Assembly (NCBI RefSeq): GCF_003044185.1
Contig: NZ_PYYB01000001.1
Coordinates: forward strand, 1,550,001-1,614,000
Source: Paraconexibacter algicola
Lineage (GTDB): Bacteria; Actinomycetota; Thermoleophilia; Solirubrobacterales; Solirubrobacteraceae
DNA length: 64,000 nt
Direction: 5' to 3'
In this document: in pieces, positions 1 to 64,000 of the stretch
How positions within the stretch are numbered: the first letter of the stretch is position 1
How the letters are laid out: each line of letters opens with the position of its first letter
Made by a program: the position numbers and the translations under genes
The notes under the pieces: model-generated
Databases searched by the model: none
Told to the model about the DNA's origin: nothing
Seen by the model: the letters and a program-made list of their open reading frames with translations, nothing else

Positions 1-2
1 AC

Positions 3-848
3 CGCTGGGCGCTCGGCCTCAGCGTGCAGCACGCCGCGCGCCTGGCCGCCCGCGCGCCGCTGGCCGCCGCGAAGCTCGCGTTCGGCGGCGCGACGGCGGT
101 GAGCCGTCCGGCGCGCACCGTCGGCGGCGTGCGCACCACCGCGACCGCCGTCGACCGCCTGGTGTCCGGCGCGCCCGGCCGCCCCTCCACCCTCCTGCGC
201 GGTCGCGGCGCCGCCCGGCAGTTCCGCTTCCTCGAGCTCGCGACCGCCGACCTGCGCGCGGCGGCGGACCGCAACGGCGCCTCGCTGGGGGACGTCTTCC
301 TCGCGGGCGCGCTGGGCGGCGTCGCCCGCTACGCGGCCGACCGTGGCGAGCAGCTCGGGGACATCCCGGTCGCCGTGCCGACCGGCGTCCACCTCGCGGG
401 CGCGACGATGAACCGCCTCGCCCGTGCCCGCATCGCGGGTCCCGCGGGCGTGCTCGACCCGACCGAGCGGATCCGCGTCGCGGGCCTCCGCGCGCGCGAG
501 GTCTGGGAGGCGCCGCCGGTCGACCTCCTGCGCGCCACCGCCGCCGTCCTCAGCCGCGCGCCGACGCCGCTGCTCGAGCGCATCGCCGGCGGCTTCACGC
601 GCGCGTGCGACCTGCAGTGCTTCACGTTCCGCGGGCTGGACCGCGAGGCGTACGTCGCGGGCGCGAAGGTCGAGTCGATGGCGGTCTTCGGCCCGACCGC
701 GGGCGCGGCGGTCACGATGACGATCACCTCGCACGGCGAGCGCTGCGGCATCGGCCTCACCTCGGACTCCGCGGCGGTGACGGATCCCGACGGGCTGCGC
801 GATGCGACCGCGGACGCGTTCGACGAGCTGCTCGCGGCCCACCGGTGA
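3..848 (+). CDS. Wax ester synthase/diacylglycerol acyltransferase (WS/DGAT), 3' part
   Basis: C-terminal part of a WS/DGAT-family acyltransferase; the frame is open to the left edge, so the N-terminal half, with the HHxxxDG catalytic motif, lies outside the window. The visible 275 or so residues resemble the WS/DGAT C-terminal domain: a hydrophobic Ala-rich linker, then a stretch around LGDVFLAGALGGVARY, a PTGVH segment, and near the end AVFGPTAGAAVTMTITSHGERCGIGL, which matches the family's typical G-P-x-x-x-x-A-x-x-x-x-x-x-S-Y/H-x-G pattern. These enzymes esterify acyl-CoA with fatty alcohols or diacylglycerol to make storage lipid. The P450 downstream (60 bp away, same strand) may be in the same unit. 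Family call is from recalled patterns; the missing catalytic half cannot be checked. Confidence 0.7.
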   Translation, partial: RWALGLSVQHAARLAARAPLAAAKLAFGGATAVSRPARTVGGVRTTATAVDRLVSGAPGRPSTLLRGRGAARQFRFLELATADLRAAADRNGASLGDVFLAGALGGVARYAADRGEQLGDIPVAVPTGVHLAGATMNRLARARIAGPAGVLDPTERIRVAGLRAREVWEAPPVDLLRATAAVLSRAPTPLLERIAGGFTRACDLQCFTFRGLDREAYVAGAKVESMAVFGPTAGAAVTMTITSHGERCGIGLTSDSAAVTDPDGLRDATADAFDELLAAHR

Positions 849-908
849 GGGAGGCGCAGTACCCCTCGGGGGGAGGACACGCCCCGACGGTCCTGATCTG
901 CTGGCCCC

Positions 909-2177
909 ATGGCCACAGCACGTGTCGAGCACGACATCTCCAGCTTCGGGTTCTGGCGGGACCTGACCTTCGACCAGCGCGAGGAGACCTTCGCGAAGCT
1001 CCGCGCCGAGTCGCCGATCTCCCGGCACCGTCCGCTGGAGTCGCACCTCCTGGAGCCGGAGGAGGGCGCCCGCGACTTCTGGGGCATCAACACCCACGAG
1101 CTGATCCAGAAGGCCTCGCGCGACACGAAGACGTTCAGCTCCGCGAGCGGCATCTTCATGGAGGACTTCCCCGACGTCGTCATCCAGGGGTCGCTGTCGT
1201 TCATCGTCACCGACGCGCCGCGCCACAAGGAGCTGCGCGGGATCGTCTGGTCGGCGTTCACCCCGGGCAACATGCGCAAGCTCGAGCACGACATCGCCGC
1301 GCAGGCGAAGCAGATCGTCGACGAGATCGCGCCCCTCGGCGAGGCGGACCTGGCGACCACGCTGTGCAAGCAGCTTCCCGGCCGCCTGTTCGCGAACCTG
1401 TTCGGCATCCCGCCCGGGGATCTGCGCGAGGAGGTCATGCAGTGCGCCGAGGACATGGCGTCCTGGTCCGACGAGGAGCTGCGCGACGGCAAGGAGGCGA
1501 TCGAGCTGTTCGGCGACGCCGCGTTCCGCCTCAACGACATCGCGCTCGACGCGATCGCCGCGCGGCGCGAGAACCCGCAGGACGACCTGCTCACCTGGGT
1601 CTGCCAGGCGCAGACCGAGGACGGCACGCTCGAGGACTGGGAGGTCGGCTCGTTCTTCGCGCTGCTCTCCGCGGCGGCGAACGACACGACCCGCCACACG
1701 ATCGCCCACACGATCTGGAACTTCGAGCGGTTCCCGGAGCAGAAGCAGCTGTGGCAGGCGAACCTCACCGACGCGACGCTCGGCGAGCAGCTCGCCGAGG
1801 AGGCGGTCCGCTACGCCACGCCGCTGCTGCACTTCCGCCGCACGGTCACGCAGGACGTCGAGTTCGGCGGCGTGGAGATGAAGGCCGGTGACAAGGTCGC
1901 GCTCTGGTACTGCTCGGGCAACCGCGACGAGCAGGTCTTCGACCGGCCGATGGAGTTCGACATCACCCGTGAGGTCAACCGCCACGTCGGCTTCGGCGGC
2001 GGCGGCCCGCACTACTGCATGGGCGCGGCGCTGGCCCGCCTGACGCTGCGCTCGATCTTCCGCGAGATCTACTCGCGGATGCCGGACATCCGCGTGGTGG
2101 GGACGCCGCGGTTCCTCGACGCGAACGTCGTGCACGGCGTCAAGGAGCTGCGGGCGGAGTGGACCCCGGAGCGCTGA
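909..2177 (+). CDS. Cytochrome P450 (CYP125/CYP142-like class)
   Basis: A 422-residue soluble bacterial P450. The heme-binding loop FGGGGPHYCMG is complete, with the axial Cys at about residue 370. The K-helix ExxR is EEAVR at about 297-301. The I-helix proton-relay motif is AANDTT near residue 254, with Ala where most P450s have Gly but with the acid-Thr pair intact. Overall layout and the FGGGGPHYCMGAALAR loop recall the actinobacterial group that hydroxylates sterol side chains and other branched lipids, but substrate cannot be read from sequence. No ferredoxin or reductase gene is adjacent, so electrons must come from elsewhere. A strong hairpin follows the stop codon. Confidence 0.93.
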   Translation: MATARVEHDISSFGFWRDLTFDQREETFAKLRAESPISRHRPLESHLLEPEEGARDFWGINTHELIQKASRDTKTFSSASGIFMEDFPDVVIQGSLSFIVTDAPRHKELRGIVWSAFTPGNMRKLEHDIAAQAKQIVDEIAPLGEADLATTLCKQLPGRLFANLFGIPPGDLREEVMQCAEDMASWSDEELRDGKEAIELFGDAAFRLNDIALDAIAARRENPQDDLLTWVCQAQTEDGTLEDWEVGSFFALLSAAANDTTRHTIAHTIWNFERFPEQKQLWQANLTDATLGEQLAEEAVRYATPLLHFRRTVTQDVEFGGVEMKAGDKVALWYCSGNRDEQVFDRPMEFDITREVNRHVGFGGGGPHYCMGAALARLTLRSIFREIYSRMPDIRVVGTPRFLDANVVHGVKELRAEWTPER

Positions 2178-2186
2178 CGCGCCGGT

Positions 2187-2215
2187 CGCCGGGCGTCTGA
2201 GCGTGACGCCCGGCG
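2187..2215 (+). terminator. Intrinsic-type hairpin after the P450 gene
   Basis: Perfect 11-bp inverted repeat (GCCGGGCGTC pairing with GACGCCCGGC plus one flanking C-G) with a 7-base loop, starting 10 bases after the P450 stop. There is no U-tract, as is common in very GC-rich actinobacteria. It separates the P450 from the promoter of the next gene. Confidence 0.6.
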
Positions 2216-2230
2216 GGTAGCCTGGGAGCG

Positions 2231-3343
2231 GTGAACGCCCCGTCCCTGCGCCTCGGTTCGCGCGCGCTGCCCTGGACCGACGTCGTGCCGGTGGTGGCCG
2301 CGATCGCGGCCGCCGTCACGTTCGGCAGCAAGCCGGGGACGCTCGTGCTCGTCCTCGCCGGCCTGCTGCTCGGCGCCGCGGTGCTCTCCGCCGTGCACCA
2401 CGCGGAGGTCGTCGCGCACCGGGTCGGCGAGCCGTTCGGGTCGCTGGTCCTGGCCGTCGCGGTCACGGTCATCGAGGTCGCGCTGATCGTCACGCTGATG
2501 ATCAGCGGCGGCGACGAGACGTCCACGCTCGCCCGCGACACCGTGTTCGCCGCGGCGATGATCACCATCAACGGGATCCTCGGTCTGTCCGTCCTCGTGG
2601 GCGCGCTGAAGCACCGCACCGCGTCGTTCAACGCGGAGGGGACGGCGACCGCGCTCGCCACCGTCGCGACGCTCGCGACGCTCTGCCTGGTGCTGCCGAC
2701 CTTCACCGAGGCGGAGTCCGGACCGGAGTTCTCGTCCTCGCAGCTGGCGTTCGCCGCGGTCGCGAGCCTGGCCGTCTACGGGCTGTTCGTGTTCGTGCAG
2801 ACCGTGCGCCATCGCGACTACTTCCTGCCCGGGGACGGGGACGGCGTCGTCGCGGACGACGACGGCGATCACGCCGCCCCGCCGTCGGACCGCGAGGCGC
2901 TGCGCAGCCTGGGCCTGCTCGTCCTCGCCCTGGTGGCGGTCGTCGGACTCGCGAAGCTCGAGTCGTCGGCGATCGAGGACCTCGTGTCGAGCATCGGCGC
3001 GCCGCAGTCGGCGGTCGGCGTCGTGATCGCGCTCGTGGTGCTGCTGCCCGAGACGCTCGCCGCCTACCGCAACGCGGCGCGGGGTCGGGTGCAGACGTCG
3101 CTGAACCTCGCGCTCGGCTCGGCGATGGCGAGCATCGGCCTGACGATCCCGGCGATCGCGATCGCGTCGATCTGGCTCGACGGGCCGCTGCTGCTCGGGC
3201 TCGGCTCGACCGAGATCGTGCTGCTGACGATCTCGGTCGTCGTCGGCGCCCTGACCGTGCTGCCCGGGCGCGCGACCGTGCAGGAGGGCGCCCTGCACCT
3301 CGTGCTGTTCAGCGTCTTCCTGTTCCTGGCCCTCGTGCCGTAG
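2231..3343 (+). CDS. Calcium/proton antiporter, CaCA superfamily (ChaA-like)
   Basis: A 370-residue polytopic membrane protein with about ten or eleven hydrophobic segments. It carries the two inverted alpha-repeats of the cation/Ca2+ exchanger superfamily: the first around GEPFGSLVLAVAVTVIEVA with a membrane-embedded Glu, the second around LLPETLAAYRNAARGR followed by TSLNLALGSAMASIGLTIP. The second repeat is close to the ChaA/YrbG-type pattern as I remember it. A charged loop rich in Asp (DGDGVVADDDGDHAA) lies between the halves and could bind cation. Likely role is export of Ca2+ (or Na+/K+) in exchange for H+ at the cytoplasmic membrane. The GTG start is chosen because TAGCCT, a -10-like hexamer, ends 7 bases upstream, the leaderless spacing seen repeatedly in this window. 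Confidence 0.88.
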   Translation: MNAPSLRLGSRALPWTDVVPVVAAIAAAVTFGSKPGTLVLVLAGLLLGAAVLSAVHHAEVVAHRVGEPFGSLVLAVAVTVIEVALIVTLMISGGDETSTLARDTVFAAAMITINGILGLSVLVGALKHRTASFNAEGTATALATVATLATLCLVLPTFTEAESGPEFSSSQLAFAAVASLAVYGLFVFVQTVRHRDYFLPGDGDGVVADDDGDHAAPPSDREALRSLGLLVLALVAVVGLAKLESSAIEDLVSSIGAPQSAVGVVIALVVLLPETLAAYRNAARGRVQTSLNLALGSAMASIGLTIPAIAIASIWLDGPLLLGLGSTEIVLLTISVVVGALTVLPGRATVQEGALHLVLFSVFLFLALVP

Positions 3344-3377
3344 CGGGGCGGCGGCCCGCCGTCGGGCGCTGCGCCGG

Positions 3378-3749
3378 TCAGGCGACGCGGCCGGCCTGCG
3401 CCCACTCGGCGGCGCGGGACCGCGGCCGGCCGATCTGCGCGCGCTCGCCGTCGTCGAGGATCGGGCGCTGCAGCAGCGACGGGTGCTCCACGAGCGTGGC
3501 GACGACCTGCTCGGCGTCCCAGCCGTCGGCCTCCAGGCCGAGCTTCTTGTAGGTCGCGTCGCGCCGGATCAGCGCGTCGACCGGGTCGCCGACGAGCCGC
3601 GTCGCGAGGGAGCGCAGCTCGTCCTCGTCCAGGCGCTCCTTGACGAGCAGGTACTTGCGGACGGTCACCTCGTGCCCGGCGTCCTCGAGCGCGTCGAGCG
3701 CGTGGACCGAGGTGGAGCAGTGCGGGTTGTGCAGGAGCGTCAGAGCCAT
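3378..3749 (-). CDS. ArsC/Spx-family thioredoxin-fold protein
   Basis: A 123-residue small protein of the ArsC/Spx/YffB family. It begins MALTLLHNPHCSTS, placing a single Cys at the usual ArsC catalytic position (residue 11), and has the conserved LLQRPILDDGERAQIGRP block that in arsenate reductases carries the Arg involved in oxyanion binding. The middle contains RRDATYKKLGL, the family's typical R-x-x-x-x-x-Y-K/R-x-L helix. It may be a glutaredoxin-coupled arsenate reductase or a redox protein of unknown substrate; no other ars genes are nearby. The ATG sits 23 bases from a 39-bp repeat shared with another promoter region in this window. Confidence 0.8.
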   Translation of the reverse strand: MALTLLHNPHCSTSVHALDALEDAGHEVTVRKYLLVKERLDEDELRSLATRLVGDPVDALIRRDATYKKLGLEADGWDAEQVVATLVEHPSLLQRPILDDGERAQIGRPRSRAAEWAQAGRVA

Positions 3750-3772
3750 GCCCGCAGTCTTCCACGGGCCGC

Positions 3773-3811
3773 GTGGACGGGAGATCCTTCCGGGAGGGAT
3801 CAGCGGTCCAC
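3773..3811. repeat. 39-bp interrupted palindrome, copy 1
   Basis: The element begins with GTGGAC and ends with GTCCAC, with an inner pair ATCCTTCC/GGGAGGGAT. A second copy of the same length lies at 17909-17947 and matches at about 29 of 39 positions by eye, with loop and arm-junction bases varying. Here it overlaps the last codons of rph and sits just upstream of the ArsC-like start. It could be an operator, a terminator between two minus-strand genes, or a small repeated intergenic element. Confidence 0.65.
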
Positions 3812-6199
3812 ACGACCGCCGTCGAGCACCTCGACGATCCCGTCCGTCCCGTGCACGCGGACCCGCGCGCCGTCGGGGATCCGCCGCGTCGCGCCGGCGA
3901 CGCCGACGACCGCGGGCAGCCCGTACTCGCGCGCCACGACCGCGCCGTGGGTCATCGCGCCGCCGACCTCGGTGACGAGCCCGGCGATCCCGACGAACAC
4001 CGGCGACCAGCTCGGATCGGTGTGCGCGGTGACGAGCACGTCGCCCGGCCCGAGCGCGACGCCGGTCGGGTCGAGCACCACGCGCGCCCGGCCCTCGACC
4101 GTGCCGCGCGAGACCGCCAGGCCCACGAGCGCCCCGGCGGGCACGCCGTCGCGGTGCAGCCGGCCGTGGAGCGCCTCGCCGGTGCTGAGGAGCACCCGCG
4201 GCGGTTCGAGCCGACGGTCGGCACGGTGCCGCCGCGCGCGCTCCTGCAGCAGTAGGTCGTCGACCGGTGCGCCGGTCCGCGCGGCGGTCTCGAGCTCGTC
4301 GAGCGTCAGCAGGGCGGCGTCGTCGGGCGCGCGCAGCACGCCGGCGTCCGTCAGCCGCGCCGCCTCGGCGAGCAGCAGCTCCCGGTAGCGGCCGAGCCGC
4401 CGGACGATCGCGTACTTCGGGTACTCGCGATACCCGGCGAACGTCCGCACCCGGTCGATCCGCAACGCGGTCTCGCGCGCGAGCCGCTCGCCGTCCGGTC
4501 GCTCGCGCAGCCGGGCGAGCACCTCGTCCCGGTAGGTGAGCGCGGTCAGCCGGCCCTCCTCGAAGCGGCGGTTGCCCGCCCCGTCCTCGGCGTGGCGCAC
4601 GTGGGCCAGCAGCGTCGGCGCGAGGGTCCACGGCCGCTCGCGCACGCGGGTGCGCGTCACGTCGATCTCCCCGCTGCAGCGCATGCCGTAGCGGTCGAGC
4701 CACTCCTCCAGCGCCCGCCGGACCTCCGGCCCGCCCGGCACCGCGTCGAGCCGCCCCAGGAACGTCCGGTCGGTCGCGGCGTCGAGGACCGCGCACGCCG
4801 CCGGGGACCGGCGGGCGACGTCGGCGACGTCCAGCAGCGCGAGGCCCATCTCGGAGGAGACGTTGCCGGCCACGGACCGGTTGAGGACGTCCCCGGCACC
4901 ACGCTCGCCCAGCCACCGCGCGAGGTGCTCGTCCAGCCATGCGGTGGCGTCCATCCCGGTCATGATCGCCCGGTGGGATCGGGGGTCGAACAGCGACGCC
5001 TTGAGCTGCGCGACGTCCTCGCGGATCGCGGCGACCACGGTCGGCCCGCCCGCCGCGCGCAGGCGCTCCGCGGACGCGGCCTCGTCCGCGTCGATCGCGT
5101 CGATCAGCTCCTGCACGATCGCCGGGTCGGCGGGGAGCGGCTCCGCGGCGGCCGGCAGCGGGACGGCGTCCTCGGGGTCACCGGGGAGGTCGGGGACCAG
5201 GCCGCTCGCGAGCACGGTGTCGAGCGCGTCGCCGAGCAGCGGGTCGTGCTCGGCGAGCGTCCGGTGGACGGAGCGTCCGGCCGGTGAGGCGAGGAGCGGC
5301 GCGACGTCGACGAACAGGCGGCCGCCCGCCTCGTGCATCACCGGCCGGGCCACGAGGCGCCACAGCGACCGGCCGAGCGGCGCCATCGCGTCGGTCATCA
5401 TCTGCTGGTGCCCGACGGACACGTAGACGTGCGGGTCGCCGTCGTCCGCACCGGCGGGCAGCGGGAACAGGGTCGTGATCGGCCGGGCCTGCACGAACGC
5501 GAACCCGTCCTCGTCCAGGCACCACTCGAGGTCCTGGGGGGCGCCGAGCGCGGCCTCGACGCGACGCCCGAGCGCGACGAGCTCCGCGACCTGCGGCGCG
5601 GGCAGGACGCCCTCGCCGCTGACGCTGCCGTCCCGCACCGTGTAGCCGTCCGGGGTGACCGTGCCGTCGACGAGCGCCTGGCCGAGTCCGGCGGTCGCCT
5701 CGACGCGCGCGACCCGCCGGTCACCGGTCACGGGGTCGGCGGTGAAGAGGACCCCGGAGACGCGCGCGTCGACCATGCGCTGCACGACGACGGCCATCGC
5801 GACCGGGGCGTCCGCGGCGACGTGTGCGGCGTACCTGGCCGCGTGGTCGTCGAGGCGGGACGCCCGCACGCGGTCGACGGCGGCGAGCACCGCGTCGACC
5901 CCGACCACCCCGAGGACCGAGGTGAACTGACCGGCGAACGAGGCGTCCGGCGCGTCCTCGACGGTCGCGCTGGACCGCACCGCGTACGCGGCGTCCGGGT
6001 CGACCGCCGCGGCGATCGCCGCGACCGCGGCGGGCGGCAGTCCGTCGGTGCCGTGGGTCGCCGCGGTCGTCACCACGAACCCGTCCGGCACCCGCACGCC
6101 GGCGATCCGGGCGAGCGCGCCGAGCTGCGCCGCCTTCCCTCCCACGGTCGCCCGCAGCGCCCCGTCGACCTCGTCCAGTGCCATGACCATGTCGTCCAC
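3800..6199 (-). CDS. rph: Rifampin phosphotransferase (rifamycin-inactivating dikinase)
   Basis: About 799 residues. Three-part dikinase layout: ATP-grasp domain at the N terminus (VGGKAAQLGALARIAGVRVP, YAVRSSATVEDAPDASFAGQ, then SGVLFTADPVTGD and DLEWCLDEDGFAFVQARPIT), a large middle domain, and a C-terminal swivelling domain whose GGAMTHGAVVAREYGLPAVV holds the phospho-His (about residue 751). The final block, including DVLVTAHTDPSWSP and GLVTEVGG, agrees closely with Listeria/actinomycete RPH as I recall it. The family transfers the beta-phosphate of ATP to rifamycins in the cytoplasm. At about 799 residues it is shorter than the roughly 867 of characterised enzymes; the gap falls in the ATP-grasp region after VTTAATHG. 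The GTG start is preferred over ATG at 6190 because a -10-like CATACT ends 8 bases upstream. A rifamycin-associated-element-like palindrome precedes it. Confidence 0.85.
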   Translation of the reverse strand: MDDMVMALDEVDGALRATVGGKAAQLGALARIAGVRVPDGFVVTTAATHGTDGLPPAAVAAIAAAVDPDAAYAVRSSATVEDAPDASFAGQFTSVLGVVGVDAVLAAVDRVRASRLDDHAARYAAHVAADAPVAMAVVVQRMVDARVSGVLFTADPVTGDRRVARVEATAGLGQALVDGTVTPDGYTVRDGSVSGEGVLPAPQVAELVALGRRVEAALGAPQDLEWCLDEDGFAFVQARPITTLFPLPAGADDGDPHVYVSVGHQQMMTDAMAPLGRSLWRLVARPVMHEAGGRLFVDVAPLLASPAGRSVHRTLAEHDPLLGDALDTVLASGLVPDLPGDPEDAVPLPAAAEPLPADPAIVQELIDAIDADEAASAERLRAAGGPTVVAAIREDVAQLKASLFDPRSHRAIMTGMDATAWLDEHLARWLGERGAGDVLNRSVAGNVSSEMGLALLDVADVARRSPAACAVLDAATDRTFLGRLDAVPGGPEVRRALEEWLDRYGMRCSGEIDVTRTRVRERPWTLAPTLLAHVRHAEDGAGNRRFEEGRLTALTYRDEVLARLRERPDGERLARETALRIDRVRTFAGYREYPKYAIVRRLGRYRELLLAEAARLTDAGVLRAPDDAALLTLDELETAARTGAPVDDLLLQERARRHRADRRLEPPRVLLSTGEALHGRLHRDGVPAGALVGLAVSRGTVEGRARVVLDPTGVALGPGDVLVTAHTDPSWSPVFVGIAGLVTEVGGAMTHGAVVAREYGLPAVVGVAGATRRIPDGARVRVHGTDGIVEVLDGGRVDR

Positions 6200-6207
6200 G
6201 GCGAGGC

Positions 6208-6247
6208 AGTATGGGACACACCCGGGGCCTTGAATCAAGCCCCCGGG
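6208..6247 (-). promoter_or_regulatory. rph promoter with rifamycin-associated-element (RAE)-like palindrome
   Basis: A palindrome centred on 6234 has 12-base arms (6221-6232 and 6236-6247) with one mismatched pair at 6228/6240. Its core GGGCCTTGAATCAAGCCCC (plus strand, 6225-6243) matches the 19-bp RAE I remember, GGGGCTTGCGGCAAGCCCC, in both half-sites except one base; the three central bases differ. On the minus strand TTGATT (6233-6238) lies inside the palindrome and CATACT (6208-6213) follows 19 bases later, giving a promoter whose -35 is within the element and whose transcript would start at or next to the GTG at 6199. RAEs control rifamycin-inducible resistance genes in other actinomycetes, so inducible control of rph is inferred. 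Confidence 0.7.
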
Positions 6248-6297
6248 GTGGCCATACTCTGGGTACGGAAGGGGTCCTGCGGGGCCCCGTTCGTCGT

Positions 6298-7281
6298 TCA
6301 GGGCACGGTCAGGACGAGCTTGCCGACGTGCTCGCGGCGCGCCATCCGCTCGTGCATCGCGGCGATCTCGTCGAGCGGTGCGACCGCGTCGATCGCCGGG
6401 CGCCAGTCCGGGGCCTGCGCGACGAGGGCGAGCAGCCCGTCGGCGTCGCGCGGCGATCCCATCGTCGTGCCGAGGATCGTCTGCTGGGCGAAGTAGAGGC
6501 GGCGCACGTCGACGTGCGCGTCGGCGGAGCCCGTGGCGCCGAACGTCACCAGCCGCCCGCCGTCGGCGAGCGCGGTGAGCGCCTCCGGCCACGTGGAGCC
6601 CACCGAGTCGACCACGACGTCGACCCCGACCCCGCCGGCCATCTCGCGGACCGCGGCACCCCAGTGGGCCGACGTGTAGAGCACGCCGCCGTCGGCGCCC
6701 AGGCCGATCGCGCGCTCGAGCTTCGCCTCGGTCGAGGTCGTGACGAGCACGCGCGCCCCGGCCATCCGCGCCAGCGCGATCGCCATCGTCGCCACCCCGC
6801 CGCCGGCGCCGAGGACGAGCACGGTCTCCCCGGCGACGAGCCCGGCGCGCGCGAACAGGGCCCGGTACGCGGTCAGCCCGGCGAGCGGCAGGGCCGCCGC
6901 CTCGACGAACGACCAGCCGGCGGGCAGCGGGCGCACGTTCTCGGCGGGGAGCGCGACGAGCTCGGCGTGGGTGCCGTCGGTGCGGTCGCCGAGGATCTGG
7001 AACCCGGGCCCGGGGGCGCGCTCCGCCCCGCCCCAGAACAGGGACGGCAGGACGAGGACCTGCTCGCCGGTGTCGGCCCGCACGCCCGCGCCGTCGGAGC
7101 CGGGCACGCGCGGGAGCGGCACGTCGTAGACGCCCTGGCGCAGCAGCACGTCGTGCCAGTTCAGCGCGCACGCGTGGAGCCGCACGAGCACCCAGCCGTC
7201 CGGGACGACCGGGTCCGGGACGCCGTCGTGGACCCGCAGGACCGCGGGCTCGCCGAACTCCTGCAGGACGACCGCGCGCAC
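6298..7281 (-). CDS. Zinc-independent MDR oxidoreductase (quinone oxidoreductase-like)
   Basis: A 327-residue medium-chain dehydrogenase/reductase. The N-terminal GroES-like half includes CALNWHDVLLRQG and VPGSDGAGV, and the Rossmann half has the nucleotide-binding stretch VLVLGAGGGVATMAIALARM. It lacks the cysteine cluster of structural-zinc alcohol dehydrogenases and the GHE catalytic-zinc motif, so it is probably an NADPH-dependent enone or quinone reductase of the QOR class. The C-terminal YFAQQTILGTTMGS segment is typical of that class. It follows the acyl-CoA dehydrogenase gene by 10 bases on the same strand and is probably co-transcribed with it. Substrate unknown. Confidence 0.88.
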   Translation of the reverse strand: MRAVVLQEFGEPAVLRVHDGVPDPVVPDGWVLVRLHACALNWHDVLLRQGVYDVPLPRVPGSDGAGVRADTGEQVLVLPSLFWGGAERAPGPGFQILGDRTDGTHAELVALPAENVRPLPAGWSFVEAAALPLAGLTAYRALFARAGLVAGETVLVLGAGGGVATMAIALARMAGARVLVTTSTEAKLERAIGLGADGGVLYTSAHWGAAVREMAGGVGVDVVVDSVGSTWPEALTALADGGRLVTFGATGSADAHVDVRRLYFAQQTILGTTMGSPRDADGLLALVAQAPDWRPAIDAVAPLDEIAAMHERMARREHVGKLVLTVP

Positions 7282-7291
7282 GGCCGGGAGC

Positions 7292-8458
7292 CTACGCGCG
7301 CGGCAGGCGCAGGACGCGCTCGGCGACGATGTTCTTCTGGATGAACGTCGTGCCGCCCGCGATCGCGGTGCCGCGCGCCTGGTAGGCGAGCTTCAGCCAG
7401 CGCGCGGCCTGCGCGTCGTCGGCGTCGTAGGGGTCGAGCTGCCCGGCGAGCCCGTGCCGCGCGGTGGCGAAGTCGGCCATGTCCTCCAGCAGCGGCCCGC
7501 TGAGCAGCTTGCCGAGCGAGGACGCGGGGCCGGGCGTGCCGGAGGCCATGGCGCTGAGCGCGCGCAGCCCGTTGAGGCGGTAGACCCGGGTGCGGACGTG
7601 CAGGTCGGCCATGGTGCGGCGCACGAACGGGTCGTCCCCGGTGCCGGAGGCGCGGATCTCGGCGACGAGGTCGTCGAACAGCCGCTGCATGTTCACGCGG
7701 CCGGTGGCGAGGATCACGCGCTCGTACCCGAGGGTCGCCATCGCGATCTTCCAGCCGCCGTCGACGGGACCGAGGACGAGGTCGTCGGGGACGAACGCGT
7801 CGTCGAGGAACACCTCGTTGAACTCGGGCTCGCCGAGGATGTGGCGCAGGCCGCGGACGGTGACGCCGTCCTGACGCATGGGCAGCAGGAAGTAGGTGAT
7901 GCCGCCGTGGCGGGACCCGGGCGGCCCGGTGCGCGCGAGCAGCATGCCGTGGTCGGCGATCTGGGCGCGGCTGGTCCACACCTTCTGGCCGCTGATCCGC
8001 CAGCCGCCGGCGGCCTCGTCGCGCACGGCGCGGGCCTCCAGCGCGGCGAGGTCGGAGCCGGCGCCGGGCTCGCTGAAGAGCTGGCACCAGACGGAGTCGC
8101 CGCGCAGGATCGGGCGCAGGAAGCGCTCGCGCTGCGCGTCGGTGCCGAAGTCGATGAGCGTCGGGCCGCAGAGGTTCTCGCCGAGGATGTTGAGCCGGTC
8201 GGGCGCGCCGGCGCGGTCGTACTCCTCGAGGAAGATCGCCTGCTGCACGAGCGTGGCCTCCTGGCCGCCGTGTGCCGCCGACCACGACAGGCCCGCGTAG
8301 CCGCCGTCGGCGAGCGTCCGCTGCCAGCCCTGCCAGTACGGGAGGCGCTCCTCCATCGTGGCCGGCTCGGGACCGGGGAGGGCGGCGACGGCCTGCTCGA
8401 GGAACGCGCGGACGGTGGCGCGGTACGCGGCGTCCTGCGGGCTGTCGCGGAAGTCCAT
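7292..8458 (-). CDS. Acyl-CoA dehydrogenase, FadE type
   Basis: 388 residues, the normal length. N-terminal helical domain (MDFRDSPQDAAYRATVRAF), FAD-binding middle domain with LFSEPGAGSDLA and WRISGQKVWTSRAQIADH, and a C-terminal helical domain ending GGTTFIQKNIVAERVLRLPR. The usual Glu of the C-terminal GT motif is absent (GGTTFIQ); LGYERVILA on helix G supplies a possible IVD/LCAD-type base. The ATG at 8458 is chosen because TATGGT (8465-8470) lies 6 bases upstream. The palindromic operator at 8479-8496 sits where its -35 would be. This C-terminus resembles the catalytic partner of heteromeric steroid-type acyl-CoA dehydrogenases, and the promoter shares its operator with the base-less paralogue at 48932-49936. 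Confidence 0.9.
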   Translation of the reverse strand: MDFRDSPQDAAYRATVRAFLEQAVAALPGPEPATMEERLPYWQGWQRTLADGGYAGLSWSAAHGGQEATLVQQAIFLEEYDRAGAPDRLNILGENLCGPTLIDFGTDAQRERFLRPILRGDSVWCQLFSEPGAGSDLAALEARAVRDEAAGGWRISGQKVWTSRAQIADHGMLLARTGPPGSRHGGITYFLLPMRQDGVTVRGLRHILGEPEFNEVFLDDAFVPDDLVLGPVDGGWKIAMATLGYERVILATGRVNMQRLFDDLVAEIRASGTGDDPFVRRTMADLHVRTRVYRLNGLRALSAMASGTPGPASSLGKLLSGPLLEDMADFATARHGLAGQLDPYDADDAQAARWLKLAYQARGTAIAGGTTFIQKNIVAERVLRLPRA

Positions 8459-8478
8459 GACCCGACCATAGCGGATCT

Positions 8479-8496
8479 CCCTAACGATCGTTAAGG
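8479..8496. promoter_or_regulatory. TetR-type operator, core TAACGATCGTTA
   Basis: Perfect 12-bp palindrome at 8482-8493, extended to CC and GG outside one unpaired base on each side. It starts 12 bases upstream of the -10-like TATGGT of the acyl-CoA dehydrogenase gene, so a bound repressor would cover the -35 region. The same 12-mer occurs at 22948-22959 and 49961-49972, and a close variant at 47036-47049. Confidence 0.75.
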
Positions 8497-8530
8497 CGCA
8501 AGAACGTGGCGTGTCAGCGTTCGTCGGCCG

Positions 8531-8557
8531 TGTCGATCGGGCAGGACGTCGATCGTC
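8531..8557 (+). promoter_or_regulatory. ECF sigma factor-type promoter (TGTCGA, 17 bases, CGTC)
   Basis: TGTCGA at 8531-8536 followed after 17 bases by CGTC at 8554-8557. This matches the promoter signature I recall for ECF42 sigma factors, TGTCGA in the -35 and CGA/TC in the -10, and stands in front of the DGPF-ECF pair. It suggests autoregulation by the downstream sigma factor. The ATG of the first gene is at 8597 with GAGAGGA as ribosome binding site. Confidence 0.65.
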
Positions 8558-8596
8558 GTCCCGTGTAGAACGACCCCTTCCACCGAGAGGAACCAC

Positions 8597-8995
8597 ATGC
8601 CCCGCTACACGATGTTCATGATCCCCGGCCCCCACGCCTACAACCCCGACGTGCCGCTCGACCCGGCGCTCTTCGAGGAGATGGGCGCCTACAACGAGCA
8701 GCTCGAGAAGGCCGGCGTCCTGCTCTCCGGCGAGGGCCTCCACGGCCCCGACGAGGCGGTCCAGGTGAAGTTCGACGCCGACCGCAAGGGCACGATCTTC
8801 GACGGCCCGTTCGCGGAGGCCAAGGAGCTCGTCGGCGGCTTCTGGATGCTGGAGGTCAAGGACCACGCCGAGGCGCTCGAGTGGGCCAGCCGCGTCCCCG
8901 GCAGCCCCGGCGACATCGTCGAGCTGCGCCGCGTGCAGGAGATGGAGGACTTCCCGCAGGACGTCCAGGCGGTCCTGCGGGACGCCGACGCTTGA
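8597..8995 (+). CDS. DGPF/YCII-domain protein
   Basis: A 132-residue protein of the YCII-related fold. It carries the signature DGPF at residues 69-72 within TIFDGPFAEAKELVGGF, preceded by a short beta-strand start MPRYTMFMIPG. These small alpha/beta proteins accompany ECF42-type sigma factors in many bacteria; a catalytic role has been suggested for the fold, but the function of the DGPF group is not known to me. The stop codon overlaps the TTG start of the sigma gene (8992-8995), so translation is probably coupled. A matching ECF promoter lies at 8531-8557. Confidence 0.9.
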   Translation: MPRYTMFMIPGPHAYNPDVPLDPALFEEMGAYNEQLEKAGVLLSGEGLHGPDEAVQVKFDADRKGTIFDGPFAEAKELVGGFWMLEVKDHAEALEWASRVPGSPGDIVELRRVQEMEDFPQDVQAVLRDADA

Positions 8996-10290
8996 CCCGC
9001 GCCCCCCGGGACGACGGGCGACGCGCCGGCGGCCCCGCCGGCGGCGTCGCGGCCCGCGTCGAGGCGGTCTGGCGGATCGAGGCGGCCGGGATCATCGCCC
9101 GCGTCGCCCGCATCGTGCACGACGTCGCGCTCGCCGAGGACCTCGCGCAGGACGCCCTCGTGGCCGCGCTCACCGCGTGGCCGCAGAGCGGCGTGCCGGA
9201 CAACCCGGCCGCCTGGCTGACGTCGACCGCGACGAACCGGGCGATCGACCAGCTGCGCCGCCGTCAGAACCTCGACCGCAAGCACGAGCTCGTCCGCACC
9301 GAGCTCGAGCGCGCCGACCCCCCGGAGACCCACGACCTCGTGGCCGCCATGGACGACATCGACGACGACATCCTGCGCCTCGTCTTCACCTGCTGCCACC
9401 CGGTCCTCGGCCCGGAGGCGCAGGCGGCGCTGACCCTGCGGATGGTCGGCGGCCTCACGACCGCCGAGATCGCCCGCGCCTTCCTCACCAGCACCACCAC
9501 CGTGCAGCAGCGGATCGTGCGGGCCAAGCGGACGCTCACCGAGCACGACGTCCGCTTCGAGCAGCCCGAGCCGCACGAGCGGCCCGCGCGCCTGGCCGCC
9601 GTCCTGCGCGTCATCTACCTCCTGTTCAACGAGGGCTACGCCGCCACCTCCGGCGCCGACTGGACGCGGCCCGCGCTGTGCGAGGACGCGCTGCGCCTGG
9701 CCCGCATCCTCGCCGGGCTCGCGCCCACGGAGCCCGAGGTGCACGGCCTCGCCGCCCTGCTGGAGCTGCAGGCCTCGCGGCTGGCCGCGCGGATCGGCCC
9801 GGGCGGGGAGCCGGTCCTGCTGCTCGACCAGGACCGCTCGCGCTGGGACCGCCTGCTGATCCGCCGCGGCCTCGACGCGCTCGCCCGCGCCGAGGAGCAG
9901 GGGACCCCGGCCGGCCCGTACGCGCTGCAGGCGGCGATCGCCGCGTGCCACGCGCGGGCGGCGCGCCCGCAGGACACCGACTGGGGGCGGATCGCCGCGC
10001 TCTACGACACGCTCGCCGAGCGCGCCCCGTCCCCGGTCGTCGAGCTGAACCGCGCGGTCGCGCTCGGCATGGCGCGGGGGCCGCAGGTCGGCCTCGCGCT
10101 CGTCGACCAGCTCGTCGCGATGGACGCGCTCCCCGGCTACCACCTGCTCCCCGCGGTCCGCGGCGACCTGCTCGAGCGGCTCGGACGCAACGAGGAGGCA
10201 CGCGCGGCGTTCGCGCAGGCGGCCGAGCTGACCGACAACGAGCGCGAGCGCGCGCTGCTGCGCCGGCGCGCCGCCGGCGCGGACGCCTGA
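8992..10290 (+). CDS. ECF sigma factor with C-terminal DUF6596/TPR-like extension (ECF42 type)
   Basis: 432 residues from a TTG that overlaps the DGPF stop. The first 170 or so residues are a sigma-70 group 4 protein: region 2 near ARIVHDVALAEDLAQDALVAAL and WLTSTATNRAIDQLRRR, and region 4 near TTAEIARAFLTSTTTVQQR followed by IVRAKRTL. The remainder is the long helical extension typical of the ECF42 class, including RVIYLLFNEGYAATSG and a tail of helix pairs ending GRNEEARAAFAQAAELTDNE, which reads like a TPR. No anti-sigma factor gene is adjacent, in keeping with this class, where the extension is thought to regulate activity. It should direct RNA polymerase to TGTCGA-type promoters. An internal start instead of TTG cannot be excluded. 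Confidence 0.9.
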   Translation: MTRAPRDDGRRAGGPAGGVAARVEAVWRIEAAGIIARVARIVHDVALAEDLAQDALVAALTAWPQSGVPDNPAAWLTSTATNRAIDQLRRRQNLDRKHELVRTELERADPPETHDLVAAMDDIDDDILRLVFTCCHPVLGPEAQAALTLRMVGGLTTAEIARAFLTSTTTVQQRIVRAKRTLTEHDVRFEQPEPHERPARLAAVLRVIYLLFNEGYAATSGADWTRPALCEDALRLARILAGLAPTEPEVHGLAALLELQASRLAARIGPGGEPVLLLDQDRSRWDRLLIRRGLDALARAEEQGTPAGPYALQAAIAACHARAARPQDTDWGRIAALYDTLAERAPSPVVELNRAVALGMARGPQVGLALVDQLVAMDALPGYHLLPAVRGDLLERLGRNEEARAAFAQAAELTDNERERALLRRRAAGADA

Positions 10291-10378
10291 GCGCGGGCCG
10301 CACCCGCGCGGGAGGTTCTCGTCCCCCGGGCGAGGGGTTTTCCCGGCACGCCCGCGGGCGGGTGACTAGCGTCGCGCC

Positions 10379-12559
10379 ATGTCCGAGCACAAGATCTGGT
10401 GCGGGGTCTGCGAGGCCACGTGCGGCCTGGTGGCCACCGTCGAGGACGACCGCGTCGTGAAGGTCCGGCCCGACGACAGCCACCCCAACTCCGAGGGGTT
10501 CGCCTGCCCCAAGGGGATCCTCTACCCGAAGATCCTCGAGGACCCCGACCGGGTGCTCGCCCCGCAGCGCCGCCGCGCCGACGGCACGTTCGAGCCGGTC
10601 TCCTGGGACGAGGCGCTCGACGACATCGGCCGTCGGCTGAACGCGGTCATCGCCGAGCACGGACGGGAGTCCGTCGGCGTCACGCTCGGCAACCCGACCG
10701 GCTGGAACTACGGCGCGTTCTTCCTGACGTTCGGCATGGCCGCCGCGCTCGGGACGAAGCACTTCTTCAGCGCGGGCTCGGTCGACATCAACAACTACTG
10801 GGTCGTCGGGCAGCTCCTCTACGGCCACAACCTCACGAACCCGGTCCCGGACTTCGACCGCACGGACTTCCTGCTCGTGCTCGGCGCCAACCCGGTGGTC
10901 TCGCACGGCTCGATGGTCACGGTCGGCAACGTCCGCCGGCGGATGAACGACATCGTCGGCCGCGGCGGTCGCATCGTCGTCGTCGACCCGCGCCGCACCG
11001 AGACCGCGGAGCTCTACGAGCACGTCCCGGTCCGCCCGGACTCCGACGCCTGGCTGCTGGCGGGCATGCTCCGCACGATCTTCGACGAGGGCCTCGAGCA
11101 CCGGGCGATGCTCGCCCACCAGGCCACCGGCGTGGACGCGCTGCGCGCGATGGTCGCGGACCTCGACCTCGACCACGCCGCCGCCGAGACCGGCATCCCC
11201 CGCGCGACGATCGAGCAGCTCGCGCGCGACCTCGCCGCCGCGCCCTCGGCGTGCGTGTACGGCCGCTGCGGCGCGTCCCTGAGCCGCTTCTCGACGCTCA
11301 CGAAGTACCTCATCGACGCGCTGAACATCGTCACCGGCAACCTCGACCGGCCCGGCGGCATGGTCTTCCCGATGCCGTTCCTGGACGCGGAGACGTTCAC
11401 GAAGCTCTTCCGGATCAACGGCTACGACCGCTGGCGCACGCGCGTCGACGGGATCCCCGAGGTGCTCGGCACCTCGCCGCTGGCGTGCCTGCCGCGCGAG
11501 GCCGAGACCCCCGGGCCCGGGCAGCTGCGCGCGATGATCGCGGTGTCGACGAACATGGCGACGACCTCGCCCGCGTCCAACGACATGGAGCGCGCGCTCG
11601 CCGGCCTCGACCTGTTCGTCTCGCTGGACCCGTACATCACCGAGACCAACCGGCACGCCGACTACGTGCTGCCGCCGAAGATGCTGCTCGAGCGCGAGGG
11701 CTTCCCGCTGTTCGGCCAGCTCCACTACACGATCCCCAACGCGTCGTGGACCGAGGCGATCGTCCCGCCGCGCGGCGACGTGCGCGACGACTGGTGGGTC
11801 ATCGACCAGATCTGCAAGCGGATCGGGATCGTCCCGTCGCCCGCACCGGGCGCCCAGCTCCTCGGTCGCCTCGGGGTGCGCGTGCCGCCGTCGCTGGCCG
11901 TCGACCTGTTCATGCGGATCGGCCGCTACGGCGACCTGTTCGGGCTGCGCCGGCGCGGCCTCAGCCGCCGCAAGCTGCTGCGCCACGACGGGGCGATCAA
12001 GCTCGAGGACGGCCTCGAGACCGGGGTGCTGCGCCGCAAGCTCCACACGAAGGACAAGCGCGTGCACCTCGGCGATCCCCTCTTCGCGCGCGAGATGCAG
12101 CGGATGCGCACGACGCCGACCGCGGACGTCGAGCACCCCCTGCGGCTGTTCACGATCCGCGAGCTGCGCTCCCAGAACTCGTGGCTGCACAACGTCCCGA
12201 AGCTCATGGCGGGAGGCCGCGGCTGCCGCCTGCGGATCCATCCCGACGACGCCCGCGAGCGGGGGATCGAGGACGGCTCGACCGTCGCGGTCGCCTCGCG
12301 CTGGGGCCGGATCGAGGTCGAGGCTCGCGTCACCGACGAGGTGATGCCTGGGTCGGTCGGCCTCAACCAGCACTGGGGGCACAAGGGCGGCTGGCGGACC
12401 GCGGTCGCCGCCGGTGGCGCCCGCTACAACGACCTCGTGCCCGGGGACGCGGCGACGATCGACGTCGCCTCGGGCAACGCGTGGATGAACGGCATCGGGG
12501 TCGAGGTCGTGCCGGTCGCAGCGCCCGCGCCCGCGGACGCTGCGGCCCTCACCGCCTGA
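10379..12559 (+). CDS. Molybdopterin-dependent oxidoreductase with [4Fe-4S] domain
   Basis: 726 residues. The N terminus holds a [4Fe-4S] motif with Cys at 8, 11, 15 and 43, followed by domains of the DMSO reductase/formate dehydrogenase/nitrate reductase family: GNPTGWNYGAFF, LLVLGANPVVSHGS, IVVVDPRRTETAELYEHV, and a C-terminal molybdopterin-binding domain (LRLFTIRELRSQNSWLHNVP; RLRIHPDDARERGI). There is no Tat signal and no electron-transfer subunit next to it, so it looks like a cytoplasmic single-subunit enzyme. The active-site ligand to Mo is not obvious by eye and the substrate is unknown. TAGCGT lies 6 bases before the ATG. The 3' end overlaps the convergent hydrolase gene by 11 bases. 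Confidence 0.92.
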   Translation: MSEHKIWCGVCEATCGLVATVEDDRVVKVRPDDSHPNSEGFACPKGILYPKILEDPDRVLAPQRRRADGTFEPVSWDEALDDIGRRLNAVIAEHGRESVGVTLGNPTGWNYGAFFLTFGMAAALGTKHFFSAGSVDINNYWVVGQLLYGHNLTNPVPDFDRTDFLLVLGANPVVSHGSMVTVGNVRRRMNDIVGRGGRIVVVDPRRTETAELYEHVPVRPDSDAWLLAGMLRTIFDEGLEHRAMLAHQATGVDALRAMVADLDLDHAAAETGIPRATIEQLARDLAAAPSACVYGRCGASLSRFSTLTKYLIDALNIVTGNLDRPGGMVFPMPFLDAETFTKLFRINGYDRWRTRVDGIPEVLGTSPLACLPREAETPGPGQLRAMIAVSTNMATTSPASNDMERALAGLDLFVSLDPYITETNRHADYVLPPKMLLEREGFPLFGQLHYTIPNASWTEAIVPPRGDVRDDWWVIDQICKRIGIVPSPAPGAQLLGRLGVRVPPSLAVDLFMRIGRYGDLFGLRRRGLSRRKLLRHDGAIKLEDGLETGVLRRKLHTKDKRVHLGDPLFAREMQRMRTTPTADVEHPLRLFTIRELRSQNSWLHNVPKLMAGGRGCRLRIHPDDARERGIEDGSTVAVASRWGRIEVEARVTDEVMPGSVGLNQHWGHKGGWRTAVAAGGARYNDLVPGDAATIDVASGNAWMNGIGVEVVPVAAPAPADAAALTA

Positions 12560-13565
12560 CGCGGCGCTCGCCGCGCGCGGCCCGCCTCGAGGCGGCCGTC
12601 GCGCGGGGGGCGTCGAGCATCGCCGACCACACCGGCGTCAGCACGGGTCGGCGGTCGCGGTCGCGGCGCAGGGCGGAGTCGACCGCCGTCGCGTTGTGCT
12701 GCTGCAGCGGCGTGCAGAGCAGCAGCGAGCAGCCGCTCGTGACCGTTCGGTTCGTCACGCCCGCCGCGTCCCAGGCGGCGTCGCAGCCGTCGCACAGCAT
12801 CCCCTCCTGCTGGTTGCGCAGCGCGAACAGCGCTCCGGTCGGGGTGGTGCCGGGACCGCGCAGCCAGGAGGCGGGCGTCCCGTTCGCGGTGCGGTCACGC
12901 GGGCCGGAGAGCATCACCGCGCGTGCGACGGGCAGCCGTCGCGCGAGGAACAGCGCGTGTCCCGCGCCCTGCGAGTGCCCGGCGACGACGATGCGCCGCC
13001 AGTCCGGGCGGGCGCGTCGGGGCGCGCCGTACGGGGAGCCGGCGTCGGCGACGAGGTAGCGCTCCCAGCCCAGCCGGGTGAGCAGGCTCACGAGCCGTCC
13101 GCTGACCGCGTCGGCCGGCCGGACCCCGGCGGTCGCGGGCCAGCCCCCGGCGGGGGCGCCGCCGACGGTGGTGCCGGTCCCGAAGAGGGTGCCGCCGCGG
13201 ACGTCGGCCAGGCAGCGGTCCTGCGCGGCGAGCGCGGCGGTGCCGGCCGGTCGCGGGTCGGGGCAGCGCCGCGCGACGGGCGCGTTGGGGTAGCGCAGGT
13301 CGACGACGTCGTGCCCGAGGCGGGCGGCGAGCGCCCCGAACTCCTCGTAGACGCCGGGCAGGCTGTTCGAGCCGCCGAGGAACAGCACGAGCGTCCCGCG
13401 CGGCGTGCCCTGCGCCCGCCAGACGTGATGGGCAGCGAGCCCGGTGGCGCGGGCGAGCGTCGGGTCGGTGGTGCGCGGGTCGATCCGCTCGACGGCCGCC
13501 CCCGCGGTGGCGGGCACGGCCAGCAGCGCGACGAGCAGGCCGAGGACGCGGACGGGAAGGCGCAT
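12549..13565 (-). CDS. Secreted alpha/beta-hydrolase-like protein
   Basis: 338 residues with a Sec signal peptide (MRLPVRVLGLLVALLAVPATAGA, cleavage near 23). The mature part shows an alpha/beta hydrolase pattern: an early strand LVLFLGGSNSLPG and the nucleophile elbow AGHSQGAGHA with Ser at about 198. Several Cys (about residues 101, 118, and a cluster DGCDAAWD...SGCSLLLC) could form disulphides outside the cell. I recall a poorly characterised secreted family (BPSS1187) with this look, but cannot confirm. Substrate unknown. It converges on the molybdopterin gene with an 11-base overlap of coding ends. Confidence 0.72.
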   Translation of the reverse strand: MRLPVRVLGLLVALLAVPATAGAAVERIDPRTTDPTLARATGLAAHHVWRAQGTPRGTLVLFLGGSNSLPGVYEEFGALAARLGHDVVDLRYPNAPVARRCPDPRPAGTAALAAQDRCLADVRGGTLFGTGTTVGGAPAGGWPATAGVRPADAVSGRLVSLLTRLGWERYLVADAGSPYGAPRRARPDWRRIVVAGHSQGAGHALFLARRLPVARAVMLSGPRDRTANGTPASWLRGPGTTPTGALFALRNQQEGMLCDGCDAAWDAAGVTNRTVTSGCSLLLCTPLQQHNATAVDSALRRDRDRRPVLTPVWSAMLDAPRATAASRRAARGERRVRR

Positions 13566-13593
13566 GCGGGCGAGCGTAGCCCGCCCGGCGGGC

Positions 13594-14019
13594 TCAGGCC
13601 AGGCCCAGCTGGCGCATCAGCCCGAGCGCGTCGTAGTACGCCCGGACGACGGTCGCGCGGCCGTCCTCGTCGACGGTGAAGACGTCGGTGCCGGTGACGT
13701 CGAACGGCTTGCCGGTGACGGGCAGCGGCGGGAACTCGCCGCTGTGCGTGCCGAGCATGCGCCACTCCTGCGCGACGCGGGCGGCGGCCTCGTCGACCAG
13801 CGGCTCGCCGATGAGCTCGAAGCGCAGGTCGGGGAACGCGCCCCAGCTGCCGGTGAAGAACCCGTGCGCGGCGTCGAGGTGCTCGAGCGGCGCGGGCAGC
13901 AGCGGGTCGGTCCAGTGGAAGGCGTCGGCGAGGATCGGGGCGACGGCGTCGAGGTCGCGGCCGTTCCAGGCGGCGAAGTAGCGGCCCGGGTAGGCGGCGA
14001 GCAGGGTGGTGGTCGTCAT
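13594..14019 (-). CDS. SnoaL/NTF2-like fold protein (ester cyclase-like)
   Basis: A 141-residue protein with the NTF2/SnoaL small cone-shaped fold pattern: an early RYFAAWNGRDLDAVAPIL helix, FHWTDPLLPAPLEHL, and a strand-rich end VTGKPFDVTGTDVFTVDEDGRATVVRAYYD. This family includes polyketide cyclases, ketosteroid isomerase-like proteins and many of unknown function. No biosynthetic genes are adjacent, so the SnoaL name should not be read as a polyketide role. Start ATG at 14019 gives the family's usual length. It is divergent from the dioxygenase gene over a 121-base interval. Confidence 0.8.
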   Translation of the reverse strand: MTTTTLLAAYPGRYFAAWNGRDLDAVAPILADAFHWTDPLLPAPLEHLDAAHGFFTGSWGAFPDLRFELIGEPLVDEAAARVAQEWRMLGTHSGEFPPLPVTGKPFDVTGTDVFTVDEDGRATVVRAYYDALGLMRQLGLA

Positions 14020-14140
14020 GTGGTCGACGCTCGCAGCGGCACGGGGCGGTGGCGACTCCCCGCCGGGACGCCCGGATCCCCCAGCGGGGTCACGCGCGGC
14101 TCCCAGGGAACGCCCAGGGTCGTCCGGTGCAATGGCCGCC

Positions 14141-14980
14141 ATGAGCGACCACCACGAGCACGAGCACGACCTGGGCCTCTCCCACGACCTCCCGATCATG
14201 GTCAGCCGCCGCCGCGCGCTGGGGATCTTCGGCGCCGGGATCGGCGCCGTCCTCGCGGGCTGCGGCTCCTCCGACAAGGGGGCGTCCACGGGCACGACCA
14301 CGAGCAGCTCCGCGACGAGCACGACGGCGACGACGACCGGGTCCGCCGCTTCCAGCACGTCGGCGGTGCCCGAGGAGACCGGCGGCCCGTTCCCCGGCGA
14401 CGGGACCAACGGGCCGAACGTCCTGACCGAGTCGGGCGTCGTGCGCCAGGACATCCGCACGAGCATCGGCGACGCGTCGGGAACGGCGACCGGCGCGGAG
14501 GCGACCGTCGCGCTGAAGCTCATCGACGTGCAGGGCGGCGGTGGCCCGCTGGCGGGTGCGGCGATCTACATCTGGCACTGCACGGCCGACGGCAAGTACT
14601 CCCTGTACGAGGACGACGTCGCGGGCGAGAACTTCCTGCGCGGCGTGCAGGAGTCCGATGCGGACGGCAACGTGACCTTCACGACGATCTACCCGGGCAC
14701 CTACGCGGGCCGCTGGCCGCACATCCACTTCGAGGTCTACGAGTCGCTGGAGGCGGCGACGACCGCCAGCCAGAAGCTGCGCACCTCGCAGATCGCGCTG
14801 CCGCAGGAGGCCTGCGAGAAGGTCTACGCGGCCGGCGGCTACGGCAACAGCGCCGCGAACCTCGCGCAGCTCTCGATCGACACGGACATGGTGTTCAGCG
14901 ACGGCTACGGCACGCAGCTGGCGACGGTCACCGGCGCGCCCGGTGACGGCCTGACGATGCGCCTGAACATCGGCGTCTGA
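14141..14980 (+). CDS. Tat-exported lipoprotein intradiol ring-cleavage dioxygenase
   Basis: 279 residues. The N terminus is unusual for the family: a His-rich start (MSDHHEHEHD), a twin-arginine segment VSRRRALGIFGAGIG, and a lipobox AVLAGC with Cys at about 41, then a Ser/Thr-rich linker to about residue 75. The catalytic domain follows with TGGPFPGDGTNGP and the non-heme Fe(III) ligands expected from catechol dioxygenases: Tyr about 153 in GKYSLY, Tyr about 188 in YPGTYAG, Arg 191, and His 194 and 196 in WPHIHFEVY. The protein is therefore predicted to be folded with iron in the cytoplasm, exported and anchored outside the membrane, where it would cleave catechol- or hydroxyquinol-type rings. 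ATG 14132 is an alternative start. Confidence 0.9.
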   Translation: MSDHHEHEHDLGLSHDLPIMVSRRRALGIFGAGIGAVLAGCGSSDKGASTGTTTSSSATSTTATTTGSAASSTSAVPEETGGPFPGDGTNGPNVLTESGVVRQDIRTSIGDASGTATGAEATVALKLIDVQGGGGPLAGAAIYIWHCTADGKYSLYEDDVAGENFLRGVQESDADGNVTFTTIYPGTYAGRWPHIHFEVYESLEAATTASQKLRTSQIALPQEACEKVYAAGGYGNSAANLAQLSIDTDMVFSDGYGTQLATVTGAPGDGLTMRLNIGV

Positions 14981-14985
14981 GCCGG

Positions 14986-15046
14986 TCGCGGTCGAGCGAC
15001 CGCGAGCTGGCCGGAATCGTCCGTGCGGTGGCCTTGCGGCCACCGC
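14986..15046 (+). terminator. Two tandem hairpins after the dioxygenase gene
   Basis: First hairpin 14986-15005: TCGCGGTC and GACCGCGA with a GAGC loop. Second hairpin 15025-15046: GCGGTGGCC and GGCCACCGC with a TTGC loop. Both are perfect and lie in the 88 bases between the dioxygenase stop and the GlxA-type gene. The first is probably a terminator; the second lies in the likely promoter region of the next gene and could also be an operator. Confidence 0.55.
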
Positions 15047-15068
15047 GGGCGGGCGGCAGCATGCGCCC

Positions 15069-16049
15069 ATGCCGTCCGCCCGCCGCATCGTCGTCGTCGC
15101 CTTCGAGGGGGCGCAGGCGCTCGACTTCACCGGTCCGCACGAGGTGTTCGCGATCGCCGACCGCCTCGGCGGCGGCGGGCGGTACGCCCTGCGGCTCGTC
15201 TCGCCCGACGGCGCGCCGCTGCGGTGCAGCAGCGGACTGCGCGTCGTCCCCGACGGGGCGGCCCGCGACGTCCGCGGACCGCTCGACACGCTCGTCGTGG
15301 CGGGCGGCGACGGCACGCGCGCGGCGCTGCGCGACGAGCCCTTCGTCGCCACCCTGGGCCGCCTGTCGGCCCGGGCGCGACGGACCTGCTCGGTCTGCTC
15401 CGGCGCGTTCCTCCTGGCCGCCGCCGGACTGCTCGACGGCCGCCGGGCGGCGACGCACTGGAGCCGCGCCGGGGAGCTCCAGCGCCGCCACCCCGCGGTC
15501 CGCGTGGACCCGGACCCGCTCTACGTGCGCGACGGCGACGTCTGGACGAGCGCCGGGATCACGGCGGGGATGGACCTCGCGCTCGCGCTGGTCGAGGACG
15601 ATCACGGCCGCGAGGCGGCGCTCGACGTCGCGCGCTGGCTGGTGCTCCACACGGCGCGCGCGGGCGGCCAGGCGCAGTTCTCGGTGCCGCTGGCCTTCCA
15701 GGCGGCCGAGCACGCGCCGGTGCGCGACGCGCAGGAGGCGGTCCGCGCGGACCCGGGCGCGCCGCACACGGTCGAGGCGCTGGCGGCGCGGGCGGGCATG
15801 CCGGCCCGGAGCTTCTCGCGGGCGTTCAAGCGCGAGACCGGCATGACGCCCGCCGCGTTCGTGGAGCAGGTCCGCGTCGAGCGGGCCCGCGAGCTGCTGC
15901 AGGCCGGCCGGGCGACGACCGAGGAGGTCGCGGCCGCCTGTGGCTTCGGCACCGTCGAGACCTTCCGGCGGGCCTTCCGCCGGCGCCTGGGCACGAGCCC
16001 CGGCGCGTACCGCGACCGCTTCCGCGCGACGCTGCGGTCGGCCGCCTGA
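15069..16049 (+). CDS. GlxA-type transcriptional regulator (DJ-1/PfpI domain plus AraC HTH)
   Basis: 326 residues. The first 190 or so form a class-I glutamine-amidotransferase-like DJ-1/PfpI domain (RIVVVAFEGAQALDFTGPHEVF; nucleophile-elbow region TCSVCSGAFLLAAAGLL, with Cys in the elbow), and the last 100 an AraC-type double helix-turn-helix (TVEALAARAGMPARSFSRAF; EEVAAACGFGTVETFRRAFR). Members sense small metabolites or nitrogen compounds and regulate nearby genes. The DJ-1/PfpI protein gene follows after 18 bases, so the two probably form one unit, the second gene being either target or co-sensor. Two hairpins precede the start. Confidence 0.9.
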   Translation: MPSARRIVVVAFEGAQALDFTGPHEVFAIADRLGGGGRYALRLVSPDGAPLRCSSGLRVVPDGAARDVRGPLDTLVVAGGDGTRAALRDEPFVATLGRLSARARRTCSVCSGAFLLAAAGLLDGRRAATHWSRAGELQRRHPAVRVDPDPLYVRDGDVWTSAGITAGMDLALALVEDDHGREAALDVARWLVLHTARAGGQAQFSVPLAFQAAEHAPVRDAQEAVRADPGAPHTVEALAARAGMPARSFSRAFKRETGMTPAAFVEQVRVERARELLQAGRATTEEVAAACGFGTVETFRRAFRRRLGTSPGAYRDRFRATLRSAA

Positions 16050-16067
16050 CCCCGAGGAGCAACGGCC

Positions 16068-16700
16068 ATGGACGTCGTCATCCCGCTGTACGACCGCTTC
16101 ACGATGCTCGACGCGGTCGGGCCCTACCAGGTGCTCGCCGCCGTGCCGGGCACGCGCATCCACTGGCTGGCCGAGCAGGCCGGGCCGGTCAAGGACGAGA
16201 GCGGCACCGCGGCGCTGGTCGCCGACGGCGCGTGGGAGGACGTCCCGCGCCCGGACGTGGTCGTCGTCCCCGGCGGGTTCGGGACCCGCGCGCTGCTGCG
16301 CGACGAGCGGGCCCTGTCGTGGCTGCGTGGCGTCCACGAGCACACGCGGTTCACGACGTCGGTGTGCACCGGCTCGCTGTGGCTGGCGGCCGCCGGGATA
16401 CTCGACGGGCTCGAGGCGACCGGGCACTGGGCGGCGATGGACCAGCTCGCCGAGCTCGGGGCGCGCCCGACCGGCCGGCGCGTGGTCGAGCAGGGGAAGG
16501 TCATCACCGCCGCGGGGGTCTCCTCGGGGATCGACATGGCCCTGACGCTCGTCGCGCGGCTCGTCGCGCCCGAGGCGGCGCAGGCGGTCCAGCTGGCGAT
16601 CGAGTACGACCCGCAGCCGCCGTTCGACGCGGGCTCCCCGGAGAAGGCACCGCCGGAGATCGTCGCGCTGGTGCGCAGCGTGATGGACGCGCAGGGCTGA
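16068..16700 (+). CDS. DJ-1/PfpI family protein (isonitrile hydratase-like)
   Basis: 210 residues, one DJ-1/PfpI domain. It starts MDVVIPLYDRFTMLDAVGPYQVL, has the mid-strand PDVVVVPGGFGTRALL, and the nucleophile elbow FTTSVCTGSLWLAAAGIL with Cys at about residue 101. Downstream are the conserved THW-equivalent (ATGHWAAMDQL) and GVSSGIDMALTLVARL. This architecture is shared by isonitrile hydratases and by regulator domains; the enzymatic activity cannot be told apart by sequence alone. It sits 18 bases after the GlxA-type regulator with a GAGGAG ribosome binding site and is probably its co-transcribed partner. Confidence 0.88.
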   Translation: MDVVIPLYDRFTMLDAVGPYQVLAAVPGTRIHWLAEQAGPVKDESGTAALVADGAWEDVPRPDVVVVPGGFGTRALLRDERALSWLRGVHEHTRFTTSVCTGSLWLAAAGILDGLEATGHWAAMDQLAELGARPTGRRVVEQGKVITAAGVSSGIDMALTLVARLVAPEAAQAVQLAIEYDPQPPFDAGSPEKAPPEIVALVRSVMDAQG

Positions 16701-16715
16701 CGCGGCGCGCCGCGG

Positions 16716-17864
16716 TCAGCGCGCGCCCGGGCCACGGCGTGCCTCGTCGTCGACCCAGGTGAGCACGGCGGCCGTGAGGGCGCGCGGCGAGGGGGCCGCC
16801 TCGCGCACGCGCGCGACGAGCTCCAGCGAGGCGGGGATCACGCGCCGGTCGGCGCGCAGCCCGGGTGCCAGCGCGGCGGCCTCGCGCGCACCGGGCGCGC
16901 GCCGGAGCGCGTGGAGCGCGCCGGCGGCGAGCCGGCGGACGCCGTCGGGGCCCGCGATCCCCTGCACCACCGCCGCCGAGGCGACGAGCAGCAGGGCGCG
17001 CACGGCCCGGCGGGCCGCGTCGTCGAACGGGACCGCCCCGAGGACGCCCGGGCCCAGCGCGCCGAGCGCGAGCGCCACGCCGAGGCCGGCGCCCAGCCGC
17101 ATCGACCGCCGGCCCTCCCCGCGCGCGGCCGCGGTCCCGGCGGCGACCCCGGCGGTGACGACGGCGAGGACCGGCCAGGCCGGCGTGGCGAGCATCACGC
17201 ACCAGGCCGCGACGACGACCCACACCAGCGCGACGAGCCGCCGCGCCGACCGCGCAGGGGCGGCGACCACCGACGGGATCCGCTCGGCCGCGCCGTCGAC
17301 GGGGGCGGCATCGGCCAGCGCGCGACGGTAGACCGCGACCTGCACGGCGGAGAAGACGACGGCTCCGGCGAGGTTCGACAGCAGGCCGAGCACGAGTGCC
17401 GCTGTCGCCCCGGACGGCAGGAGCCCGCCGGTCAGCTCGACGACGCGGTCGTACGAGTCCACGTACGCGTCGATGCCGCCGACGATGACCGCGATGAAGA
17501 ACGCGGTGAGGACCGCGTAGTGCGCCAGGCGGATCGCGAAGCACGCGGCGAGCAGCGCGGCCGTCCCCCGTCCGCGGGCGGCCATCGCCCCGAGCAGCGG
17601 GGCGCTCAGCGCCTGCGTCACGGGCCCGCTGATCCGCGCGGGTCCCATCACGGCGACGGTCTCGGTCATCACCGCCAGGGACGCGCCGTACCCGCCGCGG
17701 GCCCCGACCCGCGATCCGATCCGGGCGAGCGCCACACCGCCGGCGAGCGAGACCCAGAACGCGCCGACCGGCGTGATCCGCCCGGCGAGGAACGAGACGG
17801 TCCCGACGTGCGCGAGGCCCGCGACGTCGGGCGTCTCGGCGGCTGGGCGGGCGGTCGCGGACAC
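16716..17864 (-). CDS. Polytopic membrane protein of unknown function
   Basis: 382 residues with roughly eight hydrophobic segments. Notable stretches are FWVSLAGGVALARIGSRVGARGGYG, SVVAAPARSARRLVALVWVV, and two small-residue-rich hairpins VLAVVTAGVAAGTAAARGEG and LGAGLGVALALGALGPGVLG. The last 80 residues are cytoplasmic and charged, ending ADRRVIPASLELVARVREAA. I do not recognise the family. The GTG start is chosen because GGAGG lies 5 bases upstream; further upstream in frame there is no better start. Copy 2 of the 39-bp repeat lies 44 bases upstream, in a position comparable to copy 1 ahead of the ArsC-like gene. Confidence 0.6.
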   Translation of the reverse strand: MSATARPAAETPDVAGLAHVGTVSFLAGRITPVGAFWVSLAGGVALARIGSRVGARGGYGASLAVMTETVAVMGPARISGPVTQALSAPLLGAMAARGRGTAALLAACFAIRLAHYAVLTAFFIAVIVGGIDAYVDSYDRVVELTGGLLPSGATAALVLGLLSNLAGAVVFSAVQVAVYRRALADAAPVDGAAERIPSVVAAPARSARRLVALVWVVVAAWCVMLATPAWPVLAVVTAGVAAGTAAARGEGRRSMRLGAGLGVALALGALGPGVLGAVPFDDAARRAVRALLLVASAAVVQGIAGPDGVRRLAAGALHALRRAPGAREAAALAPGLRADRRVIPASLELVARVREAAPSPRALTAAVLTWVDDEARRGPGAR

Positions 17865-17908
17865 GGTCACCTCCACGCTACGGACGCGGACCGCTGTGAG
17901 CGCGCCGA

Positions 17909-17947
17909 GTGGACGCCAGGTCCTTCCGCGAAGGATGTCGTGTCCAC
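17909..17947. repeat. 39-bp interrupted palindrome, copy 2
   Basis: Same length and outer arms (GTGGAC, GTCCAC) as 3773-3811, with inner arms TCCTTC and GAAGGA. The bases that differ between the copies are mostly at arm junctions and in the right-hand spacer. It lies between the CrtA-like gene (ends at 17978) and the membrane-protein gene (starts at 17864), both on the minus strand. Confidence 0.65.
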
Positions 17948-17977
17948 GCGGTCGGTGGATCGGGCAGGCGTCGCGGG

Positions 17978-18742
17978 TCAGGCGGTTGCTCCCTGCCGCC
18001 GTGACGTCCGCGGGACTGCGGGCAGGCCAGGGTACGCCTCGGGCGGACCGCCGGGGAGCCCGCCGCTGGCGGCGACCGGGCGCAGGTGGACGAAGCAGCG
18101 TCGGCGGTGCCAGGTGTTCGCCTGCGATCCGCGCATCGCGTCGGCGTGACCGCCGGGTCGGTAGGCGTACTCGCGCATGGCGCCGGCGGTCGACCAGCAC
18201 GACAGCGACGTGGCCTCGAGCAGCGAGCCGCGCATGAGCGCGGTCGTCGCGACCAGCGCCTCGCGGTCACGCGCGTGCGCGACAGCGCGCCTGTTGGCCT
18301 GCGAGAAGGGGACGACGGCGCTCGGGCGCAGGAGCGCGTGGACGAGCGCGATCGCCGGCTCGTCGTCGCGGGCCGGCGCTCCGCCGGCCACGGGCCGCCA
18401 CCCGTGCCAGTCCTGCTCGCGGACGCGCCGGACCTCGGCGTCCGCGCTGAAGCGCCGCTCCGGCGCGACGGCCAGCCCCGCCCCGTGGCGCTGCCACGCC
18501 TCTGCAGCCGCGGCGGGGTCGTCCCATCCGAGGACGACGCCGCGACCTCCGGGCACGAGGAGTGGCAACCCGCTGCCCCGCGTGCCGCGGTTGCAGCGGA
18601 CGACGACGCCGCCCCGCAGTCCCGGTGGTCGGGCGGCGAGCATTGCACGGGCCGCGGCGTGCCACCGGCGGGCGGCGAGCGGTGCGAGATGGACGATGTC
18701 GAGCGTGACGTGCTCTGGGACGTCACCAGATTGAAATACCAT
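17978..18742 (-). CDS. Spheroidene monooxygenase (CrtA)-like protein
   Basis: 254 residues. The C-terminal half follows the CrtA pattern as I recall it: a strand with ALVHALLRPSAVVPF, then SLLEATSLSCWSTAGAM, then YRPGGHADAMRGSQANTWH ending in a strand CFVHLRPVAASG. Purple-bacterial CrtA oxygenates acyclic carotenoids, but no other carotenoid genes are present, and actinobacterial relatives are uncharacterised. The ATG at 18742 is supported by TATCTT (18750-18755) 7 bases upstream. A site resembling the operator of the TetR gene at 22270-22872 overlaps that -10 in the same register, so co-regulation is likely. Function beyond family is unknown. Confidence 0.6.
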   Translation of the reverse strand: MVFQSGDVPEHVTLDIVHLAPLAARRWHAAARAMLAARPPGLRGGVVVRCNRGTRGSGLPLLVPGGRGVVLGWDDPAAAAEAWQRHGAGLAVAPERRFSADAEVRRVREQDWHGWRPVAGGAPARDDEPAIALVHALLRPSAVVPFSQANRRAVAHARDREALVATTALMRGSLLEATSLSCWSTAGAMREYAYRPGGHADAMRGSQANTWHRRRCFVHLRPVAASGGLPGGPPEAYPGLPAVPRTSRRQGATA

Positions 18743-18749
18743 TAGTATT

Positions 18750-18765
18750 AAGATACCAACGGTAG
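18750..18765 (-). promoter_or_regulatory. Promoter with ATACC-N3-GGTA operator upstream of the CrtA-like gene
   Basis: The sequence ATACCAACGGTAG (18753-18765) matches the palindrome ATACCGCCGGTAT at 22885-22897 in 10 of 13 positions. It begins 3 bases into the minus-strand -10-like TATCTT (18750-18755), exactly the offset seen at the TetR promoter. A second imperfect inverted repeat, AATAC and GTATT, lies at 18735-18749 over the start codon. The AT content of this 40-base stretch is far above its surroundings. Confidence 0.55.
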
Positions 18766-18908
18766 GTAAAGCCGTCGACGCCGTTCACGTTGAGGTCGAG
18801 CGGTGCGCGCGCGGACGCTCGTGCTTGGTGGAACGCGCCCACGACGGGGGATCCGGTTGGCCCGTCGGTGGGACGTCGCCCTGCCGGTCCCGGGGTAGCG
18901 TCGACGCC

Positions 18909-20876
18909 ATGCCCGACGCCCCGCTCTGGTCCCCCGCCGACGACCTCCTGCGCGACAGCGAGATGGCCCGCCTGTGCGACGAGCTCGGGCTCGCCGACGC
19001 GGCCGCGCTGCACGCCTGGTCGGTCGCGGACGTCGGGCGGTTCTGGCGCACCGCCGTGTGGGACCGGTTCGACGTCCTGCACGACGGTCCGGCCGAGCCG
19101 GCGCTCGCCGACGCCCGGATGCCCGGCGCGGTCTGGTTCCCGCACGCGCGGCTGTCGTTCCCCGAGCACGTGTTCCGCGGCAAGGACGACGAGGCGCTCG
19201 CGCTCCAGGCGGCGGGCGAGGTGCGCGACGGGATCGACGTCTGGACGTGGGGTCGGCTGCGCGCCGAGACCGCCCGCATCCGCGCCGGCCTGCGCGCGAT
19301 GGGCGTCATGCAGGGCGACCGCGTCGTCGGCTACCTGCCGCACGTCCCCGAGACGGTCGCCGCGTTCCTGGCCACCGCCTCGCTCGGCGCGACCTGGTCG
19401 TGCTGCTCGCCGGACTTCGGCAGCCGCACGGTCGTCGACCGCTTCGCGCAGATCGAGCCGACGGTCCTGCTCGCCGTCGACGGCTACGCGTACGGCGGTC
19501 GGCGGTTCGACCGTCGCGGGGTCGTCGCCGAGCTCGAGGCGGCACTCCCGTCGCTGCGCCGCACGGTGCGGCTCGGCTACCTCGACCCGGCCGCCGGGGA
19601 CTGGTCCTCCGCGTTCCCCGAGACCGACGAGCCGCTCGCGTTCGCGCGCGTGCCGTTCGACCACCCGCTGTGGATCCTCTACTCCTCCGGGACGACCGGC
19701 CTGCCGAAGGCGATCGTGCACGGCCACGGCGGGATCGTGCTCGAGCACCTGAAGACCTGGCGACTGCAGCACGACACCCGCCCCGACGACCGGGTCCTGT
19801 GGTTCACCACGACCGGCTGGGTGATGTGGAACTACCTCGTCGCCGGACTGATGACCGACGCGTCGATCGTGCTGTTCGACGGCAACCCCGGCTACCCGTC
19901 GATGGACGTGCTGTGGCAGCTGTGCGCGGACGCCGGCGTGACCGTGTTCGGCACCGGCGCCGCCTACCTGCACGGCTGCCTGAAGGCGGGGACGAAGCCG
20001 CGGGACGGTCGCGCCCTGCGGATCCGCGCGGTCGGCTCGACCGGCTCGCCGCTCTCGCCCGAGGGCTTCCGCTGGGTCTACGACGAGGTCGGGCCGGACA
20101 CGTGGCTGTTCAGCGCCAGCGGCGGCACCGACATCGCGGGCGCGTTCGTCGGCGCGAATCCGCTGGTGCCCGTGTACGAGGGGGAGCTGCAGGCCCCGGG
20201 GCTCGGGGTCGACCTGCAGGCGTGGGACGACGACGGCCGGCCGGTCGCCACGGGGGAGGTCGGGGAGCTCGTCGTCACGCAGCCGATGCCGTCGATGCCG
20301 GTCGGCTTCTGGAACGACCCGGACGGCGCGCGCTACCGCGACGCGTACTTCGCCCACTACGACGTCGAGGAGGGCCGCGGACCGGTCTGGCGCCACGGCG
20401 ACTGGATCTCGCTGACCGCGCACGGCGGCGCGGTGATCCACGGCCGCAGCGACTCGACGATCAACCGCGGCGGGATCCGGATGGGCACCGCGGAGATCTA
20501 CGCGGCGGTCCTGGCGCTGGACGAGATCGTCGACGCGATGGTCGTGGACGTGCCGCCGACCGACGGGTCCGGCGAGGCGTGGATGCCGCTGTTCGTCGTG
20601 CTCGCCGAGGGGGCGCAGCTGACCGACGAGCTGCGCGACGCGCTCGTGCGCCGCGTCCGCGCCGACTGCTCCCCGCGCCACGTGCCCGACGAGGTGCACG
20701 TCGTCGCGCAGGTGCCGCGCACGCTCACCGGCAAGGTGCTCGAGGTCCCGGTCAAGCGGCTGCTGATGGGCCACGACCCGGAGCGGGCGGCGAGCCGCGA
20801 CGCGCTGGCCAACCCGGAGGCGTTCCAGTGGTTCGTGGACTTCGCGCGCGAGCGGGCGGGGGCGCCGAGCGCCTGA
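18909..20876 (+). CDS. Acetoacetyl-CoA synthetase-like acyl-CoA ligase
   Basis: 655 residues, the typical AACS/AcsA length. ANL-superfamily motifs are in order: A3 loop LYSSGTTGLPKAIVHGHGG, then GSTGSPLSPEGFRWVYDEVG, SASGGTDIAGAFVG, the hinge region near WRHGDWISLTAHGGAVIHGR, and the C-terminal catalytic Lys in RTLTGKVLEVPVKRLL. The IVHGHGG form of the A3 loop and the long N-terminal domain favour acetoacetate over acetate or longer chains. It would form acetoacetyl-CoA from acetoacetate and ATP, feeding the thiolase at 24906-26108. TAGCGT lies 7 bases before the ATG. The stop codon lies in a palindrome shared with the convergent gene's stop. Confidence 0.85.
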   Translation: MPDAPLWSPADDLLRDSEMARLCDELGLADAAALHAWSVADVGRFWRTAVWDRFDVLHDGPAEPALADARMPGAVWFPHARLSFPEHVFRGKDDEALALQAAGEVRDGIDVWTWGRLRAETARIRAGLRAMGVMQGDRVVGYLPHVPETVAAFLATASLGATWSCCSPDFGSRTVVDRFAQIEPTVLLAVDGYAYGGRRFDRRGVVAELEAALPSLRRTVRLGYLDPAAGDWSSAFPETDEPLAFARVPFDHPLWILYSSGTTGLPKAIVHGHGGIVLEHLKTWRLQHDTRPDDRVLWFTTTGWVMWNYLVAGLMTDASIVLFDGNPGYPSMDVLWQLCADAGVTVFGTGAAYLHGCLKAGTKPRDGRALRIRAVGSTGSPLSPEGFRWVYDEVGPDTWLFSASGGTDIAGAFVGANPLVPVYEGELQAPGLGVDLQAWDDDGRPVATGEVGELVVTQPMPSMPVGFWNDPDGARYRDAYFAHYDVEEGRGPVWRHGDWISLTAHGGAVIHGRSDSTINRGGIRMGTAEIYAAVLALDEIVDAMVVDVPPTDGSGEAWMPLFVVLAEGAQLTDELRDALVRRVRADCSPRHVPDEVHVVAQVPRTLTGKVLEVPVKRLLMGHDPERAASRDALANPEAFQWFVDFARERAGAPSA

Positions 20877-20890
20877 ACGATCGCTCAGGC
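20871..20890. repeat. Palindrome spanning two convergent stop codons
   Basis: GCCTGAACGATCGCTCAGGC is a 20-bp palindrome with a single mismatched pair. It contains the TGA of the CoA ligase (20874-20876) and, on the other strand, the TGA of the PaaK-like gene (20885-20887). It differs by one base in the core from the operator CCTGAACGATCGTTCAGG at 47034-47051. It may be a weak copy of that operator or only a short bidirectional terminator; no promoter is visible here. Confidence 0.5.
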
Positions 20891-22273
20891 GGCGAGTGGC
20901 ACGAAGCGTCGGACCTTGCCCGTCACGGGGTGCCGCGCGATCGTCTCGACCGACCGGATCTCCGCGGTCCGCGCGGGCGCCCCGGCCCCGGCAAGGGCGG
21001 CGGAGAGTCGGTCCGCCAGCGCGTCCCCGTCGATGTCGCCCGAGGGGGCGACGACGTCGACCACGACCCCGTCGGGGTGCTGGTGCACCTGGTACTCGAC
21101 GATGCCGGGCTCGGTCACCAGGACGGAGCGAAAGGCCAGCGGGTGGATCTCGACGTCGCCCCAGCGCAGATGCTCGTCGTCCCGACCATGCACCGCGACA
21201 CGGAGGTGGCCGTGGTCCGGGGCGGCGGGCAGCGCGAGCAGTCTGTCGGTCAGCTCGTAGCGGATCAGCGGCTGCGCCCGGTTGCGCAAGGTCGTGACCA
21301 GGACCCGCGCGCTCGGGGTCCCGGGTTCGACCGGTGTGCCGTCGGCGCCGACGAGCTCGACGATGCAACCGTCCTCGGCGAGCACGATCGCCTCGTCGTC
21401 GGGCGCCGACATCCCCTGGAGGCCCTCGGTCGTGGCGTACCCGTTGACCAGCGGCACGCCGAAGCCCGCGGAGATGCGGGTGCGGGCATCCGGTCCGAGC
21501 GGCTCGCTCGTCGCGGTGACCGCGAGCGGGGTGATCTCCAGCCGGCCGGCGGCCCGCTCGTCGGCGAGCCGGGCGAGGATGCTCGGGTACCCGGCGAGCA
21601 GCGGCGGAGCGAGGGCGTTCAGGCGGGCGACGATGTCGGCGATCGGCGCGGTCGCCGGGACGACGGTGTAGCGCAGGCCGAGCCGCCCGCCCTCCGAGAG
21701 CGGCTCGGTGACCCCGGTCATGTGCACGGCGCTGCCCGCCCCGACGTACGCGACCGCCACGCCGTCGGGCGGCAGGTCGCCGAAGCTCAGCAGGCGGGCG
21801 AGCAGGTTGCGGGAGAAGGCGCCGACGAACTGCGCGAGCGCCGGGAGGTCGTAGACGAACATGCCGCGCACGCCGGAGCTGCCGCCGGAGGTGAAGGCGA
21901 GGTGGTCACCGGTGAGGGGAACCGGCGTGCCGTTCGTCGCGGCAAGGGCGGCCTCGACGCGGGCACGGTCGATCCCGGGGACGGTGAGGACGTCGTCGAA
22001 GTGCTCCATGAGGTCCGTCTTCGTCATGACGGGCAGGTCGCGCAGGTCGGTCGGGTCGAGCGTCGTCAGGTCGATTCCGGCGAGCCGCCGGGCGTGGAAC
22101 GCGGAGTGCTCGACGGCATGGGCGACCAGGTCCGCGAGCGCGGCGCGCTGGTGGGCGATGAGACGGTCGCGGGACCAGGTGCGGCGCTCGAGGTGCTCCG
22201 GACGCTCGGCCAGGACGAGGTCCTCCAGTCGCGAGCGAAACGCGCTGAACGGGGCGTGCGGGGTGGTGCTCAC
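20885..22273 (-). CDS. Phenylacetate-CoA ligase-like adenylate-forming enzyme
   Basis: 462 residues, resembling PaaK-type ligases, which are shorter than FadD enzymes. Visible elements: RLIAHQRAALADLVAHAVEHSAFHARRL and DLRDLPVMTKTDLMEHF near the N terminus, the phosphate loop FTSGGSSGVRGMFVYD, a core GYATTEGLQGM, and IRYELTDRLLAL then GDVEIHPLAFRSV. The expected C-terminal Lys is in HPVTGKVRRFV. The product is an acyl- or aryl-CoA; substrate unknown. Stop codon and TetR end overlap (22270-22273), so the ligase is translated with the TetR gene upstream. Confidence 0.8.
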   Translation of the reverse strand: MSTTPHAPFSAFRSRLEDLVLAERPEHLERRTWSRDRLIAHQRAALADLVAHAVEHSAFHARRLAGIDLTTLDPTDLRDLPVMTKTDLMEHFDDVLTVPGIDRARVEAALAATNGTPVPLTGDHLAFTSGGSSGVRGMFVYDLPALAQFVGAFSRNLLARLLSFGDLPPDGVAVAYVGAGSAVHMTGVTEPLSEGGRLGLRYTVVPATAPIADIVARLNALAPPLLAGYPSILARLADERAAGRLEITPLAVTATSEPLGPDARTRISAGFGVPLVNGYATTEGLQGMSAPDDEAIVLAEDGCIVELVGADGTPVEPGTPSARVLVTTLRNRAQPLIRYELTDRLLALPAAPDHGHLRVAVHGRDDEHLRWGDVEIHPLAFRSVLVTEPGIVEYQVHQHPDGVVVDVVAPSGDIDGDALADRLSAALAGAGAPARTAEIRSVETIARHPVTGKVRRFVPLAA

Positions 22274-22872
22274 GGGGTGCTCTCCGGGGCCAGGAGGTGG
22301 TCGAGGATGGTCAGCACGTCACGGTCGGGCAGGGCGCCCGCGTCGGCCGCGCGCTCGAGCGTCATGCCCAGGTCCAGGGCGAAGAGGAAGGTCGCGAAGG
22401 TTCGTGCGCCGACGGGCAGGAGATCGGGACCCGCGGCGTCCTCCACGGCGCTCGTGAGGGCGTCGAGGGCGCGCTCGTGCACGCGCGCGTAGCGCGCGGC
22501 GACGTCCGGCTCGCGGGCGGCGGCCAGCCGGAACTCGATCGTCAGCCGCATCCACGCGGTGTCCTGCGCGCTCCGCCGCCGGTTGGCGCGTACGAGGGCG
22601 CGCAGCGCGTCCGGCCCCGGGCCGGTGCGACGGGTGGATCGGGCGTTGTCGCGCGCGCGGTCCTCGATCCGGCGCTCCAGGAGCGTGAGCAGCAGGTCGG
22701 CCTTGCTCGCGAACTGGGAGTAGACGACGCCCTTGGAGAAGCCGGCCTCGCGGGCGATGGCGTCGAGCGTGGCGCCGGCGTAGCCGCGCTCGACGAACAC
22801 CGTTCGGGCGGTCTCCAGGAGGGCCTCGCGGTTGCGGTCGGTCTGCTCGGCGCGGGTCAGTCGGGTCGGCAC
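22270..22872 (-). CDS. TetR-family transcriptional regulator
   Basis: About 200 residues. N-terminal helix-turn-helix: REALLETARTVFVERGYAGATLDAIAREAGFSKGVVYSQFASKADLL; the remainder is a helical ligand domain. A longer open frame begins at 22908, but GTG at 22872 is chosen because TATATC, a -10-like hexamer, ends 9 bases upstream and the operator palindrome would otherwise lie inside the coding region. It overlaps the PaaK-like ligase by 4 bases, so the two form an operon. The palindrome at 22885-22897 is probably its own operator, and the related site at 18753-18765 a second target. Confidence 0.88.
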   Translation of the reverse strand: MPTRLTRAEQTDRNREALLETARTVFVERGYAGATLDAIAREAGFSKGVVYSQFASKADLLLTLLERRIEDRARDNARSTRRTGPGPDALRALVRANRRRSAQDTAWMRLTIEFRLAAAREPDVAARYARVHERALDALTSAVEDAAGPDLLPVGARTFATFLFALDLGMTLERAADAGALPDRDVLTILDHLLAPESTP

Positions 22873-22881
22873 GCCCGCATT

Positions 22882-22897
22882 GATATACCGCCGGTAT
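22882..22897 (-). promoter_or_regulatory. TetR-ligase promoter with palindromic operator
   Basis: Perfect palindrome ATACCGCCGGTAT (6-1-6) at 22885-22897 overlaps the minus-strand -10-like TATATC (22882-22887). Another GGTAT half-site lies at 22910-22914. A repressor here would block polymerase directly. The offset of operator to -10 (3 bases) equals that at the CrtA-like promoter. Confidence 0.7.
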
Positions 22898-22938
22898 TTG
22901 AAAGTCAATGGTATCCGGCGCGACCGGAGAGCCTCCGC

Positions 22939-22965
22939 TATGCTCCCTAACGATCGTTAAGGAGC
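22939..22965 (+). promoter_or_regulatory. Promoter and operator of the beta-oxidation operon
   Basis: TATGCT (22939-22944) is a likely -10. Overlapping and following it is a 24-bp palindrome at 22942-22965 whose centre is TAACGATCGTTA, extended by GCTCC and GGAGC outside one unpaired position. This is the longest copy of the motif in the window and sits over the transcription start, unlike the copies at 8482 and 49961, which sit over -35 regions. GGAGG lies about 7 bases from the GTG at 22981. Confidence 0.75.
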
Positions 22966-22980
22966 GGAGGAGCGAGAGCC

Positions 22981-24153
22981 GTGGACTTCACCCCCACGCA
23001 GGACCAGCAGACGATTCGCCGTGCGGTGGCCGACCTGGCCGCGCAGTTCGACGACGAGTACTGGCTCGAGAAGGACAGCCGGCACGAGTTCCCGCACGAG
23101 TTCTACGACGCGTTCGCGCGTGACGGGTGGCTGGGGATCTGCGTGCCGGAGGAGCACGGCGGCAGCGGCCTGGGGATCACCGAGGCGTCGATCATGCTCG
23201 AAGAGATCGCGGCGTCCGGTGGCGGGATGAACGCGGCCTCGTCGCTGCACGGGATGATCTTCGGGATGCATCCCGTGATCAAGCACGGGTCGCCGGAGAT
23301 GAAGGCGCGGCTGCTGCCGAAGATCGTCAGCGGCGAGATGCACGTCTGCTTCGGCGTGACCGAGCCGGACGCCGGGCTGGACACGACCGCGACGAAGACG
23401 TTCGCGAAGCGCAACGAGGCGGGCACGCACTACACGTGCAACGGGCGCAAGGTCTGGATCTCCAAGGCGCTGCACTCCGAGAAGGTGCTGCTGCTGACGC
23501 GCACGACGAAGCTCGAGGACTGCGCGAAGAAGACCGACGGCATGTCGCTGTTCCTCACCGACGTGCAGTCGCCGAACATCGAGATCCGGCCGATCCCGAA
23601 GATGGGCCGTGAGGCGGTCGACTCCAACGAGGTGTACATCGACGACCTGCAGATCCCCGTCGAGGATCTCGTCGGCGAGGAGGGCCAGGGCTTCAAGTAC
23701 CTGCTGGACGGGCTGAACCCGGAGCGGATCCTGATCGCCGCCGAGGCGCTCGGGCTGGGGCGCGCGGCGCTGCGGCGGGCGGTGCAGTACGCCAACGAGC
23801 GCGTGGTGTTCGGCCGGCCGATCGGCAAGAACCAGGGCATCCAGTTCCCGCTGGCCGACTCGCGGATGCGGCTGGACGCCGCCGAGCTCGTGCTGCGCAA
23901 GGCCTCCTGGAAGTACGACGCGGGGGAGAGCGCGGGCCTGGAGGCCAACGCGGCGAAGTACCTGTGCAGCGAGGCGGGGACGGAGGCGTGCGACCGCGCG
24001 ATCCAGACCCACGGCGGCTTCGGCTACGCCCGCGAGTACCACGTGGAGCGCTACTACAAGGAGGCGCGGCTGCTGAAGCTCGCGCCGCTGCCGCAGGAGA
24101 TGGTCCTCAACTACGTGGGCGAGCACGTGCTCGGCCTGCCGCGAAGCTACTAG
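22981..24153 (+). CDS. Acyl-CoA dehydrogenase
   Basis: 390 residues, first gene of a six-gene operon. N-terminal helices (MDFTPTQDQQTIRRAVADLAA), FAD-domain motif CFGVTEPDAGLDT with WISKALHSEKVLLL, and helix G with LNPERILIAAEALG, whose Glu may be the catalytic base. The C terminus reads RLLKLAPLPQEMVLNYVGEH then VLGLPRSY, a variant I know from a distinct bacterial acyl-CoA dehydrogenase subfamily in place of the usual GT-x-x-I-Q motif. It introduces the 2,3 double bond in an acyl-CoA, giving electrons to ETF. GTG start has a good ribosome binding site; expression is probably controlled by the palindrome at 22942-22965. Confidence 0.93.
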   Translation: MDFTPTQDQQTIRRAVADLAAQFDDEYWLEKDSRHEFPHEFYDAFARDGWLGICVPEEHGGSGLGITEASIMLEEIAASGGGMNAASSLHGMIFGMHPVIKHGSPEMKARLLPKIVSGEMHVCFGVTEPDAGLDTTATKTFAKRNEAGTHYTCNGRKVWISKALHSEKVLLLTRTTKLEDCAKKTDGMSLFLTDVQSPNIEIRPIPKMGREAVDSNEVYIDDLQIPVEDLVGEEGQGFKYLLDGLNPERILIAAEALGLGRAALRRAVQYANERVVFGRPIGKNQGIQFPLADSRMRLDAAELVLRKASWKYDAGESAGLEANAAKYLCSEAGTEACDRAIQTHGGFGYAREYHVERYYKEARLLKLAPLPQEMVLNYVGEHVLGLPRSY

Positions 24154-24165
24154 GGAGCGCTGGAC

Positions 24166-24903
24166 GTGCGTGGACTGGACGGGCGGATCGCCCTGGTGAC
24201 GGGTGCGGGTGCGGGCGTGGGCGAGGCCGTCGCCCGCCGGCTCGCGGAGGAAGGCGCGCGCGTCGTGCTCGCCGATCGCGACGGGGAGGCCGCGGCGCGC
24301 GTCGCCGCGACGCTCCCGGGCGACGCGCTCGGCGTCGCCTGCGACGTGGCGTCACCCGACGACGTCACGCGGGCGGTGGAGACCGCGGCGGGCCTCACGG
24401 GCACGATCAACGTCGTCGTCTGCATCGCGGGCAACTCGCGCCCGGCGATGCTGAAGAACCTCGACGAGGAGACCTTCGGGTCGGTCCTCGACGTGCACCT
24501 CGGCGGCACCTACCGCACGGTCCGCACCGCGCTGGCGTACCTGCCCGACGACGGCACCGGCCGGATCATCACGACGACGAGCGCCGCGGGCCAGACCGGC
24601 ACGATCGGCCAGGCCAACTACGCGGCGGCGAAGGCCGGGATCATCGGCTTCACGAAGTCCTGCGCCAAGGAGCTCGCGCGCCGGTCGATCACCGCCAACG
24701 CCGTCGCGCCCCTGGCGGCGACCGCGATGACCGAGAAGGTCCGCACCGACGAGAAGCTGGCCAGGCTCACGCTCGCCCGGATCCCGCTCGGGCGGTTCGC
24801 CGAGCCGTCCGAGGTGGCGGGGACGTTCGCGTTCCTCGCCTCCGACGACGCCGCGTACATGACCGGCCAGGTGCTGGCGGTCGACGGCGGGACGGTGATC
24901 TGA
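24166..24903 (+). CDS. SDR-family oxidoreductase (3-hydroxyacyl-CoA dehydrogenase-like)
   Basis: 245 residues, classical short-chain dehydrogenase. Cofactor motif TGAGAGVG at about residues 11-18, ADRDGEA following strand 2 (suggesting NAD+), NAG-equivalent CIAGNSRP, and the catalytic Tyr152-x-x-x-Lys156 in NYAAAKAGI, with Ser in TTSAAG. It ends GQVLAVDGGTVI. In the operon between an acyl-CoA dehydrogenase and a thiolase, the most likely role is oxidation of a 3-hydroxyacyl-CoA or ring-hydroxyl intermediate. GTG start with AGGGAG upstream; 12 bases after the previous gene. Confidence 0.9.
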   Translation: MRGLDGRIALVTGAGAGVGEAVARRLAEEGARVVLADRDGEAAARVAATLPGDALGVACDVASPDDVTRAVETAAGLTGTINVVVCIAGNSRPAMLKNLDEETFGSVLDVHLGGTYRTVRTALAYLPDDGTGRIITTTSAAGQTGTIGQANYAAAKAGIIGFTKSCAKELARRSITANAVAPLAATAMTEKVRTDEKLARLTLARIPLGRFAEPSEVAGTFAFLASDDAAYMTGQVLAVDGGTVI

Positions 24904-24905
24904 CG

Positions 24906-26108
24906 ATGGCCGCCACCACCGTCCGCTCTCCGCTCCTGGACGCCTCGCGCGAGGTCGTCATCGTCGACGCGGTCCGCACCGCGATCGGCCGGTCGCACCC
25001 CGAGAAGGGCGCCTTCCGCGACACGCACGCCGCCGACCTGCTCGAGGCCTGCCTCGTCGCGCTGGTCGATCGCAACGGCCTCGACCCCGCCGCGGTCGAC
25101 GACGTGATCGCGGGCTGCACCGCCCCGTTCGGCGAGCAGTCCCGCAACATCGCGCGCAACGCCTGGCTGCAGGCCGGCTATCCGCCGAGCGTGCCCGGCA
25201 TCCAGATCGACCGGCGCTGCGGCAGCGCGCAGTCGGCGGTCTCCTACGCCACGGCGATGGTCGCCTCCGGCACCCACGAGCTGGTCATCGCGTCCGGCGT
25301 CGAGCACATGCAGCACGTGCCGATGCCGTCGGTCGCGGAGACCGAGAAGCTCTACGGCGCCGCGTGGACCGAGAAGCTCACGTCGCGCTACGACGTGCAG
25401 GGCCAGGGCTGGAGCGCCGAGGAGATCGCGGTGCGGTGGGACATCTCCCGCGAGGAGATGGACGCACTCGCGGTCGAGTCCCACGCGCGCGCGGTCCGCG
25501 CGACCGACGAGGGACGGTTCGCGGACGAGATCGTCCCGCTGACCACGCCGCACGGCGTCGTCGACGTCGACCAGGGGATGCGCCCGGGGACGTCGATGGA
25601 GTCCCTCGCCGGGCTGAAGACGCCCTTCCGCCCCGAGGGCGGACGCGTGACCGCGGGCACCTCGTCGCAGATCTCCGACGGGGCCGCGGCGGTGCTGCTC
25701 GCCTCGCGGGCGACCGCGGAGCGCCTCGGCCTGCGCGTGCGCGCACGGGTGATCGACCACGTCACCGTCGGCGTCGACCCGGTGCTCATGCTCACCGGCC
25801 CGATCCCGGCGACGCAGAAGCTCCTCGCGCGCACCGGGCTGACCGTCGACGACATCGACCTGTTCGAGTGCAACGAGGCGTTCGCCTCGGTCGTCCTCGC
25901 GTGGGCGAAGGAGCTCGCGCCCGACATGCGCAAGGTGAACGTCAACGGCGGGGCGATGGCGCTCGGCCACCCGGTCGGCACCACCGGTGCCCGGCTGTTC
26001 GCCACGATCCTCAACGAGCTCGAGCGCACCGGCGGCGAGCTCGGGCTCACCACGATGTGCTGCGGCGGCGGGCAGGGCGTCGGGTCGATCATCCAGCGAC
26101 TGCCCTGA
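24906..26108 (+). CDS. Thiolase (acetyl-CoA C-acyltransferase)
   Basis: 400 residues with all thiolase landmarks: the acyl-accepting Cys at about 105 in IDRRCGSAQSAV, CNEAFASVVLAWAKEL, the His at about 355 in NGGAMALGHPVGTTGAR, and the second Cys at about 386 in TMCCGGGQGVG. Such enzymes cleave 3-ketoacyl-CoA to acetyl-CoA and a shortened acyl-CoA. It lies 2 bases after the SDR stop, and its stop overlaps the next ATG by one base. It completes the dehydrogenase and thiolase steps; the hydratase step is not encoded in this operon and must come from elsewhere, for example the MaoC proteins further along. Confidence 0.95.
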   Translation: MAATTVRSPLLDASREVVIVDAVRTAIGRSHPEKGAFRDTHAADLLEACLVALVDRNGLDPAAVDDVIAGCTAPFGEQSRNIARNAWLQAGYPPSVPGIQIDRRCGSAQSAVSYATAMVASGTHELVIASGVEHMQHVPMPSVAETEKLYGAAWTEKLTSRYDVQGQGWSAEEIAVRWDISREEMDALAVESHARAVRATDEGRFADEIVPLTTPHGVVDVDQGMRPGTSMESLAGLKTPFRPEGGRVTAGTSSQISDGAAAVLLASRATAERLGLRVRARVIDHVTVGVDPVLMLTGPIPATQKLLARTGLTVDDIDLFECNEAFASVVLAWAKELAPDMRKVNVNGGAMALGHPVGTTGARLFATILNELERTGGELGLTTMCCGGGQGVGSIIQRLP

Positions 26109-27265
26109 TGGCCGGCGACCTCGACCTCACCCGCTGGCTGCGGCCCGGCGACGGGGTCGTGGTCGGCAACCTGTCCGCGGAGCCCTTGCCGCTGGTGCGC
26201 GCGCTCTGGCGGTCCGGTGTCCCGGACCTCGAGGTGTTCCTCGGCATGTCCCTGCACGACCACGCGGCCGACGTCCCGGACGGGATCCGCGTGCGCTCCT
26301 ACGGGGGCCTCGGGCGCACCGGCCGGATCCCGGGGCTCGAGGTCGTCCCCACGAACTACTCGGCGCTCCCGCGCGCGTTCGCCGAGGGCCTGGTCCGCGC
26401 CGACGTCGTGCTCCTGCAGGTCACCCCGCCCGACGCCGACGGGCGCTGCGCGCTCGGCGTCGCGGCCGACTACCTGCCGGACGCGATCGCGCACGCCCGC
26501 GTGGTGATCGCGCAGGTCAACGCCCGCCTGCCGCGCGTCGGCGGCGCCACGATCCCCTTCGACGCGATCACCCACGCGATCGAGCTCGACGAGCCCGTGC
26601 ACGAGCTGCACGTCCCGGCGCCCGGCGAGGTCGAGCGCGCGATCGCCGCGCACGTCGCCCCGCTCGTGCGCGACGGCGACACGCTCCAGATGGGGATCGG
26701 AGCGCTCCCCGACGCGATCCTCGCCGCACTCCACGACCGCGCGGACCTCGGCGTGCACAGCGGCATGATCACCGACGGGGTGCTCGACCTGCTCGAGGCC
26801 GGCGTCGTCACGGGTGCGCGCAAGCCGACGGACACCGGCCTCACGGTGACCGGCGCGCTCGTCGGCACCCGGCGGCTGTTCGACGCGGTCGACGGGCGCG
26901 ACGACGTCGTCCTGCGGACCGTCAGCGCGACCCACTCGGCGGCGCGACTGGGCGCGGTCGGTCGGCTCGTCGCGCTCAACGGCGCGCTCGAGGTGGACCT
27001 CGACGGCAACGCCGGCTGCGAGTCGATCGACGGCCGGCCGATCGGGGCGATCGGCGGCCAGGGCGACTTCCTCCGCGCCGCCGTCGCCAGCGGCGGCGTC
27101 GGCGTCGTCGCGCTCCCCGCCGCCCGGATCGTCGAGCGGCTCCACGGCCCCGTGAGCACCACGCGGGCGGACCTCGACGTCGTCGTGACCGAACACGGTG
27201 TCGCGCACCTGCGCGGCCACACCCCGACCGCGCGCCGACGCGCGCTGCAGGAGATCAGCGGATGA
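26108..27265 (+). CDS. Acetyl-CoA hydrolase/CoA-transferase family protein
   Basis: 385 residues, of the 4-hydroxybutyrate/acetate CoA-transferase family (Cat1-type, single polypeptide). Key stretches: DTLQMGIGALPDAILAAL, GVHSGMITDGVLDLLEAGVV, and the catalytic block LNGALEVDLDGNAG, whose Glu should form the glutamyl-CoA thioester, followed by GAIGGQGDFLRAA. It ends VVTEHGVAHLRGHTPTARRR. The protein is shorter than the 430-500 residues usual for the family, mainly at the N terminus. In this operon it may move CoA onto the pathway's starting acid, or release acetate. ATG overlaps the thiolase stop. Confidence 0.88.
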   Translation: MAGDLDLTRWLRPGDGVVVGNLSAEPLPLVRALWRSGVPDLEVFLGMSLHDHAADVPDGIRVRSYGGLGRTGRIPGLEVVPTNYSALPRAFAEGLVRADVVLLQVTPPDADGRCALGVAADYLPDAIAHARVVIAQVNARLPRVGGATIPFDAITHAIELDEPVHELHVPAPGEVERAIAAHVAPLVRDGDTLQMGIGALPDAILAALHDRADLGVHSGMITDGVLDLLEAGVVTGARKPTDTGLTVTGALVGTRRLFDAVDGRDDVVLRTVSATHSAARLGAVGRLVALNGALEVDLDGNAGCESIDGRPIGAIGGQGDFLRAAVASGGVGVVALPAARIVERLHGPVSTTRADLDVVVTEHGVAHLRGHTPTARRRALQEISG

Positions 27266-28194
27266 CGAGCACCGACGCGACCCGCCCACCCTGGGCCGGG
27301 ATCGGCCTGGCCCTGCCCACCATCGACGCGTTCGGCAACGGCACCCCGGTCGTCGAGGCCGCCCGCGCCGCGGAGGCCGCGGGCCTCGACCACGTCTGGG
27401 TGCCCGACCACCTGCTCTTCCACCGGCCGGTGCTCGAGGCGATGACCGTCCTGACGACGGCGGCCGCGGTCACCGAGCGGATCACGGTCGGCACCGCGAT
27501 CCTCAACCCGACGCTGCGCCCGGTCACGCTGCTCGCCAAGCAGCTGGCCACGGTGCTGGCGCTCGCGCCCGACCGGCTGCTGCTCGGCGTCGGCCTCGGC
27601 GGCGAGTACGAGCCCGAGTTCCGCGCGGTCGGCATCGACCGCAAGGAGCGCGGCCGCCGGCTCGACGCGGCGCTGGACCTGCTGCCGCGCCTGCTGTCCG
27701 GCGAGGCGGTGAAGGCCGACGGGATCCTGCCGGTCGACTGCGACGGCCTCGCCCCCGTCCCCGCCTCCGGGATGCCGCCCGTGCTGGTCGGCGGCCGCTC
27801 CGAGGCGGCGCTGCGGCGCGCCGCGCGCGTCGGCGACGCCTACTTCCCGATGTGGATGGACCCCGCCGACGTCGCGACCGCGCGCGACCGGCTGGCCGAG
27901 CTCGCGGCCGAGCACGGCCGCCCCGCCCCGGGGGTCTGCCTCGTCGCGTTCGTGAACGTCTGCGAGGACCCGGCGGTCGGCGCCGAGCAGGCCGCCGAGC
28001 ACATCCGGCGCCAGTACGGCATGCCGTTCCACCTCGTCGAGCAGTGGGCGCTGATCGGCAGCGTGTCGCAGATCGCGCAGCGCGTGCAGGAGTACCGCGA
28101 CGCCGGCGTCGACGGCTTCTCGCTCTCGCCCGCACACCCCCATCCCCTGACCCAGATCGACGGTGTCGCCGCCGTCCGGGAGGCCCTCGCATGA
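27262..28194 (+). CDS. LLM-class (luciferase-like) F420- or flavin-dependent oxidoreductase
   Basis: 310 residues with the bacterial-luciferase-like TIM barrel pattern: AEAAGLDHVWVPDHLLFHRP, TERITVGTAILNPTLRP, LGVGLGGEYEPEFRAVG, and PPVLVGGRSEAALRRAARVGD. The F420-dependent mycobacterial-type branch is more likely than FMN monooxygenases, judging from the GTAILN and GVGLGGEYEPEF blocks. Overlaps the CoA-transferase gene (ATGA) and the next dehydrogenase gene (ATGA), so it is translated with the operon. It may reduce or oxidise a ring or enone intermediate; its exact substrate cannot be told. Confidence 0.88.
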   Translation: MTSTDATRPPWAGIGLALPTIDAFGNGTPVVEAARAAEAAGLDHVWVPDHLLFHRPVLEAMTVLTTAAAVTERITVGTAILNPTLRPVTLLAKQLATVLALAPDRLLLGVGLGGEYEPEFRAVGIDRKERGRRLDAALDLLPRLLSGEAVKADGILPVDCDGLAPVPASGMPPVLVGGRSEAALRRAARVGDAYFPMWMDPADVATARDRLAELAAEHGRPAPGVCLVAFVNVCEDPAVGAEQAAEHIRRQYGMPFHLVEQWALIGSVSQIAQRVQEYRDAGVDGFSLSPAHPHPLTQIDGVAAVREALA

Positions 28195-29366
28195 AGCGCT
28201 CCGTCTACACCGCCGACCACGACGACCTGCGCGAGAGCTTCGGGCGCTTCCTCGACGCCGAGGTCGTCCCCCACTACGACACGTGGGAGCGCGAGGGCCG
28301 CGTGCCGCGCGAGGTGCTCCGGCGCGTCGGCGAGCTCGGCTTCTACGGCCTCGCCGTGCCGGAGGAGTTCGGGGGCGCGGGCGCGGACGACTTCCGATTC
28401 AACAGCGTCCTCAACGAGGAGGCGACCGTCCGCGGGCTGAACGCGTTCTCGCTGTGCATCACGATGCAGAACGACGTCGCGCTGCCGTACGTGCTGGAGC
28501 TGTGCAGCCCCGAGCAGCAGGCGCGGTGGCTGCCGGGCATCGTCTCCGGCGACCTCGTGTTGGGCATCGCGATGACCGAGCCGGGCACCGGCAGCGATCT
28601 CGCCGGAATGACGACGAAGGCGCGGATCGACCCGGACGACCCCGACCACTACGTCGTCGACGGGTCCAAGACGTTCATCACCAGCGGCCTCAACGCGGAC
28701 CTCGTGATCACCGCCGTGCGCACCGGCACGACCGGCACGCACGCCGACATCAGCCTGCTGATGGTCGAGACCGGCGCGACGCCGGGGTTCAGCCGCGGGC
28801 GCAACCTCGAGAAGCTCGGCCAGCACGCGCAGGACACCGCCGAGCTGTTCTTCGACGGGGCCCGGGTGCCGCGCGAGAACCTCATCGGCGCCGAGGGCGA
28901 CGGCTTCCGCCACCTCACGCACAACCTGCCGCAGGAGCGCCTGTCGATCGCGGTCGGCGCGGTCGGCGCCGCGCAGGGCGCGTTGGACCGCACGCTCGAG
29001 TACGTGCAGGACCGCACCGCGTTCGGCCGGCCGGTGGGCACGTTCCAGAACTCGCGCTTCACGCTCGCGCACTGCCGCACCGACCTCGACGTGACGCGCG
29101 CGTTCGTGGACCGCTGCCTGGAGGCGCACGTCGCCGGCGAGCTGACCGCCGTCGAGGCGGCGCAGGCGAAGTACTGGGCGTCGGAGATGCTCGGTCGCGT
29201 CACCGACGAGTGCCTGCAGCTGCACGGCGGCTACGGCTACATGACCGAGTACCCGATCTGCCGCGACTACGCCGACGCCCGCATCCTGCGGATCTACGGC
29301 GGCACGACCGAGATCATGAAGGAGATCATCGGCCGCGCGATGGGCCTGGGGGATCCGCGCCCCTGA
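28191..29366 (+). CDS. Acyl-CoA dehydrogenase
   Basis: 391 residues, last gene of the six-gene operon. It has the standard motifs: IAMTEPGTGSDLAGM, KTFITSGLNADLVI, LPQERLSIAVGAVGAAQGAL on helix G, FGRPVGTFQNSRF, and a C-terminal RIYGGTTEIMKEIIGRAMGL. Compared with the first dehydrogenase of the operon the C terminus is the ordinary form, so the two probably act on different intermediates. Its start overlaps the stop of the luciferase-like gene (ATGA). The next gene has its own -10-like TAGGTT at 29393. Confidence 0.95.
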   Translation: MKRSVYTADHDDLRESFGRFLDAEVVPHYDTWEREGRVPREVLRRVGELGFYGLAVPEEFGGAGADDFRFNSVLNEEATVRGLNAFSLCITMQNDVALPYVLELCSPEQQARWLPGIVSGDLVLGIAMTEPGTGSDLAGMTTKARIDPDDPDHYVVDGSKTFITSGLNADLVITAVRTGTTGTHADISLLMVETGATPGFSRGRNLEKLGQHAQDTAELFFDGARVPRENLIGAEGDGFRHLTHNLPQERLSIAVGAVGAAQGALDRTLEYVQDRTAFGRPVGTFQNSRFTLAHCRTDLDVTRAFVDRCLEAHVAGELTAVEAAQAKYWASEMLGRVTDECLQLHGGYGYMTEYPICRDYADARILRIYGGTTEIMKEIIGRAMGLGDPRP

Positions 29367-29407
29367 GCGGCGGACACATACCGAACGCCTGCTAGGTTCC
29401 TCGCGCG

Positions 29408-30577
29408 ATGAGCCCGACGGCCCCGACCCTCGAGACGCCGGACGGCGTCGTCGCCACCCACGGCCTGCCGGAGGTGTCCGAGCTCGACCTGCTGTCGCGG
29501 GCGCTTCACGCCGGCTCCGTCGTCAGCGACGTGGCCCTGCGGACCGCGGTCGCCACCGCGGTCACCGCGGCGTCGATCCCCGGCGGCGCGCTCACCTGGG
29601 GGCGCAAGGAGCGCGCGAACCTCGCGTTCCACGCCGAGCTCGCGCGCACCGCGACCGCCGAGGAGGTGTTCGTGCGGCCGCCGCGCGGCGTGCCGGTGGT
29701 CGAGCGGCTGAGCTCCAGCGGCCTGCCCGAGCTGCCCGGCGGGCGCGCGCGCAACCTCCAGTTCACGAGCCCGTACGTCGCGCGCAACCCGGCGATGCGC
29801 GCCGACTACGCCCGCCATCGGCGCAACGGCGTCGGCTGGGCGCAGCACTGGCGCCACGACGACGGCCCGCGCCCGACGCTCTGCGTCATCCACGGCTTTG
29901 GGGCAGCGCAGTACTGGTTCAACAGCGCGTTCTTCTCGCTGCCGCAGTTCTTCGCGCAGGGCTGGGACGTCCTGCTGTACACGCTGCCGTTCCACGGTCC
30001 GCGCGGGGCGACGCGCCGCAACCTCATCAACGGCTCCGAGGTCTTCAGCCACGGCTTCGCGACGTTCAACGAGGCGATGATCCACGCGGTCCACGACTTC
30101 CGGATCCTCGTCGACCACCTCGAGGCGCTCGGCGTGCCGCGGATCGCGCTCACCGGCCTGTCGCTGGGCGGCTACACGAGCGCGATGGTCGCGACGGTGG
30201 AGGACCGCCTCGACGCGGTGATCCCCAACGCGCCGGTGACGAACCTGCCGGTGCTGCTGCGCGAGTGGGTCCCCGCCGGGGTCGGGATCGGCCTGCTCGG
30301 CGCGCTGCACGGGGCGGGCCGCGAGCAGCTCGACGCGGCGCTGGCGGTCCACTCGCCGCTGAGCTACCCGCCGGTGATCCCGCGCGAGCGGCTGATGATC
30401 ATCGGCGGTCTCGGCGACCGGCTCGCCCCGCCGCAGCAGAGCGTCGACCTGTGGGAGCACTGGGGCCACCCGCGCCTGCACTGGTACCGCGGCAGCCACG
30501 TCATGCACTTCAGCCGCGGCGCCTACCTCGACGAGATGCGCGAGCTGCTCGGCCCGCCGCTCTCCGTGGCGGCCTGA
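29408..30577 (+). CDS. Alpha/beta hydrolase
   Basis: 389 residues. A helical N-terminal region of about 130 residues is followed by an alpha/beta hydrolase domain: strand TLCVIHGFGAAQYWF, then WDVLLYTLPFHGPRG, nucleophile elbow ALTGLSLGGYTSA with Ser at about 252, and late DR/HV residues in IIGGLGDRLAPPQQ and SHVMHFSRGAYL that could provide Asp and His. The shape recalls ABHD18-like proteins. TAGGTT sits 9 bases before the ATG. Substrate unknown; an esterase or thioesterase role for the flanking acyl-CoA genes is possible but unproven. Confidence 0.82.
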   Translation: MSPTAPTLETPDGVVATHGLPEVSELDLLSRALHAGSVVSDVALRTAVATAVTAASIPGGALTWGRKERANLAFHAELARTATAEEVFVRPPRGVPVVERLSSSGLPELPGGRARNLQFTSPYVARNPAMRADYARHRRNGVGWAQHWRHDDGPRPTLCVIHGFGAAQYWFNSAFFSLPQFFAQGWDVLLYTLPFHGPRGATRRNLINGSEVFSHGFATFNEAMIHAVHDFRILVDHLEALGVPRIALTGLSLGGYTSAMVATVEDRLDAVIPNAPVTNLPVLLREWVPAGVGIGLLGALHGAGREQLDAALAVHSPLSYPPVIPRERLMIIGGLGDRLAPPQQSVDLWEHWGHPRLHWYRGSHVMHFSRGAYLDEMRELLGPPLSVAA

Positions 30578-30617
30578 GCCGGGCGTGCGCGCACGGCCCA
30601 CCGGGTAGGTCTGCGGC

Positions 30618-31085
30618 ATGTCCTGGACGGTCTACCTCTCCGGCGAGATCCACACCGACTGGCGCGAGCGCATCGAGCGCGGCTGCGCCGACGCCGGCCT
30701 CGAGCTCACCTTCTACGGCCCGGTCACCGACCACGCCGCCTCCGACGACTGCGGTGTGGCGATCCTCGGGCCGGAGGGCAAGCCGTTCTGGAAGGACCAC
30801 CTGGGCGCGGGCGTCAACGCGATCCGCACCCGCTCGCTGCTGGAGGCCTCCGACGTGGTCGTCGTCCGCTTCGGCGAGCAGTACCGGCAGTGGAACGCGG
30901 CGTTCGACGCCGGCTACGCGGCCGCGCTGGGCAAGCCGCTGATCACGCTGCACCCGGAGGAGCACGACCACGCGCTCAAGGAGGTCGACCGGGCGGCGCT
31001 CGTCGTCGCGCGGGAGCCCGAGCAGGTCGTGGACGTGCTGCGCTACGTCCTGGACGGGACGCTGCCGGCGCGGCCGCAGGCCTAG
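30618..31085 (+). CDS. YtoQ family protein
   Basis: 155 residues, full-length YtoQ-type protein. Signature stretches: MSWTVYLSGEIHTDWR, LTFYGPVTDHAASDDCG, FWKDHLGAGVNAIRTR and RQWNAAFDAGYAAALGKPLI. It looks like a nucleoside 2-deoxyribosyltransferase-like Rossmann fold, but function is not known to me. TAGGTC lies 6 bases upstream of the ATG. It converges on the MarR gene with a 4-base overlap. Confidence 0.9.
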   Translation: MSWTVYLSGEIHTDWRERIERGCADAGLELTFYGPVTDHAASDDCGVAILGPEGKPFWKDHLGAGVNAIRTRSLLEASDVVVVRFGEQYRQWNAAFDAGYAAALGKPLITLHPEEHDHALKEVDRAALVVAREPEQVVDVLRYVLDGTLPARPQA

Positions 31086-31582
31086 GTCAGGTCGCCGGTC
31101 GCCCGGCGCATCGCGCGCAGCGACCCGGTCAGCTCGCCGACGGTGGTGTCGTCGACCGGGCCGAGGCCGAACCCGGCGGCCGCCGCGTCCTTCGTCGCGC
31201 GCTTCAGCAGGGCGCGCCCGCTCCGGGTGAGGACGGCGAGCGTCGTGCGACGGTCGGTCGGGTGCGGCTCGCGCGTGACGAGCCCGCGCTGCTCGAACTG
31301 GTCGACGAGCTGGGTGATCGTCGTCTGGTGGACCATCAGGTAGCGGGACAGGTAGGAGAGCCGGCGGGCGCCGCCCGGTGACAGCTGCAGGGTGACGAGG
31401 ACGAGGTACTGCGTCCGCGTCAGCTCGTGCGGGCGCAGCGCCGCCTCGAAGCCCTGGACGGCGACGGCGTGCGCGCGCATCAGGGAGGCGGCGGCGGCGA
31501 ACCGCTCCGCCTCGGGGAGGCCCTGCTCCTCCCAGCGCTCGCGGACCCACTCGACGGGGTCGGGCTCGGGCTCACGCGCCAT
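31082..31582 (-). CDS. MarR-family transcriptional regulator
   Basis: 166 residues with a winged helix-turn-helix of MarR type: LTRTQYLVLVTLQLSPGG, RLSYLSRYLMVHQTTITQLVDQFEQRGLV and the wing TREPHPTDRRTTLAVLTRSG. The start overlaps the end of the acyl-CoA ligase gene by 11 bases, so the two are co-transcribed. MarR proteins next to CoA ligases often respond to the aryl- or acyl-CoA product. The control region would be the divergent promoter at 33156-33204; I see no clear palindrome there. Confidence 0.88.
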   Translation of the reverse strand: MAREPEPDPVEWVRERWEEQGLPEAERFAAAASLMRAHAVAVQGFEAALRPHELTRTQYLVLVTLQLSPGGARRLSYLSRYLMVHQTTITQLVDQFEQRGLVTREPHPTDRRTTLAVLTRSGRALLKRATKDAAAAGFGLGPVDDTTVGELTGSLRAMRRATGDLT

Positions 31583-33155
31583 CGCGAGGGAAGATCGCCC
31601 GCAGGCGCTTCTTGTCGGCCTTGCCGGCGTCGGTCATGGGGAGCTCATCATCGCTCAGCCACCAGGCGCTCGGCACGCTGAACGACGCGAGCCGCTCGCG
31701 CGCGTACGCGGTGAGCGCCTCCACGTCGGCGGTCGCGCCCGGCCGCAGGCGCACGGCGGCGGCGACCTCCTCCCCGAGGTCGGGGTGCGGCAGGCCGACG
31801 ACGGCGACGTCGGCGACGTCCGGGTGCTCGTGCAGGACGCTCTCCACGTGCGGGGCGGCGATGTTCTCCCCGCCGCGGATGACGATGTCCTTGGAGCGGC
31901 CGGTGATCGAGAGGCGCCCGTCGACGAGCCGTCCGAGGTCGCCGGTGTGCACGAAGTGGTCGGCGTCGATGATGCCGGCGGTCGCCTCGTCGTCCCGCCA
32001 GTAGCCGAGCATCTGCCCGGGGGTGCGGGCGAGGACCTCGCCGACCCCGTCGGCGTCCGGCTCGGCGATCACGAGCTCCACGAGCGGCAGCGGCGCGCCG
32101 GTCGTGCCGGGGTGCTCGGCCATCAGGCGACCGGACGCGGCGGCGAGCGTGCCGCTGGTCTCCGTCATCCCGTACACGTTGGTCACGCGCCGTCGCGTGT
32201 TCGGGAACGCCTGCTGGATCCGCTCGAGCAGCTCGGGGGAGACCGGTGCCCCGCCGAGCGGCACCGACCGCATGCTCGACAGGTCGCGCTCGCCGATCGA
32301 CGGATGCTCCAGGACGCGGATCGTCATCGTGGGGATCGCCCCCCACACCTCGACGCGGTGCTTCTCGATCACCTCGAGCACCTGGCCCGGGTCGAACCGG
32401 CCCTCCAGGAAGCAGAGCTTGCCGCCGCCGAGCAGCGCCAGGCCGAGCGCCTGCAGCCCCCCGATGTGGAAGAGGGGGCCGGTGAGCAGCGACACGAAGC
32501 CCGCGTCGTCGGGCAGGGTGTGCGGCAGCCGCCGAGACACGGCGAGCGACTGGTGCATCGTGGCGATCCAGGACCGGTGGGCGAGCGTGGCGCCCTTCGG
32601 CAGCCCGGTGGTGCCGGCGGTGAAGACGATCAGCGCCGGGTCGGTCTCGTCTCCCTCGAGGGCGAGCTCGCCGAGCGCGGCCGCCCCGCCCGTGGCGCCG
32701 TCGACGATCGGCCGCAGCGTCGCGACGTCGATCGTGGGCGTGCCGGCGGCGACCTTCTCGAGCCGGCGCGCGTCGCCGATCACGAGCGTCGGCTCGACCA
32801 GGCGCAGCGCGTGCTCGACCTCCTCCTCGCTCCACCAGCCGTTGCCGGGCGCGACGATCGCGCCGACGGCCAGCCCGGCCCACAGCGACACGACCCACTC
32901 GGGCGAGTTCGCGGCGAGGATCAGCACGCGGTCCCCCGGGCGCACGCCGTGGTCCTCGCGCAGGTGCCGGGCGACGGCGCCGATCGCGGCGAAGGTGTCG
33001 TCGAACGTCAGCTCCCGCTCGCCCTGCACGAGGTGGACCTTCCCGCCCCAGCGGGCGGCGTCGAGCAGCAGCTGCGGCAGCCGCCGACGGCGCTGCGCGT
33101 ACACGAGGAACGGGTCCTCCCGGACGACCTCGTCGCCCCACTCGAAGCGGCTCAT
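31572..33155 (-). CDS. AMP-dependent acyl-CoA ligase (FadD/aryl-CoA ligase type)
   Basis: 527 residues. ANL motifs are complete: A3 VFTAGTTGLPKGATLAHR, A5 VTNVYGMTETSGT, A7 HTGDLGRLVDGRLSITGRSKD followed by IVIRGGENIAAPHVES, and the catalytic Lys in PMTDAGKADKKRL. The medium length and the NGWWSEEEVEHAL stretch suggest a short/medium or aromatic acid ligase. Starting ATG at 33155 has TAGACT 7 bases upstream (minus strand). Divergent from the MaoC gene over 49 bases, with which it may share regulation by the MarR protein. Confidence 0.9.
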   Translation of the reverse strand: MSRFEWGDEVVREDPFLVYAQRRRRLPQLLLDAARWGGKVHLVQGERELTFDDTFAAIGAVARHLREDHGVRPGDRVLILAANSPEWVVSLWAGLAVGAIVAPGNGWWSEEEVEHALRLVEPTLVIGDARRLEKVAAGTPTIDVATLRPIVDGATGGAAALGELALEGDETDPALIVFTAGTTGLPKGATLAHRSWIATMHQSLAVSRRLPHTLPDDAGFVSLLTGPLFHIGGLQALGLALLGGGKLCFLEGRFDPGQVLEVIEKHRVEVWGAIPTMTIRVLEHPSIGERDLSSMRSVPLGGAPVSPELLERIQQAFPNTRRRVTNVYGMTETSGTLAAASGRLMAEHPGTTGAPLPLVELVIAEPDADGVGEVLARTPGQMLGYWRDDEATAGIIDADHFVHTGDLGRLVDGRLSITGRSKDIVIRGGENIAAPHVESVLHEHPDVADVAVVGLPHPDLGEEVAAAVRLRPGATADVEALTAYARERLASFSVPSAWWLSDDELPMTDAGKADKKRLRAIFPRDGA

Positions 33156-33162
33156 GGCAGAA

Positions 33163-33198
33163 AGTCTACATGTCATTGGTTGGGCACTAGAGTATTCT
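33163..33198. promoter_or_regulatory. Back-to-back promoters for CoA ligase and MaoC genes
   Basis: Minus strand: TAGACT at 33163-33168, 7 bases before the ligase ATG. Plus strand: TATTCT at 33193-33198, 6 bases before the MaoC ATG. Both spacings imply leaderless transcripts. The two -10 hexamers are only 24 bases apart, so their -35 regions overlap and the promoters must compete or be co-controlled. Confidence 0.55.
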
Positions 33199-33204
33199 CG
33201 GGAC

Positions 33205-34395
33205 ATGGCCGCTGAGACCGAAGCCCGGATGCCCGAAGCCCGCCTGACCGAGGAGCTCATCGAGCGGATGCGCGCCCGTGCCGGCACCGACCTGCGGATC
33301 GAGCACTCCACCAACAACGAGGAGGCGACCCGCATCGCGGTCGCGAAGTTCGCCGCCGGCATCGGCGACATCAACCCGCTGTGGACCGACGCGCAGTACG
33401 CGCGGGCCTCGCCCTACGGCGCGCCCGTCGCCCCGCCGAGCTTCTTCATCGGCTGCTTCAGCGGGATCCAGTTCGGCTGGCCGGGCCTCGGCTCGTTCCA
33501 CAACCTCACCCGGGTGACCTTCCGCAAGCCGGTCTACATCGGCGACACCGTGCACGCCACGTGCACCTACGACGGCTTCACCGGCCCGCGACCGTCGAAC
33601 TTCGCGGGCGACATGGTCACCGACCTCTTCACCAACCGCTACCGCAACCAGGACGGCGAGGAGCTCGCGCAGATCCACTGGGAGGTCGTGAACTTCGAGC
33701 GCGCGACCGCGAAGGAGAAGACCGCGGACAAGGCCTCGAAGGGCTCCGGCCCGACGCTGCCGCACGAGTGGGCGCCCGAGGACGTCGAGCGCATCGAGGC
33801 GCAGGTCCTCGCCGAGCAGCCCCGCGGCGCCACCCCGCGCTACGCCGAGGACGTCGCGGTCGGCGACCACGTCGACACGCTGACCAAGGGCCCGATCGGC
33901 CTCACCGACGAGATCGCGTTCGTCGTCGGCGGGGGCACCCCGATCCCGCGCCTCAGCGCCCACGCGGTCGCGCTGCACTCCTACGCCAAGCACCCCGCGT
34001 GGTCCTTCCGCGACCCGGAGACCCACGCGCAGGAGCCGATCTACTCCGTGCACTACAACAAGCACGCGGCCCGCGCGATGGGGGTCGGCTACCCGTACGA
34101 CGTCGGCTTCCAGCGCCAGGCCTGGCAGATCCACCACCTCAGCCACTGGTGCGGTGACCACGGCTGGATCGTCTCGTGCGAGTCGCGCTACCGCCGCTTC
34201 GTGTTCCTCTCCGACGTCGTCGAGCTGTCCGGCACCGTCACGGGCAAGCGCGTCTCCGACGAGGGCGAGCACCTGATCGACATCGAGACCCGTGCGGTCA
34301 ACCAGCGCGGGGAGGACGTCATGCCCGGGAAGGCCACCGTCGCCCTCCCGAGCCGGGGCGACGCGTCGTCGCCCGCGGCGCGCCGGGCGCGGTGA
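33205..34395 (+). CDS. Double hot-dog MaoC-type dehydratase
   Basis: 396 residues, two hot-dog domains. The first (about residues 20-175) has the hydratase-2 loop AAGIGDINPLWTD, with Trp replacing the usual catalytic His, so that half may bind substrate only. The second (about 215-390) carries GPIGLTDEIAFVVGGGTP, HNKHAARAMGVGYPYDVGF and HHLSHWCGDHGWI, where several His could serve catalysis. Such enzymes add water to enoyl-CoA or, as keto-steroid-type hydratases, to branched enoyl-CoAs. It could supply the hydratase missing from the operon at 22981-29366. TATTCT lies 6 bases before the ATG. Confidence 0.82.
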   Translation: MAAETEARMPEARLTEELIERMRARAGTDLRIEHSTNNEEATRIAVAKFAAGIGDINPLWTDAQYARASPYGAPVAPPSFFIGCFSGIQFGWPGLGSFHNLTRVTFRKPVYIGDTVHATCTYDGFTGPRPSNFAGDMVTDLFTNRYRNQDGEELAQIHWEVVNFERATAKEKTADKASKGSGPTLPHEWAPEDVERIEAQVLAEQPRGATPRYAEDVAVGDHVDTLTKGPIGLTDEIAFVVGGGTPIPRLSAHAVALHSYAKHPAWSFRDPETHAQEPIYSVHYNKHAARAMGVGYPYDVGFQRQAWQIHHLSHWCGDHGWIVSCESRYRRFVFLSDVVELSGTVTGKRVSDEGEHLIDIETRAVNQRGEDVMPGKATVALPSRGDASSPAARRAR

Positions 34396-34400
34396 GTGGG

Positions 34401-34427
34401 TGGCAGCTCGATGGTAGGCTGCTGCCA
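34401..34427. promoter_or_regulatory. Inverted repeat at the vapB-type promoter
   Basis: TGGCAGC (34401-34407) and GCTGCCA (34421-34427) form perfect 7-base arms with a 13-base spacer that includes TAGGCT (34415-34420), a -10-like hexamer 7 bases before the ATG. The arrangement suits autorepression by the antitoxin, as is usual for vapBC operons. Confidence 0.6.
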
Positions 34428-34664
34428 ATGCAGACCACGATCGACGCCGCCGGCCGCATCGTCGTCCCGAAGGCCCTCCGGGACGAGCTCGGCCTGACGC
34501 CGGGCAGCACGGTGGACATCTCCCGCTACGGCGCCGGTCTGCAGCTCGTCCCCGGGGGGCGGACCGCCAGGATCGTCGAGCGCGACGGCGTCCCCGTCGT
34601 CACGGGCGAGACGCGCCTGGACGACGAGACGCTGTTCGGCCTGATCGACGCCGGGCGACGCTGA
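34428..34664 (+). CDS. AbrB/SpoVT-domain antitoxin (VapB-type)
   Basis: 78 residues. N-terminal swapped-hairpin DNA-binding motif [20 protein letters not shown] then [11 protein letters not shown], followed by a short charged tail, [18 protein letters not shown], that would wrap the toxin. It lies 2 bases ahead of the PIN-domain gene. It would bind its own promoter through the inverted repeat at 34401-34427 and block the toxin's RNase activity. Confidence 0.88.
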
Positions 34665-34666
34665 AC

Positions 34667-35071
34667 GTGCTGGCGCTCGACACGAGCGTCGCGATCGCCC
34701 TGCTCGTCGAGACCGGGGACGCGCACGCCAGCGCGATGCGGTGGCTCGACGGGCGCGAGGCGTGCCTCTGCGGACACGCCTGGGTGGAGACCTACTCGGT
34801 GCTCACCCGACTTCCGGGCGACCTGCGAGTGGCGCCCGCGGACGCCGCGGCACTGCTGCGCCAGCGCTTCGCGGCTCCGCTCACGCTCCGGGCGGCGACC
34901 GCGCGCCGGGTCCCCGACCTGCTGGCGCCGCTCGGCCTCGGCGGCGGAGCCGTCTACGACGCCCTCGTGGCGCTCGCGGCGAAGGAGCACGGGATCGTCC
35001 TCGCCACGCGTGACGCGCGTGCCCGCCCGACGTACGAGGCGGTCGGCGCCGGCGTGGAGATCGTGGTCTAG
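34667..35071 (+). CDS. PIN-domain ribonuclease toxin (VapC-type)
   Basis: 134 residues, PIN fold. The four acidic metal-binding positions are present: Asp5 in LALDTSVAI, Glu41 in [10 protein letters not shown], Asp98 in [10 protein letters not shown] and Asp116 in LATRDARA. It should cleave RNA with Mg2+ or Mn2+ when free of the antitoxin. GTG start 2 bases after the antitoxin stop. Its end overlaps the convergent LuxR-type gene by 4 bases. No mobile-element genes surround it. Confidence 0.9.
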
Positions 35072-36252
35072 TCGAACGCCCCGCCGAGGTACCGCGAGAT
35101 CGCCTCGGCGCGGTTGACCGCCCCGAGCTTGCGCAGGATGTGCTTGACGTGGGACTTCACGGTCCCCTCCTTGATCACCAGGCGCTCGGCGATCGCGCCG
35201 TTGGCCAGGCCGCGCACCATCAGCTGCAGGACCTCGCGCTCGCGCTCGGTCAGCAGCGCGTCGATCTCCGCGCGTGGGACCGGACCGTCCCCCTCCCCGG
35301 CGGCGGGCTGCTCCTGGCGGCTGCGGGTCGGATCGCGGACGAGCTCGAGGTCGGCGGTGGCGAGCGAGGCCATCATCTCCTCGGCGAGGTCGAAGGTCTC
35401 GTGGATCTGGGAGCGCTGCGCCTGCAGCCGCTCGATCAGGACGGCGCGCTCGTAGAGCCGCCCGAAGCCCTCCGCGAACGCCCAGAGCGCGTAGCGGTCG
35501 GTCTCGTCCACGGGGCGCTGGCTGGGCATGTGGTCGGCGTGGAGGAAGCCGACGACGCGTCCGGCCGGGATGATCGGGGCGACCACGTAGGAGCGGGTCC
35601 GGCCGGCGGCCACGATGCCGGCGTGCACGCGCGGGTCGGCGGTCGCGTCGAGCACGAGCGCGGGTCGGCGCTGCTCGAGCACCTCGCGCTCGAGCGGCGC
35701 CTCGTCGAGGTCGATCCGCACGCCGTCCATCCAGGTGGCGAACGTGGCCTCGGCGTCGCGGTCCTCGTCGAAGCGGACCTGCCACGGCTGCCAGGTCGTG
35801 CCCTCGACGCGGCTCAGCATCGCGCGACGGAAGCCGCAGGAGCGCACGACCTGCTGGCAGGCGCGGTCCAGCAGCTCGTTCGGCGAGGTGATGCCGCGCA
35901 GCTCGGCGAGGCCGCGCTCGACGTCGGCGTCGAGCTGCGCGCGCAGGCCCACGACACGGGCCTGGGCCTCCGCGGCGAGGTCCTGGGTGGCGAGCGCCGC
36001 GCGCAGCAGGCGCTCCGCGCGCCCGTCGAGCGCGGGCCGGTCGGCGAGCGCGACGCGCAGTGCGGCGACCACCGGCGGGAGCCCGTTGGCGAGCGCCCCC
36101 GGGTTGGTGTCGTCGGGCAGCAGCGCGGCGGCGTCGGCGCCGAGCGCGCCCGTCACCAGCCGCCGGACGGCCTCCAGCCGGTCCGCGGCGGCCTGCTCGG
36201 CGCGGCTGCGCCCGTCGCGCTCCCGCCGCGTCGGGTCCTGGACGAGGGTCAT
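35068..36252 (-). CDS. GAF-domain LuxR-type transcriptional regulator (paralogue 2)
   Basis: 394 residues. N-terminal helical segment, GAF-like sensor in the middle ([40 protein letters not shown]), a coiled-coil-prone helix ([21 protein letters not shown]), then a C-terminal LuxR helix-turn-helix: [20 protein letters not shown] and [20 protein letters not shown]. It is a diverged tandem copy of the gene upstream, whose stop codon overlaps this ATG by one base. No receiver domain is present, so input is probably a small ligand bound by the GAF. Ends within the vapC stop region. Confidence 0.88.
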
Positions 36253-37322
36253 CAGAGCCCGGCCCGCCGCTCGCGGTGGACCATGTGCAGGTAGCGCGAG
36301 ACGGCCTCGGCGCGGTTGGCGACCCGCAGCTTGCGCAGGATGTGCTTGACGTGGGACTTCACCGTGCCCTCGCTGATCACGAGCCGTTGCGCGACGCCGG
36401 TGTTGGTCGCGCCCGAGGCCATGAGCTCGAGCACCTCGCGCTCGCGCGCGGTGAGCAGCCCGTCGATGCGGGTGGCGGGCCGGGCGGTCGCCGCGGCGCG
36501 GGCCCCGCCGGCGCCGGGCGCGGCGATCGGCTCGTGCCGGACCAGGTCGATGTCCTCCGTGCACATCTCGTCGATGCGGCGCGCCGCACGGGCGAGCGCC
36601 TCCTGCAGGCGGGTGCGCTGCTCCTCCAGGCGCTGCACGAGCACCGCGCGCTCGAACAGGAGCGCGAAGTTCTCGGTGAAGAGCCACAGCGCGTCGCGGT
36701 CCTCGGCGGTGAGCGCCCGGCCCTGCCCGAAGGCGTCGGCGTGGAAGAAGCCGATCACCCGGCGCGTGGAGAGGATCGGTGCGGCGACGTAGGACGGCGA
36801 GCGGGAGACGTCGACGATCGCCTTGAACGTGCGTTCGTCGGTGGGCGGGTCCTCGACGATCGTGGGCATCCGGCGGCGCACGAGCTCGGTCTCCATGAGC
36901 ATGTGCGCGAGCGGGATCTCCGCCTGCTCGATGTAGCTGCGGAAGGCGTCGCCGCCCTCGGGGTCGGAGCCCTCGGCGATGTGCAGCACCTCGGGCACCC
37001 ACATCGATCCGCGTACGCGGGAGATCATCACGCGCGTGAAGCCGCACGCCTCCGCCACGGCGCGCGGCGCGTTCTCGATCAGCGCCTGCGGCGTGTTCGC
37101 CTCGTCGCGCAGCCGGCCGAGCGCACGGTGGGTGCGCAGCAGCGCGTCGAAGCGCGCCTCGATGCCCTCCCCGGCGGCGCGCCGCTCGGCGTCGTCGTGC
37201 GCCACGAGCGCGTCGAGGCGGGCCAGCGCGTCGGCCACGTCGACCGGCGCGGCGGCGTCGAACAACTCGCGCAGCTCCTCCCGACCCTGATTCCCGGCCG
37301 CGGCCGGAACGGCGATGCCCAT
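36252..37322 (-). CDS. GAF-domain LuxR-type transcriptional regulator (paralogue 1)
   Basis: 356 residues with the same layout as its downstream neighbour: an N-terminal helical part, a GAF-like region (AVAEACGFTRVMISRVRGSM, SYVAAPILSTRRVIGFFHAD), a helix ALWLFTENFALLFERAVLVQ and RLEEQRTRLQEALARAARRI, and a LuxR helix-turn-helix LTAREREVLELMASGATNTG with [20 protein letters not shown]. Tandem duplication is likely; the HTH halves are almost identical while the sensors differ, which suggests similar DNA sites but different signals. Inverted repeats at 37333-37380 precede the ATG. Confidence 0.9.
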   Translation of the reverse strand: MGIAVPAAAGNQGREELRELFDAAAPVDVADALARLDALVAHDDAERRAAGEGIEARFDALLRTHRALGRLRDEANTPQALIENAPRAVAEACGFTRVMISRVRGSMWVPEVLHIAEGSDPEGGDAFRSYIEQAEIPLAHMLMETELVRRRMPTIVEDPPTDERTFKAIVDVSRSPSYVAAPILSTRRVIGFFHADAFGQGRALTAEDRDALWLFTENFALLFERAVLVQRLEEQRTRLQEALARAARRIDEMCTEDIDLVRHEPIAAPGAGGARAAATARPATRIDGLLTAREREVLELMASGATNTGVAQRLVISEGTVKSHVKHILRKLRVANRAEAVSRYLHMVHRERRAGL

Positions 37323-37332
37323 CCGTCTCTCC

Positions 37333-37380
37333 CTCCCCGGAGGTACCTCCCGGGGAGCGTACCCGGACAGGCTGTCCGGG
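37333..37380. promoter_or_regulatory. Two inverted repeats upstream of the tandem LuxR genes
   Basis: 37333-37357: CTCCCCGGAGGT and ACCTCCCGGGGAG pair with a single inserted base. 37362-37380: CCCGGACAGGCTGTCCGGG, a perfect 9-1-9 palindrome. They lie 11-58 bases upstream of the ATG and 65 or more bases past the ligase stop, so either could be an operator or part of the ligase terminator. Further upstream, GGCGGCCGCC occurs twice (37397-37440). Confidence 0.5.
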
Positions 37381-37444
37381 CGCCAGTGGGAACCGGCGGC
37401 CGCCGTCGCGACGCGCTGCGCCGAGCCGGCGGCCGCCGCGGCGC

Positions 37445-39256
37445 TCAGCCGTACAGCCCGGCGATCACGTCCGCGTACTTCTCGTCGATGACCTTGCGCT
37501 TCATCTTCATCGTCGGGGTCAGCTCGTCGCCGCCGGGCACCCAGGCGACCGGCAGGACGGTGAACGCTTTGAGCTGCTCGACGCGCGCGAGCTTCGCGTT
37601 GCCGCGCTCGACCGCCGCCGCGATCTGCGCGTGGATGTCGGCGTGCTCGGCGAGCGCTGCGATGTCGGTGGTGTCGATGCCGCGGTTGGCCGCGTAGGGC
37701 ACGACGGTCTCGGGGTCGAGCACGATCAGGGCCGTCACGTACTGCCGGGCGTCACCGATCGCGACGACCTGGGCGATGAGGTTCGACTCGCCCTTGATCG
37801 TCATCTCGATGTGCGCCGGGCTCATGTTCTTGCCGGCCGCGTTGATGATCAGCTCCTTCTTGCGGTCGACGATCCGCAGGTAGCCGTCCTCGTCGGCCTC
37901 CGCGATGTCGCCCGAGTGCAGCCACCCGTCGGCGTCGACCGCCTCCGCCGTCTTCTCCGGGTCCTTGCGGTAGCCGCACATGACGTTCGGCCCCTTGACG
38001 AGGATCTCCCCGTCGTCGGCCAGCCGCACCTGCACGTTGGGCAGGTGGTAGCCGACGCTGCCGAGCTTGATGCGCCCGTTCGGCGGGTTGGACGTCGAGA
38101 GCACGCACTCCGACATGCCCCAGAGCTCGGCGACCCGGACGCCGATCGCGTGGAAGAACTCCAGCACGACGTAGGGGGTCGGGGCGGCGGCGACCGCCGA
38201 CCACTCGAGCTCGTCCATGCCGAGCTTCGCGCGGAACTTCGACAGCACGAGCTCGTCGGCCTGCTCGAACGCCGCCTGCTGCTCGGCGGTCGGCTCCTCG
38301 CCCGCCTGCTCGGCCCGGACCTTCGCGAGCCCGGCGTCGAGCGCGCCCTGCATGCCGGCCTTGCGCGCCGGGTCCTGCTCGCCGTCGATCGCGGCGAGGA
38401 TCGCGCCGCGCAGCTTCTCGTAGATCCGCGGGACCCCGAAGAACCGCGTCGGGCGGGTCATCGCCAGCGCCGCCGCCAGCTGCGTCGGGTCCGGCACGCA
38501 CGTGATCGAGTACCCGTACGCCAGCGACGCGTAGTGGCTGATGTACCGCTCGGCGATGTGCGCCATCGGCAGGTACGAGACGACCCGGCCGGCCTCGCTG
38601 ATCGGGCACAGCAGGTTCATCGAGTCGAGCCCGAACAGCAGGCCCGCGTGCGTGTGCTGCACGCCCTTCGGCGCGCCGGTGGTGCCCGACGTGTAGACGA
38701 TCGTGCACACCGCGTCGCCGCCGACCGCGCGCCACGAGGCGTCGAAGTCGAAGCCGTCGGGGGCGTCGAGCGCCTCGAGCTCGGCGAGCGTGAGGTCCGC
38801 GTCGCCACCGTCGACGGTGATCACCCGCTGCACGGTCGGCGCGCCCGCGACCGCCTCGCGGACCACCGGCAGGAACGCCTCCTCGGTGACGAACACCGTG
38901 GCGTCGGAGTTGTGCAGCAGGCCCGTGGTGACCGCCGCGGGGTTCGTGTTGTACACGGAGAACGGCGTCGCCCCGAGGTGCAGGACGGCGGTGTCGAGCA
39001 GGTGGAACTCGGGGCGGTTCGTCAGCTGCAGCGCGACGGTGTCGCCGGGGCCGACGCCGAGCGAGGCAAGGCCGGTGGCGATCGCCTGCACCCGCCGGCC
39101 GTAGTCGCCGTAGGTGAGGACGCCGCTGCCGTCGGGGAGCTGCAGGGCCGTGCGGTCCGGGTGTGCGCCGACGCGGTGCTGGAAGGCCGCGCAGAGCGAG
39201 TCGAAGCGCAGCGGGGACTCGACGAACGAGGTCGTCGGGGCATCGGTCATGGACAT
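37445..39256 (-). CDS. Long-chain acyl-CoA synthetase (FadD15-like)
   Basis: 603 residues, the length of the long-chain/FadD15 branch. Motifs: A3 IVYTSGTTGAPKGVQHTH, the linker VSYLPMAHIAERYISHY, A5 VAELWGMSECVLST, A7 HSGDIAEADEDGYLRIVDRK, KELIINAAGKNMSPAHIEM, and a terminal catalytic Lys in LTPTMKMKRKVI. It activates long-chain fatty acids to acyl-CoA with ATP. ATG 39256 is preferred over ATG 39250 because TACGGT (39263-39268) is 6 bases upstream. It is divergent from the enoyl-CoA hydratase gene over 109 bases. Confidence 0.93.
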   Translation of the reverse strand: MSMTDAPTTSFVESPLRFDSLCAAFQHRVGAHPDRTALQLPDGSGVLTYGDYGRRVQAIATGLASLGVGPGDTVALQLTNRPEFHLLDTAVLHLGATPFSVYNTNPAAVTTGLLHNSDATVFVTEEAFLPVVREAVAGAPTVQRVITVDGGDADLTLAELEALDAPDGFDFDASWRAVGGDAVCTIVYTSGTTGAPKGVQHTHAGLLFGLDSMNLLCPISEAGRVVSYLPMAHIAERYISHYASLAYGYSITCVPDPTQLAAALAMTRPTRFFGVPRIYEKLRGAILAAIDGEQDPARKAGMQGALDAGLAKVRAEQAGEEPTAEQQAAFEQADELVLSKFRAKLGMDELEWSAVAAAPTPYVVLEFFHAIGVRVAELWGMSECVLSTSNPPNGRIKLGSVGYHLPNVQVRLADDGEILVKGPNVMCGYRKDPEKTAEAVDADGWLHSGDIAEADEDGYLRIVDRKKELIINAAGKNMSPAHIEMTIKGESNLIAQVVAIGDARQYVTALIVLDPETVVPYAANRGIDTTDIAALAEHADIHAQIAAAVERGNAKLARVEQLKAFTVLPVAWVPGGDELTPTMKMKRKVIDEKYADVIAGLYG

Positions 39257-39365
39257 GACGCGACCGTACGTCCCGTCCGCGGCGGCGCGATATGCCTCGC
39301 CGGGGGATGCGCGCCCCTCCTTGGGGGGACGACCGCTCTGCGGCCCGCTTCTAGCGTCCCGCCCG

Positions 39366-40139
39366 ATGAGCACCGACACCGCCGCCGTCGTCCGCGCCAC
39401 CGTCGAGGACCGGGTCCTCGAGATCGTGCTGGACCGCCCGCCCGCCAACGCGCTCGGCGCCCCGATCGTCGACGGCCTGACCGCCGCGGTCGCGCGCCTG
39501 GCGGACGACGACGTGCGGGCCGTGCTCGTGCGCTCGGCGGTGCCGGGCTACTTCGCCGCCGGCGCCGACATCAAGCAGATGGGGACCCTGGACGGGCCGT
39601 CGTTCGCCGCCTATCGCGACGCGCTGCGCCACCCGCTCGAGGCGCTCGCCGCCTCCCGGGTCCCGTCGGTCGCGGCGATCGACGGGCTCGCGCTCGGCGG
39701 CGGGCTCGAGCTGGCGATGGCCTGCACGCTGCGCCTGGCGACGCCGGCGTCGACGGTCGGGCTGCCGGAGGTGAAGCTCGGCCTGATCCCCGGCGCGGGC
39801 GGCACGCAGCGGCTCACGCGCGTCGCGGGCCGCGGCGTGGCGCTCGACCTCATGCTCACCGGCCGCAGCGTCGACGGGACCGAGGCGCACCGGCTCGGCA
39901 TCGTCGACCGGCTCGTGGACGGCGACGTCGTCACCGAGGCCCGGGCGCTCGCGCGGGGCCTGGCGGCGTCGAGCGCCCCGGCGGTCGCCTCGATCATCGC
40001 CTGCGTCGACGCGGCCGCGGGCGACGTCGCCGCCGGCATGGCGTTCGAGGGCGAGGAGGTCGTGCGGATGATCACCGAGGGTGAGGCCCCCGAGGGCATC
40101 GCCGCGTTCCTCGAGAAGCGCCGCCCGGTCTGGGCCTGA
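39366..40139 (+). CDS. Enoyl-CoA hydratase/isomerase
   Basis: 257 residues, crotonase fold. Substrate-loop VPGYFAAGADIKQMGTLDG and oxyanion-hole motif AIDGLALGGGLELAMACTLR are intact, and the two catalytic Glu positions are plausibly present in VGLPEVKLGLIPGAGGTQRL (Glu of PEVKLG, with Pro-Gly-x-Gly following). This is the FadB/EchA1-type hydratase form. TAGCGT lies 8 bases before the ATG. Together with the divergent acyl-CoA synthetase it fits general fatty acid degradation. Confidence 0.92.
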   Translation: MSTDTAAVVRATVEDRVLEIVLDRPPANALGAPIVDGLTAAVARLADDDVRAVLVRSAVPGYFAAGADIKQMGTLDGPSFAAYRDALRHPLEALAASRVPSVAAIDGLALGGGLELAMACTLRLATPASTVGLPEVKLGLIPGAGGTQRLTRVAGRGVALDLMLTGRSVDGTEAHRLGIVDRLVDGDVVTEARALARGLAASSAPAVASIIACVDAAAGDVAAGMAFEGEEVVRMITEGEAPEGIAAFLEKRRPVWA

Positions 40140-40151
40140 CGCCGCCCGCGC

Positions 40152-41351
40152 TCAGCGCAGCGTGATCGCGCGCGTGCTCGCGCGCCCGCCGACGACCACC
40201 CGGGCCGTCAGGCGCAGCGGCACGCGGGCCGCGCGGACGAGCCGGCGCCCGGTGGCGGTCAGCGCGAGCAGCCGCCGCCGCTCGCCGCCGCGCGCCAGGC
40301 GCACCGTCCCGCGCGCCACCACGGTGCGGCCGCGGCGCAGCGTCACGGTCGCGCGCGCCGCGCCGGGCGCGCGCAGCAGCACGGCGACGCCGCCGCGGGC
40401 GAGCACCTGCGCGCGGGTGCGCCGCGGGAACGCGACGGTCGCCCCGCGCGGGACGGCCGGGACCGGCGCGGCGACCTGCGCCGGGAGGCCGAGCGCCTGC
40501 CGTGCGAGCGGCACGTCGTCGGTGATCAGCGCGTCGACGCCGACCGCGGCGGCGGCCCGCACCTGCGCCTCGGTGTTCAGCGTGTAGGGCACGACCTTCA
40601 GGCCCAGCGCGCGGGCCTGCGCCATGTAGGCGGCGGTCGGCACCGAGCCGGGGGACACCCAGTCGTAGCCGCGGGCCGCGGCGAGCGCAGGGCCGAGCGC
40701 GTCGGCGACGGCGAGCGTCAGCAGCGAGGTCTGCACGCCGGGCAGCACGCGCCGCGCGGTCTCGAGGTTCGACGGGTCGAAGCTCTGGACGATGAGCCGC
40801 TCGCCGGGCAGGCCGGCTGCGACGACGTCCGCCATCACCGCCTCGGCGAACGCCTCGCTGCCGGGCACGTAGCCGGGGTCACCGGGGATGCGCTTGATCT
40901 CGAGGTTCACCGACCGTCCCGTCTCGCGCGCGAACGCGAGCGCCGCGCGCAGGCGCGGCACCCGGATCGCGGGCGTCGCCGGGGCGGGCACGAGCGTCTC
41001 GCTCACCCCGAGCACGTCGACGCGGCACGCCTCGATCTCGGCGGCGGTCCGGTCGGGCACGGCGCCGGAGCAGTCGGTGGTGCGGTCGAGCGTCGAGTCG
41101 TGCAGCACGAACGGCACGCCGTCGCGGCTGACGACCGCGTCGAGCTCGAGCCACGCGTCGGGGTGCACGGCGGCGGTGTGACGGAACGCCTCGAGCGTGT
41201 CCTCCGGGCGGGCGGGCACGCCGAGGTCGAGCGCCCCGCCGCGGTGCGCGTGGATCGTCGGGATCGCGGCGTCCGCGGCGGGCGGACCGGCGGCGGCCCC
41301 GGCCCCGGCGAGGCCGAGCGCCAGCCCCGCGGCGAGCGTCGCGCGCCTCAC
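40152..41351 (-). CDS. Secreted glycerophosphodiester phosphodiesterase
   Basis: 399 residues with a signal peptide (MRRATLAAGLALGLAGAGAAAG). GDPD TIM-barrel motifs: HAHRGGALD (His36-Arg37), PEDTLEAF, WLELDAVVSRDGVPFVLHDS (metal ligands Glu69, Asp71 and catalytic His84), VNLEIKR, and the closing ALITDDVPLARQALG. The last 85 residues after LPAQVAAPVP are extra and Arg-rich, like a cell-wall-associated beta domain. It would hydrolyse glycerophosphodiesters outside the cell. The GTG start overlaps the TetR stop as GTGA, so the two genes are coupled. Confidence 0.88.
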   Translation of the reverse strand: MRRATLAAGLALGLAGAGAAAGPPAADAAIPTIHAHRGGALDLGVPARPEDTLEAFRHTAAVHPDAWLELDAVVSRDGVPFVLHDSTLDRTTDCSGAVPDRTAAEIEACRVDVLGVSETLVPAPATPAIRVPRLRAALAFARETGRSVNLEIKRIPGDPGYVPGSEAFAEAVMADVVAAGLPGERLIVQSFDPSNLETARRVLPGVQTSLLTLAVADALGPALAAARGYDWVSPGSVPTAAYMAQARALGLKVVPYTLNTEAQVRAAAAVGVDALITDDVPLARQALGLPAQVAAPVPAVPRGATVAFPRRTRAQVLARGGVAVLLRAPGAARATVTLRRGRTVVARGTVRLARGGERRRLLALTATGRRLVRAARVPLRLTARVVVGGRASTRAITLR

Positions 41352-41989
41352 GTGCCCGCCCCGCGCGTGAGCGCGCCGATCCAGATCTCGCCCGCGACGC
41401 GGCCGAGCGTCGCGATGTCCTCCTCGCCGGGCTCGCGCGCGGCGAGGCCGAGCCGCGTGTAGGCGAGCTGGTCGAGGACCGCGCCGAGCGCGTCGGCGAG
41501 CACGTCGACGTCGGTGGTCCGCAGCTCCCCGGCGGCCTGCAGGCGCCGCAGCCAGCCGGCGATCCGGTCGACGTACTCGCGGCGGCGCTGCAGCCAGATC
41601 TCGTCCAGGCCGTCCTCGTGGCTGACGGCGAGCTCGCGCAGCACCCGCAGCGTGCGGCGGTGCGCGGCGTAGACGCGGAAGAACTCGGTGTTGCGCGCGA
41701 CGATCGCCTCGGGGTCGACGGTGCTGTGCTCGGTCAGCGGGCCGGTGGCGGCGAGCAGCGCGTCCAGCGGCCCGGCGAGCGCCTCCAGCAGGAGCGTGGT
41801 CTTGTCGGGGAAGTGCCGGTAGAAGCTCGCCGGTGACATGCCCGCCTCGGCGGTGATGTCGGCGATGCGGGTGGCCGCGTACCCGTCCCGCCCGAAGCAG
41901 GTCGCGGCGGCCTCGAGCAGCCGGGCGCGCGAGGCACGGCCGCGCGCGTTCTGCGTGCGGGCGGCGGGGGCGTCGGCGGGGCTCGGCAT
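41348..41989 (-). CDS. TetR-family regulator of the divergent P450 operon
   Basis: 213 residues. N-terminal helix-turn-helix ARLLEAAATCFGRDGYAATR, IADITAEAGMSPASFYRHFP, and a helical C-terminal domain (REYVDRIAGWLRRLQAAGEL) of the TetR_C type. It is divergent from the P450 gene across 75 bases holding one strong palindrome, so it is very likely the repressor of that operon and of itself. The inducer would be the P450 substrate or product. Downstream it is coupled to the GDPD gene. Confidence 0.92.
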   Translation of the reverse strand: MPSPADAPAARTQNARGRASRARLLEAAATCFGRDGYAATRIADITAEAGMSPASFYRHFPDKTTLLLEALAGPLDALLAATGPLTEHSTVDPEAIVARNTEFFRVYAAHRRTLRVLRELAVSHEDGLDEIWLQRRREYVDRIAGWLRRLQAAGELRTTDVDVLADALGAVLDQLAYTRLGLAAREPGEEDIATLGRVAGEIWIGALTRGAGT

Positions 41990-42019
41990 CGCGGCAGCTT
42001 GACAGACCCGCCCGGCTCC

Positions 42020-42043
42020 TGCGAATGTGACGTCGCATTCGCA
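42020..42043. promoter_or_regulatory. Operator palindrome between TetR and P450 genes
   Basis: A 24-bp palindrome: TGCGAATGTGAC (42020-42031) and GTCGCATTCGCA (42032-42043) pair in 11 of 12 positions. TTGACA at 41999-42004 is a good -35 for the P450 gene; 18 bases on, GAATGT (42023-42028), the likely -10, lies inside the palindrome. Bound repressor would therefore mask the -10. Confidence 0.8.
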
Positions 42044-42064
42044 AACCGGGGAGCGGGAGAGACG

Positions 42065-43264
42065 ATGACGACGACGGCCAGCGCGATCGACCTGATGGAC
42101 CTCGACCCGTTCGTGCGCGGCGAGGACGGCGAGCTGTTCCGCCGCCTGCGCGACGAGGACCCCTGCCACTGGAACGACGAGGAGGACGGTCCCGGCTTCT
42201 GGTCGCTCACCCGCTACGAGGACGTCAAGGCCGCCGGCTCGGACTGGCAGACGTTCTCCAGCGCGCAGGGCACGCAGATCCAGAGCCGGCGCGCCGAGGG
42301 GCACGGCAAGCCCTCGATCCACAACATGGACCCGCCGCGCCACAAGCTCCTGCGCGGCCTCCTCACCTCCGAGTTCGCGCGCCAGAGCGTCGAGCGGATG
42401 GAGCAGCGCGCCCGCGACGTCGTCGGCGAGCACCTCGACCGGCTCGTCGCGCAGGGCACCGCCGACCTCGTCGAGACCGCCACCATGCAGATCCCGATCC
42501 TCGTCTTCGCGACGATGCTCGGCGCCCCGAAGGAGGACGCCCACCGCCTCCTGGAGTGGACCAACGTGATGTCGGGACAGACCGACCCCGAGTACGTCGC
42601 CGACCCCGGGGTCGTCGAGCGCGTGCGCCACGAGGTCTTCGACTACTTCCACGCCCTCACCGAGGCGCGCCGCGCCGACCCGCAGGACGACCTCATCAGC
42701 GTCCTCGTCACCGCCGAGGTCGAGGGGCAGCGCCTCGAGCGCGACGAGCTCGACCCGTACTACCTCGTGCTGCTCGTCGCCGGCAACGAGACGACGCGCA
42801 ACATGATGACCGGCAGCGTCCTGCTGCTCGACGAGAACCCCGGCGAGTGGGAGCGCCTGAAGTCCGGGCTCGTCCGCCCGCGCGAGGCGATCGAGGAGAT
42901 CGTCCGGATGGTCTCCCCGATCGTCTGCATGCGCCGCACCGCCACCCGCGACGTCGAGCTGCACGGCCGCCAGGTGCGCGCCGGCGACAAGGTCGTCCTC
43001 TGGTTCACCTCCGCCAACCGCGACGAGCGGGTCTTCGACGACCCCGACGCCCTGCGCCTGGACCGCAGCCCCAACAAGCACCTCGGGTTCGGCTGGGGGC
43101 CCCACTTCTGCATCGGCTCGCACCTCGCCCGGCTCGAGGGCGAGATCCTGCTGGAGGAGCTCGTGCGCCGCGGCATCGAGATCGACGTCACCGGCGCGCC
43201 GACGCGGCTGCGCTCGAACTTCTTCCGCGGCATCAAGAAGCTGCCCGTCGCGGTGTCGGCGTGA
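42065..43264 (+). CDS. Cytochrome P450
   Basis: 399 residues. Heme loop FGWGPHFCIG with the Cys at about 349, ExxR in EEIVRM, and a standard I-helix AGNETTRNMM (about 238-244). Unlike the P450 at 909-2177, the I-helix Gly is present. N-terminal half includes HNMDPPRHKLLRGLLTSEFA, the usual C-helix Arg region. It would hydroxylate the pathway's first substrate. It begins a four-gene operon (P450, aldehyde dehydrogenase, SDR, hypothetical) under the divergent TetR; the next GTG overlaps its stop. Confidence 0.95.
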   Translation: MTTTASAIDLMDLDPFVRGEDGELFRRLRDEDPCHWNDEEDGPGFWSLTRYEDVKAAGSDWQTFSSAQGTQIQSRRAEGHGKPSIHNMDPPRHKLLRGLLTSEFARQSVERMEQRARDVVGEHLDRLVAQGTADLVETATMQIPILVFATMLGAPKEDAHRLLEWTNVMSGQTDPEYVADPGVVERVRHEVFDYFHALTEARRADPQDDLISVLVTAEVEGQRLERDELDPYYLVLLVAGNETTRNMMTGSVLLLDENPGEWERLKSGLVRPREAIEEIVRMVSPIVCMRRTATRDVELHGRQVRAGDKVVLWFTSANRDERVFDDPDALRLDRSPNKHLGFGWGPHFCIGSHLARLEGEILLEELVRRGIEIDVTGAPTRLRSNFFRGIKKLPVAVSA

Positions 43265-44622
43265 TCCCCGTCGTGGACCCGAGCACCGAGGAGGTGCTCG
43301 GCGAGGTCCCCGAGGCCGGGCCCGCCGGCGTCGACGCCGCCGTGGCGCGGGCGCGCGCCGCCTTCGGGCCGTGGGCGGCCACGCCGCTCCAGCAGCGCCT
43401 CGCCGCGCTCGAGGCGCTCGCCACGGCGCTCGAGGGGCGCGCCGCGACGATCGGCCACACGCTCGCCCGCGAGATGGGCATGCCCGTCGCGCAGGCGACC
43501 GCCGTGCAGGCCGCGCTGCCCGTCGGCGTGCTGCGCGCCACCGTTGCCGCGGCTCGCCGCTTCCCGTTCGAGACCACCGAGGACGGGGCGCTCGTGCTAC
43601 GCGAGCCCGCCGGGGTCGTCGCGGCGATCACGCCGTGGAACTTCCCGCTGCACCAGATCGCCGCGAAGCTCGGTCCCGCGCTCGCCGTCGGCTGCACCGT
43701 GGTGCTCAAGCCGTCGGAGCTCGCGCCGCTGTGCGTCGGCGAGCTCGTCGCCGCCGCCCGCGACGCGGGCCTCCCCGACGGCGTCCTGGAGGTCGTGCAC
43801 GGCACCGGCCCGGTCACCGGCCGCGCGCTCGTCGAGCACCAGGACGTCGACGTCGTCTCCTTCACCGGCTCGCTCGCCGCCGGCCGCGAGATCGGGGCCG
43901 CCGCGGGCCGCGCGATCCGCCGCGCGTGCCTGGAGCTCGGCGGCAAGTCCCCGCTCGTCGTGCTGCCGGACGCCGACGTCGAGGCCGCCGTGCGCCACGC
44001 GGTCACCCGCTGCTGCTTCAACAGCGGGCAGGCCTGCAACGCCCCCACCCGGCTGCTGCTCCCCGCCGAGCGGGCCGCCGACGCGACCGCGCTCGCGGGC
44101 GAGGTCGCGCGCGGCCTGCGCGTCGGCCCCGCGCTGCAGGACGGCGTCGACGTCGGCCCCGTGATCAGCGCCGCCGCGCGCGACCGCCTGCGTGGCGTGC
44201 TGCGCGACACCGAGGCGACGCTCGTCGCCGGGGGCCCCGACGACCCGCCCGACCTGCCCGACCGCGGCTTCTGGGTCGCGCCGACCGTGCTCGCCGACGT
44301 GCGGCCCGGCATGCGCGTGCACGACGAGGAGCTGTTCGGCCCGATCCTGTCCGTCACGACCTACACCGACGAGGAGGACGCCGTGCGCCTCGCCAACGCC
44401 ACCCCGTACGGCCTGTCGGCCGAGCTCTACGGGGCCGATCCGGACGCGATCGACCGCGTCGCCCGCCGGCTGCGCGCCGGCCAGGTGAAGGTCGGGGGCG
44501 TGAGCGCCCGCGCGACGCTCGGCGCCCCGTTCGGCGGCTACGGCCTGTCCGGGCTCGGTCGCGAGCTCGGCACCTTCGGCCTGGAGGAGTTCACCGAGGT
44601 CAAGGCGGTGCTCGGTGTCTGA
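43261..44622 (+). CDS. Aldehyde dehydrogenase
   Basis: 453 residues, NAD(P)-dependent ALDH superfamily. N-terminal VIPVVDPSTEEVLGEVPEAG, nucleotide block ITPWNFPLHQIAAKLGPAL and KPSELAP, the general base Glu225 in ACLELGGKSPL and nucleophile Cys259 in CFNSGQACNAPTRL, and EELFGPILSVTTY. Slightly shorter than the 480-500 usual, but no key residue is missing. It should oxidise the aldehyde formed after P450 hydroxylation and alcohol oxidation to an acid. GTG start overlaps the P450 stop; the SDR start lies inside its last codons. Confidence 0.93.
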   Translation: MIPVVDPSTEEVLGEVPEAGPAGVDAAVARARAAFGPWAATPLQQRLAALEALATALEGRAATIGHTLAREMGMPVAQATAVQAALPVGVLRATVAAARRFPFETTEDGALVLREPAGVVAAITPWNFPLHQIAAKLGPALAVGCTVVLKPSELAPLCVGELVAAARDAGLPDGVLEVVHGTGPVTGRALVEHQDVDVVSFTGSLAAGREIGAAAGRAIRRACLELGGKSPLVVLPDADVEAAVRHAVTRCCFNSGQACNAPTRLLLPAERAADATALAGEVARGLRVGPALQDGVDVGPVISAAARDRLRGVLRDTEATLVAGGPDDPPDLPDRGFWVAPTVLADVRPGMRVHDEELFGPILSVTTYTDEEDAVRLANATPYGLSAELYGADPDAIDRVARRLRAGQVKVGGVSARATLGAPFGGYGLSGLGRELGTFGLEEFTEVKAVLGV

Positions 44623-45370
44623 GCCCTACCTCGTCACCGGCTGCGCCTCGGGCATCGGCCGCGAGGTCGCGACCGAGCTGCTCGCCGCCGGGCACGCCGT
44701 GATCGGCCTCGACGTCGCGGGCGAGGGACCCGACGGCGCCGACGTCCGCGCCTGCGACCTCAGCGACGCGGCCGCGGTCGACGCCGCGGTCGCCGCGCTC
44801 CCCGACCGGCTCGCGGGCGTCGCGTCGGTCGCCGGGGTCCCGGGCACGCACCCGCCCGCCCGCGTGCTCGCCGTCAACCTGCTCGCGCCGCGGCGGCTCG
44901 GCGCCGCGCTGCTGCCCCGCATCGCGGCCGACGGCGCGATCGTCCACGTCGCCTCCGTCGCGGCGGGCCGCAGCGACCGCGGCGACGACGACGTCCGCAC
45001 GGTGCTCGGACTGCCGGACGAGGACGCGCAGGCGTGGCTGGCCCGGGAGGCGCTCGCCGGCAGCCCGACCTACGACTTCACGAAGAAGGCGCTCGTTGCG
45101 CTCGCCTGCGTCCAGGCCCGCGACGGCCTCGCCCACGGGGTGCGGTCGCTGTCGGTCTCGCCCGGCCCGACGCACACGCCGATCCTCGCCGACTTCGAGG
45201 CGACGATGGGCGCCGACCGCATGAGCGCGGCCGCGCAGGTCGTCGGCCGTCACGGCCGCCCCGACGACATCGCCCCGCTGATCACGTTCCTGCTCTCGCC
45301 CCGCGCCTGCTGGGTCAACGCCGTCGACGTGCGCGCCGACGGCGGCCTGCTGGGCACCCGCAACCTCTGA
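44615..45370 (+). CDS. SDR-family alcohol dehydrogenase (HSD-like)
   Basis: 251 residues. Cofactor motif TGCASGIGREV near the start, GLDVAGEG after strand 2, HVASVAAG and catalytic Tyr153-x-x-x-Lys157 in PTYDFTKKAL, then SVSPGPTHTPIL. The insert between the Ser strand and the Tyr (SDRGDDDVRTVLGLPDEDAQ) is longer than in many SDRs and resembles 3-alpha-hydroxysteroid/coniferyl-type SDRs. It likely oxidises the P450-made alcohol. GTG start overlaps the ALDH stop by 8 bases. Confidence 0.88.
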   Translation: MSEPYLVTGCASGIGREVATELLAAGHAVIGLDVAGEGPDGADVRACDLSDAAAVDAAVAALPDRLAGVASVAGVPGTHPPARVLAVNLLAPRRLGAALLPRIAADGAIVHVASVAAGRSDRGDDDVRTVLGLPDEDAQAWLAREALAGSPTYDFTKKALVALACVQARDGLAHGVRSLSVSPGPTHTPILADFEATMGADRMSAAAQVVGRHGRPDDIAPLITFLLSPRACWVNAVDVRADGGLLGTRNL

Positions 45371-45381
45371 GGAGATCCCCG

Positions 45382-46449
45382 ATGCTCACCGCCGCCGACG
45401 AGTGGCACGTCCACCAGACCCCCGAGCCGCTCGCGTCCTCGGGCACCGACCGCAACTTCTACGACCGGTCGTACTTCGGGGCGTTCCGTGCCGAGGATGG
45501 CCTGATCGTCGCCGCCGCGTTCGGCATGTACCCGAACCTCAACATCGCCGACGCGCACCTCACCGTCGTGCGCGACGGCGTGCAGCACTGCCTGCACGCG
45601 TCCAAGACGCTGCACTCCGACCGGGCGACGCTCGCGGTCGGCCCGGTGTCGATCGAGGTCGTGCAGCCGCTGCAGGAGCTGCGCCTGGTCGTCGACGACG
45701 GCACGCTCGCCGCCGACCTGCGCTTCCGCGGCCGCCACTTCCCGATCGAGGAGCCGCGCTTCATCCACCGCTTCGGGCCGCGCGCGTTCATGGACTACAC
45801 GCGCATGAGCCAGGCCGCGGACGTCACCGGCACCGTGACCGTCGACGGCGAGACGCTGGCGCTCGACGGCGTCGACGGGCTGCGCGACCGCTCGTGGGGG
45901 ATCCGGCCGGTCGGCCTCCCGGACCCGACGCCGCTGATGCCCCCGCGCGACCCGCAGTTCTTCTGGCTGTGGACCCCGGTGCACCTGCCCGACCGCACCC
46001 TGTTCTTCCACGTCAACGCCGACGCGGAGGGCCGGGCGTGGAACACGCGCGCGGTGCTCGTCCCGCACGGCGCCACGCCCGAGGACCACGTCCACGCCCA
46101 CGGCCGCATGACGCTCGAGCTGCACCCGGGCACGCGCTGGGTCTCCGGGGCGCAGCTCGAGGTCCAGGCCGACGACGGCACCGACCTGCGACTCACGTAC
46201 ACGCCGCGCGCGCATCTGGAGATGCAGGGGCTGGGCTACCGGCACCCGACCTGGACGCACGGCACCCCGCACGGGGAGTTCGAGCTCGGCCACGAGCGCA
46301 TCGCGCTCGACCACGAGGAGCACGGCGCCCTGCACCGCTGGCATCGCCAGCTCCTGTGCGACGTCGTGGTCGACGGCCGGCAGGACGCCGCGTCCGGGGT
46401 GCTCGAGCACCTCGTCATCGGCCCGTACCGGCCGCTGGGACTGACCTGA
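45382..46449 (+). CDS. Conserved hypothetical protein with RDRSWG motif (DUF7064-like)
   Basis: 355 residues, predicted all-beta with no signal peptide or membrane segment. A central motif GVDGLRDRSWGIRPVG resembles the GIGHRDHSWGPRE motif of the protein at 59341-60252, and both have a beta-rich layout like hydroxyneurosporene-synthase (CrtC)-type lipocalin-like proteins. The N-terminal half contains FYDRSYFGAF and FGMYPNLNIADAHL; the C-terminal half HLEMQGLGYRHPTWTHG. It is the last gene of the P450 operon, with GAGGAG 6 bases upstream, so a role with the same substrate is likely, perhaps as hydratase, isomerase or binding protein. I cannot assign activity. Confidence 0.7.
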   Translation: MLTAADEWHVHQTPEPLASSGTDRNFYDRSYFGAFRAEDGLIVAAAFGMYPNLNIADAHLTVVRDGVQHCLHASKTLHSDRATLAVGPVSIEVVQPLQELRLVVDDGTLAADLRFRGRHFPIEEPRFIHRFGPRAFMDYTRMSQAADVTGTVTVDGETLALDGVDGLRDRSWGIRPVGLPDPTPLMPPRDPQFFWLWTPVHLPDRTLFFHVNADAEGRAWNTRAVLVPHGATPEDHVHAHGRMTLELHPGTRWVSGAQLEVQADDGTDLRLTYTPRAHLEMQGLGYRHPTWTHGTPHGEFELGHERIALDHEEHGALHRWHRQLLCDVVVDGRQDAASGVLEHLVIGPYRPLGLT

Positions 46450-46450
46450 G

Positions 46451-47002
46451 TCAGCGGGCGACCGCGTCGAGCGCGCCGAGCGCGTGCGCGACGAGGCGCT
46501 CGTGCGTGCCCGGGTCCTCGAGCAGCTTCGGCGGCCAGAGCACGACGGAGTGCAGCAGGCCGATCGCCGCCTGCACCGCGACCGCGACGTCGGTGCGGTC
46601 GGCCTGCGGGTGCACGCGCGCGACGACGTCCTCCCAGCGTTCCGCGTGCGCGCGGGTGCGGCCGGTGAACATCTTCCGCCAGGGCTCGACGAGCGAGCGG
46701 TGCTCGTGCGCGTAGATCGCGACGAGCTCGCGGTGGCCGACGACGAACCGCGCGTGGTGGCGCACGAGGAAGTCGAGCTCCTCCTGCGGGGTGTCGAACA
46801 TCCCGGTGGTCTCGACCGCGACCTTGTCCATGGCGTCGTTGAACAGCGTCGCGAGGATCTCGTCCTTGCCGGCGAAGTGGTGGTAGATCGCCGGGCCGCT
46901 GACACCGACGCGCTTGCCGATCTCGTCGACGCCGACGCCGTGGAAGCCCTTCTCCCGGAACAGCCCGGCGGCGGTGGTGAGGATCTCGGTGCGTCGGTCC
47001 AT
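46451..47002 (-). CDS. TetR-family regulator, candidate for the AACGATCGTT regulon
   Basis: 183 residues. Helix-turn-helix EILTTAAGLFREKGFHGVGV, DEIGKRVGVSGPAIYHHFAG, KDEILATLF, then a helical ligand-binding half (ELDFLVRHHARFVVGHRELV) of the type found beside fatty-acid-type genes. TAGACT lies 9 bases upstream of the ATG, and the 18-bp perfect palindrome CCTGAACGATCGTTCAGG lies between it and the luciferase-like gene. Because the same core occurs at three acyl-CoA dehydrogenase promoters, this is the best candidate for the common repressor, perhaps relieved by an acyl-CoA. It ends 2 bases from the end of the DUF7064-like gene. Confidence 0.88.
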   Translation of the reverse strand: MDRRTEILTTAAGLFREKGFHGVGVDEIGKRVGVSGPAIYHHFAGKDEILATLFNDAMDKVAVETTGMFDTPQEELDFLVRHHARFVVGHRELVAIYAHEHRSLVEPWRKMFTGRTRAHAERWEDVVARVHPQADRTDVAVAVQAAIGLLHSVVLWPPKLLEDPGTHERLVAHALGALDAVAR

Positions 47003-47033
47003 GCGCGCAGCAGTCTACCGCCGGCCCCACCGG

Positions 47034-47051
47034 CCTGAACGATCGTTCAGG
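47034..47051. promoter_or_regulatory. Operator CCTGAACGATCGTTCAGG
   Basis: Perfect 18-bp palindrome. On the plus side it ends 9-10 bases upstream of TATGGT (47060-47065), the -10 of the luciferase-like gene; on the minus side it begins 17-18 bases upstream of TAGACT (47012-47017), the -10 of the TetR gene. A repressor here would control both. Confidence 0.8.
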
Positions 47052-47071
47052 AGATCGGTTATGGTCGGGAC

Positions 47072-48091
47072 ATGGCCACCAGGGGCATCACCGTCCTGCG
47101 AGGGGGCGTCGAGTCCGTCGCCGCGACCGCCGCGGCGGCCGAGCGCGCCGGCTTCGGCACCGCCTGGACGCCGGAGTTCTACACGCGCTCCGCCATCGTC
47201 ACGCTCGCCCGCATGGCGACCGTCACCGCCGACGTCCGACTCGGCACGTCGATCGCCTACGCGACCGGCCGCTCGCCGCTGATGCTGGCCACCGAGGCCC
47301 GGTCGCTCGACGAGCTCTGCGGCGGCCGGCTCGTCCTCGGGCTCGGCACCGGCACCAGGCGGATGATGGAGGACTGGCACGGCCTCGACGGCGCGGCGCC
47401 CGCCGTGCGGATGGAGGAGCTCGTCCCGCTGCTGCGCTCGATCTGGCGGCTGCACGAGGAGCCCGTCGCCCACGACGGCCGCTTCTACCGCACCCACCTC
47501 GTGCCGACCGCGGAGACCACCGCCCCGGTCCGCCCGGACATCCCGGTCTACACCGCCGGGGTCAACCCGCGCATGATCGAGGTGGCGGGCCGGGTCGGGG
47601 ACGGCCTGCTCGGCCACCCGCTGTTCAGCCGCCCGTACCTCGAGGAGGTCGTGCGGCCCGCGATCGACCGCGGCCGCGAGAAGGGGGAGCGCCCCGACGC
47701 GCCGGTCGAGCTCTGCGGCGTGCTGATCTGCGCGGTGCACGACGACGCCGACCTCGCCCGGCGCGAGGCCGCGGCCCAGCTGGCGTTCTACTGCGCGCCG
47801 AAGACGTACGGCCCGCTGCTCGAGGCCAGCGGCTTCGGGGGCGTCGGCGAGCGGGTGCGCGCAGCGTTCGCCGCGAAGGACTTCGCCGCCATGGCCGCCG
47901 CGGTGCCCGACGAGATGGTCGACGCGATGGCCGCCGCGGGCACGGCCGCGGAGGTCCGCGCGCGCGTCGCGCAGGCCGAGGCCGAGTTCGACCACGTCAT
48001 CACCTACCCGCCGAGCTTCGGACTGACCGAGGAGCGCTGCGACGAGCTCGCCGCCGCCCTCGTCGACGAGCTGGCCCCCGGCCGTGGCTGA
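47072..48091 (+). CDS. LLM-class F420- or flavin-dependent oxidoreductase
   Basis: 339 residues of luciferase-like type: AAAERAGFGTAWTPEFYTRS, TADVRLGTSIAYATGRSP, LVLGLGTGTRRMMEDWHGL and IPVYTAGVNPRMIEVAGRV. The WTPEFYTRS form at the active-site strand and GTGTRRMMEDWHG are typical of mycobacterial F420-dependent members near lipid-degradation genes. Leaderless start: TATGGT ends 6 bases upstream. The next gene overlaps by 8 bases. It may act on a ring ketone or enone in the same pathway as the MaoC pair. Confidence 0.88.
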   Translation: MATRGITVLRGGVESVAATAAAAERAGFGTAWTPEFYTRSAIVTLARMATVTADVRLGTSIAYATGRSPLMLATEARSLDELCGGRLVLGLGTGTRRMMEDWHGLDGAAPAVRMEELVPLLRSIWRLHEEPVAHDGRFYRTHLVPTAETTAPVRPDIPVYTAGVNPRMIEVAGRVGDGLLGHPLFSRPYLEEVVRPAIDRGREKGERPDAPVELCGVLICAVHDDADLARREAAAQLAFYCAPKTYGPLLEASGFGGVGERVRAAFAAKDFAAMAAAVPDEMVDAMAAAGTAAEVRARVAQAEAEFDHVITYPPSFGLTEERCDELAAALVDELAPGRG

Positions 48092-48473
48092 CGCGTCGCA
48101 CATCGGCCTCGAGATCGACCGGTTCAGCTTCCCGGTCGAGGCGGGCAAGCTGCGCGAGTGGGCGGTCGCGGTCGGCGGGCAGGACGTCGAGACGGTCCCG
48201 CTGACGTTCGCCGCGGTCGCCTCGCACCACCGCGACCAGGCGGCGATGGTCGCCGCGCTGGACCTCGACATCCGCCGCGTGGTCGTCGGCAGCGTCGACT
48301 GGGAGTACCGCGCCCCGGTCCGCGTCGGTGACACGCTGACCGGCGCCCGGGTCGTCACCGGCGTGCGGACGAACGACCGCGGCATGACCTTCATCACGAT
48401 CGAGACCGCCCTGCGCCGCGCCGACGGCGAGGTCGCGATCGTCCAGACCGACACGGTGATCGAGCTGCCATGA
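48084..48473 (+). CDS. MaoC N-terminal-type hot-dog subunit
   Basis: 129 residues, single hot-dog domain of the FAS1-dehydratase N-terminal type: IGLEIDRFSFPVEAGKLREW, TFAAVASHHRDQAAM, and GSVDWEYRAPVRVGDTLTGA. It lacks the D-x-N-P-x-H catalytic loop, so it is probably the non-catalytic partner of the protein encoded by the overlapping next gene, as HadA with HadB or ChsH2 with ChsH1. GTG start within the previous gene. Confidence 0.82.
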   Translation: MADASHIGLEIDRFSFPVEAGKLREWAVAVGGQDVETVPLTFAAVASHHRDQAAMVAALDLDIRRVVVGSVDWEYRAPVRVGDTLTGARVVTGVRTNDRGMTFITIETALRRADGEVAIVQTDTVIELP

Positions 48474-48829
48474 GCCCGACCTTCGAGGAGACCACGCCGC
48501 CCGTCACCCGCACGCAGATCGTGCGGTTCGCGGGAGCGGCCGGGGACTTCAACCCGATGCATCACGACGAGCCGTTCGCGCAGGCCGCCGGCGAGGAGAC
48601 GGTCTTCGCGATGGGCCAGCTCACCGCGGCGATCCTCGGCGAGGCCGTCGCCCGGTGGCTCGGCCGCGACGCGATCACGGGCTACGGCGTGCGGTTCGTC
48701 GGCAAGGTCGTCCCCGGCGACGTCCTGGTCCTGCGCGGCACCCCGGCCGACCAGCCCGGCCGCTACGACCTGACGGTCACCCGCGAGTCCGACGCCACCG
48801 TCGTCCTCACCGGCTGGGCCACCCACTAA
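48470..48829 (+). CDS. MaoC-type enoyl-CoA hydratase, catalytic subunit
   Basis: 119 residues, hot-dog fold with an intact hydratase-2 motif AGAAGDFNPMHHDEPFA: Asp26, Asn28 and His31 correspond to the catalytic Asp/His pair. A later strand GYGVRFVGKVVPGDVLVLRG is also typical. With the preceding gene it should form a heterodimeric hydratase adding water to an enoyl-CoA, possibly with R stereochemistry. ATGA overlap with the previous gene. Convergent with the acyl-CoA dehydrogenase gene; a striking palindrome follows. Confidence 0.88.
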   Translation: MSPTFEETTPPVTRTQIVRFAGAAGDFNPMHHDEPFAQAAGEETVFAMGQLTAAILGEAVARWLGRDAITGYGVRFVGKVVPGDVLVLRGTPADQPGRYDLTVTRESDATVVLTGWATH

Positions 48830-48858
48830 CCCGCCCCCCCCGCCCCGCCCACCGCCGC

Positions 48859-48903
48859 CGAACAGGGAGTTCTTCGCCCTCAGGGCGAACAACTCCCTGT
48901 TCG
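48859..48903. terminator. 45-bp near-perfect palindrome between convergent genes
   Basis: Arms of 22 bases around a single central base (48881): CGAACAGGGAGTT pairs with AACTCCCTGTTCG, and TTCGCCCT with AGGGCGAA, leaving only one C/C mismatch in each arm. C-rich sequence on the left (48832-48858) and G-rich sequence on the right (48907-48931) could lengthen the stem. As a long hairpin between convergent stop codons it could terminate both transcripts, but its length far exceeds an ordinary terminator and its sequence is not GC-dominated, so a repeat element is an alternative. Confidence 0.7.
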
Positions 48904-48906
48904 ACC

Positions 48907-48931
48907 GGGGGCGGGGGGCGGGGGGCGGGGG
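48907..48931 (+). other. G-quadruplex-forming G tract
   Basis: Four runs of 5-6 G separated by single C (48907-48911, 48913-48918, 48920-48925, 48927-48931), directly before the stop codon (48932-48934, minus strand) of the acyl-CoA dehydrogenase gene. Runs and loops this regular are expected to fold into a quadruplex. In the minus-strand transcript this is a C-rich tail. Confidence 0.7.
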
Positions 48932-49936
48932 TTAGGTGAGGGGGAGGGCGTCGGCGATGCGGTCGTCGTAGGTTCCGGCGTCGCCGAAGAGGGGGCCGTC
49001 GCTCTTCGCGCGCTTGAACAGCAGCTGCAGGTCGTGCTCCCAGGTGTAGCCGACCGCGCCGTGGAGGAAGAGGGCCTTGTCGGCGACGAACGCCGCGGAC
49101 CGCGCCGCGCGCGTCTTGGCGACCCACGCGTCGGTGGCCGCACCCGGCTCGTCCTCGCCGACCGCCCAGGCCGCGTACTGGACGACGACCCGCGTGCCCT
49201 CGATCGCGGTGAGCATGTCGGCGGCCGTGTGCTTGACCGCCTGGAACGACCCGACGGGCACGCCGAACTGGACGCGGTCGGTCACGTAGGCGACGGTCAG
49301 GTCCAGCAGCCGCTGCGCGGCACCGAGCGCGTCGGCGGCGACGAGCACCGCCGCGTGCGCCGCGAGCCCGGTCGACGTCGCGCCCGCGTCGACACCGGCG
49401 ACGTCGCCGAGCGCGCGGGTGCGGTCGGCCAGCGGTCGCGGCGTCACCGTCGTCGCGGATGCCTCGTGCACGTGGCCGTCGGGCGCGACGAGCACGTCGG
49501 CGAGCGGGGCGCCGAGCACGCACGTGGCGGCTCCGGCGACGTCGGTCGGCCGGTCGCCGCCGACGAGCAGCGCGCCGGTCCGCTCGCCGCCCGCGAGCGC
49601 CGCGAGCAGGTCGGCGTCGCCGTCGGCCTCGTGCAGGGCGAGGGCGGCGAGGATCGTCGCGTAGAGGCCGTCGGCGGGCACCGCGCCGCGGCCGAGCTCC
49701 TCGGCGAGGATCGACAGCTCGAGCAGGCCGCCGCCCTGGCCGCCGGCCTCCTCGGGCACCCCGATGCCGGTCCAGCCCTGGGCGACCGCCACGTCGTGCG
49801 CGGTCCGGTGGTCGACGTCGGGCAGGTCGGGGTCGAGCACCTGCTCCCGCACGCGGGGCAGGGCGAGCTCGCGGTCGACGACGCCGCGGACGGCCTCGCG
49901 GAGGAACTGCTGCTCGTCGGAGTACGAGAGGTCCAT
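48932..49936 (-). CDS. Acyl-CoA dehydrogenase, apparently non-catalytic subunit type
   Basis: 334 residues, shorter than full-length enzymes. The N-terminal helical region (MDLSYSDEQQFLREAVRGVV, VPEEAGGQGGGLLELSILAE) and the C-terminal helices are clear, but the middle FAD domain is reduced: no SEPGAGSD motif. Helix G is ADALGAAQRLLDLTVAYVTD with no Glu, and the tail is HGAVGYTWEHDLQLLFKRAK rather than a GT motif. This form is known for the base-lacking subunit of alpha2-beta2 steroid-type dehydrogenases (FadE27/29-like). A partner with base is not adjacent; the gene at 7292-8458, with the same operator, is a candidate. ATG 49936 is 6 bases from TACGGT. Confidence 0.85.
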   Translation of the reverse strand: MDLSYSDEQQFLREAVRGVVDRELALPRVREQVLDPDLPDVDHRTAHDVAVAQGWTGIGVPEEAGGQGGGLLELSILAEELGRGAVPADGLYATILAALALHEADGDADLLAALAGGERTGALLVGGDRPTDVAGAATCVLGAPLADVLVAPDGHVHEASATTVTPRPLADRTRALGDVAGVDAGATSTGLAAHAAVLVAADALGAAQRLLDLTVAYVTDRVQFGVPVGSFQAVKHTAADMLTAIEGTRVVVQYAAWAVGEDEPGAATDAWVAKTRAARSAAFVADKALFLHGAVGYTWEHDLQLLFKRAKSDGPLFGDAGTYDDRIADALPLT

Positions 49937-49942
49937 GCCGGG

Positions 49943-49989
49943 ACCGTAGCGCATCCGCCCTAACGATCGTTAAGCCAGTCTGGTACGGT
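49943..49989. promoter_or_regulatory. Divergent promoters sharing one AACGATCGTT operator
   Basis: TAACGATCGTTA at 49961-49972 sits midway between TACGGT on the minus strand (49943-49948, dehydrogenase gene) and TACGGT on the plus strand (49984-49989, BadH-like gene). The gap from operator to each -10 is about 11-12 bases, so it covers both -35 regions. The plus ATG is 7 bases from its hexamer and the minus ATG 6. One bound repressor would silence both genes. Confidence 0.8.
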
Positions 49990-49996
49990 CGCCGCC

Positions 49997-50764
49997 ATGG
50001 AGGCACAGACCCACACGCGCGTCGCCCTGGTCACCGGCGGCGCCCGAGGCATCGGCCGCGCTTGCGTGGACGCCCTCGTCGAGGACGGCCACGCCGTCGT
50101 GATCGCCGACCTGCTCGCCGACGAGGCGACCCAGGCCGCGCAGGAGATCTCCGACGCCGGCGGCACCGCCCTCGGCGTCGCGATGAACGTCGCCGACTCG
50201 GCCAGCGTCGACGCCGGCGTCGCCGCCGCGCTCGAGCGCTTCGGCGCGGTCGACGCGCTCGTCAACTGCGCCGGCTGGGACGACCTCATGCCGTTTGTCA
50301 AGACCGACGAGGCCCTGTGGGACAAGGTCATCGAGATCAACTACAAGGGCGTCCTGCGCACCACCCACGCGCTGCTGCCGGGCATGATCGAGCGCGGCTA
50401 CGGCCGCATCGTGAACATCGGCTCCGACGCCGGCCGCGTCGGCTCCTCGATGGAGGCCGTCTACGCCGGCGCCAAGGGCGGCGTCATCGCCTTCAGCAAG
50501 ACCGTCGCCCGCGAGGCCGCCCGCAAGGGCGTCACCGCCAACGTCGTCTGCCCCGGCCCGACCGACACGCCGATGCTGCGCGGCGTCGTCGACGCCTCCC
50601 CCGACGGGGACAAGGTCATCGCCGCGATGACCTCCGGCGTCGCCATGAAGCGCCTCGGCCAGCCTGCCGAGGTCGCTGCCGCCGTCGCGTTCTTCGCCTC
50701 CGAGAAGGCGTCCTTCATCACCGGCCAGACGCTCTCCGTGAGCGGTGGCCTGACCATGGCCTAA
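49997..50764 (+). CDS. badH-like: BadH-like 2-hydroxycyclohexanecarboxyl-CoA dehydrogenase
   Basis: 255 residues, SDR. TGGARGIG cofactor loop (about 12-19), CAGWDDLMPFVKTDEALWDK, GRIVNIGSDAGRVGSS, catalytic Tyr156-x-x-x-Lys160 in AVYAGAKGGVIAF, then NVVCPGPTDTPMLRG and an ending GQTLSVSGGLTMA. The AGWD..PF.KT, SDA.RVGSS and VCPGPTDT blocks agree with Rhodopseudomonas BadH as I remember it, well beyond the ordinary SDR level. BadH oxidises 2-hydroxycyclohexanecarboxyl-CoA to the 2-keto form in anaerobic benzoate and aerobic alicyclic degradation. The BadI-like gene follows at 13 bases, in the same order as the pathway steps. Confidence 0.78.
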   Translation: MEAQTHTRVALVTGGARGIGRACVDALVEDGHAVVIADLLADEATQAAQEISDAGGTALGVAMNVADSASVDAGVAAALERFGAVDALVNCAGWDDLMPFVKTDEALWDKVIEINYKGVLRTTHALLPGMIERGYGRIVNIGSDAGRVGSSMEAVYAGAKGGVIAFSKTVAREAARKGVTANVVCPGPTDTPMLRGVVDASPDGDKVIAAMTSGVAMKRLGQPAEVAAAVAFFASEKASFITGQTLSVSGGLTMA

Positions 50765-50776
50765 GAGGAGATCCCC

Positions 50777-51580
50777 ATGCCGATTTTTGAAGACCTCACC
50801 GACGTCGCCTACGAGATCGAGAACGGTCTCGCGACCATCACGATCAACCGCCCCGAGCGGTTCAACTCGTTCCGCGCCAAGACCTGCGACGAGCTCATCA
50901 AGTGCTTCAAGCACGCGTGGGCCTCCGGGGACGTCGGCGTCGTCTGCCTGACCGGCGCCGGCGACCGCGCGTTCTCCACCGGCGGCGACCAGAAGCAGCG
51001 CGCCGAGACCGGCGACTACGGCCCCTCCGAGACGGGCCTGTTCGAGATCGAGACGCTGCACCGCACGATCCGCGACATCCCCAAGCCGGTCATCGCCGCC
51101 GTCAACGGCTTCGCGATCGGCGGCGGCCACGTCCTGCACGTGCTGTGCGACCTCAGCATCGCCGCCGACACCGCGAAGTTCGGGCAGGTGGGACCGAAGG
51201 TCGGCTCGTTCGACGCCGGCCTGGGCACCGGCTACCTCGCCCGCGTCGTCGGCGAGAAGCGCATGCGCGAGATCTGGTTCCTGTGCCGCCAGTACACCGC
51301 CGAGCAGGCCCTCGAGTGGGGTCTCGTCAACAAGGTCGTCCCCGCCGCCGACCTCATGGCCGAGGTCCGGCAGTGGGCCGACGAGATCTGCAACCTCAGC
51401 CCGACCGCGCTGAAGGTCCTCAAGCAGTCGATGAACATCGACACCGAGCAGTTCATCGGCACCGGCCAGATGGCCCTGACGAGCCTGATGATGTTCACCG
51501 AGACCGACGAGGCCAAGGAGGGCATCACCGCGTTCAACGAGAAGCGGGCACCCGACTTCTCGCCCTACCGCGGCGCCTGA
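50777..51580 (+). CDS. badI-like: BadI-like 2-ketocyclohexanecarboxyl-CoA hydrolase (MenB-related)
   Basis: 267 residues, crotonase superfamily, MenB/BadI branch. The BadI pattern is strong from memory: VAYEIENGLATITINRPERF, RAKTCDELIKCF, LTGAGDRAFSTGGDQKQRA, HRTIRDIPKPVIAAVNGFAI, KFGQVGPKVGSFDAGLGTGY, VVGEKRMREIWFLCRQYTAE and a terminal EGITAFNEKRAPDF. MenB shares several blocks but belongs to menaquinone genes, none of which is here, and BadI's immediate neighbour BadH is. The enzyme hydrolytically opens the cyclic beta-keto acyl-CoA to pimelyl-CoA. GAGGAG ribosome binding site 7 bases upstream; two hairpins follow. Confidence 0.78.
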   Translation: MPIFEDLTDVAYEIENGLATITINRPERFNSFRAKTCDELIKCFKHAWASGDVGVVCLTGAGDRAFSTGGDQKQRAETGDYGPSETGLFEIETLHRTIRDIPKPVIAAVNGFAIGGGHVLHVLCDLSIAADTAKFGQVGPKVGSFDAGLGTGYLARVVGEKRMREIWFLCRQYTAEQALEWGLVNKVVPAADLMAEVRQWADEICNLSPTALKVLKQSMNIDTEQFIGTGQMALTSLMMFTETDEAKEGITAFNEKRAPDFSPYRGA

Positions 51581-51591
51581 GCCGCACGGCG

Positions 51592-51632
51592 CCCGGCGGC
51601 CGCGCGCCGCCGGGTGTCGGATCGCGACACCC
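51592..51632 (+). terminator. Hairpin pair after the badHI-like operon
   Basis: 51592-51614: CCCGGCGGC and GCCGCCGGG with a CGCGC loop. 51612-51632: GGGTGTCG and CGACACCC with a GATCG loop. They share three bases, so they are alternative folds. They start 11 bases after the stop and probably end the transcript. Confidence 0.55.
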
Positions 51633-51675
51633 AGGGTGGGTCGTGCGCCCGCGCCCGGCGGGGCACCCTCGACGC

Positions 51676-52449
51676 ATGCCCCGCATCGCCACCCTGCTCC
51701 TCGCGCTCCTCGCCGCGCTCGCGCTCGCGGCGGGCCCCGCCGCCGCCCGCGACAGCCACGCTCCCGCGGGCGCCCGCGGCGACTGGCTCCCGTCCGACGT
51801 CTGGGTGATGAGCGGCTGGCTGCCCTACGACGAGGCCCGCCTCGAGTCGCTGCTGCACGTCACCCGTCAGGACCTCGACGCCTGGCTGGACGACCGCCGG
51901 TCGCTCGGCGCGCTGGCCGCCCGCCACGGCCACCCCGACCGGCGGCGCCTCGCCGCGCTGCTCGTCGCGCCGCGCGCCGCCGACCACCGCGGCACGCCGC
52001 TCGCGACGCTCCGCGCCCGCGCGCTGGACACGCTCACCCAGCCGCACCTTGCCCGCCACCTCCTGTTCCACGTGTACCACTCCCACCAGCTCCCGCGGCA
52101 TGCCCGCCAGGTGTTTGGGGTCAGCACCGCCGGCTACCTGCGGCTGCGCGACCGCGGTCGCACGCCCCGCCGGATCGCCGCGGCCGGGGGCCTGTCGGGT
52201 CGCAGTCTCCACGGTCGCCTGCACGCGTTCTTCGCCGACCGCGCCCGCCGCGGCGTCGCCGCCGGGGCGATCAGTCCGCGCGAGGCCCGCGACCTGCTCG
52301 CGGTGCAGGACGCCGGGCTCGACGCCTACATCGACCGCCCGTACCGCACGAGCGCGCAGCAGGCCTGCTACGCCGGGCAGCACCACCACGACGGCGGGCA
52401 CGACAGCCGCGAGTGCCCGGGAACCGGCGGGCAGATGGACATGTCCTGA
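51676..52449 (+). CDS. Secreted hypothetical protein with Cys/His-rich tail
   Basis: 257 residues with a signal peptide (MPRIATLLLALLAALALAAG, cleavage near AAA|R). The mature protein is Arg- and Leu-rich, with two repeats of a short helix type: LESLLHVTRQDLDAWLDDRR and RQVFGVSTAGYLRLRDRGRT with RRIAAAGGLSGRSLHGRLHA. They read like DNA-free helix-turn-helix or ligand-binding repeats. The last 30 residues hold two Cys and a His cluster (CYAGQHHHDGGHDSREC), a possible metal site. I do not recognise the family. Converges on the HAD hydrolase with 10 bases between stops. Confidence 0.55.
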   Translation: MPRIATLLLALLAALALAAGPAAARDSHAPAGARGDWLPSDVWVMSGWLPYDEARLESLLHVTRQDLDAWLDDRRSLGALAARHGHPDRRRLAALLVAPRAADHRGTPLATLRARALDTLTQPHLARHLLFHVYHSHQLPRHARQVFGVSTAGYLRLRDRGRTPRRIAAAGGLSGRSLHGRLHAFFADRARRGVAAGAISPREARDLLAVQDAGLDAYIDRPYRTSAQQACYAGQHHHDGGHDSRECPGTGGQMDMS

Positions 52450-52459
52450 GCGCGGCGGA

Positions 52460-53059
52460 CTACAGGTGCAGCAGGCGCCGCAGCTCGGCGACCGTCGCGT
52501 CCGCGTCGGTGTGGTGCACCGCCGTGATCCCGAGCGCGCGGGCGGGCGGGAGGTTGACCTCCTGGTCGTCGACGAACACGCAGTCCGACGCCGCGACGCC
52601 CGCCGCCTCCACCGCCATCGCGTAGATCTCCGGGGACGGCTTGCGGATCCCGACCCGCCCGCTGAGCACCTCCGCGTCGCAGAGCGCCCGGACCTCCGGG
52701 GCGTACATCGCCTCGCCCCAGGAGTTCGACAGCAGCACCGTCCGCACGCCCGCCGCGCGGGCGGCTGCGACGACCTCCAGCATGCGCGGCTCGACCCCGA
52801 GGCCGCCGACGAGGCGCTGCACCAGGTCGGTGTGGTCGTCGAGTCCGAGGACCGCCGCCAGCCGCGGCTCGAAGTCCTCCACCGACACGCGGCCGCACTC
52901 CAGCTCGACCGACAGCTCGTAGAAGTCGGCGCCCGGCCGGTAGGCGCCGGCGAGCCGCTCGGGCGCGATGCCGTGGTGCACGCAGAACCCCCCGACGGAG
53001 GCCCACATGTCCTCGGTCATCACACCGGCGTAGTCGAGCAGCAGGGCGGTCGGGCGCAT
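52460..53059 (-). CDS. HAD-superfamily hydrolase (subfamily IA)
   Basis: 199 residues. HAD motif I LLLDYAGVMTED has Tyr at the +1 position and Ala in place of the second Asp (D-x-A rather than the usual DxD), motif II TVLLSNSWGE (Ser), motif III Lys in GRVGIRKPSPEIY, and motif IV CVFVDDQEVNL. The missing second Asp suggests dehalogenase- or phosphonatase-like chemistry rather than a normal phosphatase, or a reduced activity. It is divergent from the two-gene phosphotransferase over 133 bases. TACGAT lies 6 bases upstream of the ATG. Confidence 0.85.
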   Translation of the reverse strand: MRPTALLLDYAGVMTEDMWASVGGFCVHHGIAPERLAGAYRPGADFYELSVELECGRVSVEDFEPRLAAVLGLDDHTDLVQRLVGGLGVEPRMLEVVAAARAAGVRTVLLSNSWGEAMYAPEVRALCDAEVLSGRVGIRKPSPEIYAMAVEAAGVAASDCVFVDDQEVNLPPARALGITAVHHTDADATVAELRRLLHL

Positions 53060-53192
53060 CGGCGCATCGTACGGCCCATCGGTTGCTCTCCCGGGGACAG
53101 ACCGCCGCGCCCGTCCTGTCCGCCCGCGCGGGTGCATCGCGGCCGGGACGCGGAGAGCATCGGCCTCAGTCACCCGTCGAGGAGGAGCACGA

Positions 53193-55514
53193 ATGGCCAC
53201 TGCAGAGGAGTTCAAGACGATCGGTGCCGGGCGCGCCGTCTTCACCCGTCCGGAGCCCGTCGAGGGCCCGGTCGCGTGGCTCGACTCGCCCCAGGCGGTC
53301 ATCCAGTTCGTGCAGCGCGACGACGTCGCCGACACGATCGTCCTCGCCCGCGGCGGCACCACGACGTTCCTCACCCCGGCGCTCACCGCGGGCGTCAAGG
53401 GCGTCATCACCCTGCAGGGCGCACCCGAGTCGCACCTCGGGATCCTCTCGCGCGAGTACGGCATCCCCTGCGTCATGGGCGTGCAGTTCGAGGACGGCGT
53501 GCGCTCCAGCCGCGGCGAGATCATCCCCGCCGACGGCGCCGTCGTGCGCCTGGACATCTCGACCCCCGAGGGCCGGGTCGCGATCGAGCCCGGCGCCCCG
53601 AGCGAGGGCGGTCGCGGCGAGCCGACCGCGGAGGAGCAGGCGCTCGCCGCCCAGATGGAGCAGGTCATCCCGCTCCTGCACCACTTCCGCGGCGAGGTCC
53701 CGCACGGCGCCGAGGGCGACCAGCAGCTGCGCGACCGGCTGAAGACCGACGTGTCGGTCCTGTCCGACGAGTCGCTGCGCCGCCGCCTGACCCCCGACGA
53801 GATCAACGACTTCAACGACTACGCCGCCTGGAACGTGTGGGACGCGCTGGCGCTGCGCTCCACCGAGGGCGAGTCCGGCCTGATCCCCCGCCAGGAGTAC
53901 GAGGCGTTCGGTTGCATCAACCAGTACCTGCGCTTCCCGACCTTCGTCGACGTGATCACCGAGAAGCTCGGCGTCGACGGCGTGATCGAGCTCGGTGCCA
54001 TCCCGCGCCGCGAGCCCGGCTCGAAGGTCAACCAGCTGCACCTCTGGTGCTCGGCGATCACGCCGCTGTTCGGCCGCGGCCTGCTGCACAAGCTCGGCCT
54101 CATCGACCTCGACCACGACACCGACGGGGTCGAGAAGCTCGTCCAGTTCCAGCGCCGCCTGATGGCGGGCTTCTGGGGCGACGGCGGCGAGCTGTTCTCC
54201 TCCTCGCGCGGCTACCGGGCGCCGGTCCTCGACCGGTCGTGGATCGACCGCTTCGCCGCCGACGTGCAGCCGTTCTCCGGTGACGACCAGCGCGGCCTGT
54301 ACCAGCGCTTCAACGCGACGACCGAGATCACCGGCTTCCTGCTGCACTTCGACAACCGCTCGGGCCTGTGCGACAGCGGCCCGTACCCGCTGCCCGACGG
54401 CGGCTTCATGATCGTGCGCGACCACTTCCTGCACGACCCGGCCTACCACTGGCACGACGTCGCCGAGGACCTCCCGCACGCGCTCACGCAGGCGATGGTC
54501 TTCCACCCGAAGGACGACCTGCAGGTCAACGTCCTGGACATCGGCACCCTGTTCAGCGAGCCGTCGAACTACCTCGACAGCCTCACCGGCATGGCCGTCT
54601 ACGCGCGGGACCGGTACGACACGCCGGTGGAGGAGCTGCGCCGCGTCGACGAGGACGAGATGCGCCTGATCCTCGAGCGCTGCGACACCACGACGACGAA
54701 GCTCTACAAGCGGATCGCCTCGATGTCGCCGCGCGACAAGATCATGTGCGGCGCGCAGGTCTACTACACCGAGTTCGTCGCACCGCTGGCCCGCCGCGCC
54801 GGCGTCTGGGAGCAGCTCGTGGAGGAGCACGACTTCTTCGAGATCGACCCGCTGGCGATGGAGGCGTACTACCCGCTCGTCCGCGACAAGCAGGCGGCGG
54901 CGATCGTGCCGCAGGCGTTCCTCATGGGCCTGCTGTCCCCGCCGGTCAGCCACGTCGGCGGCATCGACGCGTCCGCGCACGCCGAGCACTTCCCACTCCT
55001 GCACCGCATCGCGCTGCGCGGCATGCTGCCCGACCCGCCGCAGGCGGTCGGCGCGCTCGCCGAGGCGGGCCTCGTCGCGACGACCGCCGCGGGCGCGCTG
55101 CTCAGCGAGGCGGGCACCGCGGTCCACCAGGCGCTGCTGGCCGCCGAGCGCGGCGGTGCGGACACCGAGCGGCTGCAGGCCGTCTACGACCGCTTCCTGC
55201 CGATCAACGGCGACTTCAAGGCCGCCTGCGCCCGCTGGCACGACGCCGACGAGGGTGCCCGCGCGGCGCTGCTGGCCGACCTCTCCGCGCTCGTCGATCG
55301 CGTGGAGCCCGCGCTGCGGCGCTCGGGCGAGGTCGTCGCGCGGTTCGCCGACTACGGGCCGCGCCTGCGCGCCGCCCTGTCCGCCGCGGAGGCCGGCGAC
55401 CACGAGCAGGTCACCAGCCCGCAGACCGACTCGCTGCACACGGTCTGGATGGAGCTGCACGAGGACTACATCCAGATCCTCGAGATCGACCGCGAGCTCG
55501 AGGGGTCCTACTAG
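53193..55514 (+). CDS. PEP-utilising-enzyme-like protein with N-terminal phospho-His-type domain, subunit 1
   Basis: 773 residues. The first 140 residues contain a swivelling domain with ADTIVLARGGTTTFLTPAL and ITLQGAPESHLGILSREYG, where His81 stands at the phospho-His position, but the usual Thr/Ser-His pair with Gly-Gly before it is altered to PESH. The remaining 600 residues are helical and not recognisable as the PEP/pyruvate barrel, nor obviously as an RPH rifamycin-binding domain; conserved-looking stretches include QLHLWCSAITPLFGRGLLHK, FDNRSGLCDSGPYPLPDGG and KIMCGAQVYYTEFVAPLARR. I do not know the acceptor. Start has AGGAGG 7 bases upstream. The next gene begins 2 bases after the stop. 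Confidence 0.72.
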   Translation: MATAEEFKTIGAGRAVFTRPEPVEGPVAWLDSPQAVIQFVQRDDVADTIVLARGGTTTFLTPALTAGVKGVITLQGAPESHLGILSREYGIPCVMGVQFEDGVRSSRGEIIPADGAVVRLDISTPEGRVAIEPGAPSEGGRGEPTAEEQALAAQMEQVIPLLHHFRGEVPHGAEGDQQLRDRLKTDVSVLSDESLRRRLTPDEINDFNDYAAWNVWDALALRSTEGESGLIPRQEYEAFGCINQYLRFPTFVDVITEKLGVDGVIELGAIPRREPGSKVNQLHLWCSAITPLFGRGLLHKLGLIDLDHDTDGVEKLVQFQRRLMAGFWGDGGELFSSSRGYRAPVLDRSWIDRFAADVQPFSGDDQRGLYQRFNATTEITGFLLHFDNRSGLCDSGPYPLPDGGFMIVRDHFLHDPAYHWHDVAEDLPHALTQAMVFHPKDDLQVNVLDIGTLFSEPSNYLDSLTGMAVYARDRYDTPVEELRRVDEDEMRLILERCDTTTTKLYKRIASMSPRDKIMCGAQVYYTEFVAPLARRAGVWEQLVEEHDFFEIDPLAMEAYYPLVRDKQAAAIVPQAFLMGLLSPPVSHVGGIDASAHAEHFPLLHRIALRGMLPDPPQAVGALAEAGLVATTAAGALLSEAGTAVHQALLAAERGGADTERLQAVYDRFLPINGDFKAACARWHDADEGARAALLADLSALVDRVEPALRRSGEVVARFADYGPRLRAALSAAEAGDHEQVTSPQTDSLHTVWMELHEDYIQILEIDRELEGSY

Positions 55515-55516
55515 CC

Positions 55517-57088
55517 GTGCCCGCCACCTCGGTGACCGTCGTCCCCTTCGACGCCGAGGTGGCGGCCGACAAGGCGCTGCTGGGCGGCAAGGGGGCGGGA
55601 CTCGTCGCGATGGTCGCGCTGGGCCTGCCGGTGCCGCCCGGCTTCGTCGTCGGCACCGACGCCGGCCGCGCCTACCTCGCCGACGGTGCGCTCACGGACG
55701 AGCTGCGCGCGGCCGTCGACGCGCAGCTCGACGCGCTCGAGCGGCGGCTCGACCGTCGCCTGGGCGACCCGTCGGCCCCGCTGTTCGTGTCGGTGCGCTC
55801 CGGTGCGCCGGTCTCGATGCCGGGGATGATGGACACGATCCTGAACGTCGGGCTCAACGACGAGCTCGTCGAGGCGCTCGCGCAGCAGACGCAGGACCCG
55901 GCGTTCGCGTGGACGTCGTACGTGCGGCTGCTGCACACGTTCGCCACGACCGTCCGCGGCCTGTCCGAGGCGACGGTCGAGGACGCGCTGTTCGACGCGC
56001 TGCCCGACGGCCCGGACGACGGGGCGCGCACCGCGCGCGGGGAGGCCGCCGTGCTGCGTGACCTGCTCGCCCGCGAGGGCGACCCGTTCCCCGCGGACCC
56101 GCGCGAGCAGGTCCGCGAGTGCCTCGGGGCCGTGTTCTCCTCGTGGCGGTCGCCGCGCGCGATCGCCTACCGCGAGCACCGCGGGATCGACGAGGCGATG
56201 GGCACCGCGTGCGTCGTGCAGGCGATGGTCTTCGGCAACCGGGGGGAGGACTCCGGCAGCGGCGTGGCGTTCAGCCGCGATCCCGCGACCGGCGAGCCCG
56301 GCGTGTACGGGGACGTGCTGTTCGACGCGCAGGGCGAGGACGTCGTGGCGGGCGTCGCCGACCCGCTGCCGCTGACCGCGCTCGAGGACCGGCTCCCCGA
56401 CGCGGCGCGCGCTGTCGCCGACGCGCTGGCGCTGCTGGAGCGCGAGGAGCGCGACCTCGTGGAGTGCGAGTTCACGATCGAGCAGGGCCGCCTGTGGATC
56501 CTGCAGTACCGTCGCGCGCAGCGGTCGGGCCGGGCCGCCGTGCGCGTCGCCGTCGACCTCGTCGACGAGGGCGTGCTTGAGGAGCGGGAGGCCGGGGAGC
56601 GGCTGACCGACGCGCAGCTCGCCGCGGCGCACGCGCCGCGGTTCGCGGACGCGGCGTCCGACGGCGACGTGCTCGCGCGCGGCTGCGCGGCCTCGCCGGG
56701 TGCGGGCGTCGGCACCGCGGTCTTCGACGCGCACCGGGCGGCCGCCCTGAAGGAGCAGGGGCGGGACGTGGTGCTCGTGCGGCCGACGACGTCCCCGTCG
56801 GACATCCACGGGTTCATCGCCAGCGTCGCGATCGTCACCGGTCGCGGCGGGCGCACCTCGCACGCGGCGGTCGTCGCGCGCGGGATGGACCGTCCGGCGG
56901 TCTGCGGCGTCGGGGAGGTCCGCATCTCCGGGGCGGGGGCCACGGTCGACGGGGTCGCGGTGCAGGAGGGGGACCTCCTCGCCGTCGACGGCGACCGCGG
57001 GATCGTCTCCCGGGTCGCCCCGGCGCTCGCGGACCCCGAGCAGGACGAGCGGCTGCAGCGCCTGCTCGCCTGGCGCGCCGCGTCCTGA
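55517..57088 (+). CDS. Truncated pyruvate phosphate dikinase-like protein (ATP-grasp plus His domain), subunit 2
   Basis: 523 residues. The N-terminal ATP-grasp domain is PPDK-type: LGGKGAGLVAMVALGLPVP, SVRSGAPVSMPGMMDTILN, YREHRGIDEAMGTACVVQAM and EFTIEQGRLWILQYRRAQRS. The C-terminal swivelling domain has the phospho-His at about 449 in GRGGRTSHAAVVARGMDRP. The PEP/pyruvate TIM barrel of about 350 residues that ends every full PPDK is absent, so the protein cannot complete that reaction alone. It probably makes a phospho-His and passes it to a partner, here the 773-residue neighbour. GTG start. Phenylphosphate synthase and RPH are the nearest known analogies. Confidence 0.8.
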   Translation: MPATSVTVVPFDAEVAADKALLGGKGAGLVAMVALGLPVPPGFVVGTDAGRAYLADGALTDELRAAVDAQLDALERRLDRRLGDPSAPLFVSVRSGAPVSMPGMMDTILNVGLNDELVEALAQQTQDPAFAWTSYVRLLHTFATTVRGLSEATVEDALFDALPDGPDDGARTARGEAAVLRDLLAREGDPFPADPREQVRECLGAVFSSWRSPRAIAYREHRGIDEAMGTACVVQAMVFGNRGEDSGSGVAFSRDPATGEPGVYGDVLFDAQGEDVVAGVADPLPLTALEDRLPDAARAVADALALLEREERDLVECEFTIEQGRLWILQYRRAQRSGRAAVRVAVDLVDEGVLEEREAGERLTDAQLAAAHAPRFADAASDGDVLARGCAASPGAGVGTAVFDAHRAAALKEQGRDVVLVRPTTSPSDIHGFIASVAIVTGRGGRTSHAAVVARGMDRPAVCGVGEVRISGAGATVDGVAVQEGDLLAVDGDRGIVSRVAPALADPEQDERLQRLLAWRAAS

Positions 57089-57113
57089 GCGCGCGGCGCC
57101 GCCGGGCCGCGGC

Positions 57114-58166
57114 TCAGCGCCGGCGGAAGCCGCGGTCGGGCGCCGGGTCCAGCGGGCTCGACGGCGCGCCCGCGGGCACGTCGAGCAGGTTGAACGCGGG
57201 GGGCGCGATGTCGTTCGGGGCGTCGGGGTGGAACAGCGCGGCGAGCAGCTGCGCCTGCCCGCGCCCGACCCCGAGCTCGCCCATGCCGCCGTTGTACATG
57301 CGGATGCCGTGGTCCTCGCAGTGCGCGTACAGCCGCGAGAGCTCCTCCAGGCGCCCGACGCGGCACGGCTTGACGTTGACGATCGACGGGGTGAGGGCGG
57401 TCTCCTGCAGCGAGGCGACGCCGACGATCGGCGCGTCGTAGGAGACGCGGTCGCGCACCGGGCCGAGCAGGTCGACGACCGCGGGACGGTCGTCGTGGGG
57501 GTCCTCGAACCAGACGTCGGTGAACGTCGCGATCGCGCGCTCGTACATGGCCAGGAGCGCGCCCTCGTCGGCGACGTCGAGGTCGTAGCGGCCCTTGAAG
57601 TCGATGACGGTCACGCCGGGCACGGCGGCGATCTCGTCCATGATCGCCTGGGTCCACGACGGCTCGACGTCGAGCTTGAAGCCCACGGTCGGGTTGGCCG
57701 CGCGGCGCGACGCGACCCGGGCGGCGTCCGGCGGGTCGCCGAGCCCGACCGAGTTGACGAACGTCACCGGTCGCGGCGCGCGCCCGAGGACCTCGGGCAG
57801 CGTCGTGCGCGCCTGGCGCAGCGCGAGGTCCAGCGCGGCGGACTCGAAGGTCCAGCGCCGCCAGTGGCGCTCGAGCTCGTACTCGGGCGGGCCCGCGGGC
57901 CATAGCTCGAGCGTGTCGAGGTGGGCGAGGAACGCGGCGAGCGTCGGCCACGTCCCGGCGAGCGGCAGGTCGAGCGCGCGCAGGCCCGCCTGGGTGGTCG
58001 GGGTGCCGACCTGCTCGCCGAGTCCCTCCTCGCCGCGGCCGTGCAGGCGCAGCTGCGTGGTCGAGGCGTCCTCGATGCCGGTCGGGCCGGCGGGCAGCAG
58101 CGGCTCGCAGGCCGACGACTCGATGGTGACCGGCAGGTCCTTGACGGCGTTCCAGAGGTCGGGCAT
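57114..58166 (-). CDS. Enolase-superfamily protein (mandelate racemase/muconate cycloisomerase-like)
   Basis: 350 residues. Barrel motifs of the MR/MLE subgroup: VGFKLDVEPSWTQAIMDEIA (Lys and Asp on strand 2), TVIDFKGRYDLDVADEG (Asp on strand 3), VWFEDPHDD (Glu on strand 4), PSIVNVKPCRVGRLEELSRL (Lys on strand 6) and RMYNGGMGELGVGRG. The N-terminal capping domain is reduced but present (LRLHGRGEEGLGEQVGTPTT). It would abstract an alpha-proton next to a carboxylate and isomerise, racemise or dehydrate the substrate. Converges on the dikinase-like pair; a pathway link is possible but not shown. Confidence 0.82.
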   Translation of the reverse strand: MPDLWNAVKDLPVTIESSACEPLLPAGPTGIEDASTTQLRLHGRGEEGLGEQVGTPTTQAGLRALDLPLAGTWPTLAAFLAHLDTLELWPAGPPEYELERHWRRWTFESAALDLALRQARTTLPEVLGRAPRPVTFVNSVGLGDPPDAARVASRRAANPTVGFKLDVEPSWTQAIMDEIAAVPGVTVIDFKGRYDLDVADEGALLAMYERAIATFTDVWFEDPHDDRPAVVDLLGPVRDRVSYDAPIVGVASLQETALTPSIVNVKPCRVGRLEELSRLYAHCEDHGIRMYNGGMGELGVGRGQAQLLAALFHPDAPNDIAPPAFNLLDVPAGAPSSPLDPAPDRGFRRR

Positions 58167-58195
58167 GGGCGCCCGACCCTACGCGAGACGGCCGC

Positions 58196-58222
58196 GGTGC
58201 CCGGGCGGTCGGCCCGGGCACC
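58196..58222 (-). terminator. Hairpin between FTR1 and enolase-like genes
   Basis: Perfect 11-bp stem GGTGCCCGGGC and GCCCGGGCACC with a GGTCG loop. It lies after the FTR1 stop (58233) and before the enolase-like start (58166), both minus strand, so it would end the FTR1 transcript. Confidence 0.6.
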
Positions 58223-58232
58223 GGTGCGCGGC

Positions 58233-59273
58233 TCAGGCCGTGGGGGCGACGGCGGCGCGCTGCGCGACCGCCTCGCCGCGGCGGCGGGGGCGCTTCACGC
58301 GCACGTACTCGGCGGCGTAGTAGGAGCCGATCACGAACACCGCGGCGAGCGCCTGGGCGGCGAGCGTCTCCCAGTAGGAGTAGACCTCGAACCACGAGCC
58401 CATCCACTCGGGCACCGTGAACGGCGTGGCGTGGCCGGGGATCCAGCCGAGGTCGATGAACGACAGCGCGGTGCCGCCGACCATGACCACGAGCACGACG
58501 CCGATCAGCACGCCGGTGCTGATGAGCATCTTCTTGTAGGGGAGGCTGCGCTGCAGGCGGAACGTGACGAGCCCGACGAGCGCCGTGGCCGCGAGGCCCA
58601 GCGCGACGCCCTCGAGCACGACGCCGCTGCCCGCGGTGAGCTTCAGGTTCTGCAGGAACAGCACGACCTCGAAGCCCTCGCGGTACACGCTCGTGAACCC
58701 GAGGGCGACGAGGCCGAAGGTCGCGGAGACGCCGACGCGTCCGAGCACCTTGCGGCGCTGGCGGTGGTGCTTGGCGATCCAACCGGTCCAGTACACCTTG
58801 TGCACGAACCAGTTGAGGACGAGCAGCAGGACGACGATCGCGATGAAGCCCGTGATCGCCTCCAGCCGCGCGCCGAGCGGGGACGCGGCGTCGAGCAGCG
58901 CGCCGACCGCGAACCACGTCGCGATCGCCGCGAGGAACGACACGCCGGCGCCGAGGACCACGGGTCGCCGCCGGGTGGCGTTGGCGCCCTGGAAGCTCGC
59001 GATGATCGCGGCGAAGATGAGGATCGCCTCGAGGCCCTCGCGGAAGACGATCATCGACGCGTTGAAGATCACGGTGCCGCGGCTCTGCGGGGTGCTGGCC
59101 TCGGTCGGGTCGACCGGGCCGGTGCTCGCGGTCGCCATGAGGTACACGGCGCCGCCGAGGACGAGGAGTCCGAGCGCCCAGACGAGCAGGCGGCGGCCGG
59201 ACCCGGCGCCCGCCTGCGGGCGGGCGGGGGTGGGGGTGTCGACGGTGCGGTCGCCGACGGTGTGACTGACCAT
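58233..59273 (-). CDS. FTR1-family high-affinity iron permease
   Basis: 346 residues. Seven or so membrane segments follow a 30-residue cytoplasmic or signal-like start (RRLLVWALGLLVLGGAVYL). Both REGxE iron-transport motifs are present: REGLE at 78-82 and REGFE at 198-202, in ASMIVFREGLEAILIFAAI and SVYREGFEVVLF. It belongs to the EfeU/FTR1 group that moves Fe(III) or Fe(II) across the cytoplasmic membrane. No EfeO, EfeB or multicopper oxidase gene is adjacent, so it is an orphan permease. A TTAGG/CCTAA inverted repeat overlaps the start codon and may be an iron-repressor site. Confidence 0.92.
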   Translation of the reverse strand: MVSHTVGDRTVDTPTPARPQAGAGSGRRLLVWALGLLVLGGAVYLMATASTGPVDPTEASTPQSRGTVIFNASMIVFREGLEAILIFAAIIASFQGANATRRRPVVLGAGVSFLAAIATWFAVGALLDAASPLGARLEAITGFIAIVVLLLVLNWFVHKVYWTGWIAKHHRQRRKVLGRVGVSATFGLVALGFTSVYREGFEVVLFLQNLKLTAGSGVVLEGVALGLAATALVGLVTFRLQRSLPYKKMLISTGVLIGVVLVVMVGGTALSFIDLGWIPGHATPFTVPEWMGSWFEVYSYWETLAAQALAAVFVIGSYYAAEYVRVKRPRRRGEAVAQRAAVAPTA

Positions 59274-59286
59274 TAGGGCATCCTAA
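59273..59286. promoter_or_regulatory. DtxR/IdeR-like half-site pair at the FTR1 start
   Basis: TTAGG (59273-59277) and CCTAA (59282-59286) separated by GCAT, overlapping the FTR1 start codon. DtxR/IdeR boxes are 19 bp with TTAGG and CCTAA arms; here the arms sit closer than in the usual box. Iron-dependent repression would suit the gene, but the spacing is a weakness. Confidence 0.45.
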
Positions 59287-59340
59287 CCCGAGTGGTCCGC
59301 CGGGCGGTCCCCGACCCCCGCACCGGGCACGTTGCCGCGC

Positions 59341-60252
59341 TCAGCGTCGCAGCTGCTCCACGTACGGCTGCGGCCAGCCGTGCTCGACGTGGGCGATCGC
59401 CGGCGCCCCGTCGATCGTGGCGTCCATCGCGTTCTCGTACAGCAGCAGGCCGCTGAACGGCAGCGCCACGCCCGCGCGGTAGGCGGCCGTGAAGACCGTC
59501 TCGCGTCCGGTCTCGTCGAGGATCGTCGCGGTCAGCGACCGGTGCACGAGCGCGTCGTCCAGCGACGACTCGACGCGCAGGTCGGTGATCACCGCGATCT
59601 CGCCGCCGCGGTTGACGTAGCCGAGCCGATGGCGCGCCCCCAGCGCGCTGGACTCCCAGGCGTGCAGCGACACCGACCCGTCCGGGGTCGCGGCGTTCAT
59701 CCACTTCCAGTGCTGGATGACCCCCCACTCGCGCGGGCCCCAGGAGTGGTCGCGGTGGCCGATCCCGTCGATCGCGATCTCGCGCCCGTCCACCCGCAGC
59801 GTCCCGGAGGTCCGCACCGACTGCTCGTAGCGGTCGGTCGCCGCCCACGCGGGGCAGCCGTCGGGGTTCTCGTGCCATGACACGGGGCGGTGCAGCCCCT
59901 CGACGGTGACGTCGAGCGTCACCGCGTCGCTGGAGAACGACAACGACGCGCGGCGCAGCGGCTCGGGGTGACGGATGTGCAGGCCCGCGATCTCGCAGTC
60001 GTCGAGGTCGTCGCCGACGAGGTCGACCCCGTCGACGATGTCGAACACCTGGGGCGCGCCGATGTCCTCGCCGCCGATCGCGACGAGCCGCCCGAACTGC
60101 CCGGTGGCCCCGGTCCGCCACGCGTAGACCATCGCGGCGATCCCCTCCGAGGGCAGCGGCAGCACGAAGAAGTACGACTCGCGCACGTGGGGTGCGGTGC
60201 CGATGTCGTGCAGCAGGTCGTCGGCGGCGGTGAAGCGCTCGATCGTGCTCAT
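59341..60252 (-). CDS. Conserved hypothetical protein with RDHSWG motif (DUF7064-like)
   Basis: 303 residues, beta-rich, no signal peptide. IAIDGIGHRDHSWGPREWG is the family's central motif, and the N-terminal ESYFFVLPLPSEGIAAMVYA strands plus C-terminal GVALPFSGLLLYENAMDATI complete the pattern seen in the longer protein at 45382-46449. Both look like CrtC-type lipocalin-like proteins, but sequence similarity outside the motif is weak by eye. Function unknown. ATG 60252 gives a start consistent with the strand order; another in-frame start exists at 60303. Confidence 0.65.
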   Translation of the reverse strand: MSTIERFTAADDLLHDIGTAPHVRESYFFVLPLPSEGIAAMVYAWRTGATGQFGRLVAIGGEDIGAPQVFDIVDGVDLVGDDLDDCEIAGLHIRHPEPLRRASLSFSSDAVTLDVTVEGLHRPVSWHENPDGCPAWAATDRYEQSVRTSGTLRVDGREIAIDGIGHRDHSWGPREWGVIQHWKWMNAATPDGSVSLHAWESSALGARHRLGYVNRGGEIAVITDLRVESSLDDALVHRSLTATILDETGRETVFTAAYRAGVALPFSGLLLYENAMDATIDGAPAIAHVEHGWPQPYVEQLRR

Positions 60253-60350
60253 GCCCCGAGCCTCTGCGATGCGGGCGCGCCCGCATACCGCCGCGGGCGA
60301 CAAGACCGGGGGACCGATGCCTCCGCGCGGGCTATGCTCGCCCGGAGGAG

Positions 60351-61637
60351 ATGGGTCGCGCCCAGGACACCGGCACGCTGACGCCCCCGGTCGCGCTCGA
60401 CGCGAGCGTCGATGCCGCGACGCGTGTCGCGCCCGAGGTCGCCGCGCGGATCGCGGAGCTCGCCACCGAGCTGCTCCAGCACGCCGACGCGATCGCCGAC
60501 GTCGTCAACCGCCGCGCGATCGCGACCGAGCCCGCGCTGGTGGATCCCGACGACCCGACGACCGCGGAGGCCACGCTGCACTCCACGCAGGCGAACGTCG
60601 GGGCGATCCTCGCGCTGCTCGCCTACGGCGTCCCGGGCCGGGCGACGATGCCGTCGGCCGGGGCGCTCGAGCTGTTCGAGCGGCTCGCCGACCACGAGGA
60701 CGGGCTGACCACGGTCCTGCGCGGCTACCGCATCGGCATCGCCGAGCTGTGGCAGGTCTGGGCGGCGCACGTCGCCGAGCACGTCCACGACGCCGCCGAG
60801 CAGCACGCGGTCCTCGCCGCGAGCACCGCGAACATGCTCCAGGCGGTGGACCGGATCTCGCAGGAGCTCGTGGACAGCTGGGCGGAGACCCGCCGGCGCC
60901 GCCGGCAGGGCCTCGACGTGTCGCCGGAGGAGCTGGTGCGCGCCGCGCTGTTCGACACCGCCGGGTCGGAGGACGCGCTCGCCCGGCTCGGGTACCCCCA
61001 GGAGGCGCTGCACCTCGCGTTCGCGCTGCCCCCGGAGCTGAGCGAGCCGGCGGTCCGCCAGCTCGTCAGCCGCCTGCGGGTCGTCGGGGACGCCGCCGCG
61101 GTCTCGGCCCGCTGGGACGTCGCCTGGGTCGTGTGGCTGGCGTTCCAGCGCCCGCCCGTCCCGTCAGCGCTCGACGCGGTCGTCGCGGCCGTGTCACTCG
61201 AGGAGCCGGTGGGCCTCGGGGAGCTCGCGCCCGGCATCGCCGGGTTTCGCGCGGGCTACCGGGAGGCGCTCGACGCGCGCCGGATCGCCGTGCTGCGCGG
61301 TGGCGGCGGCGTCACCCACCACCGGGACGTCGCGCTGCTCGCCGTGCTGTGCGCCGACACGGAGCGCGCGCGGGCGCTGGCGGTCAGCGAGCTCGGGCCG
61401 CTCGCCGCGACCGACGACGACACCATGGAGCGGCTGCGCGAGACGCTGACCGCCTACCTCGCGTGCGGCGAGAGCCACGTCGGAGCGGCGCAGCGGCTGT
61501 TCGTCCACCAGAAGACCGTCGCCTACCGCATCCGCCAGGCGGAGGCGCTCCTGGGCCGTCGCGTCGGCGACCGGCGCGTCGAGCTCGAGGCCGCCCTGCT
61601 CGTGCACCGGGCGTTGCTACCGTCCAGGGCGTCATGA
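60351..61637 (+). CDS. PucR-type helix-turn-helix transcriptional regulator
   Basis: 428 residues. Helical sensory N-terminal region (RIAELATELLQHADAIADVV, LTTVLRGYRIGIAELWQVWA), a middle region like the GGDEF-related CdaR domain, and a C-terminal PucR helix-turn-helix: LRETLTAYLACGESHVGAAQ and RLFVHQKTVAYRIRQAEALL. PucR/CdaR regulators respond to small metabolites and activate catabolic or stress genes. GGAGGAG directly before the ATG; TATGCT lies 12 bases upstream. The next small gene overlaps the stop. Confidence 0.85.
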   Translation: MGRAQDTGTLTPPVALDASVDAATRVAPEVAARIAELATELLQHADAIADVVNRRAIATEPALVDPDDPTTAEATLHSTQANVGAILALLAYGVPGRATMPSAGALELFERLADHEDGLTTVLRGYRIGIAELWQVWAAHVAEHVHDAAEQHAVLAASTANMLQAVDRISQELVDSWAETRRRRRQGLDVSPEELVRAALFDTAGSEDALARLGYPQEALHLAFALPPELSEPAVRQLVSRLRVVGDAAAVSARWDVAWVVWLAFQRPPVPSALDAVVAAVSLEEPVGLGELAPGIAGFRAGYREALDARRIAVLRGGGGVTHHRDVALLAVLCADTERARALAVSELGPLAATDDDTMERLRETLTAYLACGESHVGAAQRLFVHQKTVAYRIRQAEALLGRRVGDRRVELEAALLVHRALLPSRAS

Positions 61638-62032
61638 ACACCGCTCCGGGACGCAAGAGCAAGGAAGAGCGCGACGCGGAGCTCGCCCGCGAGGGCACGG
61701 CCCGTCAGCGGATGGCCGACCTCATGGCCAACATCGGCAGCGTCGGCCTGATCGGGGTCTGCGTCATCGGGTTCGTGATCCCGGCGATCCTGGGCCTCAC
61801 GATGATCAGCCGCCTCGGCAGCGCCGGCTGGTTCATGTACGCGATCGTCATCGGCACCTGGGGGCTCGTGTTCGGGCCGATCGTCGCGAGCGCCGTGACG
61901 ATGCGGCAGAACGGCAGCAAGCGCCATCGCGACGCCAAGCGCCAGCGCATCGAGGAGCAGCGCCGCAAGTTCGGGCTGCACGCGCGCGCCCACGACGGCG
62001 AGCACGAGCAGCCCGGCGGCCCCGTCGGCTGA
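61634..62032 (+). CDS. Small membrane protein, two transmembrane helices
   Basis: 132 residues. A charged N-terminal stretch (KSKEERDAELAREGTARQRM), two hydrophobic helices (GLIGVCVIGFVIPAILGLTM; WFMYAIVIGTWGLVFGPIVA) and a basic C-terminal tail (RHRDAKRQRIEEQRRKFGLH). ATGA overlap with the PucR gene implies coupled translation. I do not recognise the family; a role beside the regulator is only suggested by linkage. Confidence 0.7.
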   Translation: MNTAPGRKSKEERDAELAREGTARQRMADLMANIGSVGLIGVCVIGFVIPAILGLTMISRLGSAGWFMYAIVIGTWGLVFGPIVASAVTMRQNGSKRHRDAKRQRIEEQRRKFGLHARAHDGEHEQPGGPVG

Positions 62033-62042
62033 CCGCCGCGGA

Positions 62043-62061
62043 CCGGTCGCAAGGCGACCGG
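62043..62061. terminator. Bidirectional hairpin between convergent genes
   Basis: CCGGTCGC (62043-62050) and GCGACCGG (62054-62061) around AAG, with CCGCGG and CCGCGG outside. It lies between stops at 62032 (plus) and 62080 (minus) and can serve both. Confidence 0.6.
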
Positions 62062-62079
62062 CCCGCGGGTGCGTGACCG

Positions 62080-63186
62080 TCAGTCGAAGACGATGACCGG
62101 CTTGACGACCGAGCCGTTGTGCGCGGCCTCGAACGCCTCGTTGATCTCGCTGAACTTGTAGGTCTTGATCAGCTTGTCGAACGGGAACTCGCCGTCGGCG
62201 TAGTGCCGGGTCAGGGCGGGGATGAAGTCCTTCGGGTTGGCGTCGCCCTCGATGACGCCGCACAGCTCGCGGCCGAGCAGCAGGTGGCCCTGGTCGATCG
62301 TGATGTCGTGCTGCAGGCCCTGGAAGCCGACGGTGGCGATCCGGGCGGGGGAGCGGGTGACCTCGAGCGCCTGGCGGATCACCTCGTTGGTGCCGACCGC
62401 GTCGAGCGCGAAGTCGACGCCCGGGGCGGCGACGCCCATGATGTCCCAGACGAGGTCCTTGTGCTCCTTGGCGTTGAACGTGTGCGTCGCGCCGAGCGAG
62501 CGGGCGAGCGCGAGGCGCTCGTCGTTGATGTCGACGGCGATGATCTGCTCGCAGCCGGCGAGCTTCGCGCCCATGACGCCCGAGAGGCCGACGCCGCCCA
62601 TGCCGAAGATCGCGATGCTGTCGCCCTGCTGCGGGTTCAGCGCGTTCAGCACGGTGCCCGAGCCGGTCTGGATGCCGCAGCCCAGCGGGCCGAGCAGCTC
62701 CAGCGGCAGGTCCTTGTCGACCTTGATCGCGTTCGTCGCGAGCGCGATCGCGTAGGTCGAGAACGAGGACTGGCTGAAGAAGCAGCCGTGCACGTCCTCG
62801 TCGCCCTGGCTCATCGTGACGGTGCCGTCCATGCGCGTGCCGAAGTAGTTCAGCGGCGCGAACATCTCGCAGTAGGCGGGCCGGTCGCGCGAGCAGTACT
62901 TGCAGTCGCCGCAGTGGCCGAAGGTCAGGACGACGTGGTCGCCGGGGGCGAGGTCGGTGACGCCCTCGCCGACGGCCTCGACGATGCCGGAGCCCTCGTG
63001 GCCCAGGACGCTGGGCAGCGGCAGCGGGATCGTCCCGTCGATGCCCGTGGCGTCCGTGTGGCAGATGCCGGCGCCGACCATCTTGACGAGCACCTCGCCC
63101 TCGGCCGGGTCGGAGACCTGGACCTCCTCCAGCGTGAGCGGCTCGTTGACCTCGCGCAGGATGGCGGCGGTGGCGGTGGTGGGCAT
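62080..63186 (-). CDS. Zinc-dependent alcohol dehydrogenase (MDR, class III/aryl-alcohol type)
   Basis: 368 residues. Catalytic zinc ligands Cys42 (GAGICHTD) and His63-Glu64 (GHEGSG), structural zinc cluster Cys92, Cys95, Cys98 and Cys106 in HCGDCKYCSRDRPAYC, and the NAD motif FGMGGVGLSGVMGAKLAG. The loop with a partial NDMA-enzyme look (VLNALNPQQGDSIAIFG, HTFNAKEHKDLV) resembles NDMA- or mycothiol-type alcohol dehydrogenases of actinobacteria. It oxidises primary or aryl alcohols, or formaldehyde conjugates, with NAD. Convergent with the small membrane-protein gene. Confidence 0.92.
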   Translation of the reverse strand: MPTTATAAILREVNEPLTLEEVQVSDPAEGEVLVKMVGAGICHTDATGIDGTIPLPLPSVLGHEGSGIVEAVGEGVTDLAPGDHVVLTFGHCGDCKYCSRDRPAYCEMFAPLNYFGTRMDGTVTMSQGDEDVHGCFFSQSSFSTYAIALATNAIKVDKDLPLELLGPLGCGIQTGSGTVLNALNPQQGDSIAIFGMGGVGLSGVMGAKLAGCEQIIAVDINDERLALARSLGATHTFNAKEHKDLVWDIMGVAAPGVDFALDAVGTNEVIRQALEVTRSPARIATVGFQGLQHDITIDQGHLLLGRELCGVIEGDANPKDFIPALTRHYADGEFPFDKLIKTYKFSEINEAFEAAHNGSVVKPVIVFD

Positions 63187-63225
63187 GCGGCGGTACTCCT
63201 CCAGATTCGGGGTGACGGACCGAAC

Positions 63226-63999
63226 CTAGTTCGGCTCGTCGCCCGAGTCCTGCCCACGCAGGGAGACTGTGCCCTCCCGGGAGAGGGATGGGGACGTGCG
63301 GACCGCCGCGCCGACGACGATCACCGCGAGCGCCAGCAGCGCCACGAACGGCCCGAGCTTGCGGCTGACCTCGATCGTCAGGCCGGACAGCGCGTCGTCG
63401 GGCGGCGAGACGAGCCGGGCGGTCGTCGCCGCCATCGCGACGATCGCCGCGACCGCGACGGCCCGCGCGCCGAGCTCCCCGAGCGCGTCGGTGGCGAGCT
63501 GCGCCACGGCGGTGACGGCCACGACCGCAAGCAGCACGTCGAGCACCGACAGCCACTGCCAGCCGCTGGAGAGGTCCGCCACCTCGATCCCGGCCCGGTC
63601 CGCGCCGAACCACGGCAGGAACAGCGAGGCCATGAGCAGGGTGGCGCCGACGGTCGTCAGCACGCGGGGCAGCTCCGGCGGGATCTCCACCGGCTCGAGC
63701 TCCTCGATCCGCGCGGCGGCGGGAGCGGGGGCGTCGCGCCGCCGGTGGTCCTCCTCGCGCGCACGCGGGCGCGCGCGAGCGCGCGCACCCGCCAAGAACC
63801 CGCCGCGGGCACCGCGGGCCTCGTCCTCGACGGGCTCGCCCTCGGGCAGGGTGAGGCGCATCGTCGTCCCGGGCTCCGCGTGCAGCAGGTCGGGGTGGAC
63901 GACGATCCCCGCGCCCTCCAGGGCACGCAGGACGTCGCGGCGGTCCGCGGCGGTGGGGTCGTCGTGGCCCCAGGTGCGCAGGAGGCGCAGCACCTCGAC
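63226..63999 (-). CDS. Membrane protein, 5' end at or beyond the window edge
   Basis: About 256 residues visible from an open frame to the right edge; a GTG at 63993 (MLRLLRTWGHDDPT) is a possible start but lacks a clear ribosome binding site. The first 110 residues are soluble and Arg/Glu-rich with a short winged-helix-like start (DPTAADRRDVLRALEGAGIV); four hydrophobic segments follow (VLTTVGATLLMASLFLPWFG, LSVLDVLLAVVAVTAVAQLA, AVAVAAIVAMAATTARLV, GPFVALLALAVIVVGAAV). Function unknown. It could be a fragment of a larger gene continuing outside the window. Confidence 0.6.
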   Translation of the reverse strand, partial: VEVLRLLRTWGHDDPTAADRRDVLRALEGAGIVVHPDLLHAEPGTTMRLTLPEGEPVEDEARGARGGFLAGARARARPRAREEDHRRRDAPAPAAARIEELEPVEIPPELPRVLTTVGATLLMASLFLPWFGADRAGIEVADLSSGWQWLSVLDVLLAVVAVTAVAQLATDALGELGARAVAVAAIVAMAATTARLVSPPDDALSGLTIEVSRKLGPFVALLALAVIVVGAAVRTSPSLSREGTVSLRGQDSGDEPN

Positions 64000-64000
64000 C

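What the first reader, a model, noticed from the sequence alone, without database searches (positions are those of the whole stretch)
53193..57088. Two-gene dikinase-like phosphotransferase with no PEP/pyruvate barrel and an unidentified acceptor domain
Protein 2 (523 aa) has a complete PPDK-type ATP-grasp domain and its own phospho-His domain (His about 449), but stops before the TIM barrel that all full PPDKs need. Protein 1 (773 aa) opens with a second swivelling domain (His81 in an altered PESH context) and continues with about 600 residues I cannot place. Known analogies are phenylphosphate synthase, where PEP-synthase parts are split between subunits, and RPH, where an extra domain binds the acceptor. 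Here two swivelling domains face one ATP-grasp, so the acceptor may be a new class of compound. The divergent HAD hydrolase and convergent enolase-like gene hint at a small pathway.
Basis: partly seen in the sequence, partly recalled or inferred. Interest (0 to 1): 0.75.

Follow-up and report, generated by a model that had tools for sequence, protein, structure and literature searches.

The report
Two-gene phosphate-relay kinase for small molecules
Two neighbouring genes in a soil actinobacterium most likely encode a two-protein enzyme that takes phosphate from ATP, passes it along two histidine "swivel arms" and puts it on an unknown small molecule; its energy-giving half has the same domains as VadK, a tuberculosis virulence protein whose phosphate target is not settled.

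Summary
ORFs 53193-55514 (773 aa) and 55517-57088 (523 aa) are intact and paired in relatives, so no frameshift. Protein 2 is the ATP-grasp plus phospho-His half of pyruvate phosphate dikinase (PPDK), catalytic residues kept, without the PEP/pyruvate barrel. Protein 1 has three modules: an N-terminal swivel (M, His81), a ~460-aa domain (A) with no Pfam, PDB-sequence or fold match, and a winged-helix/helical domain (W). The four modules recur, split or fused, in catabolic clusters of Actinomycetota and Proteobacteria, sometimes one donor with several M-A pairs.

Best reading: protein 2 charges its own His449, hands the phosphate to His81, and A places it on a substrate, probably a hydroxyl handled by the linked P450/dehydrogenase genes. 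The HAD and enolase neighbours are bystanders.

Nearest known systems are HpeHI/PpsAB/CreHI, RPH and M. tuberculosis VadK. This differs by two swivels, a PPDK-type donor and an apparently unrelated acceptor domain: a new variant of a known kind. A by-product is a testable candidate for VadK's acceptor, the Rv2047c family. The relay and the substrate are inferred, not shown.

The parts
53193..53597 (+). Module M of protein 1 (residues 1-135): phospho-His swivel domain, His81 (codon 53433-53435)
   Evidence: PF00391 E 3e-9; VIA Z 13.5 to RPH; His kept in the M homologues found
53598..54977 (+). Module A of protein 1 (residues 136-595): putative acceptor-binding domain, family not in Pfam
   Evidence: Own genes in many loci; 19-sequence alignment with 11 invariant positions; no Pfam or PDB match; model pLDDT 76, pTM 0.78 without fold match
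54993..55511 (+). Module W of protein 1 (residues 601-773): winged-helix-like start plus helical bundle, putative docking module for the donor
   Evidence: Separate gene next to E elsewhere, fused to E in L128; alignment A3
55517..57088 (+). Protein 2 (E): PPDK-type ATP-grasp plus swivel with His449 (codon 56861-56863), no PEP/pyruvate barrel
42065..43264 (+). Cytochrome P450 of the conserved partner operon (best solved matches CYP125/CYP124 types)
   Evidence: 90% and 84% identical to the P450 of the L046 and L047 operons that contain P1-P2
43261..44622 (+). Aldehyde dehydrogenase of the partner operon
   Evidence: 71-73% to L046/L047; Aldedh
44615..45370 (+). Short-chain dehydrogenase of the partner operon
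   Evidence: 69-71% to L046/L047
45382..46449 (+). Rv3169-family protein of the partner operon; in L046/L047 P1-P2 lie between the SDR and this gene
   Evidence: NF053593 345.8 bits; 67-69% to L046/L047
59341..60252 (-). DUF7064/7065 (Rv3169-like) protein; homologues lie next to M-A genes in L044, L045, L048

Best explanation
Proteins 1 and 2 form one two-protein dikinase. (i) Protein 2 binds ATP in its PPDK-type ATP-grasp and phosphorylates its own His449. (ii) Lacking the PEP/pyruvate barrel its swivel would serve, it passes the phosphate to His81 on the N-terminal swivel of protein 1. (iii) That swivel carries it to module A, which binds the acceptor, and the phosphate goes to a small molecule. 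(iv) Module W docks the donor. The acceptor is most likely a hydroxyl (less likely a carboxylate or enol) of a hydrophobic alicyclic, isoprenoid-like or aromatic compound that the linked P450/ALDH/SDR genes make or use. The general scheme is a shared donor (E with W) and several substrate-specific swivel-acceptor proteins. Shown here: domains, residues, conservation, linkage. By analogy with published VadK: step (i). Inferred: steps (ii)-(iv) and the substrate.
For: ATP-grasp residues and His449 invariant; the swivel motif kept in all 43 E-type swivels examined, although most lack a barrel. VadK, a barrel-less PPDK half, autophosphorylates its swivel His422 (PMC13400623). HpeHI/PpsAB/CreHI show that ATP-grasp and swivel-plus-acceptor work on two chains (PMC12167813). 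M, A, W and E recur together as separate or fused genes; E-W fusion in L128. One W-E with three M-A pairs in R. pyridinivorans P23. Proteins 1 and 2 have different nearest relatives with support 0.998 and 0.999, as expected if donor and acceptor are exchangeable. E-W also pairs with an RPH-type acceptor. Rv1126c, the W gene by synteny, improved VadK solubility and was washed off it with 2 M NaCl. Partner operon P450-ALDH-SDR-P1-P2-Rv3169fam in L046 and L047.
Against: No transfer between the two histidines has been measured in any member. Direct ATP-to-His81 transfer, as in HpeHI, is not excluded. VadK's authors propose protein regulation instead. At least four A-bearing genomes (G076, G186, G322, G433) showed no truncated E beside M-A, partly on short contigs, so a full PPDK or a distant gene may be the donor there. 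Domain A's role as acceptor is inferred from position and linkage. The window's P450 operon is about 7 kb from P1-P2, so the pathway link in this genome is weaker than in relatives.
Confidence: 0.6

Rival explanations
1. HpeHI-like direct transfer: the swivel of protein 1 itself visits the ATP-grasp of protein 2 and is phosphorylated from ATP; the second swivel in protein 2 is a leftover of its PPDK ancestry.
For: This is the mechanism proposed for HpeHI, whose ATP-grasp partner has no swivel. M and the E swivel share a fold, so both could fit the ATP site.
Against: His449 and its loop are kept in all truncated E proteins aligned, not expected of a leftover; VadK uses this His.
Confidence: 0.2
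2. Regulatory reading: as proposed for VadK, protein 2 is a histidine kinase of proteins; protein 1 is its phosphorylated partner or regulator (W resembles MarR-type winged helices), and no small molecule is phosphorylated.
For: VadK paper; plasmid annotations call W 'MarR family transcriptional regulator'.
Against: P1/P2 sit in catabolic operons; acceptor-type domains have enzymatic analogues; W is fused to the enzyme chain in protein 1 orthologues and to E in L128; W's conserved residues lie mostly outside the winged-helix part.
Confidence: 0.12
3. Protein 2 is a degenerating or split PPDK that still makes PEP with a barrel supplied elsewhere.
For: Protein 2 passes the NCBIfam PPDK model PRK05878 (482.8 bits, cut-off 456).
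Against: 287 of 396 Actinomycetota genomes pass that cut-off, most listed matches lying in full-length PPDK frames, so it says little. The genome has its own complete PPDK on C4 and no free barrel near the locus. Protein 1 brings its own swivel and an unrelated domain.
Confidence: 0.04

Closest known systems
HpeHI (Rhodococcus), CreHI (Corynebacterium), phenylphosphate synthase PpsAB: two-component phenolic dikinases (PMC12167813)
   Same: Two chains; ATP-grasp on one, swivel plus putative substrate domain on the other; linked to catabolic clusters
   Different: Their ATP-grasp chain is PEP-synthase-like and has no swivel; their swivel is C-terminal; their substrate domain is RPH-related, whereas A shows no detectable relation to RPH-type acceptors; they have no W
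VadK (M. tuberculosis Rv1127c) with Rv1126c (PMC13400623)
   Same: PPDK half with swivel and no barrel; W gene beside it (by synteny); autophosphorylation shown for VadK
   Different: VadK is reported as a regulator of the methylcitrate cycle; no swivel-acceptor protein lies next to it; protein 2 is only distantly related (separate branch)
Rifampin phosphotransferase RPH
   Same: ATP-grasp, swivel and acceptor domain cooperate; swivel fold shared
   Different: One chain, one swivel, acceptor domain of another family; a separate RPH-like gene lies at 3800-6199
PEP:sugar phosphotransferase system
   Same: Works like it if the relay is right: a general phospho-His donor feeding several substrate-specific acceptors (inferred)
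   Different: Donor charged by ATP and not PEP; no HPr, EII or transport component in the locus

Membership tests
Pyruvate phosphate dikinase (EC 2.7.9.1) | ATP-grasp catalytic residues and swivel His | tested here: met
   R94, E318, Q330, R332, H449 invariant in an alignment with a full-length PPDK
Pyruvate phosphate dikinase (EC 2.7.9.1) | C-terminal PEP/pyruvate barrel | tested here: not met
   Protein 2 ends 74 residues after His449; no PF02896 in it or near it
Two-component phenolic dikinase (HpeHI/CreHI/PpsAB) | ATP-grasp on one chain, swivel plus another large domain on a second chain | tested here: met
Two-component phenolic dikinase (HpeHI/CreHI/PpsAB) | ATP-grasp chain PEP-synthase-like and without swivel | tested here: not met
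   Protein 2 is PPDK-type (526 against 100 bits for PEP synthase) and carries a swivel
Two-component phenolic dikinase (HpeHI/CreHI/PpsAB) | RPH-related substrate domain preceding a C-terminal swivel | tested here: inconclusive
   The swivel is N-terminal here; A gives 0.1-0.4% in profile comparison with RPH/HpeH-type and Rv2047c-type acceptors, and the fold search found no relative, which does not exclude one
Two-component phenolic dikinase (HpeHI/CreHI/PpsAB) | Phosphorylates a phenolic hydroxyl, ATP to AMP | not testable with these tools
   needs assay
VadK-type truncated PPDK | ATP-grasp plus swivel, no barrel, W partner | tested here: met
   here W is fused to protein 1 and not a separate gene
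VadK-type truncated PPDK | ATP-dependent autophosphorylation of the swivel His | not testable with these tools
   shown for VadK only
Rifampin phosphotransferase (RPH) | ATP-grasp, RIF-binding domain and swivel on one chain | tested here: not met
   Two chains; a separate RPH-like 799-aa gene is at 3800-6199

The most novel reading that the evidence does not exclude
A PTS-like but ATP-driven soluble phosphorelay exists across Actinomycetota and some Proteobacteria: one PPDK-derived donor (E with W) charges interchangeable swivel-acceptor proteins of at least two unrelated acceptor families. VadK with Rv1126c of M. tuberculosis is such a donor and Rv2047c (reductase-like domain, RPH-type acceptor domain, C-terminal swivel, in operon with pks12) is its acceptor, together being the missing kinase of mycoketide in mannosyl-phosphomycoketide synthesis.
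Probability: 0.25. Interest if true: 0.9.

Novelty: new variant of a known kind. Interest (0 to 1): 0.7.

Why it matters
It adds a swiveling-dikinase layout with two phospho-His arms and a new acceptor domain, spread through catabolic gene clusters where one donor can face several acceptors. It also offers a testable alternative for VadK, a published virulence factor whose phosphate acceptor is not settled: the donor half would pass its phosphate to a swivel protein that phosphorylates a small molecule. In the VadK-type genomes examined the other swivel proteins are few and chiefly of the Rv2047c family, and published transposon data give rv1127c, rv2047c and pks12 similar condition-dependent requirements, though several other genes share that pattern.

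Tried and rejected
Frameshifted normal PPDK: rejected, the same two ORFs occur in four other loci. Barrel elsewhere in the operon: none. HAD and enolase genes as partners: no homologues in 19 related loci; the enolase-like gene gives only weak matches, the best to o-succinylbenzoate synthase over part of its length. Domain A as a diverged RPH/HpeH acceptor: profile comparisons with RPH/HpeH-type and Rv2047c-type acceptors failed (0.1-0.4%), whereas Rv2047c-type against the actinobacterial RPH-like acceptors succeeded (98.2%) and the latter match RPH at 1.2e-12. Fold search with the full protein 1 model (pLDDT 64) placed only M and a helical bundle in W; the A-only model had best Foldseek E 0.19 and best VIA Z 4.1, so no relative was found; RPH chains did not appear among the listed matches. 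W as a marker specific to E: rejected, 23 of 39 W loci have no E within about 10 kb, and most of those inspected sit beside dapA. NF004531 as a marker of truncated E: not useful, full PPDKs pass it. No paper on the R. opacus pROB02 cluster was found.
Full report
What is there. The window carries two adjacent ORFs, 53193-55514 (protein 1, 773 aa) and 55517-57088 (protein 2, 523 aa). It belongs to a 4.7-Mb genome in the same genus-level group as G007, whose 5,138,448-bp contig has the length of the Paraconexibacter antarcticus chromosome returned by another search. Full-length orthologues of protein 1 at 52-59% identity occur in G007 (two copies), G025, G004 (a contig of the same length as a Solirubrobacterales MAG contig) and a Pseudonocardia MAG. 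In all but the last, protein 2 follows directly.

Protein 2 is the first 60% of PPDK: 8.8e-118 to a solved PPDK over residues 10-519, 526 bits to TIGR01828 over positions 7-523 of 865. An alignment of 21 proteins, including the genome's own full-length PPDK, keeps R94, E318, Q330 and R332, which from their spacing correspond to the known ATP-site residues of PPDK (my own knowledge), and the loop TxxGGxxSH with His449. There is no PEP/pyruvate barrel in the locus; the genome has a complete PPDK on contig C4 and one other barrel protein at C1:1.767 Mb.

Protein 1 is modular. A search with the whole protein found pieces of it as separate genes, which divides it into M (1-135), A (136-595) and W (601-773). 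Profiles built from these pieces find M, A, W and E (the PPDK half) together in many loci: as four genes in R. oxybenzonivorans (L055) and Paraburkholderia (L054); as M-A divergent from W-E in G025 (L044); as W, E, M, A in L050 and L051; as a fused M-A-W plus a divergent E in R. opacus B4 pROB02 (L053); and as three M-A pairs, one of them fused, with a single W-E in R. pyridinivorans P23 (L056). W is fused to E in L128. The window genome has a second set, M-A-A-W at C1:2.206-2.210 Mb with a separate E at 2.219 Mb.

M is a swivel domain by sequence and by predicted fold (VIA Z 13.5 to RPH, 2.0 A over 103 residues), and the catalytic-type His is kept in the M homologues. A has no Pfam family, no PDB relative by sequence, and a reasonable model (pLDDT 76, pTM 0.78) without a fold match. 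That model rests on five sequences, so a known fold cannot be excluded. Eleven positions of A are invariant across 19 proteins as low as 20% identical, among them three arginines and a GPY motif. W has a winged-helix-like start, a helical bundle, and an invariant S-x-H-x-x-W-x-x-x-H pattern.

How it probably works. Published biochemistry fixes two steps in relatives. HpeHI, CreHI and PpsAB show that ATP-grasp and swivel-plus-acceptor can lie on two chains, and in HpeH the swivel His is essential (PMC12167813). VadK, a barrel-less PPDK half like protein 2, phosphorylates its own swivel His422 with ATP and Mg (PMC13400623). In the window the two are combined: a VadK-like donor and a swivel-bearing partner. 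Since the donor swivel has no barrel to visit and is nevertheless kept, the simplest path is ATP to His449, then His81, then the acceptor. This second transfer is inferred; direct transfer from ATP to His81 is the main rival. W binds E in the one case with data: Rv1126c, co-expressed with VadK, improved its solubility and was removed with 2 M NaCl. That Rv1126c is the W protein is inferred from synteny: in L100 an E-W pair lies a few genes from prpR-, prpD- and prpC-like genes (product names from my reading of the sequences), as the paper describes for vadK.

Donor and acceptor look exchangeable. One E faces several M-A pairs (L056, L045). In trees protein 1 groups with L046/L047 (support 0.998) and protein 2 with L045/L015 (0.999). 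E-W pairs also occur beside a different acceptor type, in which the swivel is C-terminal and the acceptor domain is homologous to RPH (L060, L061, L063, L064, L106, L124; RPH match 1.2e-12). A shows no relation to that type (0.1-0.4% probability).

What it may act on. In L046 and L047 the operon reads P450, ALDH, SDR, P1, P2, Rv3169-family gene. The window has the same P450, ALDH, SDR and Rv3169-family genes at 42065-46449, 67-90% identical, but with P1-P2 absent from between them and lying about 7 kb downstream. The P450 is closest to CYP125/CYP124-type enzymes, labelled steroid C26-monooxygenase and methyl-branched lipid omega-hydroxylase in the PDB. R. opacus keeps P450, ALDH and an Rv3169-family gene as well. 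R. pyridinivorans has a biotin-carboxylase set and a tyrosine-phosphatase-like gene in its cluster, the same logic as phosphorylate, carboxylate, dephosphorylate in the Hpe pathway. A hydrophobic hydroxyl compound is the best guess; its identity is open. The HAD and enolase neighbours are not conserved.

Distribution. Among 396 Actinomycetota genomes A is in 8 and W (strong match) in 42; all 8 A-genomes have W (Fisher p 8e-9, uncorrected for phylogeny). In several of the eight (G186, G322, G433, G228) that W lies on another contig than M-A, and in G076, G186, G322 and G433 no E was found beside M-A, so the donor there is uncertain.

A lead outside the window. Five W-positive genomes of one genus-level group carry a VadK-type E next to W. 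In them PF00391 swivel proteins number only two or three: E, an Rv2047c-type protein (PRK05865 over cut-off in 4 of 5; a shorter swivel protein in the fifth), and in three of them one PEP-synthase-like protein. In seven genomes of the same group without W-E no swivel protein resembles Rv2047c over its length (4/5 against 0/7, p 0.01, related genomes). The middle of Rv2047c-type proteins is an RPH-type acceptor domain (98.2%). Published TnSeq (PMC7058343) lists, in the order cMBT, high MBT, low MBT, hemin, hemoglobin, hemin plus MBT: rv1127c NE/ES/GD/NE/NE/ES, rv2047c NE/ES/ES/NE/NE/GD, rv2048c (pks12) NE/GD/GD/NE/NE/GD. Other genes such as mmpS5, mmpL5, murI and irtB share similar patterns, so this is suggestive only. 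rv2047c is in operon with pks12 (same paper), and a 2012 review states that the enzymes of reduction and phosphorylation of mycoketide had not been identified (PMC3318773). VadK's authors propose regulation of methylcitrate-cycle enzymes; both could hold.

Verdict. The thing is a new variant of the swiveling dikinases: a PPDK-derived donor with its own swivel, a second swivel, an apparently unrelated acceptor domain and a docking module. Relay, docking and substrate are inferences that a simple in vitro assay can test.

Noticed in passing
window 3800-6199 (-): A 799-aa rifampin-phosphotransferase-like protein (NF041857 975 bits, just under the 999 cut-off) in the same window.
   Followed up: partly
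window 49997-50764 and 50777-51580: A pair resembling BadH and BadI of cyclohexanecarboxyl-CoA degradation, both below the curated cut-offs (304 of 431 and 334 of 468 bits); hints at alicyclic acid catabolism.
   Followed up: no
window 45382-46449 and 59341-60252; L044, L045, L048, L053, L149: Rv3169-family / DUF7064-DUF7065 proteins recur beside the swivel-acceptor genes; their role is unknown and they may act on the phosphorylated product.
   Followed up: partly
L042 7570-13157 and L043 662-2560 (window genome, C1:2.206-2.220 Mb): A second set in the same genome: AMP-ligase, M, two A genes, W, a phosphotriesterase-family gene and an alcohol dehydrogenase, with a separate E.
   Followed up: partly
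L103-L105, L107, L112, L113, L116: W homologues with no E nearby sit in a conserved block with dapA and an RNase-J-like gene (product names read from the sequences), so the W family is broader than this system.
   Followed up: partly
L128 9509-11698; L065 7159-9420: W fused to E (729 aa) in one genome, and W at the C-terminus of an AMP-binding protein in a Rhodococcus plasmid.
   Followed up: no
L127, L148, L149: M-A pairs near a malate-dehydrogenase-like gene and no E found beside them; the phosphate donor there is unclear.
   Followed up: no
L057 13974-16863 (Methylibium petroleiphilum PM1 plasmid): A, M and W lie a few kb from a methylmalonyl-CoA-mutase/MeaB/B12 cluster, with no E in the 30 kb examined.
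   Followed up: no
L183-L186 (Rv2047c-type proteins): N-terminal NAD-binding epimerase-like domain, RPH-type acceptor domain and C-terminal swivel; candidate phosphate acceptor of VadK.
   Followed up: partly
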